Source: Fragilariopsis cylindrus CCMP1102 (lineage: Eukaryota; Bacillariophyta; Bacillariophyceae; Bacillariales; Bacillariaceae). Taken from it: DNA of 64,000 nt. The stretch is from contig FMBT01000354.1 of the NCBI GenBank assembly GCA_900095095.1, positions 124,001 through 188,000 on the forward strand, given 5' to 3'. Below the pieces are notes generated by a model. It was not told where the DNA came from. It saw only the letters and a list, made by a program, of their open reading frames with translations, and did not search any database. Of this stretch, positions 1-64,000 are shown piece by piece. Both the position numbers and the translations under genes were made by a program. The stretch's first letter is position 1. Every line of letters starts with the position of its first letter.

Positions 1-891
1 GCATCTACAATTTTACGTGATGTAGAAAATGCTTTAAGAGAATTGGAAATGATGAAGCTGAAGAGATTGCCGATGCGGCTTTAATCGTTGCTCGTCTATT
101 TTTGCTTTCATTACAAAGTATTCATGATAATATATCGATGTCATTAACTAATAGTAGTAATAGTAGTACCGGCGACAATGCTGATGATGAAGGCAATAAT
201 AATATTATGAACAGCAACAACAACGGACGTACAACCGTTATGATCGAAGAATTATCCAGCGATGATGACGATGATGATGATGATGACGATGATGATAAAA
301 ACAATGACAATGGCAACAAAAAGGACAAGTTCCATCGAAAGATCGTACTAGTCGACGACAACGAAAACAACAACGACGTATGCGAGTATTATGGCCACCA
401 TTAGGACCACATGTTGATAAGGCAATGTCATGGACAAAAGAAGAAACAACAAAACGTCCGTTATTAGCAGCTGCGTTAGGATTAACATTATGGCCAGTAA
501 CGATATCAACAGCATTAATTGGATCATCTGTTTGTTTAGTTGATGGTGCTGTTCAGATGTTTATGAAAAATTCCGTAACACACCATTAATTGATGCTGTA
601 GAACAAAGCGCAGCACAGGCATATCAAGCAAGTCGATTAACATTAGCAACAAGTAAGTTAGTTGGGAAACAAACGTTACGTGTTCTTGGACGACAAATTA
701 ATCGTCGGGGTGGTATTGGTCCAATCGTTGAAGATATTGGTAGTATAGCACTTGATCGGATAACTCATCCTATAGATACAATTGGTCAAGTTTGGGATGG
801 TTGTATTTGGAGTTTGGATGTCATTAAAATACAACGGAAAATTTTCTATCAATGCGTCATCAAGAACATGAATCATTGGTACAATAATTAA
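1..891 (+). CDS. Unrecognised membrane protein, 3' part of gene (frameshifted)
   Basis: The 5' end lies outside the window and the stop is TAA at 889-891. I do not recognise the family. Reading through, the protein has a helical segment, a low-complexity Asn/Ser/Asp region with an acidic run (about 255-300), a basic stretch, one or two hydrophobic segments (about 440-550, e.g. LLAAALGLTLWPVTISTALI) and an Ala-rich C-terminal part. The frame changes three times, near 48, 320-345 and 555. Each change is repaired by adding one A to an A run, and the joined reading then runs smoothly (for example VQDVYEKF at the third break). Codon use is uniform across the breaks, which favours one gene with missing bases over three genes. 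Introns are unlikely because the pieces abut. The membrane prediction is by eye from hydrophobicity only. Confidence 0.55.
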
Positions 892-947
892 TTAGTATAG
901 CTAACCTGCGGTCATCATTGAATAATAATATCCTTGAGTGATTGGAT

Positions 948-976
948 GAACGAACGGATGAACGAACGAACGAACG
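948..976. repeat. (ACGA)n-type microsatellite
   Basis: Short imperfect run of GAAC/ACGA units in the 892-1300 intergenic space. The rest of that space, between the convergent ends of the flanking genes, shows nothing I can support. Confidence 0.7.
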
Positions 977-1300
977 TTTTGATAGAAACCTTTATGTTCA
1001 ATACTGCTTATAACCACATGCTGTAATTTATATTGGGACCCCTTACGTAAAACCGAATAAAGCGCCACGGCACATGATAAATACATTATAATATTACTTT
1101 AAATCAATACATTTTCTCCAATTCCTTTCTTCTTCTTCTCATTTTTCATTACCCCTTGTAGGAAAGGAGCTACTGTAAAACGAAACATATATAACTTTTA
1201 GTTCGTACGTTATCTTCATTAATCAATATTATAGTCTAGAGTGAAAATGAGTGGAATCATTTTCCACATTACTTAAGATGCATGTCAAACTACGTTATGT

Positions 1301-4300
1301 TCAAATTCCCTTGCACCCATTTTTGATTTCTTCGCATAGGATCTTAATAGATTCCTGTCTCTCTTCTGAAAGGATGGAGAGTGAGCTATTATCGATACCA
1401 GAAGCTTCGATAGCTATACCAATTTGCTTTAGAACTAGCTCCTGTCCATTCTCTTTCAAATCAGAATCACAAACTTGAAGACACAAAATAAGTAGTTGTT
1501 CAACACAGGAAGCCAGTGATTTCGCCAGAAGCTCCAAATATTCAAATTCGAGTTCCGTATTGTTCCCAAAATTATCGTCTGTTTCCATTGAGTGGATCGT
1601 ATTTGTTGTTTTCAAACGAACGTGCTCTAGTCGGTCACCAACAGACTTCGCTGCTAAGACTGTTCGAAAGAGACCACGCGCAAGGTCTGATCCATTAAGT
1701 AAATCAGTCCGTTCCATCCGCTTCAACAAATTCAAACCCAGCCACAAGATATCAGAAGCGACTATACTGTACTCAAATGTGTCTTCATTCCATGAACGTG
1801 CGGGATTAAAGACTTGATCCCCCGTGGGGGCGAGGAACTTATTCGTACTGCAGTCACCGTGTGTCGTCGTTAAAATCTGTTGCAATACATCCCACCACGT
1901 TGATGAATTGTCTTTTTCGACACTAACAATGTTAGACCTAACTGCTTGACCAGTCGATTCCTTTAGTTCTTTGGGCATACGCTCTGGCTGCATATCTCTT
2001 GGTAGAGGATTTTCTGAAAGTTGCTCTAATAGCATTATGATCCCGTTTTCAAGAAATCCACGGCCTGAGATTATTTCTTTGAAATCAGGACCCGAATTGT
2101 GTATGGTATTTCCCTGATACCTCTTCTTTATTGGTTTCGCAAACGAGAAAACCAGGTTTAAGGCTTTCAAAAAACAACGTAGGAAATCCGCCTGGACAGG
2201 GAAATTGTAGCACAGTCTGTCAATGGTTGGTCTGTATGTTGCAATGATCTCAATACAATTTAAGGAAAAGCTGTTTGCTGACTGTTCCGGTAATTTGGCT
2301 GAAGTTAGCAATGCGCAGATCAGTTTAAGATGACCAAGAAGAAATCCCGGAGTCCGAATCGTACTTTTGCTGAAGCTTGAAGAGTCCAGATTCTTAATCA
2401 CGTCGCTTTCTTGTCGCATATATTGTCTTGCAGCTGATAATAATGCTTGATCAATACCTGCATCAATCAACATTTTAGCTCCCGAAGGTTTTAATGCTAT
2501 CACTTGGAGGAAGTTACAGACGTCCTCGTCTAATTCAGCTACTAATGATATCAATTGTTCCAAAAATGTTTGGGGGATGCATGAACAGGCATAAGAATTT
2601 TCTATCATTGAATCGTCGAACTCATCGTGACTTAGAGCAAGAACTATTGAAGCAATACAGCCACGTGACAGCATAGAGACGGTCCCACGCGAGTCATTAT
2701 CGTTGGAATCGACTTTAAAGCGAGAGATTCTAGCAAGTCCATGTGCAGCCCGAATAAAATCGTCCTGAAATTCCTTAGCAAATACAGGCTCAAGCGAAGC
2801 CGAAGAACGCAAAAGTAATGCAAGCGCACTTCCTAGCGTTGCTGTCCTTTCATAACGGAAAGGTGCTTCTTCAGCTGTATCCTGACCAATTGAAGATGAT
2901 TCAATAATACGTGCAACCAAAGCACCAATTTGTAGCAAATCACTGGAACTAATCGATTCTTCACTAGAAGGTGATGTGGCAGACTCGGAGAGGGTCAAAA
3001 CGATACTGCTCAAATTTCTTGTGGCAACAGGTATCAAAAAGCCATCCATTCCTCGATGATCACTCATATTGGAGCTAAAATCGAGGCGTTGAAGAAACCA
3101 CACTAATACATCTCGTAATCCATCGTTGTGCAACCAAGGATGGCTAAAACTCGAAGAATCCAAAAGATCTTCACGATAAAGAGACATCGATTGTGCACTG
3201 TACAATGAGGCATCAATCAAGACGTTGATTGAGTTTGTTAGATGAAATACCGCGCATTCACGGCGTGCGATGAAATTCCATTCTTTTATCCACTTCATGG
3301 CGTTCTTAGCATCGTCAGAGCCAGCTGGTGTTCCTGTTCTACCTATAATTGAGACGGCCTTGTTGCAATCAAGAATTTGATACCCCTGAACGATATCCTG
3401 TGCTCCAGTTAAATCACACACAGAAGCTCTGAGTACTTCTTTAGATGGATGTGGGAGATTTGGATCCAGCGAAACAATCTCTAACGGTAGATTCTGAACG
3501 AGTGTGTACACTGCTGACGCGTCTGATCCAAACAAAGAAGACAAGAGCAAATCACATACTTTAGGGTGCGGTTCGAGCAATCTCGCAAAGCCTGATGCCG
3601 ATATCACGTCGCATGCAAATCCAACAAGAAGCCGCAATTCGCACGAAACACCCTTCAGCAGCCATCCCATGCTGTGAACAGTTTGTATGAATTGTTCTTG
3701 GTCCAGAGAACCCAAATCAACAAAAAGCATTTTCGATATATTCATCCTCCAAAAGTCCACATCTCGCAGTCGTTTAGCTGTATATATCGCTATTTTCAGA
3801 GACTTTGAGTTTCTTGATTTAATCAGATCGTGTAGCCTGAAGAATATTTCTAAGCACAACGAAGAAATATGGGAAACACCGATAACGTACACTCCCGGTG
3901 GTCTAATATATCCAAAATGGCATCAAAACAATCACTACCAGCACCAGAGTAATGACCACGTCCTGGATTCCAGTTTCCATCATTGGTCTCACTTGGTAGT
4001 CCCAATAATACTGGGCAAGTCCTTCATTGGTTACGCCCCCAGAGCGGAGTTCTGACAGGATCCAATTTAAAATTAATGTTAAAACCTGCGAGTCCCTGAC
4101 ACTAGAATCAGTTTTCTTTGAAGAGATTAGTAACCTAGAGGCAAATGATTTTGAAAATCCATTCGTATCAGATTCATCTCCACTAAGTGAACGCAAACTT
4201 GTTTGAGGTGACATAGTTTGTTGCATACGGTAAACGATCGACAATGCAGCCGCTGCGATTTCCGAGCTGTCCGTTTCATCTACCGCATCGTAACCAACAT

Positions 4301-7300
4301 ATTGAACGATTGTAGAGCGCAGAAATCGAGAATCTCTGATGGAGAAGAGTAGATCTGTAAGACGGGAAACCTGTACATCCTTTGCCTTCATGTCCATTAT
4401 TTGGGCGTTGCCGTTGCCCGACCCATGTAGGAGTTCCTGAAATTGAAGGACAGGAAACAACTTGAGGGGTTTGTCTTTCGCTGCCGCAAGAGCGTCGATG
4501 AAAGCATCTTCTCGAGTTGCAGCGGCACATAAAATATGAAGAGCCGAAGCGATGATGTCTCCCGCCACATGATGGAGTTGTCGACGTATTTATCGTCTAT
4601 GTTTGCTGTTTGGAACTTCGGAGAAAAGATTTTAAGAAATTTTGGAGTGGCTTTGTAGGTCCATTTTCTTTACTCCCTTCTTTTGCGCTATTCAAATCGG
4701 GCGGGTCGAACAGTATAGTGCGTAGGTCATATCCATTTTGTCTGACTGATCACCAAAAATAGAAAGAACACCACTTGGACCACCACACTCTGTCAATATA
4801 AAGCCAGGCTTTGTAGAAGGATCCCACAGACGATGATAGTAATTCAACAAGTACTGTAAAACCAGGAGACTTTGGGACAGGTATTCCTGTTCCAGACGAT
4901 CCCGATACGTCTAAATATTGATTAGCATTAGCTGTAAGGGGGGTTGATGTAGGATTTGATCCGAATGGATCTGAAGGAGGGACCAAATCTGATGCAGTCA
5001 TGCTCTTGAAGTCGTCAGCGATTTCTTTCGCATTAGTTTGATTAGATGGCACGTGTACTTGATCAACAACCGTTTGAATTCCAAGTACAGAAAGAGGACT
5101 TACTACAGCTTTGACGTTTCTCAAGTCGGCTGAGGGTAGGTTATAACGAGTAATAACAGCCTCTACAACGGCCAGCGCTCGAGAAACAAGTCTACTTCTA
5201 TCACCCGAGACACGAAACGGAAGTGACGTTTGAGAATTCACTCCCAATGCTTTTGGTAGAACAAAATGGATAATATATTCCACATAAGGTGTACATCCTG
5301 TTCGAACACGAGAGTTTTGTCCCAAATTAGAGGGGCAACCAACCGAAGAGACGAGAGACCTCAACAAATCAAGAAATCCCTCCGTCGACGGATACCAACC
5401 TTTCTTAGATTCAATATGGTCCATCTCGTACAGTAGTCCATACATAGGATGTTTGTGGATGGTTGATTCCATATAACTTGATGAACTTGCTAATGTCATT
5501 GACGAGGGAGGGAAAGACAATCCCACTTGACTTTGCGTTTCTAGCCCACTGGTTTTGACGACGCGATATCGATCTAAAAGATTAATTGGTAGCAAAGAAG
5601 AACACTCTAAGTACTCCCATGCATTCTTCCCCTGTTCCTCCAGGTAAGACTTTCTTTCTGGGTCTTCAACTCCCTCAGTTGGCTGCAATAGACTGGCGAT
5701 TGTGCTCAACGTGGCACCGCGAATCTGGGGAACCAGAGGGGCAATCGCTAAATTGAAAAGAATACACAAACATCGTTCCCCACCCGTCACGACGTTACCA
5801 TCATTATCGGGCACATCGATAGATAAGATCTTATAACGTGCTTCGACACTGTGCAAACTGACATTCATCATCAGGGCTAGATAAGAAGCGACTTGCAATT
5901 TCATTAATTCAGATAATTCTTGTGATTTTGGTGACTTCGAAGACGACGACGTGGAATTTCTCCCTCCACCACCACGGGACTGAGCATCGTTCGACGTGTC
6001 GGGTATAACGTTACCTTCTAAATTGTAATAGTATGATGTACTGCTTTTGCTTGAATTTGCCGTCGTAGGCGATGGCTTCGACACTTTGTTGCCATCATTA
6101 TTGCTTAGATCGCGAGCTATCCACCTCAAATTATATAACAAATAGTTCCAACTAAATCCCTCCATACTATTGGACATCAAATGATGAATCGCATTGGCAC
6201 TTTCTTCGTCCATCGACAAAGATGCCATCCAGGAAAATACATAAGCGACTAGGGAATCATCCTGCGAGGCCTGGATCACGCATTCCTGCAAGGCGCTACT
6301 AGGAACCAACGATTTGTTTTCCTTATCTTTTCCCCAAAACATGCGTGAATAATTCGTCCCAAGAGAGCAAAGGGTAGTTGCCAACGCGATAAGATCGTCC
6401 AAGCATTCGATACGCTCCATCAAATCTATTCCCGTGGGGATAGCTCCTTCTTTGGAGGAAGTATTACGCGACGTATTTCCCATATATTGTTCAAATTGCC
6501 GTTGTTGTTGCATTTGGTCTCGCCGAAGTTTGAGTTGCTCTTCTTCTCGAGTCTGCCAACGACGTCTAGAAATAGGCAAATTACCTGTACCCTCCGAGAG
6601 AACGCTTAAATATAGAGAATATACCTCGGAAACGACGGATAAACAAAATTCTGACACGTTACAGACAGTACGCATCGAAGCGCTCTTGATCTTTTCTAGA
6701 GACGGTATTAACGTCAATCGACAGAAGGTAAAGGACATAAGTTGGGCGGGTGCTATAATGCAATACCTGGCTGCCTCACGAACTTCTTTGGAAAGAGGAC
6801 TGGTAGATCCTCCCTTTGCTGGAGAAGCAATAGCCGACGCTGTTGGTCTCAACAATAAGGCATATGAACATGCCAGTAGTCCCCATATGTCGGGACGTGC
6901 CCATTGTTCGTGAGCTTGTGGCTTGAGTTTTGCATGGAGTTCTTTGATATTTTCTATGGATGGACGAGTGGGATGTAACAATTGGTTGCCTCTTCCAAAA
7001 TCATTGGGACCGTGTAGCTTACGATCGAAGAGAACTTGTCGTGTTTCCATTGCGGCCATTGCAGCAACTACCAAAATCGAATAGCACTGTAAGAGCTTCG
7101 GTCTTCCTGAGTCGCACATCTGTTGAACAAGCTCTTCTTGCCATTTCAGTGGATCCTTTTCTTTACGTTCCCACTGATATTGATGGTTCATACTGGTGGC
7201 TCCGCCTCCACCTCCGTAGGAATGGTAAGGATTCGCCATATTGTAATTGCTATCCGACGATGACGTTTCGTAGGGAGATGGCACGTCCTTGAACGGTGAT

Positions 7301-8667
7301 AACTTGGGTGTCCCAGCTGACAGATCCCGGATCAAATCAATCATGGCTGATAGTTCATTGACTTCTAACTGGGTATGGTATGCGATGAATACCAAAGCCT
7401 CTGCGGCCGTCTGTCGTTCTTGGTTACAAAATAACAAGTGAACTTCCGCAAAGTTAGAAGTTGGTCGTTGCTGCTGATGCTGCTGTTGTTGCTGCTGCTG
7501 CTGATATTGCAGTCCTCCCGAAAATCCTCCTCCCTTCTGCCCCATCATGGACGTATCTGATCCATTCTTATCTGTCGTAATCTCTTGTTGTAATAGTTTG
7601 ATACGTTCTGTGTACTCTCGAATGACGGTGATCAAAGTGTTGACTAGTTGTCCCTCTTCTAACAAACTATCCGTAGCTCGGATGACATTTGGATTATTTT
7701 GCAGTCGTTGTTCAATTAAATACAGAATAGACTCCAGTTTCAAATGTCGTTCGTAAAAGTAAAAGTCTCTCGCTAGCTTCGTCACAGGATCGTATTTTAC
7801 GTTCGGCAAGGCTTGGTCGATGAAACCACATCCTCCGTTAACGGTGTTGGATGTCAACATACTATGAAGGATATCATAATCGCTAGAAACTTGATCGTAC
7901 AAAGTAATAGCGTGAGCAATGGGAATTCTCAAATCCGATGCTAATAGCGATACTCGTTTTAGAGTCATAGCCGTCAAATTCGTTGTCGTGGTTGTTGTGC
8001 CATTATTCAAACCAACCAACGGATTCTGCGCCAGTTGCTGTCGAAGTGATTCGTTCTGGTTCTGTGGAGTCCACTCAACAACTAGAGGCTTGAGTTTGGT
8101 TGTGGCGTGAGTTGAAACAAAGTACGTTAAATCTTGTCCCGCCAGTGACAGAGGAGCACCACCTCTAGTATGTTCATCATTTTTGTATTGTTGATCAGCA
8201 GTATTAGTTGCAGTTGTTGTTTCATTACAAAGATTTCGAATCTGGTCCCACACATCTACATTTTCAAAAGTCGAATCAAAATCTGGTGCTGTAAGAGAAG
8301 GTTGTGCTCCCGATACCGGTGCAGTCGTCGTTGTTGCGGGAGCGCCGAAAGAAGTAGCGGCGTTTGTTGTGGTGGTAAGTGACGTTGTTCCTGGTACGGT
8401 ATGACCTCCAGTAGCCGTTGTGGCTCCACCAAAACCACCGAATCCAGTCGCCGTCGTTGCAGGAGCTGGTGTTGTTGTTGTTGTAGCCGATGTGGCTCCA
8501 CCAAAACCACCGAATCCAGTCGTCGTCGTTGTTGCAGGAGCTGATGGTGCGACGGGAGCAGCTCCTACTACCCCGGATGAAGGCGTCCCAAAGTTCCCAA
8601 AACTTATTGACGATGCTGCTGCGGCAGGAGCAGCTGCTGCTCCCCCGTTCCCAAAACTGAATGCCAT
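1301..8667 (-). CDS. NUP205: Nup205/Nup192-type nucleoporin with FG-like N-terminus
   Basis: Large inner-ring scaffold nucleoporin of the nuclear pore, about 2,400 residues once the frames are joined. Three long open stretches carry it: 8667-4830, 4574-3963 and about 3850-1301. Family features are the central helical segment with FSWNYLLYNLRW, a KPLKLFPVLQFQELLHG segment equal to the conserved CPLEQLL region, the FDAILDILD and AEIFFRL segments, and GWLLKGVSCELRLL matching the MSWLMKTASIELRV region of Nup205. A paralogous Nup188 assignment is less likely but possible. Residues 1-130 are unusual: Ala/Thr/Pro-rich with repeated FSFG, SFGN and GFGGFGG. Between 4830 and 3850 the frame changes six times, near 4827 (a TG dinucleotide), 4742, 4604, 4570, 3962 and 3851 (single bases, mostly A runs). 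All are losses, and the joined text then reads as a continuous Nup205 sequence. A polyQ run lies near 7470-7505. The start is the only ATG before the FG region. Confidence 0.82.
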
Positions 8668-9839
8668 GGTTCTCGTTGTGAGCTAATGATATTATTCCTT
8701 GGTGATGATAGAGAGAAAAATAGAGTTTATATCATTCACTGGGGTTATCTCATTGTGAGTAGACGAGATCGCGATTTTGGCATTCAAACATTCAAATTTG
8801 CTTGCTACTTGCTGGATTTTGAGTTTGCTAGTTACCGTAACACTACTTTTTGTGTGGTCAATCAAGCACGCAATGCACGCAGTCCTGTGAATTTGAAAAT
8901 TGATTTCCCGTTGCCCCTTCCGATGAAATAAATAAGTAAATAAATAAATAATACTAATAATAATAGTAAAATATAAATAAATAACATTCTACTCCTTCAT
9001 ACTGTAATACTAAATCCAACATGTGCTGCATGCACTTTGCAATTTTTATCTATTCTTATTTTTTTTTTTGCTGTTGCTGTTGCTGTTGCTGTTGTTGCTG
9101 TTGCTGTTGTTGCTGTTGTTGCTGTTGTTGCTGTTGTTGCTGTTGTTGCTGTTGGTGGTGGTGTTGTTGTTGGGTGTGTGGTGGTGGTCCTGGTGTTGTT
9201 GTCATTGTGATTTCTTGCTAGCATAATGAGGAAAAGTTGCTATCATGCTAGCTGCTATTGTCTTCCATTGGGTCAATGAACGTTGTTGGTTGTATGATTA
9301 AATCATCTTCATAATTATTATGAATGCATAGGGCTTAAGAGCAAAGCCTCAGTAGATTTTCAGCAGACTATTACTTTAAATTAGTTGGGCAAACTAAGTT
9401 TAGTTTTGGAAAGTACTTCATCTGAGCCTTTTATTAGTCATGCTATGATTTTTCTCTGTTAATGCAAATACAATAACTTTCCTCACCTTGAGGTACCATA
9501 GCACGCATGTGTTAAAAATCCCACATCAAGCAAGATCACGCACGTGGTGCTACTTTATAGTTGATTTAACTCTGCAAGCAAGTACTACTAGTCCATTTCT
9601 GCTTCCTGGTCACTGAAAATTAGGGGTGGATGTATTAATTATATCTTCCTTGTTGAGCACCGCTTTGGAAGTACACAAGACATATTAGTGAATGAATTGA
9701 TAGACAACCTTGAATTTATTGGTCATTGGATGTTGCTATTTAGGTTGTTTGCTTGCTCTTGACTGCAATCTTCCCCCAAATCCTTATAGTTTTACTGCTG
9801 TTGGTTGTGCTTCCACTTTACTGTTTCCATACGATTCTC
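8668..9839. other. Intergenic: upstream of NUP205, microsatellite-rich
   Basis: Starts with the 5' flank of the NUP205-like gene, followed by an AT-rich run of AATA/ATAA units (about 8930-8985) and the TTGCTG tract listed separately. No reading frame here is supported by anything other than low-complexity translation. Confidence 0.6.
9069..9153. repeat. (TTGCTG)n / (TTGCTGTTG)n microsatellite
   Basis: About 85 bp of TTG and CTG triplets preceded by a T10 run. It gives spurious poly-Leu, poly-Cys or poly-Gln frames, and no flanking coding sequence supports it as part of a gene. Confidence 0.9.
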
Positions 9840-10980
9840 AATGAAGTATTGTCATCTGTTGATATATTCTTCAGTTGCTGATTCAAATCTGCTAGTTGGT
9901 GATCAAGATTGTAGCAGAAATATTTCCTTGTATTCTGATGGTAAAACTACATCAGACTTGTCATTTTATGCAAATGTGTTACTTTTTTAGTAATTTCTTA
10001 TACCCCTCCATGTGTCCACCTTTCTGGGATAATTTACATCACAAATGTCCTAGTTCTTCCAATGTTGACCAACAAAGGAAGAATAGATATGAAAAACATA
10101 TGGAACACTTCCCTTTTTAAGCTACAGTTGGTTGTTGGCTAGCTGTTGTTGTTAGTCTTCTCCTTTTGCTTTTGCTGACATGTTATCATTATATAAAAGC
10201 CTGTTGTTAATTTTCCATTGCAAAGATAATTTACCATGGAGTAGATTTTATCTCATCCAATCATCAGTTGTTCATCAATTAACAGTGTATCCTATCACTC
10301 TAGCTAAGGTTTACAATGCAATTGAAACATGTTATCTGGCAAGGAATAGACTCACCAATAAAATAAGTTGAAATGCATCCATTATGAGTGCCTATCAAAT
10401 AAATTATGGCCTTGAGCCTACCAATTTGCTTAACGAATGTCAATCACGACTGTGTCTGTACACCAGAAGAGGTGATCATCATCTTCAATATTGTGCCAAC
10501 AGGATGTATATAATTGTTCATGGCAGTGATCTCACTTGTGAACACTCTTTCACCTGTTTGAGGTTTTCATATGCAAAGCTTGTGGAGAGATGTGCACCAC
10601 ACCTCACTGGTAAGGATTTTGAAAGATGCATGTCTAGGATAATTTTTGTTTTTAAATCTGGCATATTAAGTACAATCAAGAAACTACTGTGGCTATGGTT
10701 AACTTATTCTACTTACTGCCAATATTATTACCATGGTGGGAAATAATATTTCCTGTTTGCCTAGTGTAAACAAATGTACTCTGAACACCAAAACTGTAGT
10801 CTAAAGTGACAATGCAAGATTTGATTTGTGACCTTCTAGATATTAATGTGTCAGTTTACAGCAGGCGATTGAACTGAGCAAGGTAATGACCACTTTTTTA
10901 GATTAATTTGATACCCATGTGTTGTTGTTTGCTATTTTTTCTTTGGGCAAAGCACATTCTGAAAAATCTACTAAAAAACC
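9840..10980. repeat. CpG-depleted, degenerate stretch (possible old transposon copy)
   Basis: From 9840 to 10433 I see no CG dinucleotide at all, and only about five up to 10980, while TG and CA are abundant. The neighbouring genes contain CG very frequently. This is the signature of long-term cytosine methylation and deamination, as in silenced transposable elements. Two short open frames remain (10180-10371 and 10384-10746, +). The first contains YPITLAKVYNAIE, which is only weakly reminiscent of a Copia gag segment. I could not identify a reverse transcriptase, integrase or LTR, so the class is unknown. Confidence 0.45.
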
Positions 10981-11110
10981 ATACCGGATACCATATTCAC
11001 CGGTAAATTAGCTCTGCTTGTAGTTTTTTATACTGTATGCACACCGCTCACTTACTATCAATCAATTCGGTCGTCCTAGTGTTAATTATCTAATTTATAA
11101 TATTCTGCGC

Positions 11111-11635
11111 AGTCAAAAAGTACTTGCAACGGCCTACAGGGTATCCACTTTGCAACGCACGAGTGACAAATTGTGATTAGGCTATTTTAAAACAGTACTT
11201 ACTCACCAACTCATGTCACATGGAGTTAGCAGACTGTCCACATGGTCATTGGGAAGGTATGTATAACCTCCATTTATGCATATGAGACTATATTCTTGCT
11301 TACATTGACGTTTTTCTCTTAGCAACCATCATTTTTGTCACAAAATAATTTACTTTGAGTGACAAAAATGTTACTAACAGATGCGCATTGAAAACCAATA
11401 ATTTCCATGCAATGTTTGAAGAAAAATACCCAAATCGTCAACTACAAGATCAACAGTAATGACGCTATAGTCAGTCATATGAATGATTCTATCCAATCAA
11501 AGAGTATTTGACAAGATCCTTTGGAAGGGGACTGTAACGTTTGATTACCTACTAACTACTTCTACTAGTGTTTTACAATGAGCTCTACTAAGGGGTATAT
11601 TTTGTCACTTGCGAGTTGCAAACCACTTTTTGACT
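11111..11635. mobile_element. Possible non-autonomous inverted-repeat element (MITE-like)
   Basis: The ends are a perfect 11-bp inverted repeat, AGTCAAAAAGT at 11111-11121 and its complement at 11625-11635. The match continues imperfectly inward (TTGCAAC then GTGACAAA on the left at 11151-11170, and the complements at 11601-11621 on the right). The interior holds a further hairpin of the same GTGACAAAA word (11332-11366). No coding sequence lies inside. I see no clear target-site duplication, so the element is only a candidate. Confidence 0.45.
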
Positions 11636-11694
11636 TGTATTATGTATTATGCATTATGCTATATTGTATTTTTGTTTTGCTATTTTTGTTACTG

Positions 11695-11722
11695 CTGTGT
11701 AGTGTAGTGTAGTGTAGTGTAG
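11695..11722. repeat. (TGTAG)n short tandem repeat
   Basis: Five to six GTGTA/TGTAG units downstream of the HSF-type gene. No function is suggested. Confidence 0.7.
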
Positions 11723-11840
11723 AAGTAGTAAGTACTACACACACATATAGCGTTCCTCTCTTATTTCATCCCGATGCATTAAATCGAATCGTTACCACAT
11801 TCTTTTTAATTGTGCATATACCCCGCATTAATATCTACTA

Positions 11841-13172
11841 CTAGACACTTGGTCTCATGGAGTAAAAGTCCGGTTCTTTCTTGTTTTGAGAAGACTTGAG
11901 CTTGCGTCGGTCCACACCCTTGGGGATACCTACCCGGCGCATATGGGTGCAAAGAGCAGGTCGTCCCTTCAAGAATAGTTCGTGGTAGTATCCACCGCTA
12001 TCTGGACCGGAGATTATACGTGTAAATCCATATAAATTTAGTTGTCGCTGAAAGCTGCTTAATCTCGATTGTTTGTAATATTTCGGCATGAGCTTTTCTT
12101 CAAATTTATCCGGATTGTGAATACCAAAGGCACGGCCGTGTGGAAAGAAACTAATTATAGGTGCATCACCATCCTTCTCAATTTCAAGAAGCATTCGATG
12201 AAGCTTCTCGGGGAAGGGTTCCTACATTTAAGAATATTTATTAATGAATTCGACGATACAGAAATGGAAGAATTGAGCGGGAGTGAGCGAGATAGTAAGC
12301 GAAAGTATACACACAAAGAACAAAAACAGAGAAATGCATTGATTTTACAGAAGAAAGAAAAGAAAAGAACAAAGACTTACCGTCACGCCACCACGTGTGC
12401 GACGTCTCGATAGTTCGTATGCAGGAGGATCCGCCATACCAGATGTATCGATGTAGGGAGACGACTTCTTCCTCATCGAATTTCCTAAAGCTGCAAGAGT
12501 TTGCTCAGTATCCAATTCACTGCCTGGAGTAACCACAGAAGCGGCAGCAGCCTTCATGTTACTCGTAAGTCGTAACGCTTCTGCTCGTGCCCTTTCTTCG
12601 TTCAGCATCATACTCTGCTCACGACGGCGCATAATCATCAATCGTTCAAGTCTTAATTGATTTCGATCGGAGGCGGAAATAAGATCAGCGTCAGAATACA
12701 TGTCCTGAAGAGTACTACCACCACCATACATACTAGCCGCTCCACCACCTCCCATTCCCCCCATTCCCATGCCCATACTCATACTCATTCCGGTATAAGC
12801 GTTCGGCTGATGAGGAGGGGATGATAGTCCATTATTATGAAAGGGACGGTCTAAATAGGTTGATAGTCCAGATGTAGATGTAGCAGAAGTTCCATCAAAA
12901 ACCGAAGATGATCGTGCCATAGATTGAATTGTATTGGATGGATTATTATTATGCATTGACGACATCATCGACGAATGTACAGCAGGACTATATATTTGAG
13001 ATAGATCGGAACCAGAACCTCCTACGGTTGGAGGAAATTGTGACCCTCTAGACGCTGCTGCTAAAAGTGCTTCACCTTTCTCGATATACGCTGTTGCCTC
13101 AGCTCTCATCTTCTCTCGTTCAGTAAGTGGCATCATCATGTTACGACTAGCTAATCTGTCGTCCATTGTCAT
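11841..13172 (-). CDS. Heat-shock-factor-type DNA-binding protein
   Basis: Predicted nuclear transcription regulator of 390 residues in two exons. Exon 1 is 13172-12381 and ends in ACG before GTAAGT. The intron is 12380-12222 (159 bp, ending TAG). Exon 2 is 12221-11841, and both junctions are phase 0. Exon 2 encodes the HSF DNA-binding domain (about residues 265-360), with FPEKLHRML, ISFFPHGRAFGI, LMPKYYKQS, the recognition-helix region SSFQRQLNLYGF and the wing-side YYHELFLKGRP. Exon 1 encodes a Met/Ser/Gly-rich, probably disordered N-terminal half with a Met/Gly run (SMGMGMGGMGGGG) and a charged helical segment. In animal HSFs the DNA-binding domain is N-terminal and followed by a trimerisation coiled coil; here it is at the C-terminus and only about 30 residues follow. 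HSF-domain genes are numerous in diatoms. Target genes cannot be deduced. Confidence 0.88.
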
Positions 13173-14667
13173 AGCCGTCTGATGTTTGGTTTGTTATTAT
13201 TAGCTGAGAATAAGGCCCCAAATTCTTGTAAGAAGCGAAACGATTGCTGTAGTTAAATTAAATTCGTGAGAAGAGTTAATATGTTTACTTGATTTATTAT
13301 TAAGTGCTGTCACAGTTTTATCATAAAGACACTGTAGCTCGTCGACATAATTTGTAGAAGTTTATCGTGTTATTACGAAGGATGGATAAAATCGAAGAAT
13401 GCAGAAATGCGAAGAATGCAGGCGCAATTACAGGCAGTTTTCAAGAAGAGCAAACAGAACACCGCCTTTTTCCTAGTGTCAACGCAAGAACGTGTTACGG
13501 AACAATAATATGATTTTTTGGTTCGAGCACTTTGCAAGATTTAACTTCGCTCACGCCGTTATAGATGATAATATTATTATGTCCCTTTAAAAAATAAAGT
13601 AAGACTTATTGTAATAGCTTAAATATTTCCTATTTTCAAATTTAGTATTGATCACAATGACTTCGGGAAAAACCGAATTCCTTTTGTTGTTTTCACAGAA
13701 TCTGAATCAATCACAATATAATTAATAATTAAACAACCCCACTCCAAGAAGCAAACTGCTGCACATACATGTGGAGCTAATAGACAACCTATAAAAAGCA
13801 ACCACCATTAAATGACTGGCAAACCGAACTGCTTTTGTTCTGTTTCACCTTTCACGATTGTAATTAAACAACCACCCCAAGAAGCAAATGTAGAGCTAAA
13901 CCTTATAGTATTTATGACTCCTGAGCTAAACACCTATTAAAAGCAACCACCATAAAAGTGGTACCATATTATGACCAGCAAAGGCAAGATTCCTGGTAAT
14001 ACAAAGATAGATCATAAAGGATACCAGATCTAAATCCACAAAACACGGCGTTTCTTGCTTTTGCTTCAACTTCAAAGATATACCATATTGTGGAAATCAT
14101 TTATGAGATAAACAATCTACAGGTTGTACTGTAGGTATGCTGACTTCTCTACCTTGTTGACACTATCGATGCCTACTATACTGTATCTCTTCTTTGCTTT
14201 GTGCCCTGCCCTGCCCTTCCCTTCTTCCTCTTTGCTTATGGCGCAAATATTTAAGATTAAAAGTCAACAATTGAAAGGTATGTATGATACACCCACATAC
14301 AATATAATGGATGCTAATTTCCTGACTTGCTAGTCTATGTATGGGGTATTACAAATTGCTTCAGTAAATTGTACTGTAGGGTTTTGTTTGTCTGATGGTC
14401 AATATCCTACAAAACATCACACCCATCCCTTACTACGGTAGTAATACAGTAGGTCCTACAAGTATTTGTTGTGCATGTGGGACTAGTGAATGAACTCATT
14501 CACATACCCAACACCCTACACACCCATCATGAATCATCGATACAGAATCAAAATCATTTGCTCATCGCATCAAAGAATAGCCATTCGACCATTCGACCAT
14601 CACCTTCACGTCACACAAAACATACACAGTAATATCACTATTGTTCAAAGGAAGATCGTTCACATCA
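13173..14667. other. Intergenic between divergent HSF-type and BtuF/DUF71 genes
   Basis: About 1.5 kb, AT-rich, with no supported coding frame. It holds a diverged direct duplication (13671-13955, listed separately) and presumably the promoters of both divergent flanking genes. No convincing TATA box or operator could be singled out. Confidence 0.55.
13671..13955. repeat. Diverged direct duplication, two copies of about 135-140 bp
   Basis: Copy 1 (13671-13810) and copy 2 (13822-13955) share, in order, AACCGAA-CTTTTGTT-TGTTTTCAC, TAATTAAACAACC-CC-CCAAGAAGCAAA, GGAGCTAA or AGAGCTAA, CTAT-AAAAGCAACCACCAT. Alignment is by eye with several indels. It is noncoding. Confidence 0.6.
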
Positions 14668-17312
14668 ATGTTTGCCGCCGAGAAATCAGTGGATACAACT
14701 ACTACTATAAGCACTACTAGTAGAGAGCTACGGATTGCTTGTTTAGAGCCATCCGCCACTGCTATTTGTTTGGAACTTGGACTTGAACAATATCTCGTTG
14801 GCGTTACTCATGAATGTGGGGGAATTCTCGATAGGCATTATTCCTTGGAGGACTGTACCGATGATAACGGTAATATTAATCGACCACTTGTAATGACTAA
14901 GAATGGGTTAACAGTTAATTCCCAAGCAGATATCCATCTTGCCATCCAAAAAACGGCCGCAGCCGTAGCCGCTGCGACTCAAGGAATATCATGCCCGATC
15001 CGAAACAACAACAACAATGATATTCTTCCGCCACCGTCCACCGATATACCTTCTTTGTATCCATTGATAGAAGTTAATATGTTATCTGCTCGACCGACTG
15101 TGATTTTCACACAAGATTTATGTGATGTTTGTGCTCCAAACACAGCCGCTGTTCGTCGATGTTTATTGAAGAATAGCAGTAGCGAAGAATTGGATACGAT
15201 CGTATCAGTGATTGCATTGCAGCCACATACTTTGCACGAGGTGACCGATACCGTAAGTTAACAACAACAATAAAAGAGATAAAAGGCGACAAGAAATATA
15301 AGGAAACCAATCAATAGATTACGCTATCCAAACTGGAGACGAAAAGACAACGTACGTACGTAACTCATATACTTCTGATTTTTTTTGTTTTGCTACAAAC
15401 AACGACAACGAACAACAACTGGTGTCCTCTTGGTATTCATTCATTTTATTTTTTACACATGACACAACTACACACATAGTTTGTAACCATTGCAGAAGCA
15501 TGTGGGATAAAAGAAAGAGGACAACGGTTGAAGGATGACTTTTTAAATAATCTCAAGACACTTCAACAGGCTATTCAAAAAAATCGAAGAAATAATCACG
15601 ATCCTTCAACAATGCCAAAATTATTTATACTAGAATGGCTCGACCCAGTGTTCGATTCAGGTCATTGGACGTGTAAGTTAAATGTAACAATACAAAGACC
15701 ACAGAGAATAATCATGTGTATTCGATACGAACACGAATACGACAGAAGACGAATGGTTTTTCTTTTTTACATTTTGAATATAATTTGATGTCGTTATTGC
15801 AAAACTCACAATATTTTAAAATACGATGGTGGTAAAAATAAATCGAAATCGGTATTATCTATTTTGTTTCTAAACTCTGCTGATACTTTAAAATGAATAG
15901 ACGAGATGATGGAATACGCTTGCGTCGAAACTGCTCGGCCTGACAAACACACGCATAAGGCCGTAGTTATTGATTGGGACGATGTGTATAAGGCAGATCC
16001 TGATGTTATCGTTGTGGGTTGTTGTGGCTTCGATCTAGAACGAAATGTTCGTGATACACTTGGTAAGAAAGAACGTCTTCAAAAACTCCGAGCGGGACAA
16101 AGCCATCGAATATACGCGGCGCACGGTGATTGGTATATTGCACAACCAGCTCCATTCTTACTTCAAGGAGTTGCATTATTAGCACAATGTGCGTATCAAA
16201 ACGAACAAAAAGTTTTGGATGCAATCGCTGGGCTGGGTTATGAATCATTGGGCTGGCAAGCAGTCGATGTTATGACGAACCACACCGATTCTTTACCCAA
16301 TGGAAAAAGAAAAGAAAAGACAAATACCTCGTTGTTCGTAGAAGAATCTATGATTGCTGATATGGAAGATCTCTTTCCTGATAAAGACGGCTTTTCTCAA
16401 GCCCATGACCTTGCCTGCGAAGAAGGGGAGTTATCGTACGTAGATCCAGAAACAGGTTATAATGTCTTTACAAAGATTGCTCATATGAAACGTGGGAAAT
16501 GTTGTGGTAACGGGTGTCGGCACTGTCCATATTCGCACAAAAATGTGAAAAACAAAGCAGCCAAAATTCAACAACCATCCATACTTTACCAACAAGAAAG
16601 GAGAGATGCAGATCAAAAATCCCAGATTTTTTCGATTGATACCAGCAAAGAAATTAAAGTTCTATTCTTTTCGGGTGGTAAAGATTCTTTTTTGGCAATT
16701 CGTGCACTTGTTAAAAGCTATAACCAAAACGGTCCCTTTGGACTGGTCTTAATGACCACGTTCGATGCAGCTTCTCGAATTATTGCTCACCAAGAAGTCA
16801 ATATCGACCAAATTATCAAACAAGCTTTTCATTTAAATATAACTCTTGTTGGAATTCCATTACGGAAGGGGAGCGGAGAAACTTATATAGATCGAATACG
16901 ATCTGGATTAGAGGTAATCAAATCTTTTGTTCCTTCCCAGGGTTGTATTTCGTCGTTGGTCTTTGGTGACTTGCATTTATCTCCCGTGAAGGAATGGAGG
17001 GACAAGTTTCTTACACAATTGAATTACGAATTGGAGTACCCTATCTGGAAAATATCTTATTCAGACCTGATAGAAGATTTGGAAGCAAGTAAGGTTCCTT
17101 GTCAAGTATCCGGGAGCACTCGTGAGAAAGAGGTACCATTGGGTACTGTGTTTGATAAAAAGCTATACGAAAGGCTGCTTGATTCAGACATTGATTCTTT
17201 TGGTGAATGTGGCGAATTTCATTCTCTAGCAATGGTGTGGGACGTCTCTCGCACAACTGCCTTAGGTTTGACAGATGAAGTGAATGCTACACTAGTAGTA
17301 TGTAATAGGTAA
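14668..17312 (+). CDS. BtuF-like / DUF5522 / DUF71 (PP-loop ATPase) fusion protein
   Basis: A 729-residue, three-domain protein in three exons: 14668-15252, 15480-15672 and 15901-17312, with GT-AG introns of 227 and 228 bp. Residues 1 to about 375 resemble periplasmic-binding-fold proteins of the BtuF (cobalamin) type: ATAICLELGL, HTLHEV, LEWLDPVFDSGHW, DPDVIVVGCCGF, and the DWYIAQPAP segment. Residues about 425-475 are a DUF5522-type Cys module (YVDPETGY, CCGNGCRHCPY). Residues about 510-729 are a DUF71/COG2102 ATP-pyrophosphatase with the SGGKDS PP-loop (about 517-522), FGDLHLSP and GECGEFHSL. The last two motifs resemble the non-Dph6 DUF71 subgroups that comparative genomics has linked to B12 salvage, rather than diphthamide synthetase. 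No signal peptide is seen. Inference: binds or processes a corrinoid or related cofactor. The ATG at 14668 is the first after an upstream stop-rich region. It converges on the next gene with a 96-bp gap. Confidence 0.82.
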
Positions 17313-17408
17313 CGAAACTGAGTACGTAGCATGATAATTAGGCAAACCTATGATATAATTAACTGATATTGAATAGTCTCAATTTGCTAAGGATGTAACA
17401 TTGATTGA

Positions 17409-20400
17409 TTACGGCGGTAGTGGCAGGAAATTGTATGTTAGCCTTTCTGAATATCCAGTTCCACTAAAAGAAAGTTCTTCTTTACCATCAACATATACTC
17501 GAACCGTCCATTGATCGTCAACTCCATACGATAGGAAACTTCGTACATAAAATGAATATTGTCCAATAGGTCCCCCACCCATGGGAAAGAAAATATTTTC
17601 TGTGTGTTGTCCATACTCAAATTGATCAAATTCCTCCCCAAATTTCCCTCCTGATTCAAGATCCTCCAAATTCGAGAAAGATATAACTGTTTCAAGTGGT
17701 GTAACCACCATCAAATCTAAGTCATTTGCTCCCTCCCATGAAAGGGTGAATCTTGGACTTCCCTCATCTACGCAGGTACGAGAGGCGCAAACTTCGTTTG
17801 GAAAACAATCTGCATTCGTGCAGCATTCTCCATCTGAAAGTTGATCACATATTTCTTGATCAGACGCCGGTGAATCACTCTCGTTCGGTATATTCATCCC
17901 TGCGTAGTAGTCAAAGAATGATATCTCTGATGAGCCTTCTCCGGTTTCGCTACTGATTTCTTCTCCATCAACATATATACTAAGTGTCCAGATATCGCCC
18001 TCACCATCAGACATAAATGAATGTACATAGTATGGAAAAATTCCAGGTGTATTTATCTCAGAACCAAAGAAAATGTTTTCAATGCGATGGTCAGGGTTGT
18101 TTGGATCAACATATTCACTAAACTTCCCTCCTGATTCTAGGTCGACCGGATTCTGCCAAGATATTGTAGTTTTTAGTGGCGTTACAACAGAAAGGGCAAC
18201 GTCGTAATTGCCCTCCCATGAAAGTACAAATTGTGGGGTTCCCTTTTCGATACAAACATTATCAACTGTAAGCTGACCACATACCCCCTGATCAGGCGAA
18301 TCTATTGGCGATAAATCCATAGCTGAGTAAACATAGAATAAAACCTCCGATGAGCCTTGTCCAGTTTCATTACTGATTTCTTTTCCATCAACATAAATAG
18401 TAACTGTCCAGGTATCTTCTTCACCACCTGATAGAAATGAGTGGATGTAGTAAGGGTATACTCCAGGCTGCCCCTCAGGAGAAAAGTAAATATTTTCGAT
18501 ATGGTGGTCCGGCCTGTCTGGGTCAGTATGATCATTAAAAGCCCCTGCTGATTCAGCATCAAATGGATTCTGCCAGTTTATTGTAGTTTCTAGTGGCGTA
18601 ACAACAGAAAGGGTAATATCTGAGTTACCAAAATATGATAGCACAAATTGGGGCGAACCCTTTTGAATGCACGTTTTCTTGATACAGATATTGCTCGAAT
18701 CACAGTCAGAGCTCGTTTCGCAAGCGATCGACTGAGGATTTGAAGCAGCGATGCTTCCTCCAAATTGAAATGAATACAGATCGGAATTTCCAAATCCTCT
18801 TTGCTCCGCTATTCTTTCGCCATTTACTGATACAGTTATTACCCAAGACGCGTTAGAGTCATCTTCTTCCTCATCCGACTTCGTAACAGAATACGCGTAC
18901 AAACCTGATGGTCCATCCTGAAGCGGAAAGTATACATTCTCCATATTATTCCCAGAAGCTAGACGTAGATTCGGCCCTTCGAAAGTACCGCCTGATTCTG
19001 GATCAAAAGGAGATAATGCAGAGACGAATCTTCCATCTGTAGTTACCACCCTTAAATTATACGTAACTTCCCCAGACCATTGTAACGTGAATCGTGGATT
19101 TCCGTCTGTAATACATACTTTCTGGACACAGACCCGAGACGAGCCCGGGCAATCCAAGTCCACAGTGCACAAATCAACATTCATTATTGGTGTATTTAGT
19201 GCTGTCATAGAAGGCTTCGTAGATGGTATTGATGCAATATCCAGCTGTGATTCTGGCACTGGCGTAGTGGTCGGCATCATGGATGGTTGTATTGATGTAA
19301 GTACAGGAGTAATAGGAAGATATGAAGTTATAGAAGATGGCAATAATGTGGTAGCTACTCGATCGTACTCGTATAATTCAGAGCCGCCTATTCCAGTCTC
19401 TTCTTGAACTAGCCCCCCCGACTCATAAATTCTCACGGTCCAAACATCGGAACCAACACCTTGTATGACCAAAGAGCTTACGTACACGCGATATGTACCA
19501 AATGTAGCACCGGAAGTAGGAAAATAAACACTCTCAACATGAAAACCAAAGGTCGATGGAGAAGAAGAGACCTCGTATCGATCTGAATCCCTTGTGATAA
19601 TCGTATTTTCGGGAGTTTCCACATATAGTTGGATATCGTCATCTCCAATCCATTCTAAGGTTATTCTCAAGGTCCCTTCGCTGATACAAGTCCTCTGGAC
19701 ACAGATATTCTCAGGAGAATCTGAACAGTCCGCATCAATACAGCACTCTTCTTGTATGGGACTGCATCTTGGTGGTTGAGGGTCAGGTCTCTGAGGTTTA
19801 TCTATTCCACTCTTTCGAAAGTAGGAGTAGGTAACGGAGTCGCCAAATCCATCACGTGTCTCGACCAGATCTGCTTCGTCATAAATATCTATAGTCCACG
19901 AATCTTCTGCATCATTGTTAGCACTCGACCTAACTCCATACGAGTACGTCCCAGCTGGTGAGTCCAGCATTGGAAAGTAAATACTTATAACATGAAATCC
20001 AAAGGAAGATTGATCCACGTCTCGTTCGTATCTACCAAAGGAAAACATATCATATGTGTCGTCGGCAGAAATCTGAACTCCATCAGGTGTAATCACAAAT
20101 AAGTCGAGGTCATAGTCTCCAGTCCAGATCAGTGTGAATCTTGGATTGCCACCTTTGATACAAGTTCTCTGCTCGCATACATCTTGAGCGGTTTCACAAT
20201 CCAAATCTACACAGCATTCGTCGAATTCAGCATTGCAATATTCGTTGATGGACCGAGGTGGTCCTATTGGAACAAGCAGCGAATCATTATCAGATATTGG
20301 GTCCTGTTCTTGTCCAAGGGGAGGTCGATTTGGAGGATCCACCATGATTGGTGAATTGGTTGGAAGATAATTTTGTGGTGTCGGGGAAGGTGTGACGACT

Positions 20401-21553
20401 GGTACGATACTGGATATGGGATGCTGTGTCGGCGGTGAAGAATAATGCGGTTCCTTATTATAGTGAAAGAAATCTTCCGAACATCCAAAACCCGACACGG
20501 TATCCACGACCTTCCAAGATTCTACCACAGTTACAGTCCATTGATCACTCTTCTCAACTGTAACGAAAGGACGGACAAAAAACGTATATATCCCAGGCGG
20601 TGCACCAGCAAGGGGAAAATAAATATTTTCAACATGGTACCCATATCCAATCTGATCAACAGATTCACCAAATTTTCCCATTGATGTAGGATCAAAGAAA
20701 TTGTTGTAGGAGATTTCTGTACCATCAGGAGTTACAACAAATAGATCATAGTCATCATCACCAATCCATTGTAGAGTAAATCTTAAATATCCATCATTGA
20801 TACAATTTCGGTGGACACAGATATCATCGTCGTACATACAATCTCTGTTTAGGCAACATTCGTCATGAGGGACAAGACACATAGATTCATCATCATTGTT
20901 AATACTTCTACTCGAATCATCAGAAGAAAATATATTTCCTTTCGTATTGGTAGTACTCCCATCGACGTAGTTTACTGATATCCGTTCTTCCTTGTTGTTA
21001 TGTTGAATAGTTTGTTCGTTGTAACTGTCACCATGTCCAATCGCGTATTGATAGTGAACATCTTTTTCCTCTGGATAGTTACCAACACCCCCACCCCCAC
21101 TACCGTCACTACCATTTCCGATCCCATATTCGTTATCGATTGTTTTACTTTCTTTTTCGTTGCTATCACTAAAAATATTTTTCATTATCGTACTACCACT
21201 ACTGGTTTTGATAATATCATTAGTATTATTATTACTACTATTTGTACCTTCATCATTCATCATATTGTCGATGTTACTACTACTGCTGCTGCTGCTGGTA
21301 CTGCTACTTCGTTTTTTCGCCACAGAATTCATCTGGATTGATGATAATTTGGACGATGAATGCAACGAATCAATATCAATATCAGAATTTGTGTTTGTTT
21401 CTTCTCCGATGTTGTTATTAGATTGGATTGTTGATGATGTTTCTTTATTGCTGTTGTTGTCGTGTCCGATCCCATAATAATTGTACGACGATGAGGCATT
21501 ATTATCATCTCTTTCTTTGGATCCCAGGAAGATACTTTCCCACAGTGCATTTT

Positions 21554-21600
<47 letters not shown>

Positions 21601-22022
21601 TCAGTACCACTATGATTACTGCTAATAGTATTATTTCCACTATCATTATTATTAGGAGGAGTCCCGTCATCCTCTTGCAGTATTCTTTGGTGGTCTTGTG
21701 CTCTGTAGTTGTAGTATTCTGTTTCCCCGTTGTTTTTATCATTATGGTATGATTGTCCCTCAACCATAGCAATAGTAGCTATCGTCATTAAAATCACTAT
21801 TACTATTTGTGATCGTCGTGATAACCATGAACAACAAAATGATTGAAATCGTTTTGTTGTTGTTGTTGTTGTTGTTGTTGATGCGTTCTTGTTCGTATTC
21901 ATATTCATATTCATATTCATGTCCGTATCCGTATTCATATTCATAACCGTACAGGTTGGAGGAAGATTACAGCGGTCGCAGTATTTTCGTTTCATACTAC
22001 TCTTCTGTGGTACTGATACCAT
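17409..22022 (-). CDS. Secreted or membrane-anchored protein with seven tandem beta-domain repeats
   Basis: A single-exon gene of 1,537 residues. A basic N-terminus precedes one hydrophobic segment (about 70-90, IVIVILMTIATIAMVEG) that would be a signal peptide or anchor. About 95-380 is Ser/Asn-rich, with a poly-Ser run. Then come seven units of about 145-200 residues, starting near residues 382, 594, 752, 951, 1099, 1247 and 1391. Each unit has a short Cys-rich lead (ECC-x-DC-C-x-C pattern) and a domain with a W-x-G-x-x-D-x-D-L-x-V-x-x-P core, a GG-x-F segment, ENI-x-FP, and WTV-x-V. This layout resembles bacterial YfaP/DUF2135 domains (D-L-D-L-x-V-x-x-P, pG-x-Y-x-V); that is an inference from pattern. 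Pro/Thr-rich linkers lie between some units. Units 5-7 are most alike. A role in cell-surface or frustule-associated adhesion is possible but unproven. Confidence 0.8.
21555..21601. repeat. (CTA)n trinucleotide tract, codes poly-Ser
   Basis: About 15 ACT/CTA triplets inside the secreted-repeat gene, read on the minus strand as AGT Ser codons. Confidence 0.9.
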
Positions 22023-22756
22023 CACTGATCACTGATGGATGACGCTATATAATTATTGTATAAAAAGGTTCTTCCACAAAAACGCTTATACAAGTACACA
22101 CATCGAATAAGAAGCTCTTTCTCTCTCTCTCTCTCTCTCTCTGTTACTTTTGGAAGTTCAAGTCTGGCTAGCTAGCAGTAGTAGGGCGGACTAGTAATAG
22201 TAATATGACAAAGCATAAAGACCTTATAGGCTATCATTGATTCGCAATGAGATGGTTTTCCTGATGGGTGGACAAATATAATTGAAAAACTTGAAACGCA
22301 CTCATGCTTTTTTGTTGATGTTCAATTTTTTGGGTCTACTAATAATAGGATCAATTAACTACTTACTCGTGTGGAGTGAGTCAAATTATGGCGAAGAATG
22401 TTGCATATGTATATTTATCTTAAAAAGTATCTCTTGTAGACAGTAGGGCCTACGACAGTAGTGAGAGTTGGACGTCTCATTTTTCGTCTGTCATTCTGTC
22501 GTATTTTATTTTTCGCATGGCCCTCCATTTTACATGAAATCTTCATCTTTGCCCAAGAAAAAAGTATGTTTTTTTTTCTTGTTCGATTTTTTGTGCTTGC
22601 ATTGGATGAGATTGTTTTGTCATCGTGTCCTTTATCTCTCTTCTTCCTACTTCTAGTATTCACTTCTTTATTATTATTACATTACATTGAATACTTTAGG
22701 CAATAACCAGTAAGGAGTGTATTGAATAGACTCAGTAGTCACCCACACCAGTTACT
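22023..22756. promoter_or_regulatory. Bidirectional upstream region of the secreted-repeat and HSPA14-type genes
   Basis: About 730 bp between two divergent starts. It includes a (TC)n tract (about 22119-22142), which can act as an initiator-type pyrimidine element. No specific operator could be recognised, and two short ORFs here have no supporting features. Confidence 0.4.
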
Positions 22757-24196
22757 ATGTCGTCGAAATCATTATCAAAGTCATCATCAAAGAATTCATT
22801 GACATCCATAGCGTCATCATCAAAGCTATCGAAGGTAGTTGCGGTTGGTATCGATTTAGGAAGTTATAATGCACGTATTTCAACATTTGATGATCATTTA
22901 AATCATCCTGTTTGTGCACATAATAATGATGGTAAACGAACAACTCGTGTCGAACTAACGTCAGAAGAAAACAAGGCAGTTCCTATTAAAATTACTGCAA
23001 GTAATTTAGATCAATTTTTAAATGAAAAAGTCATCCCGTTAGCACATGATGCGGCACATACAAAAAATCTTAGTGTTATTACTAGTGTACCAAATGATGA
23101 GACAATTTCTAAGGAATATTTAAACGTATTACAACAATCTGGACGTGGTGTTATTACTGAGGCTGCTGCCATTTGTTTAGCATATGATTTAGATAAGGCT
23201 GCAACCAATAATCGACGTATATTAGTTGTTGATGGTGGTGCATCTGGTATTAAAATTGCTGTACTACGTGCAACATCCAATGGATTATGGTGCTTAGAAT
23301 CAACTCAAAACACGCAATCTGTATCTGGTGAGGCATTAGTGACAACATTAGGACAATCAGTTGCACAACAATTTGAAACCAAAAATCGTTTCCCGCGTGG
23401 TGAAGTTTGGCAATCTAAAAAAGCACGAGCAAAGCTTCAGAGAGCATGTGAAAATGGATTAACAACATTACAAATTAATAACACATTAACCATCCATGTT
23501 GATTCATTATATGAAGGTATGGATTGTTCTGTTACAATAGGTAAAGCAAAATGGGATTTCTTGTCAAGTAAACTTGTCAACAACGCAAAAACATTCCTTA
23601 AAGAAATTAGTACCAATCACAACAGTGAAAATGAAAATGAAATTGATACGGTATTACTTAGTGGTAATATGCATGCATGGTTAAAGCCAATGGTAAAAAG
23701 TACTTTTCCAGGAAAGTTGCTTTCATCTAGTATTGATCCATCGGAAGCAATTTCTATTGGTTGTACAATTCAAGCAAATTGGAATTTAAACCATCCACCT
23801 CCTACATCAGCAAACGATAATGATGATGAGATATTGTCGCCTGTAGAAGAAGAAAAGATACCAACGACATTGCATGTCCCTATGTCCCCTATCGCAATTG
23901 CAATTTCAATTGTTGGAAGTAACAACAAGAATATTGTTATTGATACAGGTACTCCTCTTCCTGCACTTGTTAATTATGATTATCAATCACCGGAACAACA
24001 AAAGGAAGAAGAAAAAGAAGAAAAAAAAGAAGAAGAAGAATCATCATCATCGATAGAGATTTGGCAAGTTAAACCAACAGAAAAACATTTATGCACATTA
24101 AGTGATATAACAAAACCATCTACAGTACGTATGCTTCTTACTGAAAGTAAAAAGTTACGAATAGCTATTGATGGGGAATCAATCGTTATTGGATAA
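22757..24196 (+). CDS. HSPA14/Ssz1-type Hsp70 (ribosome-associated)
   Basis: Non-canonical cytosolic Hsp70 of 479 residues, single exon, open from end to end. A 26-residue Ser/Lys-rich extension precedes GIDLGSYNARIS (phosphate 1). Further motifs are VDGGASGIKIAVLR (phosphate 2), LDSLYEG-type VDSLYEGMDCSV, LLSGNMHAWLKPMVKSTFPG (the usual GG is GN) and DPSEAISIGCTIQA. VDSLYEG and the short C-terminal domain are typical of HSPA14/Hsp70L1 and fungal Ssz1, which partner a zuotin-type J protein at the ribosome exit. About 50 residues of subdomain IA/IB are shorter than in classical Hsp70. A Glu/Lys-rich loop lies near residues 418-435. Loss of the Gly-Gly in the third motif suggests weak or absent ATP hydrolysis, as known for Ssz1. 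It converges with ELP3. Confidence 0.82.
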   Translation: MSSKSLSKSSSKNSLTSIASSSKLSKVVAVGIDLGSYNARISTFDDHLNHPVCAHNNDGKRTTRVELTSEENKAVPIKITASNLDQFLNEKVIPLAHDAAHTKNLSVITSVPNDETISKEYLNVLQQSGRGVITEAAAICLAYDLDKAATNNRRILVVDGGASGIKIAVLRATSNGLWCLESTQNTQSVSGEALVTTLGQSVAQQFETKNRFPRGEVWQSKKARAKLQRACENGLTTLQINNTLTIHVDSLYEGMDCSVTIGKAKWDFLSSKLVNNAKTFLKEISTNHNSENENEIDTVLLSGNMHAWLKPMVKSTFPGKLLSSSIDPSEAISIGCTIQANWNLNHPPPTSANDNDDEILSPVEEEKIPTTLHVPMSPIAIAISIVGSNNKNIVIDTGTPLPALVNYDYQSPEQQKEEEKEEKKEEEESSSSIEIWQVKPTEKHLCTLSDITKPSTVRMLLTESKKLRIAIDGESIVIG

Positions 24197-24536
24197 AAAA
24201 TAATTAATATCCAATAATAATAATTAACTAATGATACAATTGTTTAATGTGTATAGAGGAACCAATGACTAAAAAAGAAGGAATAAAGAAACGAAGAATA
24301 GTATAATAATATGATATATTAAATAAATAAATATATAGTATTAATGATTAACACTTACTTACAGTATGCAACCATGAAAGAGCATAGCTAGCTGGCTATT
24401 GCATTACATTATTAAAGGAATCGAGCACTGCTACGGTGTTGCGTTTGCTTAAGTATAAAAATGGGTAAATTTGTTCGCTCTATATTCTATAATATGTGTT
24501 CAAATTATAAACCCGTGAAGTACACTTAATAATATT
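24197..24536. other. Short convergent intergenic region
   Basis: About 340 bp of AT-rich sequence between two 3' ends. It holds AATAAA-like words (about 24320) that may serve polyadenylation on either strand, and nothing else that I can support. Confidence 0.5.
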
Positions 24537-26470
24537 CTATTGTTTTATTTCGCTGTTGTTGTCGTTATCATCTACAAATAGTTTGCTCATGTATGGACCG
24601 TCCAAGTCGTACCCTAACTTACGATAATAATGCCTTGTACCGACACCAGAAATAACTACAATCTTTTCCGATCCGTGTTCCTCTTTGGCTATCCGTTCTG
24701 CTTCTTCCATTAGTAATGTTCCAAAACCTTGATGTTGGAAGCGTGTTGGATCTCTTGCAGAAACCGCCACAGCACTTCCGTATACGTGCAATTCACGAAT
24801 GATACTACATGGTCGTTCTGTAATTTCAGGAAGGAATGCACTAGACATATTCGGTTTACGTAGTCGTAACAAACCAATCAAAATATCTTGTGTCGGATCC
24901 TCGTACGATAAGAATGTTTCCCATCCACCATTGGCAACATAATCTCGACGGATCATCTCCACCTGATCCGGTGTTACTGACGAATGGATTTGTTTCATAC
25001 CAACCTCACGCATTCGGATGTCCATACAGGGTAGGTCCCAATCTTGTAATTTCCTTAAGGCCAGTTCTCGTAAATTACCATGTTCGACGCCACTACTAAC
25101 CAATGGCATAGGGATATCTCGTTGAATTCTGTACATACGCGTCCACGGAGGAACTAAGCTGAGAATTTTTGCTGTCAGTTCAACTAATTGATCAGGTGTG
25201 TAGTTTCGATATCTACCTGTCTTCCACAATTCATACAATCCTGTTCCTCGAATGACTAATGTCGGGTATAGTTTCATCCCGTCACTACGGAATTGTGGAT
25301 TTTCAAAATATTCCTCAAATCCGGTAAGGTCACGTTCCCATCCCATGTTTGGTAAATCAGGCATCATATGTGTAACGACCTTGAAACCACAATCTTTAGA
25401 TAATTGAAATGAATGACATACCGCCGCAACTGTATGACCACGATTGGTTTCTCGTGCGACACTTTCATATATAGATTGAACACCGATTTCGATACGGGTA
25501 CATCCGTAGCTAAGCATTTCTTCTAAATGTGGTTTTAAACAATAATCGGGTCGAGTTTCGATTGTAATACCAATACATTTCACCTTCGCCTGTTCCGAAT
25601 ACCGAATCGATTCTTGGACGCTGTTCGAAGAGTATCCACTTAATGCATCATGTAAATTACGAATGAACCAATCCTTATATTCTTTGTCAAGTGAAAGAAA
25701 CGTACCACCCATAACAATAAATTCTACCTTATCTACGGTATGACCAATCGCACGTAATTGAGTAACTCGTCCCTTTACTTGTGAAAAGGGATCGTATCTT
25801 GCTCGAATTGCTCGCATCGATGTTGGTTCATATCCAGTGTAGGCTTGAGTAGAATATTCAAAGTCAGAATCAGGTCCACCGGGACAGTAGACACAAACAT
25901 TACCGGTATAGGCGATATGCGGACAACGATGCGGTTTGCTCATGACGGCTGCATACAACACAAGAGACAAAAAACGCAAACAGGATAGTAATTACGACGA
26001 CGATGACGGCGATGAACACGAAAACAAGAATAATGTATATGAGTGATTGAATGAATTTTCCATCAAATAAGCTGAAATGATACACATTTTATATATATCA
26101 TTGATCCCCGCTTTTTGTTGTTTTTCCAGATTTTTATGCATCATCCAATAATAAGTTACAAAGTACAGTACTTACCAACAACTGCCACACCTGATGCTGT
26201 TCGGACTGGTTTCGTTTGTAGGTATGGACGTAATTTATTTCGATAACTAATTGGTAAGGCTTGAAGTATATCAGCAAGCTTAGGTGTTCCCTGTAGTTTG
26301 TACTTTTTAGCAGCTGTTGATTTTAATTTTGTAAAGTTTAATGTGTCACCCGCATCATATGCCTTGATTAAATCCGTGACAACATGTGCCGTAGCTAATG
26401 CGTACTTCGATTTATGATCGGTCCCATTCGCACCCGCATTCGGCGTCATTGTATTAGCTGGTGCTACCAT
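24537..26470 (-). CDS. ELP3: Elongator complex catalytic subunit Elp3
   Basis: tRNA U34 modifying enzyme (cm5U formation) of 568 residues in two exons. Exon 1 is 26470-26176, the intron is 26175-25949 (227 bp, GTAAGT...GCAG, phase 1), and exon 2 is 25948-24537. The N-terminal part has [14 protein letters not shown] and the [12 protein letters not shown] tRNA-contact segment. The radical-SAM cluster Cys are C107, C117 and C120 (C-x9-C-x2-C, followed by PGGPDSD). [26 protein letters not shown] and THMMPDLP follow. The C-terminal GNAT domain ends with [16 protein letters not shown] and YYRKLGYDL. The length is normal for the family and no key residue is missing. The splice junction restores [21 protein letters not shown] exactly as expected. 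Confidence 0.96.
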
Positions 26471-27197
26471 GATGTGATGTGATGTGATAATAATATACTA
26501 ATGTGATGGACCTCAGAGAAAAATAGATATCGTATCGACGATCGAGAATGGGAAACCCTATGAATATTTGTTGCTGATTTTGGAAAGTCGATCAAGAGTC
26601 TAGCTAGCTATATTCTGAAGTGCATTTGTAGGGGGGGGGGAGATAGAATGTGGTAGTATCGTTGGTATGGTTGTGAATAAAGAATAATGAAACACTCAAT
26701 CAAACACGCTAAGTATCGTTCTGTCAATATTATTATTTTTGATCACCAATCTTGTGATCAATAAGAATTGATGGCATGTGATGGTTGATGGTATAAGTAG
26801 GGTTAGAGTTATTAGTCTGTCCAGGAACGGAAAAAGGAAAAAACTGAAAAAAACGTGAAAATTCTAGTATTACCGAGCGCTCCTGACGAAGCGAGACACG
26901 ACTGAGTTTCTCGACAAAATGTAAGTCACGTACTACGACCCAATTCCCGTGTACTCGCACAACTTTGACAACAAAGTAAGATTGCACGATTCAAATTGAG
27001 ATTTTAGTATGGTAACACAAAAACTTGGAGAAAGTTTACATATTTCTTTCAATTCTTGACTCTTGTGTGTTCATCTGAGATTTTTTGATACAAATCACAA
27101 TTCAAAAAAAAAGAGCATCACTTACTCCCACGCTCAACCTACTGTTAAGAATTTGTTCCGTAAGCTCCTTGTTCATCACATACTCATACAAACAGCC
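26471..27197. other. Intergenic between divergent ELP3 and a secreted-protein gene
   Basis: Presumed bidirectional promoter space. It includes a run of ten G (26631-26640), rare in this AT-rich sequence and able to form a G-rich structure or a sequencing trap. The 84-residue minus-strand frame at 26733-26987 has no supporting features. Confidence 0.5.
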
Positions 27198-28624
27198 ATG
27201 TTATTCTCCCTTTGTTTCGAACTATTCCTGGTAGCTACCGTGCTACCGGAATGGTTGTCATGCAATTGCTATGTCGACGCTGGATCATCAACGACAACTG
27301 AAACTACCAAAAGACTTAGAGGAAAGCCGGTTGTTCATACTCGAAAAGTATACAATATCGAAGAAGATGAGCAAAGCCTACACGAAAACTTGGTAGATCC
27401 ACATCCCCACCAAACCATGAAATTGCGAGGTAGTGGTAATGACGGAAAGCCTATGGATATTTTCTCGATTTGACTGTTCTGGAAAATTTCCTTGTTGAGG
27501 AACATATTCGCCCACTGAATCAACAGAATAATACTGAGGTGGACGTCCGTGATATTGTGAAAGTACGGAAGAGTATGATCACTTCCAAAATATCGAATTA
27601 ATTGACGCTCAGGAACAAACTGTGAAGAGGCTACACATCAGCCAAGAAGACATGATAAGTCACTACACATTCTACCTACGGGAGCCAACGATTATAATCA
27701 TAGTTTGTTTGAAGAATTACACAGTGCACCGTTTGAGATCTATGAGTCGTCATTTGGTGGAGGGAAGGAAGAGCGGGAAGAATCATTCCCTGTCTTCATC
27801 GTACCGGATTGGAACAGAGATACTACTGGTGTATTTTCTGGATTCTCGAGGACGGCTACTCCCTTAGCATTTCAAAATATACAATTTTTACTTTCGTGGG
27901 ACGATATCGTCGAAGCAGTACCGGCGCAGATGACTCCCTTGTAGATTTTATGGACGACAGCAACTTTGAAGCATCTCTATTCATCGGAGAGACACTTGGG
28001 GAAGAATCGCGTGTACCATTTCTCGGTCTAATGTTGTCATACGAACAGAGATCTCAAAAGAATGTTATGGTCCCCTTTGCAAAGTTGGAAAACTTCTTCC
28101 ATGATACATCCGAAAAGCATTTACTCAGCGATTCAATCAAACATCTCGAACACGATGCATTGCATGGGATGCTTGATGAAGAGAGATCATCTAGCAAGAC
28201 TAGCAACGCAACAAACTCCTTTTTCCATCATGAGATTATTCACGGTACAAATCGAAAAGAACAACTTGAAGATATCGAGGCAATCCACTTCCGACGACTG
28301 TTCCAATTATTGATTCGAAGAACATTCCTCTTCTCGTTCGGTTATGCAGATTGTCTGAAGATAGAACCCCACAATCTTAGAGAATGTTTGGATGATACAT
28401 TTTCACTTGTGGTTCAGATGGAGGCCTCCGTACGGGGTGCATTGGACGATCTATTGATAGAAGAACTAGGATCGGTAACTCAAATTAATTCCTCAAGAGT
28501 CAGTGAGGTATGTGTATCGGCCTCATCGGGTTCGTACGGAACGGGCGATTGCTCTACATTCGAAGGCTTGGGCGGTGTTGGTGTATCATCTTTTTCGACA
28601 CTAGCATCTTCAACATTCCGATGA
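27198..28624 (+). CDS. Unrecognised secreted protein (frameshifted)
   Basis: The start is the ATG at 27198, because it opens with a strong signal peptide (MLFSLCFELFLVATVLPEWLSC, cleavage near Cys/Ala-Gly). The mature part is charged and rich in Glu, Asp, His and Ser. The C-terminal 230 residues are continuous (about 27927-28624) and end in a Gly/Ser-rich tail (GGVGVSSFSTLASSTF). Between 27465 and 27930 the frame changes four times, near 27465, 27562, 27658 and 27925. Each is repaired by one added base (C, A, A, then C or G), giving for example VEAVPGADDSLVDF at the last join. About 475 residues when joined. I do not recognise a domain. It could instead be a decayed gene, but the same-direction losses argue for missing bases. 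Confidence 0.55.
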
Positions 28625-29414
28625 TAACAAATACCATACCCTACTTCCAAATATTATCGTCGTGAATAGCACTTATTCCATTGACAAGAATGAATCAATC
28701 AATTCATTAGAAATAACACCCCTATATTTTCTACATACACTTTTGTGACAGTCCACCCTGCAATAATAATACATACCATGTACAATAATACATTATCACA
28801 CCTAATACACTTAAAAGTACTGAATAGAATAAAACATTTAGAGTCAAAAATCATCTGCTTAATTGTTTTACTTAATTCTCATGTATATGATAGTATTCAA
28901 TTATCTACTTTGTACGGCATGTTTTGCCAATGATAGGTTTGAATGCCTTCGGTGGGCCATTTTTCTTTACTACCTACCAACTAGTACTAGGCCCTACTAT
29001 TTTTTGAAACTCAGATTTTACTACTTCTTTCGAGTCACGATCGTGACTAATCCCCTCGAATTTTGAAATTGATAAATAAAGCAAATCATCATAACGGCAA
29101 CAATGAAGAATCTTTGAAAATCACATACCATCTGCAGAGATACATAAATCTCGAGGAAGAAACCTCTAGTAAAGAAAGTAAGCTGGATATGAACGAAACA
29201 TGAAGGCAGTGCGTTTGTCGTGATACACAGTACGACTATCAAAACCACTCGCCGTCCAGCTGGAAGAACCATCAGTCGTTGTTTCCTCGTTCGATTTGCT
29301 GTCTCAGCATGTTTCATTGTTATTGGCACTTACTCGTAATAATGGAAGAACGATTGCGACGACGACGATGCTTTCGAAGACTCGCCACCATCAGGCGGTA
29401 AAGACGACGACAAG
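28625..29414. other. Intergenic, no recognised features
   Basis: About 790 bp, AT-rich. The short frames seen on both strands are unsupported. Presumably it holds the terminator of the secreted-protein gene and the promoter of the lipase gene. Confidence 0.5.
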
Positions 29415-31349
29415 ATGACGACAAAAATGATGACAATGATGATGGCAACGATAATAATGAGATCTCAGAATGTACTACCACTACGCCCTATGTTCGTATC
29501 GTGTTCGGCTTTGTCTTCTATCCCTCTAAATTCTCGACGATATACCACAAGTAACGATATAGCTATATGTACGAAAGCCTCCTTTATCAGCAAGATTTGG
29601 GATCAATCGGTATCGAGGAGGTTGGTCGGAACATCAATCCAGGAAGCAGCAGCAGCAGCGGCTACAACAATCTCGTCATTATTCTTCGAAGACCACGAAC
29701 GACATTGACGACGACGACGACAATAAAACAAAAAAAACGAAGTCATCACTGGTATCACGTATAGCGTCAACGTCTTCCTCTATCGTACGGCAGGGAACCG
29801 GGACAATCTTTTCAGTGGAGGTTTTCTTGGTTCAAGTGTTATCTCATTTGTTACCGATCGACGGTCCTTTCAAGACAGATTCATAGAACCAATCGAAGCG
29901 TTGAATAAATTCTTGCGTACTTCAGGGTACGTGCTAAGTGCTGCGTGCTTTACTTTGAATTTCAAACTTCTCTTGCGTTGTTTGTCTTAATTTGTCTGTT
30001 TCAGTTGATCGCTTTAATTTTCCCGTTTTTATTTATCTAGTATATGAAAAGAATAAAACTAACTTCGCTCTGCATGATCGCATCTTGACGAACGATCTTA
30101 CCTTATCTTTATCTTATATAATGTCAGGGTGGATTTGGAACTATCGAAAAGCTTGAATAAAAGACTGGGAATTAATTTGTGCTTGTTAGGTCGTGTGCAT
30201 TTGTATCAAGTAGCGGAAGAAGAAGCATCAAAGAAAAAACACCGTAAACAAGAACGGCGGTGGCCACAAACTTTTGAATCGTTGTACGGCGATGATGCGT
30301 CGAATGCTATAGATAGCTCCTTTTTGGAAGAGGCGAGGCGTTACATGAGATACGCTACAGCAGTCTACGGTCAAGCTATGATAAACGCAGCCGAAGTCGA
30401 TGCTCGAGGACGTCTGGAGGGCAAAGTTGGTCGTGTAACAAAAGAAACAATCGCCACACATATATCAGTCCCACCTGGTGATATAGTATTAATGGATGTT
30501 TCCAACTATGACGGAGATGCCAATCATTTAAGACATATGGTAGTGGTAGATCACGAACACAGAAAGGTTGTTCTGAGCATACGGGGAACCTTTAGTTTGG
30601 AAGAGATCGTACTGGATGTGGCCGCAGTTAGTCGAGAATTTTGTGGTGGAGAGGCTCATTCGGAAATGGCAAATATGGCCGAACGGGTTTGGACCGTTGC
30701 TGGACCCACAGTACGTAATGTCCTGGAGATGAATCCGGGATACGAATTTATTCTTACAGGCCACTCACTAGGTGCCGGAGCTGCGACTCTTGTGACGATA
30801 CTAGTGCAAAATAAAAATTTACTCCCCAAGGAACAAAAGATTCGATGCTTTGCCTATGCCTCACCACCTGTGTATACTCCGCTGGAGTTTGTACCAAAAT
30901 CGGTTCAAGCGACGACAAATTTTGTCCATCAAAATGATGTAGTATCGTTCTTATCAATCCAAAAAGTTCGACAATTATTCTCGAGTCTCCGTGCCGTTGA
31001 GCTATATGCTCACAATCACATGTCCAGCAGAGAGCGATATAAGGTAATTTTGGGATCTTCGGAACCACCCAAGGAATTAATTGCCTCGGTTCTAGAAGCA
31101 GAAGGAAAACTTCTTTCTCCAAAGAAAGGAGCACCTGTCTTGTATATTCCCGCTAAGAACACTATATGGTTGAAGAAGGACAAGGAAAATAATAATGGTG
31201 ACTATCGATTTGAAGTTTCTAACGCTAGGGAAATGACACAAAAAGTAATTCGTGTATATCCTGATATGTTTACCGATCACTTCCCATCTCGTTACGAGCA
31301 CGCTTTTGATCATCTTATACAAGAAAAAAGCGAAGAAGATGAAGAATAG
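29415..31349 (+). CDS. Class 3 (Fungal-lipase/DAG-lipase-like) lipase
   Basis: Predicted serine hydrolase of the Lipase_3 family, which includes sn-1-specific diacylglycerol lipases. The well-supported part is an upstream segment (about 29726-29926, including VFLYRTAGNRDNLFSGG), an intron at 29927-30127 (201 bp, GTACGT...TCAG, phase 2) and a long exon 30128-31349. This exon holds SIRGTFSLEEIVLDV (oxyanion-side strand), the nucleophile elbow GHSLGAGAATL (Ser about codon 213 of that exon), the acid segment VHQNDVVSFLS and the C-terminal DHFPSRYEHAF with the likely catalytic His. The N-terminus is uncertain. The frame starting at ATG 29415 (Met-rich, possibly an organelle presequence) ends at 29708, and small base losses or an intron between 29600 and 29735 must be assumed to connect it. 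It converges with the Maf gene. Confidence 0.82.
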
Positions 31350-31572
31350 ATAGTAAAATAATAACAATGTACAGTACAATAGATAAGGTTTTTGTTGTGT
31401 TAAAAACTCTGAATGGATCGAATGTGAAGTATTAGTGGTTTAGTAGCTACGAAACTTAAGTCTATGCTATAATGTTTCTGAGCGATCTTTTATAATGTAG
31501 TTATATGTGACAAGATTTCTCTTTCTTTCTCTCGAAAGGAAGCACTACGCGTACATTACAATATTTTACTCT

Positions 31573-32598
31573 TTATTTGCTCTTTTCTTGTTGCTGTTTT
31601 AGTTTGTCCGCTAATTCTTCCAACAATCTCAAAACTAGATCTTTGCTCAGCCCCATAACAGAATCTTCTGTTCCATCAATACGATCTACATGGTTCTGTA
31701 CCAATGGATGTTCGATCATTAATCCACCTGCACAACTCATCACGGGTTCTCCCTGTTCGATTAATGAATCGATTAATGTCGATGCTGCATCATTCACACC
31801 AAGTGTATCGGAGTTAAAATGTATAGTTGCAGTATCGACACCTGAGACACGAATTCCACTAGGATGATGGTACAATACACATGAACCAACAGTACTTGGA
31901 GGTGAAGTGGCGTATCCAGTAACGAATTCTTTTGCCTCCTCAACAGATTCAGGTTTTTCTAATATCGCCCCTCCACACGTCACAACTTGATCTCCTGTTA
32001 ATACAACCCAGCATTCTTCTATGTACTTCTTTTCTGGCAAATCATCAGGACGGACCGATGGCGATGACAATGACGACAACGATGATGACAATTCTTGTAC
32101 CAATCGATCCATCTTGGCATTGGCTAATAACAAAACCAATTCCTTTGGTGGAGCATTCTCCGAACGATTTCCTAAAGCCTTTTCATCAATTGGACGAACA
32201 AATTTGGAATATGGTACACCCATTTCCTTTAAAATTAATTTCCGAGTAAAACTAGCACTTCCTAATAATAAGGGTTCCGGCAATCCCCATCGAGAAAGTG
32301 GATTTACTACATCTGTAGTCGTTTTTGTCGTCATATTATTATTATTATTCTCGTTGCTGCTTTTGCTACCAAATAATTTACTACTTGTACTTGTACTAGT
32401 ACTCGAAAAAATATACTGAGGGTGGGTAATGTGATGGTACTTTCGAGTATAGCGTTGACAAAAAGAGGCTATCTTGTCGAATCGACTAAGGGAAATAATG
32501 ATGACAATAAGATAATAATATAACGATGTAGTCGTTCGTCGTCGTTGTCGTTGTCGTCGTTGTCGTCGTTGTCGTAGGAGGAAATCGTCAACTTTCAT
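31573..32598 (-). CDS. Maf-like nucleoside triphosphate pyrophosphatase
   Basis: House-cleaning dTTP/UTP or modified-nucleotide pyrophosphatase of the Maf/HAM1 superfamily, 341 residues, single exon. The Maf core begins near residue 107 with LLLGSASFTRKLILKEMG. It continues with a PIDEKALG segment (the conserved DE), VVLTGDQVV (the TADTVV-equivalent Asp), ILEKPESVEEAKEFV, and SCAGGLMIEHPLV. The second Arg of the usual SPRR motif is replaced (SFTRK). The first 50 residues are Arg-rich followed by a hydrophobic stretch (YYYLIVIIISLSRF) and an IASF motif. This looks like a signal sequence and could be a plastid or ER presequence of the diatom type (related to the ASAFAP motif). Targeting is inference. 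Its start is only about 490 bp from the divergent Myb/SANT gene. Confidence 0.85.
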   Translation of the reverse strand: MKVDDFLLRQRRQRRQRQRRRTTTSLYYYLIVIIISLSRFDKIASFCQRYTRKYHHITHPQYIFSSTSTSTSSKLFGSKSSNENNNNNMTTKTTTDVVNPLSRWGLPEPLLLGSASFTRKLILKEMGVPYSKFVRPIDEKALGNRSENAPPKELVLLLANAKMDRLVQELSSSLSSLSSPSVRPDDLPEKKYIEECWVVLTGDQVVTCGGAILEKPESVEEAKEFVTGYATSPPSTVGSCVLYHHPSGIRVSGVDTATIHFNSDTLGVNDAASTLIDSLIEQGEPVMSCAGGLMIEHPLVQNHVDRIDGTEDSVMGLSKDLVLRLLEELADKLKQQQEKSK

Positions 32599-33088
32599 GC
32601 CTTTTCCACTGTCGTCGCGACGTTTCGAAGTTTCTTTAACTACCTGGCAGCAAAATAAAAACCTTAATGGAAAAGGAAGATCGAAAAGAATCTTACGAAT
32701 GATTACAAGTGATGGCGATTGACAAGCTTCCCAATTGTTAGCTATCGGAGCTATCGGAGCTACTAGTATCGTTCAATCATCAATCTACCGTATCTCTATT
32801 TTCTATTTCACTGACAATTTGAATCTGGGCCACACAAAGAATGATTATTGGCGCGCCTTTTTATTCGTGATTCGAGTGATTGTGGGACTGAATCTGATTG
32901 ACGAAACAATTAGTTGAAAATCGACTACAAAACAACAACAATAACAACACCAACAACACACAATGAACAACGACATCACAAATAAACTTGAAACTACAAA
33001 ATGAAGTATGCTGACAAACAAACTACAAATAACAATATTACGAATTGATCTAATCGATCCCGATACGCTATGCCGATTCGTGATAAGA
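32599..33088. promoter_or_regulatory. Bidirectional upstream region of the Maf and Myb/SANT genes
   Basis: Between two divergent starts. It contains a duplicated TATCGGAGCTA word (about 32743-32764) and a run of AAC/ACA units (about 32925-32970). No specific regulatory site can be named. Confidence 0.35.
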
Positions 33089-35631
33089 ATGTCGGGGAGG
33101 GTCGTTAGATTGCGACAGCGACAGCAACGACAGCAGCGTGGACATGAACGACGTCGGTCGTATCAACATCAACATCAACAACAGCAACGATGACAATAGA
33201 GGCAACGACGATGAGAAGGAACAATGGAGTTACACAAATAAATCCGTGCGGGAAGCTTTAGATGCTAATAGAAAATTGAAAGTAAAAATCTTATCAGAAC
33301 TAGAACGAATATCTCGTCGTAAGCGTGACAATCGTTTAGAAGCAGCAAGATGTATTGAACGATCGTGTGCGGTAATGCTAGGGGGAAAACTAAGATAGCA
33401 ACAACTATACAATCAGCAAAAACTGCAACTGCACTAGCAGCAACAAAAACAACAACGGCTGCATCAAAGAAAAACAAGAAGAGAAAGAGAAAGAAAAACA
33501 ATAATAATAGAGATGGGAACGACGACGACGACGACGATATCATAGACTTTATTGATCGCATTCCTACCTCCAAGGAAGTGAGCTCATTATTTGACGACAG
33601 CTCCAATGAAGAAGGAGAGGAAGACAAGGGGAGTGATAACGACGAAAATAACAAGGATGACAAAGACGAGGAGGAGAAGGAAAAAGAGAAGGATGATGAT
33701 TATATCGACGACAAGGAGGAAAAAAGGAGGAAAAAGACTGATACCAAAAATACGAAGGCCTATACAAAGCCATCAAATAATCATGAAGGTATATGGCCAA
33801 ATCACACAAGGAAAAAATTCCGGTATAATCCATATAGAAAATGGGATTTGGATTACTTTGTTGATCCGACTGGATCTCGTCCAAAGGAAAATTTGGATAT
33901 GATTCGGAGACAGGCATTCATGATGAAGAAAAATAATGTAGTAGTTGTGGATATGATAATGATAATGATAATGCATTGGTAAAACTACTATGACTACGAC
34001 TACAACAAACGAAATTAATCCCGATAACACGGTCTGCACCAATAATCCTACTGATACGGCAAAAATTCAACAACACAACAGCAACAACAGCAACAAGAAC
34101 GGATTCAAGATACATTTTTTTACCATACATCTCATCCTTTCACGCGTCAAGAGAAAGCTCGTCTCGACAAATGGTTGCTACGAAAAAGTAGTACAAGTAG
34201 TAGCAGCAGCAACAGCAACAAAAACGTCGCCGACCTGCGAGGAAAATAATAACAACACGAATATCGATGGAAATGGTGGTGATGATGATGATGATGATGA
34301 TGGACACGACAAATCTAGTAACTCGTATTACGAAATATAGCACAAAACTACGTGAAGAGCACCACGAAAATCCAGCTGCAAGGAAAAGAGATCAATCTCT
34401 ACTACCAATTGCCGCACCACGAACAACCGAAGATATTAGGATGTACCATCGTCATCATCTCTCTTCACGATACAAATTTTCTAAACGAGAATCGCTTATT
34501 ATACTGGAAGGTGTAGCAGGAACAGCATCAACAGCAACAAGCACGAAGGTAACGGGGAAGTTGCCGGTAGCAATACTAGAAGTAGAGGATCAACAGTCAA
34601 ATTTTTGGAATATTGACGATGACGATGGTGAGGATAATCACGATAAGAAGATAGTACTAAAGCCTGATTGGGAATTGATATGTAATCGGGTAATCAAAGA
34701 GCATCATCGGGTCGAATCTACGAAAAATCTTAGCCAGAAGAAGGAGACTAATGATGACAGGCCGTATGTTTCTCTAATTACACCATACCAATGTATGGTT
34801 CATTATAAGACAAAACTTAGACCGCAACCCAATGGGTCCTTTACATCGGAAGAAGATGAATTTATACTAAGATACGTCGCCGCGATGGGGCCTCAATTTA
34901 TGTGGGGATACCCACAAATCGCAGACTTGGCGAGTCGTATATTTCCGTACAAAGTGTCCCGACGGATTTACGAGCGAACGCATTGGTCGCAATGGCATCC
35001 CTTATCCAAAGATACGATGTGGACGAAGGAAGAGGAGATGAAGTTGGTATTGGCAATGAAGATTTATTCCGATAATGGCGAAAACAGTACCAGTAGTACG
35101 AGTAGTACTGGCGGAAATGATGCCAATGAGGAACAGATGAATCAAAAGCAAGCGGTAGCGTTAGAAAAAATATCTCTTCGAAGGGCTGCAGCACACTTTC
35201 ATCCCATTCGACAACCATACAAGGTCTCGAAAAAGTGGGAACGATCATTCAGTCCGAGATTTTCTTATAAGCGGTTTTCGAAAGAGGAGGACACGAAGTT
35301 GTTGGAGGTGGTTAGATCATTAGCAGCAACGACTCACTTTTCAGAAATTGCAAGGAAACATTTTCCGGATCGATCCACTGACCAAATATCTCAACGATGG
35401 AACAAAATAGCACCAGACAAAGACATTGTAGAAAAACTCGTGCCTTCCATGGTTCATAGTGGAGTAAAGCGGGGACTGGTGGCAAGAATGACAGCAACTG
35501 GAGAGGATGCGCAAAATGGAAGTGAAAATATGGATATCAACAACACTGTAAAAGATGGCGCAATCTTTGACCAAAGCGACTTCGTTGTAGAGCTTGCACC
35601 AAAAGACAATGAAGGCATAAATCAGGACTAA
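33089..35631 (+). CDS. Myb/SANT-repeat DNA-binding protein (frameshifted N-terminal half)
   Basis: Predicted nuclear regulator. The C-terminal 430 residues (34267-35631) are intact and hold at least three Myb/SANT-like units: FTSEEDEFILRYVAAMGP, WTKEEEMKLVLAMK and FSKEEDTKLLEVVRSL followed by FSEIARKHFPDRSTDQISQRWNKI. The layout is reminiscent of SNAPC4/REB1-type multi-SANT proteins. The N-terminal half is acidic and basic low complexity (long Asp/Glu/Lys runs, KKNKKRKRKK as a likely nuclear localisation signal) and includes PFTRQEKARLDKWL. Between 33089 and 34270 the frame changes about six times, near 33095 (two G), 33385, 33950, 33977, 34120 and 34236. All are repaired by added bases, mostly in G, A or T runs. 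The start ATG at 33089 is chosen because the joined frame is open behind it; it is not certain. It converges with the next gene. Confidence 0.65.
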
Positions 35632-35910
35632 AAAATATGATTACAACACAAAGAACGATAGCTAAAATTATGACTGACTACTAACTAAACCATTGACTGC
35701 GTGATAATAAATTAGCTAAGCGTTTTATAAATAGTTTTTGTAACTTGAATTGTTATACTGACGCCTTAAAATACCATTTATGATATGAGTGATATATCTT
35801 TCACGTCCATGGCACGTCATGCTAACCCATGGTTCTCTTTGGACCGTATGTGTTCCCTTTTTAAGTATAATTTCTGATATTTCTTCCTAGTTGATCTGAG
35901 AAGATTCGTT

Positions 35911-38900
35911 TCATTTTATTGTGTGCATCAGATGAGTAGGTTGCTTAATTTTTCCAAGAATTCCACGTACCTTCTTTACACCCCACGATGATTTCCCTGA
36001 TTGTCTCTTTTCGGTTGAAGCATTTGGAATTTTCTTGAGAGCTTGCTCATCGACGATCTTTCGAACGGAAACATCCGTGTTTTGGATCGAACAATACGAT
36101 GTTGGAGCCTCGGCTATTTCTATCCCCTCGGTACTTGGTTTCAACGTTACAAACCGATTATTATTGTTTCCATCAAAGTAAATTGTTTCAATAGAGCCAC
36201 ATAGTCCTGATATGCTATCTAAAGTAAGTTGATCATAATCATCTCTAACATTTGGACTATTCGCTTGGACGCCCCTATTCTTTGAGACTAGGTCCTGAGT
36301 GGCACGATAGGCCTGAGTATGCTGAGAAGTGTCATTTTCCATGTCGCTATATACCTCAGGGATGTTCTTCGCTGCTCAAATGGATCATACTCATCGTACT
36401 TGACGCCACGACAACCGATTGAACTACACACACTGTAATTTCCATCTGAATACTGACCACTTGGATCTTTACAGATTGATATGTTGTCATTTCATTGTAG
36501 AAATAGGTAGCAGTTGAGCGTGACGAGAAGGATTGGTGATTCAGAAGCGATTCCCAATACTCGCCAAGTTTTAGTGTCTTGGTATCTTCATCTGTTGCTG
36601 TGACTCCGCATAAGTCATTCCGGGCATATCGGATCTCGATTTCAGTATCCCGTCTGAGCTGCTGCTGAAGGAATTGACGATAGGCGATACTGACCACACA
36701 TTTTCTAATACCGGCTTCTCTATAGTAGATGCGACAATTCAGTGTACAAAGACTGAGTATCATTTGCTATGTTTCATTGCTGATTCTGCGCGTACAACTA
36801 TCGCCATCTGTAGATACAATCTTCTTCATATCTTGAGAGGATTTGCCCCCTTTCGTTTCTAATAGGAGGAGTTTGCTCTCCAAATAATCGCCGTTTGTTG
36901 ACAATAACACGATTCTATTATCTTGGCGGTTACTTATTGGCGACAAAATCCTATTCCTCCCTTGGATTTCAAAATTATCTTTCAGTGTGATTTCAATATC
37001 ATTATTTTCTTGATTCTCCTTTACATTCTGGCACAGATCGACTCGGGACCTTTTCTATCGAAGTCGGTGCCAGTGCCTTCGAAAGATCCACATGGATCGA
37101 GATCAAGATTGCTCCAATTCGAAAAGACATCATCTTCACTGTTAGTGTCGAATGATCTATCTCTTCTGATAGAGATGAGAATAGAGTGATCAGCACTTCC
37201 ATCTACCTGTGTCATTTTGTGTTCAAGCTCGCAACCAATAGACGAGAACGAGGCTTAGGGCCCAATGAAATTTCGCAGGAGCTTTCACTTTCGTAGAATA
37301 TATGATCGCATGGGCTTGAGCTCTGACTCAAAGCGAAGAGATCGTTCAATATTTTCTGTTGCACTTGTGGCAAGTTTTGAGCTGTTGATTCACAAGTATA
37401 TGATGGCAGCTGTTTGTGAATCCGATTCATGATTTCGGTGGCTGAGGCCTTTGTATTTTGTACGTCAAAAGTGGTACCTGTCTCATTGCCCTCCTCATCG
37501 CTACTTTGTGAGGACATAATAAGAAGGACATTGTACACAGCACGTGTTGCCAATGCACTGTACATAGACTCCACATCGTTTGAATCGACTTTATCAGGGA
37601 AAAATTGAACTGCATACTGGGCATCGATTTCAATGAATTCTTTTCCAATATCTTTCTCGACGCAACGAAGATTCCTCAGCTCTTCGCTAAAACCATCGTT
37701 ATCGTCGTCGTCATCTTCATAGTTGTCTAGTTCCGTACGAATGTGGGCATTGACAAAGTCTTGTGATAGATCCGTTGCTTGATCAAGACTCATTGAAAAA
37801 TTCTCTACGTATTCGGGAACAACAAAACCACTCAAATTTACCACACCATTCTTATTATTTCCTCCATCTTCGAATTTGCTCGAATCAACGGAATAACAAT
37901 AAGAATCAGAATCATAATTGGAGGAAGAAGAGGAATCAGGATTGGAATCAGAGGAGAAATAGACGTCGAAATCAAAAGTTTCCGTCGACGAAGCCACAAC
38001 GAAGGGATGGCAGTCGCCAAGAATCGGGTTATTAATTTCTGCTTGTATATGAATCAATTTGGCACTGTACATCCAAATTAGTACCTCATGCAACAATTTC
38101 CCCATAAACTCGGTATTCGAATCCTGTACTAAAATTAGTTGACCTTTGCTGGAATCGTGCTCTAAATGAAATTGCCATCTTGACATAATTCGAAATGTAA
38201 ATACAACAAGAGCGATACTGAAATGGCGAAGTTTCTGTACATTCAGCATATCAGCATGATGACACGATTCGATCTCAGGAATCCCAGTGGGAATAACGGT
38301 ATAATCCCAAGATCCATAATCCTCATTGTTATTCAGTGGCAACACATCTTTGCTTTTTGATGAACAGCTAACTATTGTATTTCTCGACAGACTATCATCG
38401 ATGTTATAGTATATGGGCGTGGATTCATCATGGTCTGAACAGTATTCATCCCCATCAATTCCGATTTCAAATTCATCTTCCTCGTCCGGAACCGTATACT
38501 TTTCCCTACATTCACTCTCATAATCGCGATCGGACAACATATTGTCATCATCGTCTCTCATTGTTGTGGGCGGCAGTACAAATCTTCTCGTCGAACTACT
38601 GTCATTAATACTATTCAGGTCTTGACCACAATCACCAACATCACCGCATAGTTCAGCTAGACTGAGAAGTGATTTCGAGCAACAGCACTCCATTTTATAA
38701 GATGATTCTGTCGATATATGATCCTCTTGGTAGGGCACTACGACACGTCTTCGATAAACTGCTGTATCTGTCGCCTTATTGTTTATGTCGTAGTATTCAA
38801 TTTTATTCTGAACATCACTACGATGTTGCTTATAGAGAGATCTCTGTCCCATCCTTCGTTTATCGATTTTATCCTTGCTCCGTCGCAAGAGACTACTTTC

Positions 38901-38942
38901 TGATTCATTGTCCTCTCGATTATTATTATCCTTCCATGTCAT
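35911..38942 (-). CDS. Unrecognised acidic protein (frameshifted 3' half)
   Basis: About 990 residues when joined, family unknown to me. The first 576 residues (38942-37215) are open. They have a basic start (MTWKDNNNREDN), acidic Ser/Asp-rich stretches, and one hydrophobic-aromatic block (HFSIALVVFTFRIMSRWQFH, then GKLLHEVLIWMYSAKLIHI) that may form a folded core. The 3' part is broken by seven successive frame changes near 37212, 37033, 36773, 36727, 36570, 36493 and 36347. Every one goes in the same direction (one base missing). Joined, it reads as Ser/Asn-rich text such as ICKDPSGQYSDGNYSVCSS and ends in a Lys-rich tail at 35911. The longer upstream frame uses TTG, so the ATG at 38942 is taken. 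Seven same-direction losses in about 900 bp favour sequence error over normal drift. Confidence 0.5.
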
Positions 38943-39418
38943 GATCACGAAAGTCTTCTTTATCGACGTTTTAAGGTCAAACAAAACAGTGGTATGAACT
39001 TGCTAGGTTAGGTGCTGCACGAATGATGCGTCTATAACATGTCATGCGCCTCACACAGGTCGAGTAGAAACAATTACGATAAGACTGATGAAACGGAAAT
39101 TACGATGAAGTAATGATTGATGATGGTATATTATGCATGCATCAATATTTACAATATCGTGATGGTGGACGCTATTCCATCTATAATGAGAATCTCGTGA
39201 TCGAATTTCGAATTTTGAAATACGAGAATAAAAGTGGAGTGGCCAGGATTCAATTTTGTTCGTCGTCGCGCAAATTTATCGTGGCGGGATTCAGTCAAAT
39301 TTTGTTTTTTTTATCCTAATATTGATATTTTTTTGTAGCAGCAAGTAAGTTAGTATTGTAACTAGTAGTAGAATAGTAATAGTAAGGACTAGGACCTAGT
39401 ATATTAACATACCTACTA
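38943..39418. other. Intergenic, tandem minus-strand genes
   Basis: About 475 bp. It holds the promoter side of the acidic-protein gene and the 3' flank of the dioxygenase gene, with several ACTAGTA-type repeats near 39360-39420. Nothing else is recognised. Confidence 0.45.
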
Positions 39419-41579
39419 CTACATCCATCTGCATCCATTTCCTGGATTTCTCCTTCCGTATCCTCCCCCAATTTTATCATCTCTTTCTCTCAATAGTAGA
39501 CGATACTGACTTATAGTATCCATTGCATCAGTATAACAACCAATCAAATGCCGTTGTGCGTTTCCAAAAGAGGTGAAACTTCTTCTACCATGTAACATTC
39601 GTTGATTGTTAAATACAAGTATATCACCCTTTTGTAATGAATGTTCCCAAGTATTTTGTTTTGCATAATCTTGTAATATATTTTCAAGAGATTGTGGTAG
39701 TAATGTTGAACAGCCCTTATTATCGAGACTGCTGCTGCTGTAGTCGTCGTAATCTAGTATGCATTCCATTGCCTGATATGCCAATACATATTCTTCTACG
39801 GCGATCCTTGGATGTATCTGTAATGGACCCTCAAATGGTGGACTCCAATTGATTTCAACAACTTGATCATATGTAGGATCTATTATAATATGTGACTTAG
39901 GACTGACCATATCTGCATCATTACGCTCCTTTAGAAATATTGCTTCTGTCTTACATAAAATATCGAACAGATCGGGTACAATGCATCTCAATTCATTTGC
40001 AGCTGCCATAGCATCAATCAATACTGACTGACCTCCAACTATATAATCATTACTATTATTGTTGTTGTTATCGATGCTGGTATTTGTAACACAATGTAAG
40101 AGTTGTAAAAATGGTTTCGATTCGTAATATGTCAAATCTTGATGAGGTGGTAACGCCACATTGGTATACGCAATATTTTCGGCATCATCTTTCGACTGTA
40201 CATGAAAGATATCTCCATAAAGTGATCCATGGGAAAGTTTTCCACCAGAAAATCGTTTTCCTAAATTACCAACGATGGATTCAACCTCTTCCTCTACTAC
40301 TCGTGATAAATTACTATCGTTATCCTCCTCCTTCATTGTTGTTGTTGTAGGTGCATTTCGAACCAAAATTGCTCCGTTTTCAAATATCCCTTTCAGCCCC
40401 TCAAAGAGAATATTTTCATTTCCATGATTTCTTGATAGTCGAAGGTCTTCACTGATGCACTATTTGCACTAATAGCTATATCTTTTGTCACAGAAGTGGT
40501 CATCTTTGTCGTTTCTGTTTGTTCTATTACCGAGAACATACTTTAATATCGTGGTCATCATTCTTATTTTCTTTAAAACTACTTTTCAACGACGACGACG
40601 ACGACGACGACGACAATCCCTTTGACATCCAACCAATACAATTATTACGAGCATTTTCGATGAGCCAATTCAAATCGAAAATGGATTCTTCCCCAGATTT
40701 CCATCCGATTTTTAGCAATGTCCTCTTTATGCATTGTATATTAGTACTATCATTGTGTTATATTATTATCATTGGTTGTTGTTGTGTTGTTCTGTGACTC
40801 TTTTAGAATGATAATAAATTCCACCCTTGAATGAAGACTTCCTCGTGGAGGAGATGGATGTAGTAATGGAAAAGCTTTGCTTTCGTTATCGTTATCGTTA
40901 CCATCATCATCATCATCATCATTATTGTGATCGATACAATGGTAGTTGATGATTTCGGCACTCACAATCGCACTATTTTTAGAATATTGTCCAAGTGTCC
41001 TAACACGTTGACCAGAACTAGGATGAATATATTGTGGATCATTTACCCATAACAAGGGAGAAGAAAATCCCCAGGAAATGTTCTTTTTATTATTATTATT
41101 ATTATTTTCTAATGAAGTTTTATGTTCATCATGGTTGCTGTTTTCTGCTACGGTAATGTATACAGTTTGTCCATCATCCTCAATAGCAATAGAAGTATTA
41201 TTATTATCAAATCTATTGTTGTCATTGTTGTCATCGTCTTCTTCGTCGATATTACCCAGAATGTAGGACGATAAAATCTTGTAGTTATTGTTGCATTGGT
41301 CTGCTTGTTCGTCGTCGTCATCGTTTTACTACTAGGACTAATTGGTGTTGTCATTGTTGAGAAAGAAGGATAACACAACGACGACGAATTCCGAATGATG
41401 TTATTCAATGATTCCATCATAAAAGGTAAACATCGTTGTTGTCCACCCACAACGCCTAATTTAGGTTGTCCTGTATTACAAGAGAAGATAGATCGTCCGT
41501 ATAATAATGGAAAAAACGATATCGAAAATCGTTGACGGTAATAAGCGGCGGTAATAATGTTACGATGAGGGTATCTCAT
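39419..41579 (-). CDS. Trimethyllysine / gamma-butyrobetaine dioxygenase-like enzyme (carnitine pathway)
   Basis: Fe(II)/2-oxoglutarate dioxygenase of the BBOX/TMLD family, probably mitochondrial, acting in carnitine synthesis. Positions 41579 to about 41200 encode an Arg/Ser/Thr-rich presequence. The N-terminal domain follows (SSPLLWVNDPQYIHPSSGQR; then LLKIGWKSGEES and FDLNWLIENARNN). The catalytic domain is in 40503-39419: DYQEIMENEN, GAILVRNAP, the metal-binding H-x-D in PPHQDLTYYES, LLHCV, then FNNQRMLHGRRSF with the distal His and 2-oxoglutarate Arg, and RHLIGCYTD. The HPSS segment lacks the Cys pair that binds zinc in animal BBOX. Frame changes occur near 41200, 40760 (two bases, AC repeat), 40515 and 40425. 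All are losses, and the joins restore family text exactly. I cannot separate TMLD from BBOX by eye. Confidence 0.78.
40588..40613. repeat. (GAC)n tract, codes poly-Ser
   Basis: Eight to nine GAC triplets inside the dioxygenase gene, translated on the minus strand as a Ser run. A (CAT)n tract (about 40902-40922) lies nearby and codes an Asp run. Confidence 0.8.
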
Positions 41580-43199
41580 TATAAAATCGTCTACTAGCTA
41601 GCTAGCTAGCTTTTCACCTCACTTTTTCGCTTTGTACCAAATAGATTAGAAAGATAGCTCTTGTCTCGTCTCGTCTTGCTTATGACTAACTCTCATAGTC
41701 CTACCAGCTTAGTAAGAAAGACGGCAAAGATGTTCCAATAGCAGAGTACGTAGGAATTTGAATTTATCATTAAAATCTCAGCAAAAAATCCAAATTTCAA
41801 AAATGATGATTTATTTTAAACAAATTAAGGACTAAAACATGTCCAAAAATTAGCGATGCCTGCTTTTGCTTGCACGCGTTTTATCAGCCTTCATGGTCGC
41901 GTCGCGAGGTAAGGGCGAAGGGGAAAAAGAAACAACCTGATACTAGTAACTATATGTCCATCTCGCCGTTATATGTTTGCCTCTTCTTTCTTCATCGTTG
42001 CTTTTTTTTGTGCTTTTCTATTAACATCATCAATAGAATAATTTGTAAGAAATTAAACAAATTCAATTCTTTAAAATAAATAAATAAAGCACCAGCATGA
42101 GCGGTATACCAGCACCACTTATACTGGATCTATTGCGTACCTTGTTTAGGTGTCGTACTAATTGGTCTTGTTCAAGCAGCTAGAGGGGTCGGAAAGTTAG
42201 ATAAGAATGATGCCGGGTAGTTCGAGGTAGTCGATAGTCGAGTTCTAGTTCGAGTCATGTTTAATTTTATTATGCTTTATATGCTTTTCTTGTGTGAGTT
42301 TATTTATGTTTATCCTTCTTCATCTGTATCAATTTTACCTTATTTACCTCCTATAACAACTAACTAATCCAACCAATCCAATCCATTATTGTTTTTCATT
42401 TTTTGTCTTTTTATTTTTCGGTTGTGTACCGTAGAACTGGAAACGTTGTTGTAGTAATCTCTGTATTTTCTATGTGGCTATTTTGGTAAGTAAAGTAGTA
42501 TATGATGAATATATAGTAGTTGTTGTAGTTGATTTCGTTTCCGTGTCTTTGTTATGATTTGATGGAAAATTTAAATCGATCTTTGTGGTATTGATACGAG
42601 AGAGAGAGAAAAAAAAAAACGATGGAAGATAGGATAAGCAATAGTAGCAGGGAGAGGAAGTACTAGCCGTTTTTCTACGTATCCATGTGGCAACAATTTT
42701 AAATTTTGACTTGATACTGATCGAAGCAAGAGCTGGTATCATTAGAATATTTACTATCGTATCCTGCGTGGTTCTAACTGATTTCTGATCTCTACCTTTC
42801 TTCGTTTATTATTGCATTATCATATCATATCAAACAAACAAAACAAAAATACAACCACAGGCTTTGCGCTTGGATGCACCAATGGCACCCTCTTATCTCT
42901 CCAATTTACGAGGGTTAATATAGATAGAAGAAAAACAAATTTCCACGACAACACAAAATACGTGAAAATGCAATCAATCACTTCAAATGGATTTTTTTTG
43001 TAAATAACTAATACATACCGTAAACGATTGTCATATCCATCCAACTTTTTTCAGTGCAACGAATATTTAATTCTAAATAATAATAAGTTGAGTATAGAAA
43101 AGAGTATATATCATCAAAATATTATTTCAACGGTAGTTTAATTTTATTTTTTTTATTAGTAGTTAAAAGTAGTAGTATAGTATACACGCCACACGCTCT
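41580..43199. other. Intergenic, gene-poor
   Basis: About 1.6 kb, AT-rich. It includes (CTAG)n near 41593-41612 next to the dioxygenase start and a GA/A-rich run near 42600-42620. Short frames on both strands are unsupported. No RNA gene is recognised. Confidence 0.55.
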
Positions 43200-47067
<3,868 letters not shown>

Positions 47068-48255
47068 ATGACAACGAAACGAACAAGCAACAACATCAAC
47101 AATCGAATTATTATGACTAACCCTCCAGAAGCCAAACGACCGCATTTATCGTGTACAACTGATGATCTTCCTGACCCCGTTGAATCTGCATCAGCATCGT
47201 CCATTAATCTTGTTTTTACGTGTGATACACCTCCCACTTCCGACAACATTGAATTCGCGTTGCACACGATTGGTGACACAAAGAATACCAACACGAAGCA
47301 CGATATTTTACAAGCCTTACAAGATCTTAACAGATGGGCGCGAAACAACAACCATCTATTTTTCAATGAATTTTTGGAACTTGCCGGAATTTCACGTGTA
47401 TTGAAGTTTCTCATGATACCGAGTAACATGAGCGATATGAAATATGTCTTTTCTGCTTGTACTATCATTATCAATTGTACTCGCGGACCAAATAGTGATC
47501 TAGATATTGACATTGCCCAAGTAATGGGAAGGAAATTTATTGAAAGAGGTGGCATTCATACCATGCTCCTTGCAAATGAAGAGTACAGTGGTGGAAACGA
47601 TCGCAATGAATTAAGTGCCGTGCATTCTATCTGGGCAGTACTCAACAATGTCATTAATTACAATGCCGAACTTGACTATATAGATAAGGATAAACAACAT
47701 AACTTGTTTGATGACGCTATAGCAACCCTACGATTGGTAAATGACACAGATGATAAAATTCGGGTCCATGGTATGATTCAGATCCCTCATAAAATTAAAA
47801 GTCTACTACTGCTCGTTTTGATGAGACTTTTAGTTGGTTCTAATTCAAAATTGGTTGCAGATGATCTCGAAGGAAGGGACGTTTTTCAAATATTTATCAA
47901 TACGATGAAGGATTCCAACAGACAATGGGAATTCGAAGAAGAAATTTGGAAAATTACATCATATTTCTTCTTTTCTTGTTTTCGTAGGCAGTTGTTTCCA
48001 ACCAAAAACAATAACGACTTGAAACTCGCTATTTCTTTTTATGTTGAATATATCGAGAAGGCACCAAATGAGGCATTTAAATCTAAAGCCTTCGATTTTC
48101 TTCTTGAAGTAAGCGATGTGATTGGTAGGGAAGAAATCACAAAGATGCCAGGTCTCATGATCACGCTTGGTACGATTTTAGATCGAAGCAGTAGCAATAA
48201 CATCGAAGCGGCTACTGAAGATATGACAAAGACTTTGGTGAAATATTTATTGTGA
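47068..48255 (+). CDS. Predicted armadillo/HEAT-like helical protein, unknown function
   Basis: A single-exon gene of 395 residues, open throughout, starting at ATG 47068. The sequence is a succession of amphipathic helices (ALHTIGD, DILQALQDLNRWARNN, FLELAGISRVLKFLM, YVFSACTIIINC, ELSAVHSIWAVLNNVINYNAEL, KSLLLLVLMRLLVGSN, AFDFLLEVSDVIG). No catalytic motif, signal peptide or membrane segment is seen. The pattern resembles armadillo-like helical proteins that occur as small multigene families in diatoms; this is an inference from helix periodicity and not a confirmed domain match. Partners and function are unknown. A short basic N-terminal stretch precedes the fold. Confidence 0.65.
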   Translation: MTTKRTSNNINNRIIMTNPPEAKRPHLSCTTDDLPDPVESASASSINLVFTCDTPPTSDNIEFALHTIGDTKNTNTKHDILQALQDLNRWARNNNHLFFNEFLELAGISRVLKFLMIPSNMSDMKYVFSACTIIINCTRGPNSDLDIDIAQVMGRKFIERGGIHTMLLANEEYSGGNDRNELSAVHSIWAVLNNVINYNAELDYIDKDKQHNLFDDAIATLRLVNDTDDKIRVHGMIQIPHKIKSLLLLVLMRLLVGSNSKLVADDLEGRDVFQIFINTMKDSNRQWEFEEEIWKITSYFFFSCFRRQLFPTKNNNDLKLAISFYVEYIEKAPNEAFKSKAFDFLLEVSDVIGREEITKMPGLMITLGTILDRSSSNNIEAATEDMTKTLVKYLL

Positions 48256-48533
48256 AGTCGGTAAAGAATTTTATTGTGATTGAATACTATGACATAACGC
48301 CATGGGTAAGAAAAGAGGGTGGATGTATTCTTCGGTTTCGGGGTATGTTATTCCTCTCACCAACAGTAGCTATAGATAATTGTCAATACGATAGACGCAT
48401 GCGTATATCGTATCCAACGAGAAATCATTGCGGGAAAACGATGTGTAAATAACACGGAACATCGCCCTTCAAATTAATTTTACATATCAAAAAAACAAAA
48501 CAATACATTGATTAAAAAATAAATAGCTTTAGT

Positions 48534-49916
48534 TTAATTTAGCTTTGTAAATGTAGATAAGTATTTTTGTTTATCTGAACGATATTGATCAAAACGACAT
48601 TTTGCATACTGGATATAATCTAATCCATCTTCACATCCCTCTGATGATGCTTGAAGGATACCCCATAATCCCCAAACTAAATGATTTGCTAGTATAAATC
48701 CATTTACTTCTGTAAATATATCATTCATAGTAACAGTAGTAGCGTTTGTGTTTGTTTCATTACTACAATTGTATTTTTTCACATAAGATTCAATAAATTT
48801 AATCTGCTGTTCCTTTGATGGTCGACGTTCATAGTTTGGTGTCGAATTATCTTCTTCTGCTGTACCACCAGCATATTCATTAAAGTGATTTGCAATATCA
48901 TATGAATAGTAATTTATACCACCATATTCATAATCAATGAATTGCAATGTCGGTGTAGTACCGTTACTAAAGACTATACTATCATTACTTTCATTGTTGT
49001 TGTTGCCGTTGTTGTTGTTGTCGCTCGTAGTAGTAGTAGTAGTACACGTATTAGTATTTTCCATCATAATATTAGATGCGAGTAAATCATTATGACAAAA
49101 TCCAATAGAAGAATTAGGATCGATAATCCTTAATTTTAGCCAGTCAATTTCTTGTTTAAGTGTAGCAAGTGATGGTTGTAATTTTGAAACACGATCGGTA
49201 TCATATTCATTTTTGAATTGTTGTTGTTGTTGATCCTGTAGAGCACGTTCTAACCAGGGATATAATTGTGTCCACAACGTTGGTTGTGCTCCTCCTTCTA
49301 TACGTGTATCATGATAGTCAATCAAATGATCAGGAACAACATACGTAGTATGTAGTATAGCAAGTTGACGTGCAATTTCATCTGATATTTGTGATATCAT
49401 CATATCTTCTTCAGTCAATGTCTTCCATCCAATTAACATTTCCTCCATCCGACCATTACCAAATCGACCGTAATATTTTAATGCTAGTCCCTGTTTTGCT
49501 AATGATGAATATGTTGATGTTTCTACATCACGATCAATCATCCCTTCAGCACCAAAAATTCTTACTAAAACAGAATTGGGAATGCTGTTCTTGTTATTCT
49601 TCTTCCCATTACTACTTTTATTCATACCGGAAATACAATATAATTGATTCGTATTTCCACCTGTTATTTTTGTTACGGTCCATGATGCTGGGTCTTTTTC
49701 TGTAACATCGGAGGAAGAGAAGAAACTTCGTGCAATAATAGCCTGCATTGATCCTTTGAAAACTTCACAGTCGTCGTCGTCGTTGTTGTTGTCGTCAACA
49801 CATGCTGCGGCGTCGGGTATTTGTACATTCAAATATGGAAAGTAAGGACTGCCATCGATCATTACCTCATCATGCTGCTGTTGCTTTTGTGCTTCGAGAT
49901 ATAATTTAGGAGACAT
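48534..49916 (-). CDS. Ethanolamine (or choline) kinase
   Basis: First enzyme of the CDP-ethanolamine/CDP-choline (Kennedy) pathway, 460 residues, single exon, cytosolic. Features in order: ITGGNTNQLYCI (ATP-binding loop), VLVRIFGAEGMIDRD, an ILHTT segment, the Brenner-type catalytic motif FCHNDLLASNIM, then LQFIDYEYGGINYYSYDIANHFNEYA (choline/ethanolamine kinase motif, split here only for description) and VNGFILANHLVWGLWGILQA. The second motif and the length favour ethanolamine kinase. A Thr/Asn-rich insertion (about residues 285-315) lies right after the catalytic loop. The ATG at 49916 is the first in frame. No break is seen. Confidence 0.88.
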   Translation of the reverse strand: MSPKLYLEAQKQQQHDEVMIDGSPYFPYLNVQIPDAAACVDDNNNDDDDCEVFKGSMQAIIARSFFSSSDVTEKDPASWTVTKITGGNTNQLYCISGMNKSSNGKKNNKNSIPNSVLVRIFGAEGMIDRDVETSTYSSLAKQGLALKYYGRFGNGRMEEMLIGWKTLTEEDMMISQISDEIARQLAILHTTYVVPDHLIDYHDTRIEGGAQPTLWTQLYPWLERALQDQQQQQFKNEYDTDRVSKLQPSLATLKQEIDWLKLRIIDPNSSIGFCHNDLLASNIMMENTNTCTTTTTTSDNNNNGNNNNESNDSIVFSNGTTPTLQFIDYEYGGINYYSYDIANHFNEYAGGTAEEDNSTPNYERRPSKEQQIKFIESYVKKYNCSNETNTNATTVTMNDIFTEVNGFILANHLVWGLWGILQASSEGCEDGLDYIQYAKCRFDQYRSDKQKYLSTFTKLN

Positions 49917-50303
49917 GGTTCATCTTTTCTATACACTTGCTTTATTGCACTTTATGATAATATCAAACTTCCTTCGTCTTACTTTCGCCATTGTTGGACG
50001 CATTGGACGCAATGTTTTTAGATTTGATTGATTTCAGCAGTGTCTGTCTGTTGTTTTTCAAATCTTTGATTGGTCGATGATGAAGCAATCCATTAAAATG
50101 GAGCGAAAATTTAAAAAAACATTTCCCATCTCCCCCTCTCTTCCTCACTTATATTTTTTTGAATGTGCAAGATTATTTTTTGGTATAATCAATTTTAATC
50201 ATATTCCAAAAGCACATAGTAGTGGTAAAGAGAGATTTTATTGATATAGCAGTCTCACTTTCTTCCACCCAAATCTTCATCTCACAAACTTCTCTGAAGA
50301 AGC
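49917..50303. other. Intergenic upstream of ethanolamine kinase
   Basis: About 390 bp, AT-rich. Presumably it holds the kinase promoter. The 61-residue minus-strand frame at 49963-50148 has no supporting features. Confidence 0.45.
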
Positions 50304-51062
50304 ATGACATGTGCTACCGCACCCGAAACCATCATCATACTTTCTAACAAGGCATGTCCCATTTTGCTGGTGAACATCTTTAGTACATCAATAGGCAGGA
50401 CATTACCTGGGGGTATGATCTTTATTTTCATTGACATATTAAATTTGCTTGTTTACTACCCCTTAGCTTGGGTTATGGAATTCAAACTAAGAATTGATGA
50501 TCCATTGGGTGCCGCTCCTTTACATTTGGGATGCGGAACATGGGGTATGATAATGGCAGGATTCTTTGCAAATAGCACATACATAGATAGATGATCCAGA
50601 ACACGCTGGTATATTCTACAGAGGAGATAGTAAACAGCTAGGATGGCAGATTCTTGGTGTACTTGCAGATTTCTCCTGGAAAATGGCGGCTTGCTCCTTA
50701 ATGTTCTGGACCATGAATTATTTTGGGATATTCCGCGTGTCCAAAGAAGCTGAGCTGATGGGCATGGATGTCCACCACCATGGCGGAACTACTTACCCCT
50801 TGGGCAGTGTAAGTGTTGAGTTTGCTTCTAAGTCTAGTCTACGGCATTTTCGCAGGATAATTCTCAACATGATATCAATACGACAGATGAAAATAGAGAA
50901 CACAAGGATGGCATCGGTGCTGATCGTGATCACAAAAATGGTCAAGACGAAACAGAAGCAGAAACTGCAGCCAGGACCAGCGCCGTTGAAAGTAATGAGC
51001 AGACAATGAATTGTCGTCATTGCTCAAGTATTGGTATAACAGCTGATAGAGGGTCTACTTGA
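50304..51062 (+). pseudogene. Ammonium transporter (Amt) remnant, N-terminal part missing
   Basis: Only the last part of an Amt/Mep/Rh-type transporter is present. IDDPLGAAPLHLGCGTWGMIMAGFFA is the conserved RVDDPLDAxxVHxxxGxxG region. It is followed by DDPEHAGIFY, the terminal membrane helix (QILGVLADFSWKMAACSLMFW) and the cytosolic KEAELMGMDVHHHGG (eukaryotic/archaeal EELxGLDxxEHG) and YP. Eight or nine upstream helices are absent; the sequence from 50304 to about 50440 is not transporter-like. A four-base tandem duplication (TAGATAGA near 50585-50595) shifts the frame. A short GTAAGT...CGCAG intron (50809-50855) still joins to an acidic tail ending at TGA 51060-51062. Loss of most of the channel and the duplication make function very unlikely. 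Confidence 0.72.
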
Positions 51063-51601
51063 CGAAATGCCCCACTCGTTATGTGTACTGGTGAAACTCA
51101 AAGTCTACAACTGATTCCAGAACTATTTTTTTAAGTTGATACCAAGGAATGTGCCATGGGAAAGGAACAAATGATGGCACTATTGAATGCACTAACAAAG
51201 CTAACAAACTATCTTACTAACCAACCTTAGCTACTACAATGTTATGGAGTTACACAAATGTTGTTCCTATAATTAGAGGTGTGTTGTTGATGAAATTAAT
51301 TTTGAATAAGATTTTGAAGTTTTCCTCGAAATGAAAAACCGAGTCCTGATTGATACGGGACTCACTTTATCGTGTTTGTCATGATATTTAATTTTTTTAT
51401 TACTCTGTGATAGTGTCAAAATAATTCACAACAACGGTTCACCATGGCATTGCACAACAAACACGGTTTCTCAACTCTACCATACTCTTTACTCCTGCTC
51501 CCCGTTTTTAGAATTATTTACGGCGAAGTGTAGTGGCTTGACTAAACTTTATTTGTTCGAAAAGAAAATAGCTGTATCAGGCAGATACAGAAAAAATAAA
51601 A
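51063..51601. other. Intergenic, no recognised features
   Basis: About 540 bp between the transporter remnant and the nuclease gene. AT-rich, with no supported frame. Confidence 0.5.
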
Positions 51602-52327
51602 ATGGGATCGTGTCTTTCGTCAACTTTTGCACAGCACTACCCACTGCAGCACCAATCACCAGCCGCAACAAAAACAGGCATAACAGCAGTTGTGCAACCA
51701 ACGAAAACAACATCATCATCGTCATATAATAACAAAATGAAAATATTTCCAACCTACAATTCATTACCAACAGGTGTAAAAAAATTCCGTGTTCGGAATG
51801 TGTATGATGGGGATACTTTGACGTTAGTTGACGAACGACGTGTTAGATTACTTGGAATAGATACACCAGAAATGAAACCACCACAACCCTATTCAGAGGA
51901 GGCTAAGCAATACACTAGATCACGATGCAACAAACAAGAAATATGGCTTTTGATTGATGGTGAAGACCATTACGGTCGATTACTTGCTCATATATTTGTG
52001 AATAATAATCATAATAATAATAGTGACAAATATCTTTGTATAAACGAAGGGTTGGTACACGAAGGCTTTGCATTATACTACACTCCCAAAAAAGATGCGA
52101 AAACTTTTAATTGGAAAAAGCTTATAGACCTTCAGAGTGAAGCACGGAGTTCTAAACGTGGGATTTGGAAATCATTCAAAGATATTTTAGTAGTTAAGAC
52201 AACTAATGGTTCAGCATATCATCAACGTTCCTGTTCACATCTTTCAAATATTCGTAACGTTCAAGAGCTGAAGATAAGTGCGGCTACTGATATAGGATTA
52301 CATCCTTGTCGAACTTGTATGGCCTAA
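51602..52327 (+). CDS. Staphylococcal-nuclease-like protein with acylation motif
   Basis: Predicted Ca2+-dependent nuclease of the SNase/thermonuclease fold, 241 residues, single exon. The N-terminus MGSCLS fits N-myristoylation at Gly2 and palmitoylation at Cys4, suggesting membrane association as in plant CAN nucleases. The SNase core includes RVRNVYDGDTLTL (with the metal-binding Asp), RVRLLGIDTPE (catalytic Arg region), EDHYGRLLAHIFV (second Arg) and NEGLVHEGFALYY. The C-terminal 40 residues (AYHQRSCSHL ... HPCRTC) form an additional Cys/His module similar to the short metal-binding tail found in some bacterial SNase-like proteins (VYH-x-C-x-x-L, RPCKRC). All core motifs are present. An Asn run lies in a loop near residue 135. 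Confidence 0.85.
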   Translation: MGSCLSSTFAQHYPLQHQSPAATKTGITAVVQPTKTTSSSSYNNKMKIFPTYNSLPTGVKKFRVRNVYDGDTLTLVDERRVRLLGIDTPEMKPPQPYSEEAKQYTRSRCNKQEIWLLIDGEDHYGRLLAHIFVNNNHNNNSDKYLCINEGLVHEGFALYYTPKKDAKTFNWKKLIDLQSEARSSKRGIWKSFKDILVVKTTNGSAYHQRSCSHLSNIRNVQELKISAATDIGLHPCRTCMA

Positions 52328-53031
52328 AGAACGAAATCGTCGGTGTTGGGATGCAATCGAAATGGGTGGCGGGAGGGGGGGGGGGGAATAATAATAGATA
52401 CGAGTATGAGATTTTTCATACGCATACATACTGCTATTCATTCAACCTCGTACCCATTATCAATCTTTGTTTTGTTCAATCTAGCTAGATACCAGACAGT
52501 ACCAATTCAAAGTAATCATTATCATTACTATTTTATCTTTAGATAGGCGAGTATTTTATCACAGACTGAAGAAACTTCCCAGGCAGTAGTTATTGATCTA
52601 TATCTATATATTATTTCACTAATGATGACACGGCGAATGAAGTAATAATAGCTAGCATAATTTGTCTTTTCTTTAAATACAACTACCATACTGTTATTTA
52701 TCATGCCATTGCTATTATTGTGAACACACGTAACACAAATGAAAAAAGTAATTGATAAAAACTGCAACAAAAGAATAGGCTACCGTACTAGGAACAGTAG
52801 TAGAAGCATTAAAAATGTGTGGACGTGTCGGTATCGTAACGAGAGTTTACTAGATAATTACTTTACTTTCAAACCGTCTTCGTCGTTCGCTGTCGCCTCC
52901 GTGGTAGTGCACATCGTCGATTTGTCGTGGACGTCAAAAAAAATGTTCATCGTTTATCAAATCAAATCACCACAGTCATGCCAGTCACCTCTCAGACGAG
53001 GAGGCTTTCTAAAATGATTAGAAACCATACG
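52328..53031. other. Intergenic with a G12 run
   Basis: About 700 bp. A GGGA followed by twelve G (52375-52386) lies just after the nuclease gene. The rest is AT-rich without a supported gene. Confidence 0.5.
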
Positions 53032-53382
53032 TTAAGATATATATAAATCAAAAAAATGAAGGATAAAATGAACAAAAAAGATCATAGAGATCGCAAAGAC
53101 CAATCTTTCATGAATGACATTGAAGATTGTCTGTTTCCAATCAACACTGTTCGCATGTTGACAATCGATGGTTAGACGTTGATAACCGATAGTACGCTGT
53201 TGACCATGGATGATAAGTTTTTGAGTAGCAACGATCTTATGCAGATACAGAATTGACTCATCCTGATGGTCCTTGGTAACTTGAAGATTTGCATTATCCT
53301 CTCGAAGAGAATCGATCTTATCCCCTAAGTAGCAAATAATCCATCCGCATACGACAGGCTTGTTGTTCTCATTCTGGCTCAT
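53032..53382 (-). CDS. Small tail-anchored coiled-coil protein, hypothetical
   Basis: An open frame of 116 residues from ATG 53382. The frame itself stays open up to 53580 but has no earlier ATG. It shows an amphipathic helical segment (DKIDSLREDNANLQ) and a C-terminal hydrophobic segment (LVFAISMIFFVHFILHFF) ending four to five residues before the stop, the layout of a tail-anchored membrane protein. No family is recognised and it may not be expressed. Confidence 0.35.
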   Translation of the reverse strand: MSQNENNKPVVCGWIICYLGDKIDSLREDNANLQVTKDHQDESILYLHKIVATQKLIIHGQQRTIGYQRLTIDCQHANSVDWKQTIFNVIHERLVFAISMIFFVHFILHFFDLYIS

Positions 53383-53582
53383 GTTTTGTTTTTCCTTGTC
53401 AGTCTTGATGATACTATGGCTTGTTGATGTTGTGGCCTGTTGAAGTTGGACGTGGTACCGATTGTTTGCTTGCTTGCTTGTATGAATGCTTTCGTCTTTC
53501 TTGTTGTTATTATCTCTGGAAAAAGTTTTCTTGAGAAAGAAAAAATACAGGATATACAATGCTGTGCTGTTTGACGCCAAGT

Positions 53583-54089
53583 TTATGCTTTATGACATGG
53601 CTGAAATACCAAGAAAAGTCGTTAGCGTTATGAATGATGAAAAAAAAAGATTTCCTCATCATGTAGTTATTTTTTGAGTTGATTTTGAGTTATACGAAGT
53701 ACGAAGTACAGCATGTGAGAAACATCGTTGTTGTTTGATTTTCGATTTAAATTTTAATCGAACGAGTCGCGTCGGGCGTATTTAAAAATTAGCGTTAAAT
53801 GTCTATTATGATTGCTTCGCGTCTCTGAATACTTCAAGTATACGGCACTCTTGTCAATCTCGACTTACTTCATACCTTAAAACAACACTTCTTTTGCCAG
53901 ACTGACCGAGTTCAGTGCCAACATAAGAAGGACAAACCAGAGGGAATAGTTCAGCATTTAGAAAGAACCCGATGGCGAAATAAATAGCAAGCGACACGGA
54001 CAACCGAACACAAAAAAAGTCTACCACAACGAGAATGGAGGTTCACTAGTACTTCACTTGGAAAAAGTCTAGAGAGAGAAATAAAGGTG
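53583..54089. promoter_or_regulatory. Upstream region of the giant IQ-motif gene
   Basis: About 500 bp between the small minus-strand frame and the IQ-protein start. It includes duplicated ACGAAGTAC words (53694-53710). No specific regulatory site is recognised. Confidence 0.35.
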
Positions 54090-57000
54090 ATGGCATCCAC
54101 TACTTCTCCCCGAAAGTCGAATCCAGAAAATAATAATATCTTCCCGATGGTGAAACGGTCCAGTAGTCCTTCTTCGTCATCTATCAATTCGACTCCATCC
54201 AAAATTTTATCTGCGAAATTTGATTCTCTCGATCAGCAGTGGAATGCGCATAAAGCACTATCTCCATCTCCAATTAATAGAGTCGTACAAACAAAGACAA
54301 ACAAAAAAGAATCCTCTTCGAAAACAACTCACATTGATGCTACTCCCAACATCACAAACAGCGATAATAATATTAACAACAGAAATCTTCCCCATAGTAA
54401 ACGACGGTCCGAACCTTCACCAGGAGATCGTGGTATAGAAAATCACAGGAATGATCGATCATCTCAACGGAGGCACACCAATTCACTCGGAGCTTCGAAC
54501 GACAACGACAACAATGAAGGAAATGATGATGATTCCATTGGAGAGAGTACTGTATCCACTCTTAGCTCAACCGAATCAGTATTCGATCGTTTATACAAGC
54601 GAGGGGCAAAAAAATCCTCCTCTTCCGCCTCACATAAAGAATCATCGTCACGTCGGAATAGCAGTCATGACAATAGTAAAACATCCTCCAACAATATTAC
54701 TGGCAGTAGTAGTAGTAGTAGCAGCAATAGTTTTGTTTCTCCTACAAAGACACTTCGCGCAAGAAATAATAGGAAGGATCATCTGGGAGCTTATTGCAAT
54801 AGGTCAACCGTTAGTGATACGAGAAGTTTGGGATATACAGGGGATAAAACACCTCAACGAGGGACCAGGAATTACTCTTCGTTGAGCCAACGATCTTTCG
54901 TCCATCACAACGATACATCTTCGGTTGCTAGCACACTATCAGGAGGGAGTGCTGGATTTGATAATTCTGTATTCGCCAGGTTACATCGTAATGAGAAACG
55001 AACTGAAAAATTGTGGAAGAAACCACCTCCTTTCACACCCGAGTTGTCGCCATCTACTAGTAAGCGGAAGAGTAGAACCACCGTAGAAGAACACAAACCC
55101 TCCCTTTCTCAAGAACAAAAGTATTCACACCAAAATGAACCACGTACTCTAATCGAAGAAAAAGATTCAGTAGCGGACAAAAACGGAGATTTTGAGATCT
55201 GCACAACACTAGAGGATGATTTGGAAGCCATAAATCAATTAGGGAGACAATTGGGGGAAGTCGAGAGATGTTCACCTACTGTTGCTGCTTCTAGCATTTC
55301 ATCTTCTTGGGAAGAAATATCACATAGTTACCATATCAATCACCAGCATAATAACCTTAACCCTCCTGTTATCGATCAATTCAAAAGAACTACGATGGCG
55401 ACTCCTTCTGTAGAACAAGAAGTTACCATTTTGGAATTCGTCGGCAAACAGTTGGAAAGGATGGAAGCAAAGCAGCAAGAGTTTATAGTTTCAAGCGCTC
55501 ATTCAAGCAACAAAAGTTCCAGCCAAAACGTCGCCGCGACAATAGAGCAAAAGGCTCTGTCGGCAGTCGACCCAATCAACGTTATCTGTACTCTTCCAAA
55601 CAAGACGGAAACCACCGTCAATAATGATAGGATAATACCAACGTCGAATGATACCGATTCGACCACAACTACTGGCACTAATAACTATGGCTTCTTTACG
55701 TTAGAACAATCCAGTCGGAGCTTAAGTATGGATCCACCTTCATCACGTAACTGTTTCTTTGCCGAGCGGATAGATCGTCTTTCTGTTCCAATTTGGAGGA
55801 GAAACCGACTGGAAGTAACGTGCGACGGCGATGACGACAGGATGAAATATGAAAATTTTCCTATTCTAACCCCTCGACGACTTCGTGGTGGTGCATGTAT
55901 CACTATTCAAAGGGCATGGCGTGTACATCGTTCAGAACTTCAATTGGCAGCGACAATGATCCAATCTTGGAATTCTAGCATCCATTTCCATGATAAAAGT
56001 TTAGCAGATTCGTCGATTCGTCGACAGCGAGCCCTCCAGAAAGCCAGTAGAACAGTCAAATGTTGGTGGATATTGGAGGGGTTGTACATAGAGAACGATT
56101 GGATAACTATTGCATGGGAGAATGAAGTCAGAATTGGGGACGCGATGGTACAAGTCAATTTCAATTGCGAGGCAAAATCACTTCGTGTAAGTTCTAACTG
56201 GCAATCTCTCAAACTAGTAGTTCTTCTTGTTAAGGCCGGACTGAAAAAGGCCATTCGTGGCGAAGAAGCTGCTCGACGTATCGCCCGGTGGTACAAGCAA
56301 TCAAAAGGAAAACTACACAAAAATGCTACAATATTACAGCTCTGGTTTCGAAACTGTCGTAAGAAGAGAAGATGTCGGAATGAAGAACAACTAGAAGATG
56401 AAGAATCTACCTCTCCTGTCAACAACAAAGATACAACATCACTTCATGACAGTAGTTACAATTCAACCGTTGCGTTACTGAATCTCCGTGAGGAGGTCCT
56501 TTGCGAGATTCCAAGTCCAACAAAGAATCCTGTATCAACCGCCAGTCATTCGCATGAGGAACATGTAGCTGCAATAAAAATTCAAAGCTTTTTAAGGATC
56601 GCTGCACTGAAATCTGCAGTGAAAGAATGCCCATCTACAATAAACCAACTTCGAGCCGCTTTGAAGATATCTGGACCAAACGATCGAACGCAATTGACTT
56701 CGTTCGACGAGTTCGATGCAGCGAGAAATATTTTATGCAGTACCATGATTGCCCAGCATCTCAGTGGAACCCAATGCTCTTGGGGAGGAGTTGAACATGA
56801 TATGGTATCAGAAGAAGAGTTCATTTCTCAACGGGCAGCTGCCCTTGCGATCCACAACATCGTACGCGCACACCTGACCGGGCTAAAAAAATACAAAGAT
56901 AAGAAGAGAGCAACATTAATCCAGGCAACTTTCCGAGGCTATATAACAAGGAAGAGAATAGAAATCCAAGATTTATCCGCTGTCGTTATACAATTCTCAT

Positions 57001-60000
57001 GGAGTAACCGTAGATACATCTCAATCAAGGCTAAGAATGCAAAAAAGATACAACGGTTTTGGAGGATGAGAAAATACCAAAGGAATTATGAAATGCTCCG
57101 ATTTTGCATCATATTTATACAAGCTGGATGGAGGCGTGCTATAGCTAGACGGCGTCTTAAATTGTTGAAATCGTCCGTGATCTTAGTACAGCGTACATGG
57201 AAAGGATCTAGAGAGAGAAACCCTTATATGAAGTTCCGTTCAGCAGTCATGACTATACAATACATGTTTCAAATTCGACGAACGATCACTGTTTATCATG
57301 AAGAATGCTGCAGTGCTGTTGCAATTCAAACTTGGTGGAGAATACATAGCGCACGGCTTTTACTTTTGCGATCTTTGAAGGCAGCATCTTGCTTACAATT
57401 GCGCATTCGAGGATTTGTTCAGTGCAAAAAATTTCGTCAGATAAAGCTAAAGATTATCAAGATACAGCGCAATTGGAGAACATATATTTGTATGAAGCTA
57501 CTGCGAGTACAAAAATCGGCAGCAATCTCCTTGCAAATTTTTTGGAGGTCGTATCTTTCAATTGAATCTGCGAACAGGAGGCGTCAAAGCATCCTTAATA
57601 TTCAAAGAGTGTATAGAGGACATCGTTGCCAAGATCTTCTGGTGCATGCTGTTATTAGTGTCACCAAGCTTCAGACCCACTGGAGGCGTCATCGCGATCA
57701 AGTCATGTTTCTCAATCATATTAAAGCTGCTACTGTTCTCCAGACTTTTACAAAGACTGCACTTATAAGACACCAATTCCTAGCTAATTGCAGAGCAAGC
57801 GTTGATATTCAGCGAATATTACGAGGATACCTGTGCCGACAACTTGTTATTTATCTGAAGGAAAAATCCCGTAAAGAGTTGGATGTCAAGCATTTAAACG
57901 GAGTAATCGTTGTTCAGAAAATGTTGAGGATGAGTCGTGAAAAACACCGTTACAGTATATCATTGCGGTCAATAATTCTTCTACAAACCTTCCAACGAAA
58001 GATTCTGGCCCAATCATTGTACAAAAGAAAACTAGAATCTGGTCGGGTTATCCAATCACGACTTCAAGGAATCTTGGAGGAATCTAGGATCAAAAAATTA
58101 CATCTGGCTTCGACTGAAATCCAACGCGCTTGGAGGGTTGCGTTAGCGAAGAATTGCGTAGGAGCTCTAAGGCATGGTAACTTAATTTCATCCTCGATCT
58201 TGATTCAATCCATATGGCGTGGTTCAAAGGGCTGTGGTGAGTACACTGAAATCCGAAATGCTATAGTTACTATTCAAGCATATTTACGTGGGATGTTGGC
58301 AACGAAGCGTATAGAGCGCTTGATTAATGATAAAGTAACCGAAGAAGCTTGTATCTCGGTCCAACGTCAATGGCGAGGAGCGTTGGCACGTGAGAACTAT
58401 GACCTAGCTCGTGTGTCTGCAATTGCAATTCAAGCATCAATACGCGGGATGTTGGCAACGAAGTGCATAGAATGCTTGGTTAATGATAGAGTAACCGAAG
58501 AAGCATGTATCTCGGTCCAACGTCAATGGCGAGGAGCGTTAGCCCGTGAGAACTATGAGCTAGCTCTTGGTTCTGGAATCATAATTCAAGCATCTGTACG
58601 AAGAGTGCTGGCATCAAAAATTGCAAAAGAGTTGAAGTATGAAAAAACAACCACAAAAGCTTCCATATTGATTCAATCAAATTGGCGCGAGTATTAGTAC
58701 GCGGCAGTTACAACGAAGCTCGTGAATCTGCAATCACTATTGAGTCATCTGCACGAAGAGCGCTGGCATCAAAATCTACAAAATGATGGCGTATGTGAAA
58801 CTACTAGAAAACGATGAAGTAACCCGTGTCTCTGCAATCAAAATTCAGGCATTCGTACGAAGAGCGTTGGCATCAACGCTTCAGAAAAAGTTGAAGCACG
58901 AAAGAATAACCGAGAAAGCTTCCATCTTGCTTCAAACCAATTGGCGTGCAGCAATTGCACGCGGTAATTACGACAAAGCTCGTGCTTCTATTATCATTAT
59001 ACAAACTTCTACTCGAAGAATAAAATCATTACAGATCGTCAAAGCTTTATGGTATAAGGATGAGAGATCAGCGAAGAAGTCAGTAGCTCTTATTCGTGCA
59101 ATTACCATTCAATCAGCATGCCGAAGAATGCTGGCATCAAAACGTTACAACGAAGCACGTGTTACTGCGATTTTGATTCAATCAGCTGTGCGCGGAATGT
59201 TAGCCATCAAATTTACTCAAGGATTAAGACATGAAAGAGCAACCAAATCTTCAATACTTGTTCAATCGCATGTCAGAGGAGCTATTGCACGTACGGACTA
59301 CAGCAATATGCGTGTTGCTGCAATCTTTATTCAAGCATCTGTACGTGGAATGTTAGCACTAAAATCAACTCAAAGATCAACATTCGAAAGAGCAATCAAA
59401 TATTCAGTACTTGTTCAATCACGTGTCAGAGGAGCTATTGCACGTATTAGGTACGGTGAAGCTCGTGTCGCTGCGATTTTAATCCAATCAGCTGTGCGTG
59501 GAATGTTAGCGCTCAAAAGCATTCAAAGATCAAGACATGATAGAGCCATCAAATCTTCAATACTTATTCAATCACACGTCAGAGGAGCTATTGCACGTAT
59601 AAGGTACGGAGAAGCTCGTGTCGCTGCGATTTCCATTCGACCATGTTTTCGGGGAACAATGGTTCGTAAAAGATTCGATGATAAGAGAATGGCTGAACTT
59701 AACTCATCCATCCATATTCAGAGAGTCTATCGGGGTGCTGCCACAAGGTTGAGATTAGATAAGTTAAACGAATTGCAGCACGTATCAAATCTAATTTCTA
59801 CTATCAAAATGCAGTCATTCGTTCGAGGATCTCTTACAAGGAAAAGGGTCTCTTCATATCACCAGCATGTTGCACCTAGAGCGATCCCAAGAGTTAATGG
59901 GAACGATCAGACAAGCCAAGCACGAGAACACTTGTATCATAACAGAATGGTCAAGTCATCGGTGTTGATCCAAAGAACTTGGCGAGCGGGCATTGCACGT

Positions 60001-61871
60001 GATATGTTACACAGGGCTCGCATTGCTGTAACACGTATACAAAGGGGGTTCAGAGCTCATCAAATCAGACTGCGTCGGCAGTCATTTCAAGTCTCGATTA
60101 TCTTGATACAGTGTATGATCAGAGGATCTCTTGCACGAAAACAACTATATCGGCATCAAATTGCTGCTATCGAACATTCGGGGTACCAAAAAGCTGCAAT
60201 ACTGTCTATAGTCATCATCCAATCGTATTGGCGTGCATGTCAAGCTCGGGACACTTATTGTCGACATCGTGTTGCTGCGATGACTATTCAAGCTATGATC
60301 CGTGGATCTCACATCCGAGCACAGTGGAGGTTCGTCCGGTTACTGTCAACGAAGAAAAATCTTCTAGACGAGTCAGCAAGAAAGATCCAAATCTCATATA
60401 TAGTTTGGAGAATGGACATAGCAGTTTGGGAAATGAGATCATTGGCGGTACTGCTACAAAGAGGTATCCGTGGACAGCTTTCGCGCTCTGTAGTTCAGTA
60501 TGCGCTTATGCACTTGAACTCTTCATATCATTCAATGATTGTTAATTCATATGATCGTCTTGTCGTACATCATCGAGAACACGGACTGTCAGCATTATTT
60601 GCATGGAATAGGGCATTATCACAAGCAAAAGTATCAGTAGTCATTTTGATTCAAAGCTTTATGCGAGGAATAATTGTTCGGAACCTAATCAGAGAGAAAT
60701 TTGGACGTGTATTTGATGGTAGACTTGTCTTCGCAAAGCCAACTACACAGAGTCAGAGCGCCGCTATCGCTATTCAACGGGCATTTCACACTTGGTCACA
60801 ATTCCGCATCTTTTATACTGTGATAATTCAGAAATCAATTCGAAGATGGATTGCTTTGAGAAAGTTTCATAATACTATATTGGTGATCAGGGCTGCGACG
60901 AAGATCCAGGCTTTTCAGCGGTGTCTAAATCGAAGGTATTGCTTTTCCCAGCAGAAACAATTTGCAATCAAGATCCAATCTTTATGGCGTAAAGTCTTGG
61001 CGCGTAATTCATTAATCAGATATAAGACTGCATCCTGTCTTATTCAAAGAACATATCGAATCTACCAAAACCATAAGAAACGGCGGATTGCATTGGTTGC
61101 TCGAAGACTTGCTGTGGAAAGTCAACAGCTATCTATACGCCAAGGAGAGGTAGCTTTAAATCAAATTTCGTCAGAAATAAGAGCGGCAAGCGCGATCATC
61201 GTAGAAAACTTGTTATTAAGACGTGAATTAATGACCTGTGGGCCATGCCTTACCAGATTGGCAAACCGCGTCAATGATACCTTGAACGAAAAAGTCTTAT
61301 CCTCAAAACATATTCTCCCGGATTTTGTTCACCGGAATCCTATCGCTATCCCCCTCCCAAATACAGTCTGCAGACCGGAATCGCCTGATTTGTGTCCAAA
61401 ACCGACGAATATAAGAACTCCCGTCAAATGTAATAAAGCAAATCCAAAACCCGAGAAATCGACATGTACAGGAAATAATCTTATTGTTGCTAAGCCGTTG
61501 CCTTCCATTGGTTCGACTTCAGGCTCACCCAAAACTCCCGAAAGATTTATTGCGGCGACGGCGGCAACAACAACATCAACTGACGACATCGGAAAGAATC
61601 GTCTAGCAAAGCAAGCAAAGGAATTGATGATTGAGGCAAGAAAAGCAATGCGGAAAAATCGAAAATTAGGACAAAAAAACCGATGATGACAATGTTGGGT
61701 GGAGGAGATGTTTCGCCAAATAGGCAGAAAGAAACAACAACCCGAAGAAGAACCCAAAATAATAATACAGTTGATAAAAATGACAGTCTTGAAAATTTTG
61801 GTGGAGCGGCAACAATGCCTTCACCCATTAAAGAAGAGAAATCAGATTGGGATTGGACCTCTGGGTGGTAG
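54090..61871 (+). CDS. Giant IQ-motif repeat protein (ASPM/abnormal-spindle-like array)
   Basis: About 2,590 residues when joined, single exon, starting at ATG 54090. Residues 1-590 are Ser/Asn-rich, probably disordered. From about residue 600 to 2350 there are about 50-55 IQ-type motifs (IQ-x-x-x-R-G and variants such as IQAFVRR, VQRQWRG, IQSAVRG) spaced about 22-28 residues, which form a long helix binding calmodulin or myosin-type light chains. The tail is low complexity with a KKNR-type basic stretch and an acidic WDWTSGW end. The array resembles ASPM, but I see no N-terminal MSP domain or calponin-homology domain. A cytoskeletal or centrosome-like scaffold role is inferred. Frame changes near 58690, 58782 and 61673 (A7 run) are each one base missing. 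The last moves the true C-terminus from 61686 to 61871. The IQ periodicity runs unbroken across the first two. Confidence 0.78.
58290..58580 (+). repeat. Near-identical 156-bp tandem duplication within the IQ array
   Basis: Copies start at 58290 and 58446 (period 156 bp, 52 residues, two IQ motifs per unit) and differ at only about a dozen positions. Both contain EEACISVQRQWRGALARENY. Confidence 0.85.
59153..59640 (+). repeat. 153-bp tandem repeats within the IQ array
   Basis: Units begin at about 59153, 59306, 59459 and 59612 (period 153 bp, 51 residues). They share A-R-V-A-A-I-x-IQSAVRGMLALKS and VQSHVRGAIAR blocks. Confidence 0.85.
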
Positions 61872-62105
61872 ATAAATAATTGAAGTCTGGTATTTAAATA
61901 GTGAATGAGGGCTCATAATTCTTTAATAATGATACGTATTTACACCTAGAAACGATTTTCTCCTTTTCAATCGGAAACACAAAAGAAAGAATAATATTTC
62001 GTCGAAACTCTCTGATATTCTATTAGTCTATTCTAATATTGCAATACAGGTTTATTTTTTTCTTTAAACACCCTCCCAATTTAATGAATAAATTAACATG
62101 AGCCA

Positions 62106-63895
62106 TCATCGATCGACATGCTTAGCAGCGTAAGCAATGAGCCACTTTAGATCCGTTAACAGATATCTACATGCCCGCGTCCATTCTAATGCAATAGAAG
62201 ATGTCGTTGTCATCCCATTGTTGTTTCCACTCCCATTATTGCTGGTTGTTCCCCTACCGCTGCGGCTACATGCTGTTGCGAAGGATAGCAAATAGATAAC
62301 CCCCGATCGTCCACTCACCACCATTTAAATCGTTGATGCCGATGCTATTGTTATTGTTATTATTATTAGTAGTAGTAGTCTCGGTGTTGTTCTTATTAGT
62401 CGTCGACGATTGTTTGTAATGTCGAATTACATGTGGGATAGCAATTGTTTTATCTTTTTGTTGTGCCGCCGCCTCAGCGATGCATTGTAAAAAAGCCTGT
62501 AAGGCCCAATTAAAATTTCGAAAATTGTTTTTGAAAAAGCTATTAAATCCAGATGATTCTTCAAAGAATAAATTATATACAACGGGTTGCACATATGGTG
62601 GAGAGGTAGTGCTAGTGGCGTTGTATATACTACTAAGACCAGCCGCCGCTGCAAGGACACCATTAGCAGCACTAGCAGTAACACTTTTATCGAATCGTAT
62701 CCCGATTTTACTGGTTGCGCCTATTGGATGAAGTTCGTGAGTAAATTTCATACCAACACCCCCATTCTTCGAAGAAGATTCTTGAAGTATTCTAAGCAAA
62801 AGACATGCATGTCCTAAGGCAGCATTAACTTCCAACCACGGTACACGTACACGTACACGTATTGGTAGTTGAGGTGTTGATATCATCGAGGAAATCTTTT
62901 TTTGAAATGGGAGAGCAGTCGATGCATTAGTTGTATCATTATTTCCACCGGAAAAGAAACCAGTAATCTACGTCGAGGTGGTAATTGCTTATGTTGATGT
63001 TGTTGCGATGATAGTGAAGATGAGTCGACATTATATTATTTCCGTTGATTTCCGTTGTTGATATTGACGCCGCAGTGGGGACCCATTTACTTCTACTACT
63101 TGTTTGATTGTATTATTATTATTATTGTTATCGTCCTGTTGTTGTTGTCTGTTGTTGTCGGCGAGCTGATACCAACAATTCAGATGGGAGAGGGAATGCT
63201 TCACCACCAAGACGACAACCATTGATTGTAGCGAATTCATTTCGTCCATCAATCCATATATAAAAACAATCATTTACTACATTCCATCGTTTTGCACAAT
63301 CTAAAAATAAACAAACACTATCACGACCTTTCCATGCACTTGAATATTCATGAATAATTTCATTTCGATCTCTTCGTCGTATATTAAGTCGTTCAAGTAG
63401 TCGATCTTGTTGTTTCATACATTCCTTATACTTTGATTCATGTATCCTTCGTCGTTGTATCCGTATCGATTCAAGACGTTTTCGTAGTTCATGTATTTCA
63501 TTTTCTTCATCATTGCCATTATCATTATCATCGTTGATACTATCATCGTTGATATCATTGATTTTCGTAGTATCATATTCTTTTTGTTGCCATCGTGATT
63601 GCGATTGACACTGTGACTGAGATATATGTTGTTGCTGATTCGGTTGTGAATTTGAATTTGAATTTGAATTTGAATTTGAATTTGATTGTGTGTGTTGTTG
63701 TTGTTGTTGTTGTTGGTGGTGGTGGTGTTGTTGATCTAAATCCTGATGAAAATCGTCTTCTTCTTGTTCTTCGAACGAAACCGCTTTTTCTTCCTTTATT
63801 ACTTCGAATAGCGGCGGTATCGTACCATTGCCGTTAGATGCTGTGTCATTGCCGTTACTTTTACCTATCCATTTGTCGTTCATCGTGATCTCCAT
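62106..63895 (-). CDS. ATG6: Beclin-1/ATG6 autophagy protein
   Basis: Subunit of the class III PI3-kinase (Vps34) complexes in autophagy and endosomal sorting, about 570 residues when joined. The N-terminal region is low complexity (poly-His/Gln, Ser-Asn repeats). The coiled coil is ENEIHELRKRLESIRIQRRR and following residues. The conserved beta-alpha domain includes VVNDCFYIWIDGRNEFATINGCRLGG, then a loop, VPWLEVNAALGHACLLLRIL, MKFTHELHPIGATSKIGI, FNWALQAFLQCI, and the C-terminal EWTRACRYLLTDLKW. The usual BH3-like motif and the TSF-x-x-L zinc-type N-terminal signature are not obvious. Frame changes lie between about 63170 and 62900 (two or three) and near 62275 (a TG pair). All are consistent with lost bases, and the joined inter-domain loop is Gln/Asn/Thr-rich. 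It converges with the IQ-protein gene, 234 bp apart. Confidence 0.85.
63649..63684. repeat. (TTTGAA)n hexanucleotide tract
   Basis: Six units inside the Beclin gene coding alternating Ser-Asn on the minus strand. A (TTG)n tract at about 63692-63714 codes a Gln run. Confidence 0.85.
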
Positions 63896-64000
63896 TTATT
63901 TATAATATGATGTAATTTTTATGATGATGACTTATTGTTATTGTCGTGATACTATCATCACATGCCCATGCCAAAAGCGCTTTTTGTGTTCTTGTTTATT

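Follow-up and report, generated by a model that had tools for sequence, protein, structure and literature searches.

The window, i.e., the whole 64,000-nt stretch of DNA that was analysed, carries on its + strand a gene that starts with an ATG at 14668 and ends with a stop codon at 17310-17312. It consists of three exons, whose splice sites were picked based on reading frame and homology, and encodes a protein of 729 aa once spliced (2190 nt). Exon 1 (14668-15252) provides the start codon and the N-terminal part of a BtuF-like domain (motifs LEPSATAIC, THECGG and CDVCA), exon 2 (15480-15672) contributes the middle of this domain (EWLDP, GHW), and exon 3 (15901-17312, including the stop codon) encodes its end followed by DUF5522 and DUF71 within a single open frame. 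Intron 1 spans 227 nt (15253-15479) and intron 2 spans 228 nt (15673-15900), and both read GTAAGT...ATAG. In the preliminary description, they had been taken to join the three domains. They are present, but both are located within the BtuF-like domain. The three-domain fusion is independent of the intron model, since the BtuF-like end, DUF5522 and DUF71 share one uninterrupted open frame of 471 codons (15897-17309). That is, the fusion of the domains is no splicing artefact.

Each of the three domains, all encoded on the + strand, passes the cut-off of its Pfam family. The BtuF-like domain (Peripla_BP_2, PF01497; 14731-16185, residues ~22-355) extends across the three exons; these limits were set from plasmid-record matches and an alignment, while the Pfam match proper covers 15175-16124 (residues 170-334; E 9.5e-12, 45.3 bits, curated cut-off 27.5). 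DUF5522 (PF17653; 16401-16544, residues 427-474) contains CCGNGCRHCPY and is matched with 83.5 bits (E 1.1e-23, curated cut-off 25). The DUF71 / PP-loop ATPase domain (PF01902, Diphthami_syn_2; 16662-17231, residues 514-703) contains SGGKDS, FGDLHLSP and GECGEFH and reaches 40.1 bits (E 3.8e-10, cut-off 23.2). Start, stop, domain content and all four of the DUF5522 and DUF71 motifs agree with the preliminary description.

The host genome is that of a diatom (Fragilariopsis cylindrus), since it holds 27 silicon-transporter matches (best E 1.1e-226). When the starts of frames of at least 230 aa in the window were read by eye, no B12 gene was found among the neighbours of the window gene; the window DUF71 is fused to a BtuF-like domain, and the adjacent genes are not B12-like by eye.

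Relatives of the BtuF-like and DUF71 domains

Comparing the whole window protein with plasmid records provided 7 matches, 5 via the BtuF-like part and 2 via DUF71. The best match is a Qipengyuania 'cobalamin-binding protein' (WP_163886790.1; 29% identity, E 1e-24), which shows 34% identity in a three-row alignment and has HEC, CxVCA and EWxDP in common with the window protein. Within the first 60 residues of the latter, the best 11-residue hydropathy is 1.51 compared to 2.85 for a control lipoprotein BtuF; its best 19-residue hydropathy is 1.27. That is, the window protein is without a signal-like N-terminus, as had been described, and so is the Qipengyuania protein. The proposed BtuF type of the N-terminal domain holds with regard to its Pfam family, while its nearest relative, judged by sequence, is the signal-less bacterial 'cobalamin-binding protein' and not the transporter subunit BtuF. 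Such signal-less proteins resemble the window domain in their motifs, N-terminus and identity (29-34%) but are encoded by stand-alone genes, whereas the window copy contains insertions and is joined to two more domains. BtuF of the transporter has a signal peptide or lipobox; the window protein, in contrast, has no hydrophobic N-terminus. Algal CBA1, as far as covered by the consulted part of its description (PMC10828217), resembles BtuF in structure, is needed for B12 uptake, bears a signal peptide and is associated with membranes. For the window protein, hydropathy suggests neither of these two features, and an enzyme domain is part of its chain. A viral scan with a BtuF alignment as query resulted in 37 pattern matches, none of which was confirmed, and the whole window protein obtained one chance match only in the PDB (phmmer).

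Three kinds of DUF71 are found within the genome, namely a Dph6-like gene with an EGGEYE motif on two contigs (L001 and L002, with equal scores), a GENGEYH type (L003, and L004 as its near copy carrying a stop) and the window gene. When scored with the Dph6 model TIGR03679, the window DUF71 obtains 21.2 bits and does not reach the cut-off of 197.3; this archaeal-type model is strict, and the Dph6-like L001 is also below its cut-off (E 1.2e-44, 152.2 bits). With Dph6 (diphthine-ammonia ligase), the window domain has the PP-loop superfamily and the ATP motif SGGKDS in common. It keeps the aligned His but reads GECGEFH where Dph6 reads EGGExE, i.e., the EGGE/DxE motif with its catalytic Glu is absent. 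The DUF71-B12 subgroup of COG2102 is similar to it in the PP-loop ATPase core and in the His that replaces Dph6 Glu188, which is reported for DUF71-B12 proteins in the consulted part of de Crecy-Lagard 2012 (PMC3541065), as is the B12 gene company of bacterial members. Compared to the ENGEF/YH motif of this subgroup, GECGEFH keeps the His (position 188) while Asn is replaced by Cys. Further differences are the strong divergence of the window domain, its apparently shorter C-terminus and its fusion to a BtuF-like domain and DUF5522 in a eukaryote.

For a direct comparison, two profiles were built from rows of an 18-row DUF71 tree. The window DUF71 scores 81.6 bits on the bacterial profile vs. 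8.6 bits on the Dph6 profile, where the former is to be read as 'non-Dph6' and not purely as 'B12', since 3 of its ten rows are from B12-linked loci and the rest from plasmid records. Within the tree, all five Dph6 rows cluster together (100/99), with the window outside their clade. The best tree places the window DUF71 with the ten bacterial rows in a weak grouping (59/88), and the grouping of window and Dph6 is not rejected by an AU test (p 0.126). The domain is very divergent (best identity 23%, end branch 5.09) and appears to be without the last conserved strand. Based on profile and motif, it looks to be of the non-Dph6 type. Its separation from Dph6 is clearer in the profiles than in the tree. 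We found neither a firm grouping with Dph6 nor an N-terminal domain unrelated to BtuF nor domains split into separate genes, i.e., none of the three outcomes that had been named as speaking against the proposal.

Structure prediction for exon 3 gave a model of low overall quality (pLDDT 51.2, pTM 0.40), with the PP-loop domain as its best part. Its fold search resulted in six matches with E ≤0.001 (best 1.6e-6), all of which are PF0828 (one with ATP) or PH1257. The alignments for structure prediction are shallow, since none of the 600 pattern matches for DUF71 in the viral scan, nor any of those for BtuF, was confirmed; exon 3 as query of the viral scan did not give any pattern match. A substrate-binding neighbour of DUF71 in Allomeiothermus was dropped, as it is not of the BtuF type by reading.

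DUF5522 in diatom, bacterial and viral sequences

A search of the whole diatom genome provided four DUF5522 matches over the cut-off (the window and contigs C672, C196 and C91) and a fifth, weak one below it (E 0.34). On C672, one 1489-aa frame combines CobB (389 bits, NCBIfam cut-off 254), a BtuF-like domain, Kelch and DUF5522, of which C196 is a second, frame-broken copy. On C91, DUF5522 precedes a cobalamin adenosyltransferase of the PduO type (150 bits, cut-off 108). That is, all three intact DUF5522 proteins found in the genome are joined to domains of B12 metabolism. The latter two resemble the window protein in that DUF5522 is joined to an ATP-using B12 enzyme, and the CobB fusion also in its BtuF-like domain, but their partner is a cobyrinate a,c-diamide synthase or an adenosyltransferase and not DUF71. 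A BtuF-like gene without DUF5522 is located on C611 and C706.

Bacterial genomes were scanned with a pattern that required CCGN, i.e., other versions of the motif are outside the sample. The scan confirmed 172 relatives, of which the best 80 were kept. Among these, the fourth Cys and the Pro, which are not demanded by the pattern, are kept throughout (80/80) and the His in 76/80. An extra cysteine-rich (CWC) N-terminal part is present in 16 of the best 80. B12-linked neighbours are observed for 5/16 CWC-type loci (L177, L178, L180, L181 and L118) vs. 1/63 short-type loci (L115), where the short-type L140 is excluded because of its overlong frame. The respective Fisher p-values (0.001; 0.005 without L118) are a guide only, given that related species are non-independent. 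The remaining loci (11/16 CWC-type, 62/63 short) show no link to B12 genes for the queries used. This includes the CWC-type loci from Pseudoalteromonas, Enterovibrio and others, for which the starts of ten neighbour frames were read by eye. Matches to BtuD only and short BtuB matches near DUF5522 were not counted as B12 links, since they belong to generic classes (ABC ATPases and TonB receptors, respectively).

Cobamide genes adjoin DUF5522 in four of the CWC-type loci. The gene order is DUF5522-CobU-DUF71-CobT for L180 and L181, while L177 and L178 are like L181 without DUF71. CobT of both L180 and L181 as well as CobU of L180 are over the NCBIfam cut-offs, and CobU of L181 is slightly below (153 vs. 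161); CobT of L181 also bears a BluB domain over the cut-off. The names CobS, CobC and Btu in bacterial DUF5522 loci are based on reading and mutual similarity. For L118, a Bacteroidia MAG, the B12 link consists of a BtuF-like gene and DUF71 only. Here, the genes for DUF5522, a BtuF-like protein without signal and DUF71 are direct neighbours, i.e., the gene trio equals the three domains of the diatom protein in different order. The short-type L115 shows TonB receptor and surface-protein genes that resemble those of L180.

Outside these loci, an Aureibacter plasmid carries DUF71 followed by DUF5522, and one Persicobacter DUF5522 has a different Cys spacing and no B12 neighbour by annotation. 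The DUF5522 segment alone did not provide matches to plasmid records. The structure model of the L181 DUF5522-CWC protein (pLDDT 73.8, pTM 0.62) has no fold match at E ≤0.001.

In IMG/VR, a scan based on four aligned DUF5522 rows resulted in 107 confirmed relatives, of which 80 were kept. Gene neighbours were listed for seven of these viral loci, and in 6/7 a protein of 617-634 aa is encoded one or two genes upstream of DUF5522. All six tested upstream proteins are assigned by NCBIfam to adenosylcobalamin-dependent ribonucleoside-triphosphate reductase (E 1.4e-81 to 2.2e-78), with scores of 264-275 bits that are below the model's cut-off of 340; the insertion domain of B12-dependent ribonucleotide reductase (RNR; Pfam) is found in 3/4 tested. 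For the seventh locus (L037), the same reductase was detected by tblastn. Extending tblastn to all kept viral loci, DUF5522 is preceded by the class II reductase at a distance below 840 nt in 70/80, where the reductase ends at most 400 nt away in 62 and 536-835 nt away in 8 more. Among the ten loci without reductase, the upstream sequence is limited to 254 nt or less in six and extends over 418 nt or more in four. Since only 35 distinct viral DUF5522 segments are present, the 70 loci do not represent 70 separate events; the linked reductases diverge down to 28% identity. No match to the viral reductase was found in the 80 kept bacterial loci.

B12 genes of the diatom

METH and METE domains are present in the diatom genome over the Pfam cut-offs, as are CobT, CobS, CobU, CbiB and CbiZ domains. 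CobT, CobS and CobU are found within 6.4 kb on contig C679 (769 kb). CobS and CobT are probably parts of a single gene there, while a DUF4346 domain is found in CobU. CbiZ and CbiB are arranged head to tail on three contigs (C451, C288 and C126); by reading, the CbiZ frame continues into the start of CbiB, with more CbiB exons behind. Single frames of CbiZ, CbiB, CobU, CobS and CobT are below the NCBIfam cut-offs, as pieces of split genes may be. That the frames are split and the contigs long speaks against bacterial contamination. The CbiZ-CbiB-CobU-CobS-CobT pathway would be near-complete.

For algae that remodel B12, the consulted part of Helliwell 2016 (PMC4850488) names CobT, CobS and CobC and reports that cbiZ and cbiB are absent from the algal genomes it covered. 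A CobB-like protein was reported earlier from a haptophyte transcriptome (PMC4057078, consulted part). Since the diatom has both CbiZ and CbiB in addition to CobU, CobS, CobT, CobB and the fusion proteins, remodelling in eukaryotes may be more complete than previously assumed, which bears on the question which algae can use cyanobacterial pseudo-B12.

The component families are already known, and the link between DUF71 and B12 is already published. Among the open-access papers listed for DUF71 with B12, CbiZ with algae and CobB with diatoms, none described, judging from title and abstract start, a BtuF-DUF5522-DUF71 fusion or an algal CbiZ-CbiB, which is no proof of novelty. Neither a paper under the name DUF5522 nor one combining terms for class II reductase, phage and cysteine-rich was found in the open-access literature.

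Candidate function of the window protein

Given the DUF5522 fusions within the genome, the bacterial loci and the class II RNR neighbours in viral contigs, the window protein is very probably B12-handling. The same three lines support the earlier idea of cobalamin handling within a single chain. All three domains are found in the company of B12 genes.

With regard to the mechanism, the signal-less BtuF-like domain would hold a corrinoid. The PP-loop domain of DUF71 is predicted to bind ATP, judging from its conserved residues and fold, and would most likely activate a carboxylate of the bound corrinoid so as to form or re-form an amide linkage. DUF5522 could place four cysteines close to the cobalt chemistry, serving as a metal site, a thiol ligand or an electron relay. 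Among DUF71 enzymes, the best known is Dph6, which uses ATP to amidate a carboxylate; the carboxylates amidated by CobB are those of corrinoids. Both BtuF-DUF5522 chains of the diatom carry an ATP-using domain. From this chemistry of CobB and Dph6, the simplest common reading would be that the BtuF-like domain holds the corrinoid while a side chain is activated and amidated (or re-linked) by the partner domain, with DUF5522 responsible for cobalt or thiol chemistry. We therefore put forward, tentatively and at rather less than an even chance, an intracellular enzyme of corrinoid salvage, remodelling or repair, in which the corrinoid is held by the BtuF-like domain, its carboxylate is activated by DUF71 driven by ATP, and DUF5522 supplies the cysteine site. 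Points against it are the missing B12 link of most bacterial DUF5522 loci for the queries used and of the Persicobacter copy, the neighbours of the window gene, the divergence of its DUF71 with GECGEFH in place of GENGEFH, the AU test and the weak grouping of the best tree, and the poor exon 3 model. Not far short of an even chance is given to a wider formulation, in which DUF5522 would be a general corrinoid accessory module, i.e., a small site of four cysteines by which the corrinoid is reduced, stripped or passed on, and the window gene a corrinoid repair or remodelling enzyme in one chain.

Another division of labour would be that of a corrinoid chaperone similar to MMACHC/MMADHC, where the protein binds cobalamin, the DUF5522 cysteines strip the upper ligand or reduce the cobalt, and DUF71 only uses ATP to time the release. 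This is the other serious rival. It fits the fusion of DUF5522 to the adenosyltransferase on C91, its location next to class II RNR in viral contigs and the conservation of the fourth Cys, the Pro and the His among the kept bacterial matches; MMADHC has thiolate chemistry. However, the Cys spacing differs in the Persicobacter protein, and DUF71 proteins, whether known or predicted, are enzymes and not timing ATPases. We consider the chaperone role unlikely. A CbiZ-like role, in which DUF71 removes the lower-ligand loop of pseudo-B12 and thereby feeds CbiB, CobU, CobS and CobT, was predicted from the anti-correlation of CbiZ and DUF71-B12 in bacteria (de Crecy-Lagard 2012, PMC3541065, consulted part), and the downstream enzyme families are present in the diatom. 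Yet, since the diatom has CbiZ beside CbiB, such a role would be redundant and is less likely here, although archaea can have both CbiZ and DUF71-B12 according to the same part of that paper. Furthermore, an ATP pyrophosphatase would be an odd choice for hydrolysis. We rate this role as quite improbable, and the published idea of DUF71 standing in for CbiZ is weakened in this diatom.

Finally, the window gene could encode a diverged Dph6 or another non-B12 amidoligase with a tRNA or protein target that was fused by chance to a periplasmic-binding-protein fold. The AU test leaves the grouping with Dph6 standing, and the branch leading to the window row is long. Against this are the difference between the two profile scores, the Dph6 clade of the best tree that leaves the window out, the Dph6-like gene with EGGEYE elsewhere in the genome (L001, L002) and the B12 company kept by all three domains, and we regard such an origin as highly improbable.

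DUF5522 is listed among the families without assigned function, and three settings now point to B12 for it; its role is testable in a laboratory phage, in Flavobacterium and in a diatom. Seen as an accessory module, DUF5522 is kept by phages next to class II RNR and by some Bacteroidota in cobamide-salvage operons, while the diatom built it into CobB, an adenosyltransferase and the BtuF-DUF71 protein.

Cobamide genes of the diatom

We first consider the diatom's own genome, where CbiZ is located immediately before CbiB on three contigs, i.e., C288 (locus L235, positions 3081-5843), C451 (locus L234) and C126 (17799-19952). CbiZ and CbiB of the diatom probably form a single fused gene with introns. 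For the algal genomes that they analysed, Helliwell (2016) reported neither CbiZ nor CbiB.

A 6.4 kb span on contig C679 holds CobU, which carries a DUF4346 domain (L220:6835-8101), as well as CobS-CobT (L221:2592-5020), the latter probably being one gene. That is, the diatom has a small cobamide nucleotide-loop cluster.

DUF5522 in fusions, viral contigs and bacteria

Within the same genome, DUF5522 is also part of a CobB-BtuF-Kelch-DUF5522 protein of 1489 aa (contig C672, L023:23-4492). A second copy (L024) on contig C196 is split among several frames and lies close to the contig end. Furthermore, DUF5522 is fused to a PduO-type cobalamin adenosyltransferase on contig C91 (L022:1054-3075, minus strand).

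For the viral contigs, we considered 80 of the 107 relatives (L030-L109) confirmed in the IMG/VR scan. In 70/80 of these loci, a class II ribonucleotide reductase is followed a short distance downstream by a stand-alone DUF5522 gene, e.g., in L030 (6058-8129), where a DnaB-type helicase is encoded farther upstream.

The top-scoring bacterial DUF5522 match (L110; 56% identity), among the best 80 of 172 relatives, carries the record title Klebsiella pneumoniae MAG, which may be a misassignment.

Further DUF71 and possible BtuF-like frames

A third kind of DUF71 with a GENGEYHT motif is encoded by the diatom locus L003 (1231-2328, minus strand), in whose frame no further Pfam domain was found. 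L004 is a near copy of it with a stop.

Weak Peripla_BP_2 matches (E 0.03-0.04, below the cut-off) are located in long frames of the diatom contigs C790 (1155-1298) and C8 (1841-1984). As a guess, both could be copies of CBA1, the algal B12-uptake protein with BtuF-like structure.

Within the window, an open frame at 24540-25991 (minus strand) resembles, judged by eye, the Elongator subunit Elp3.
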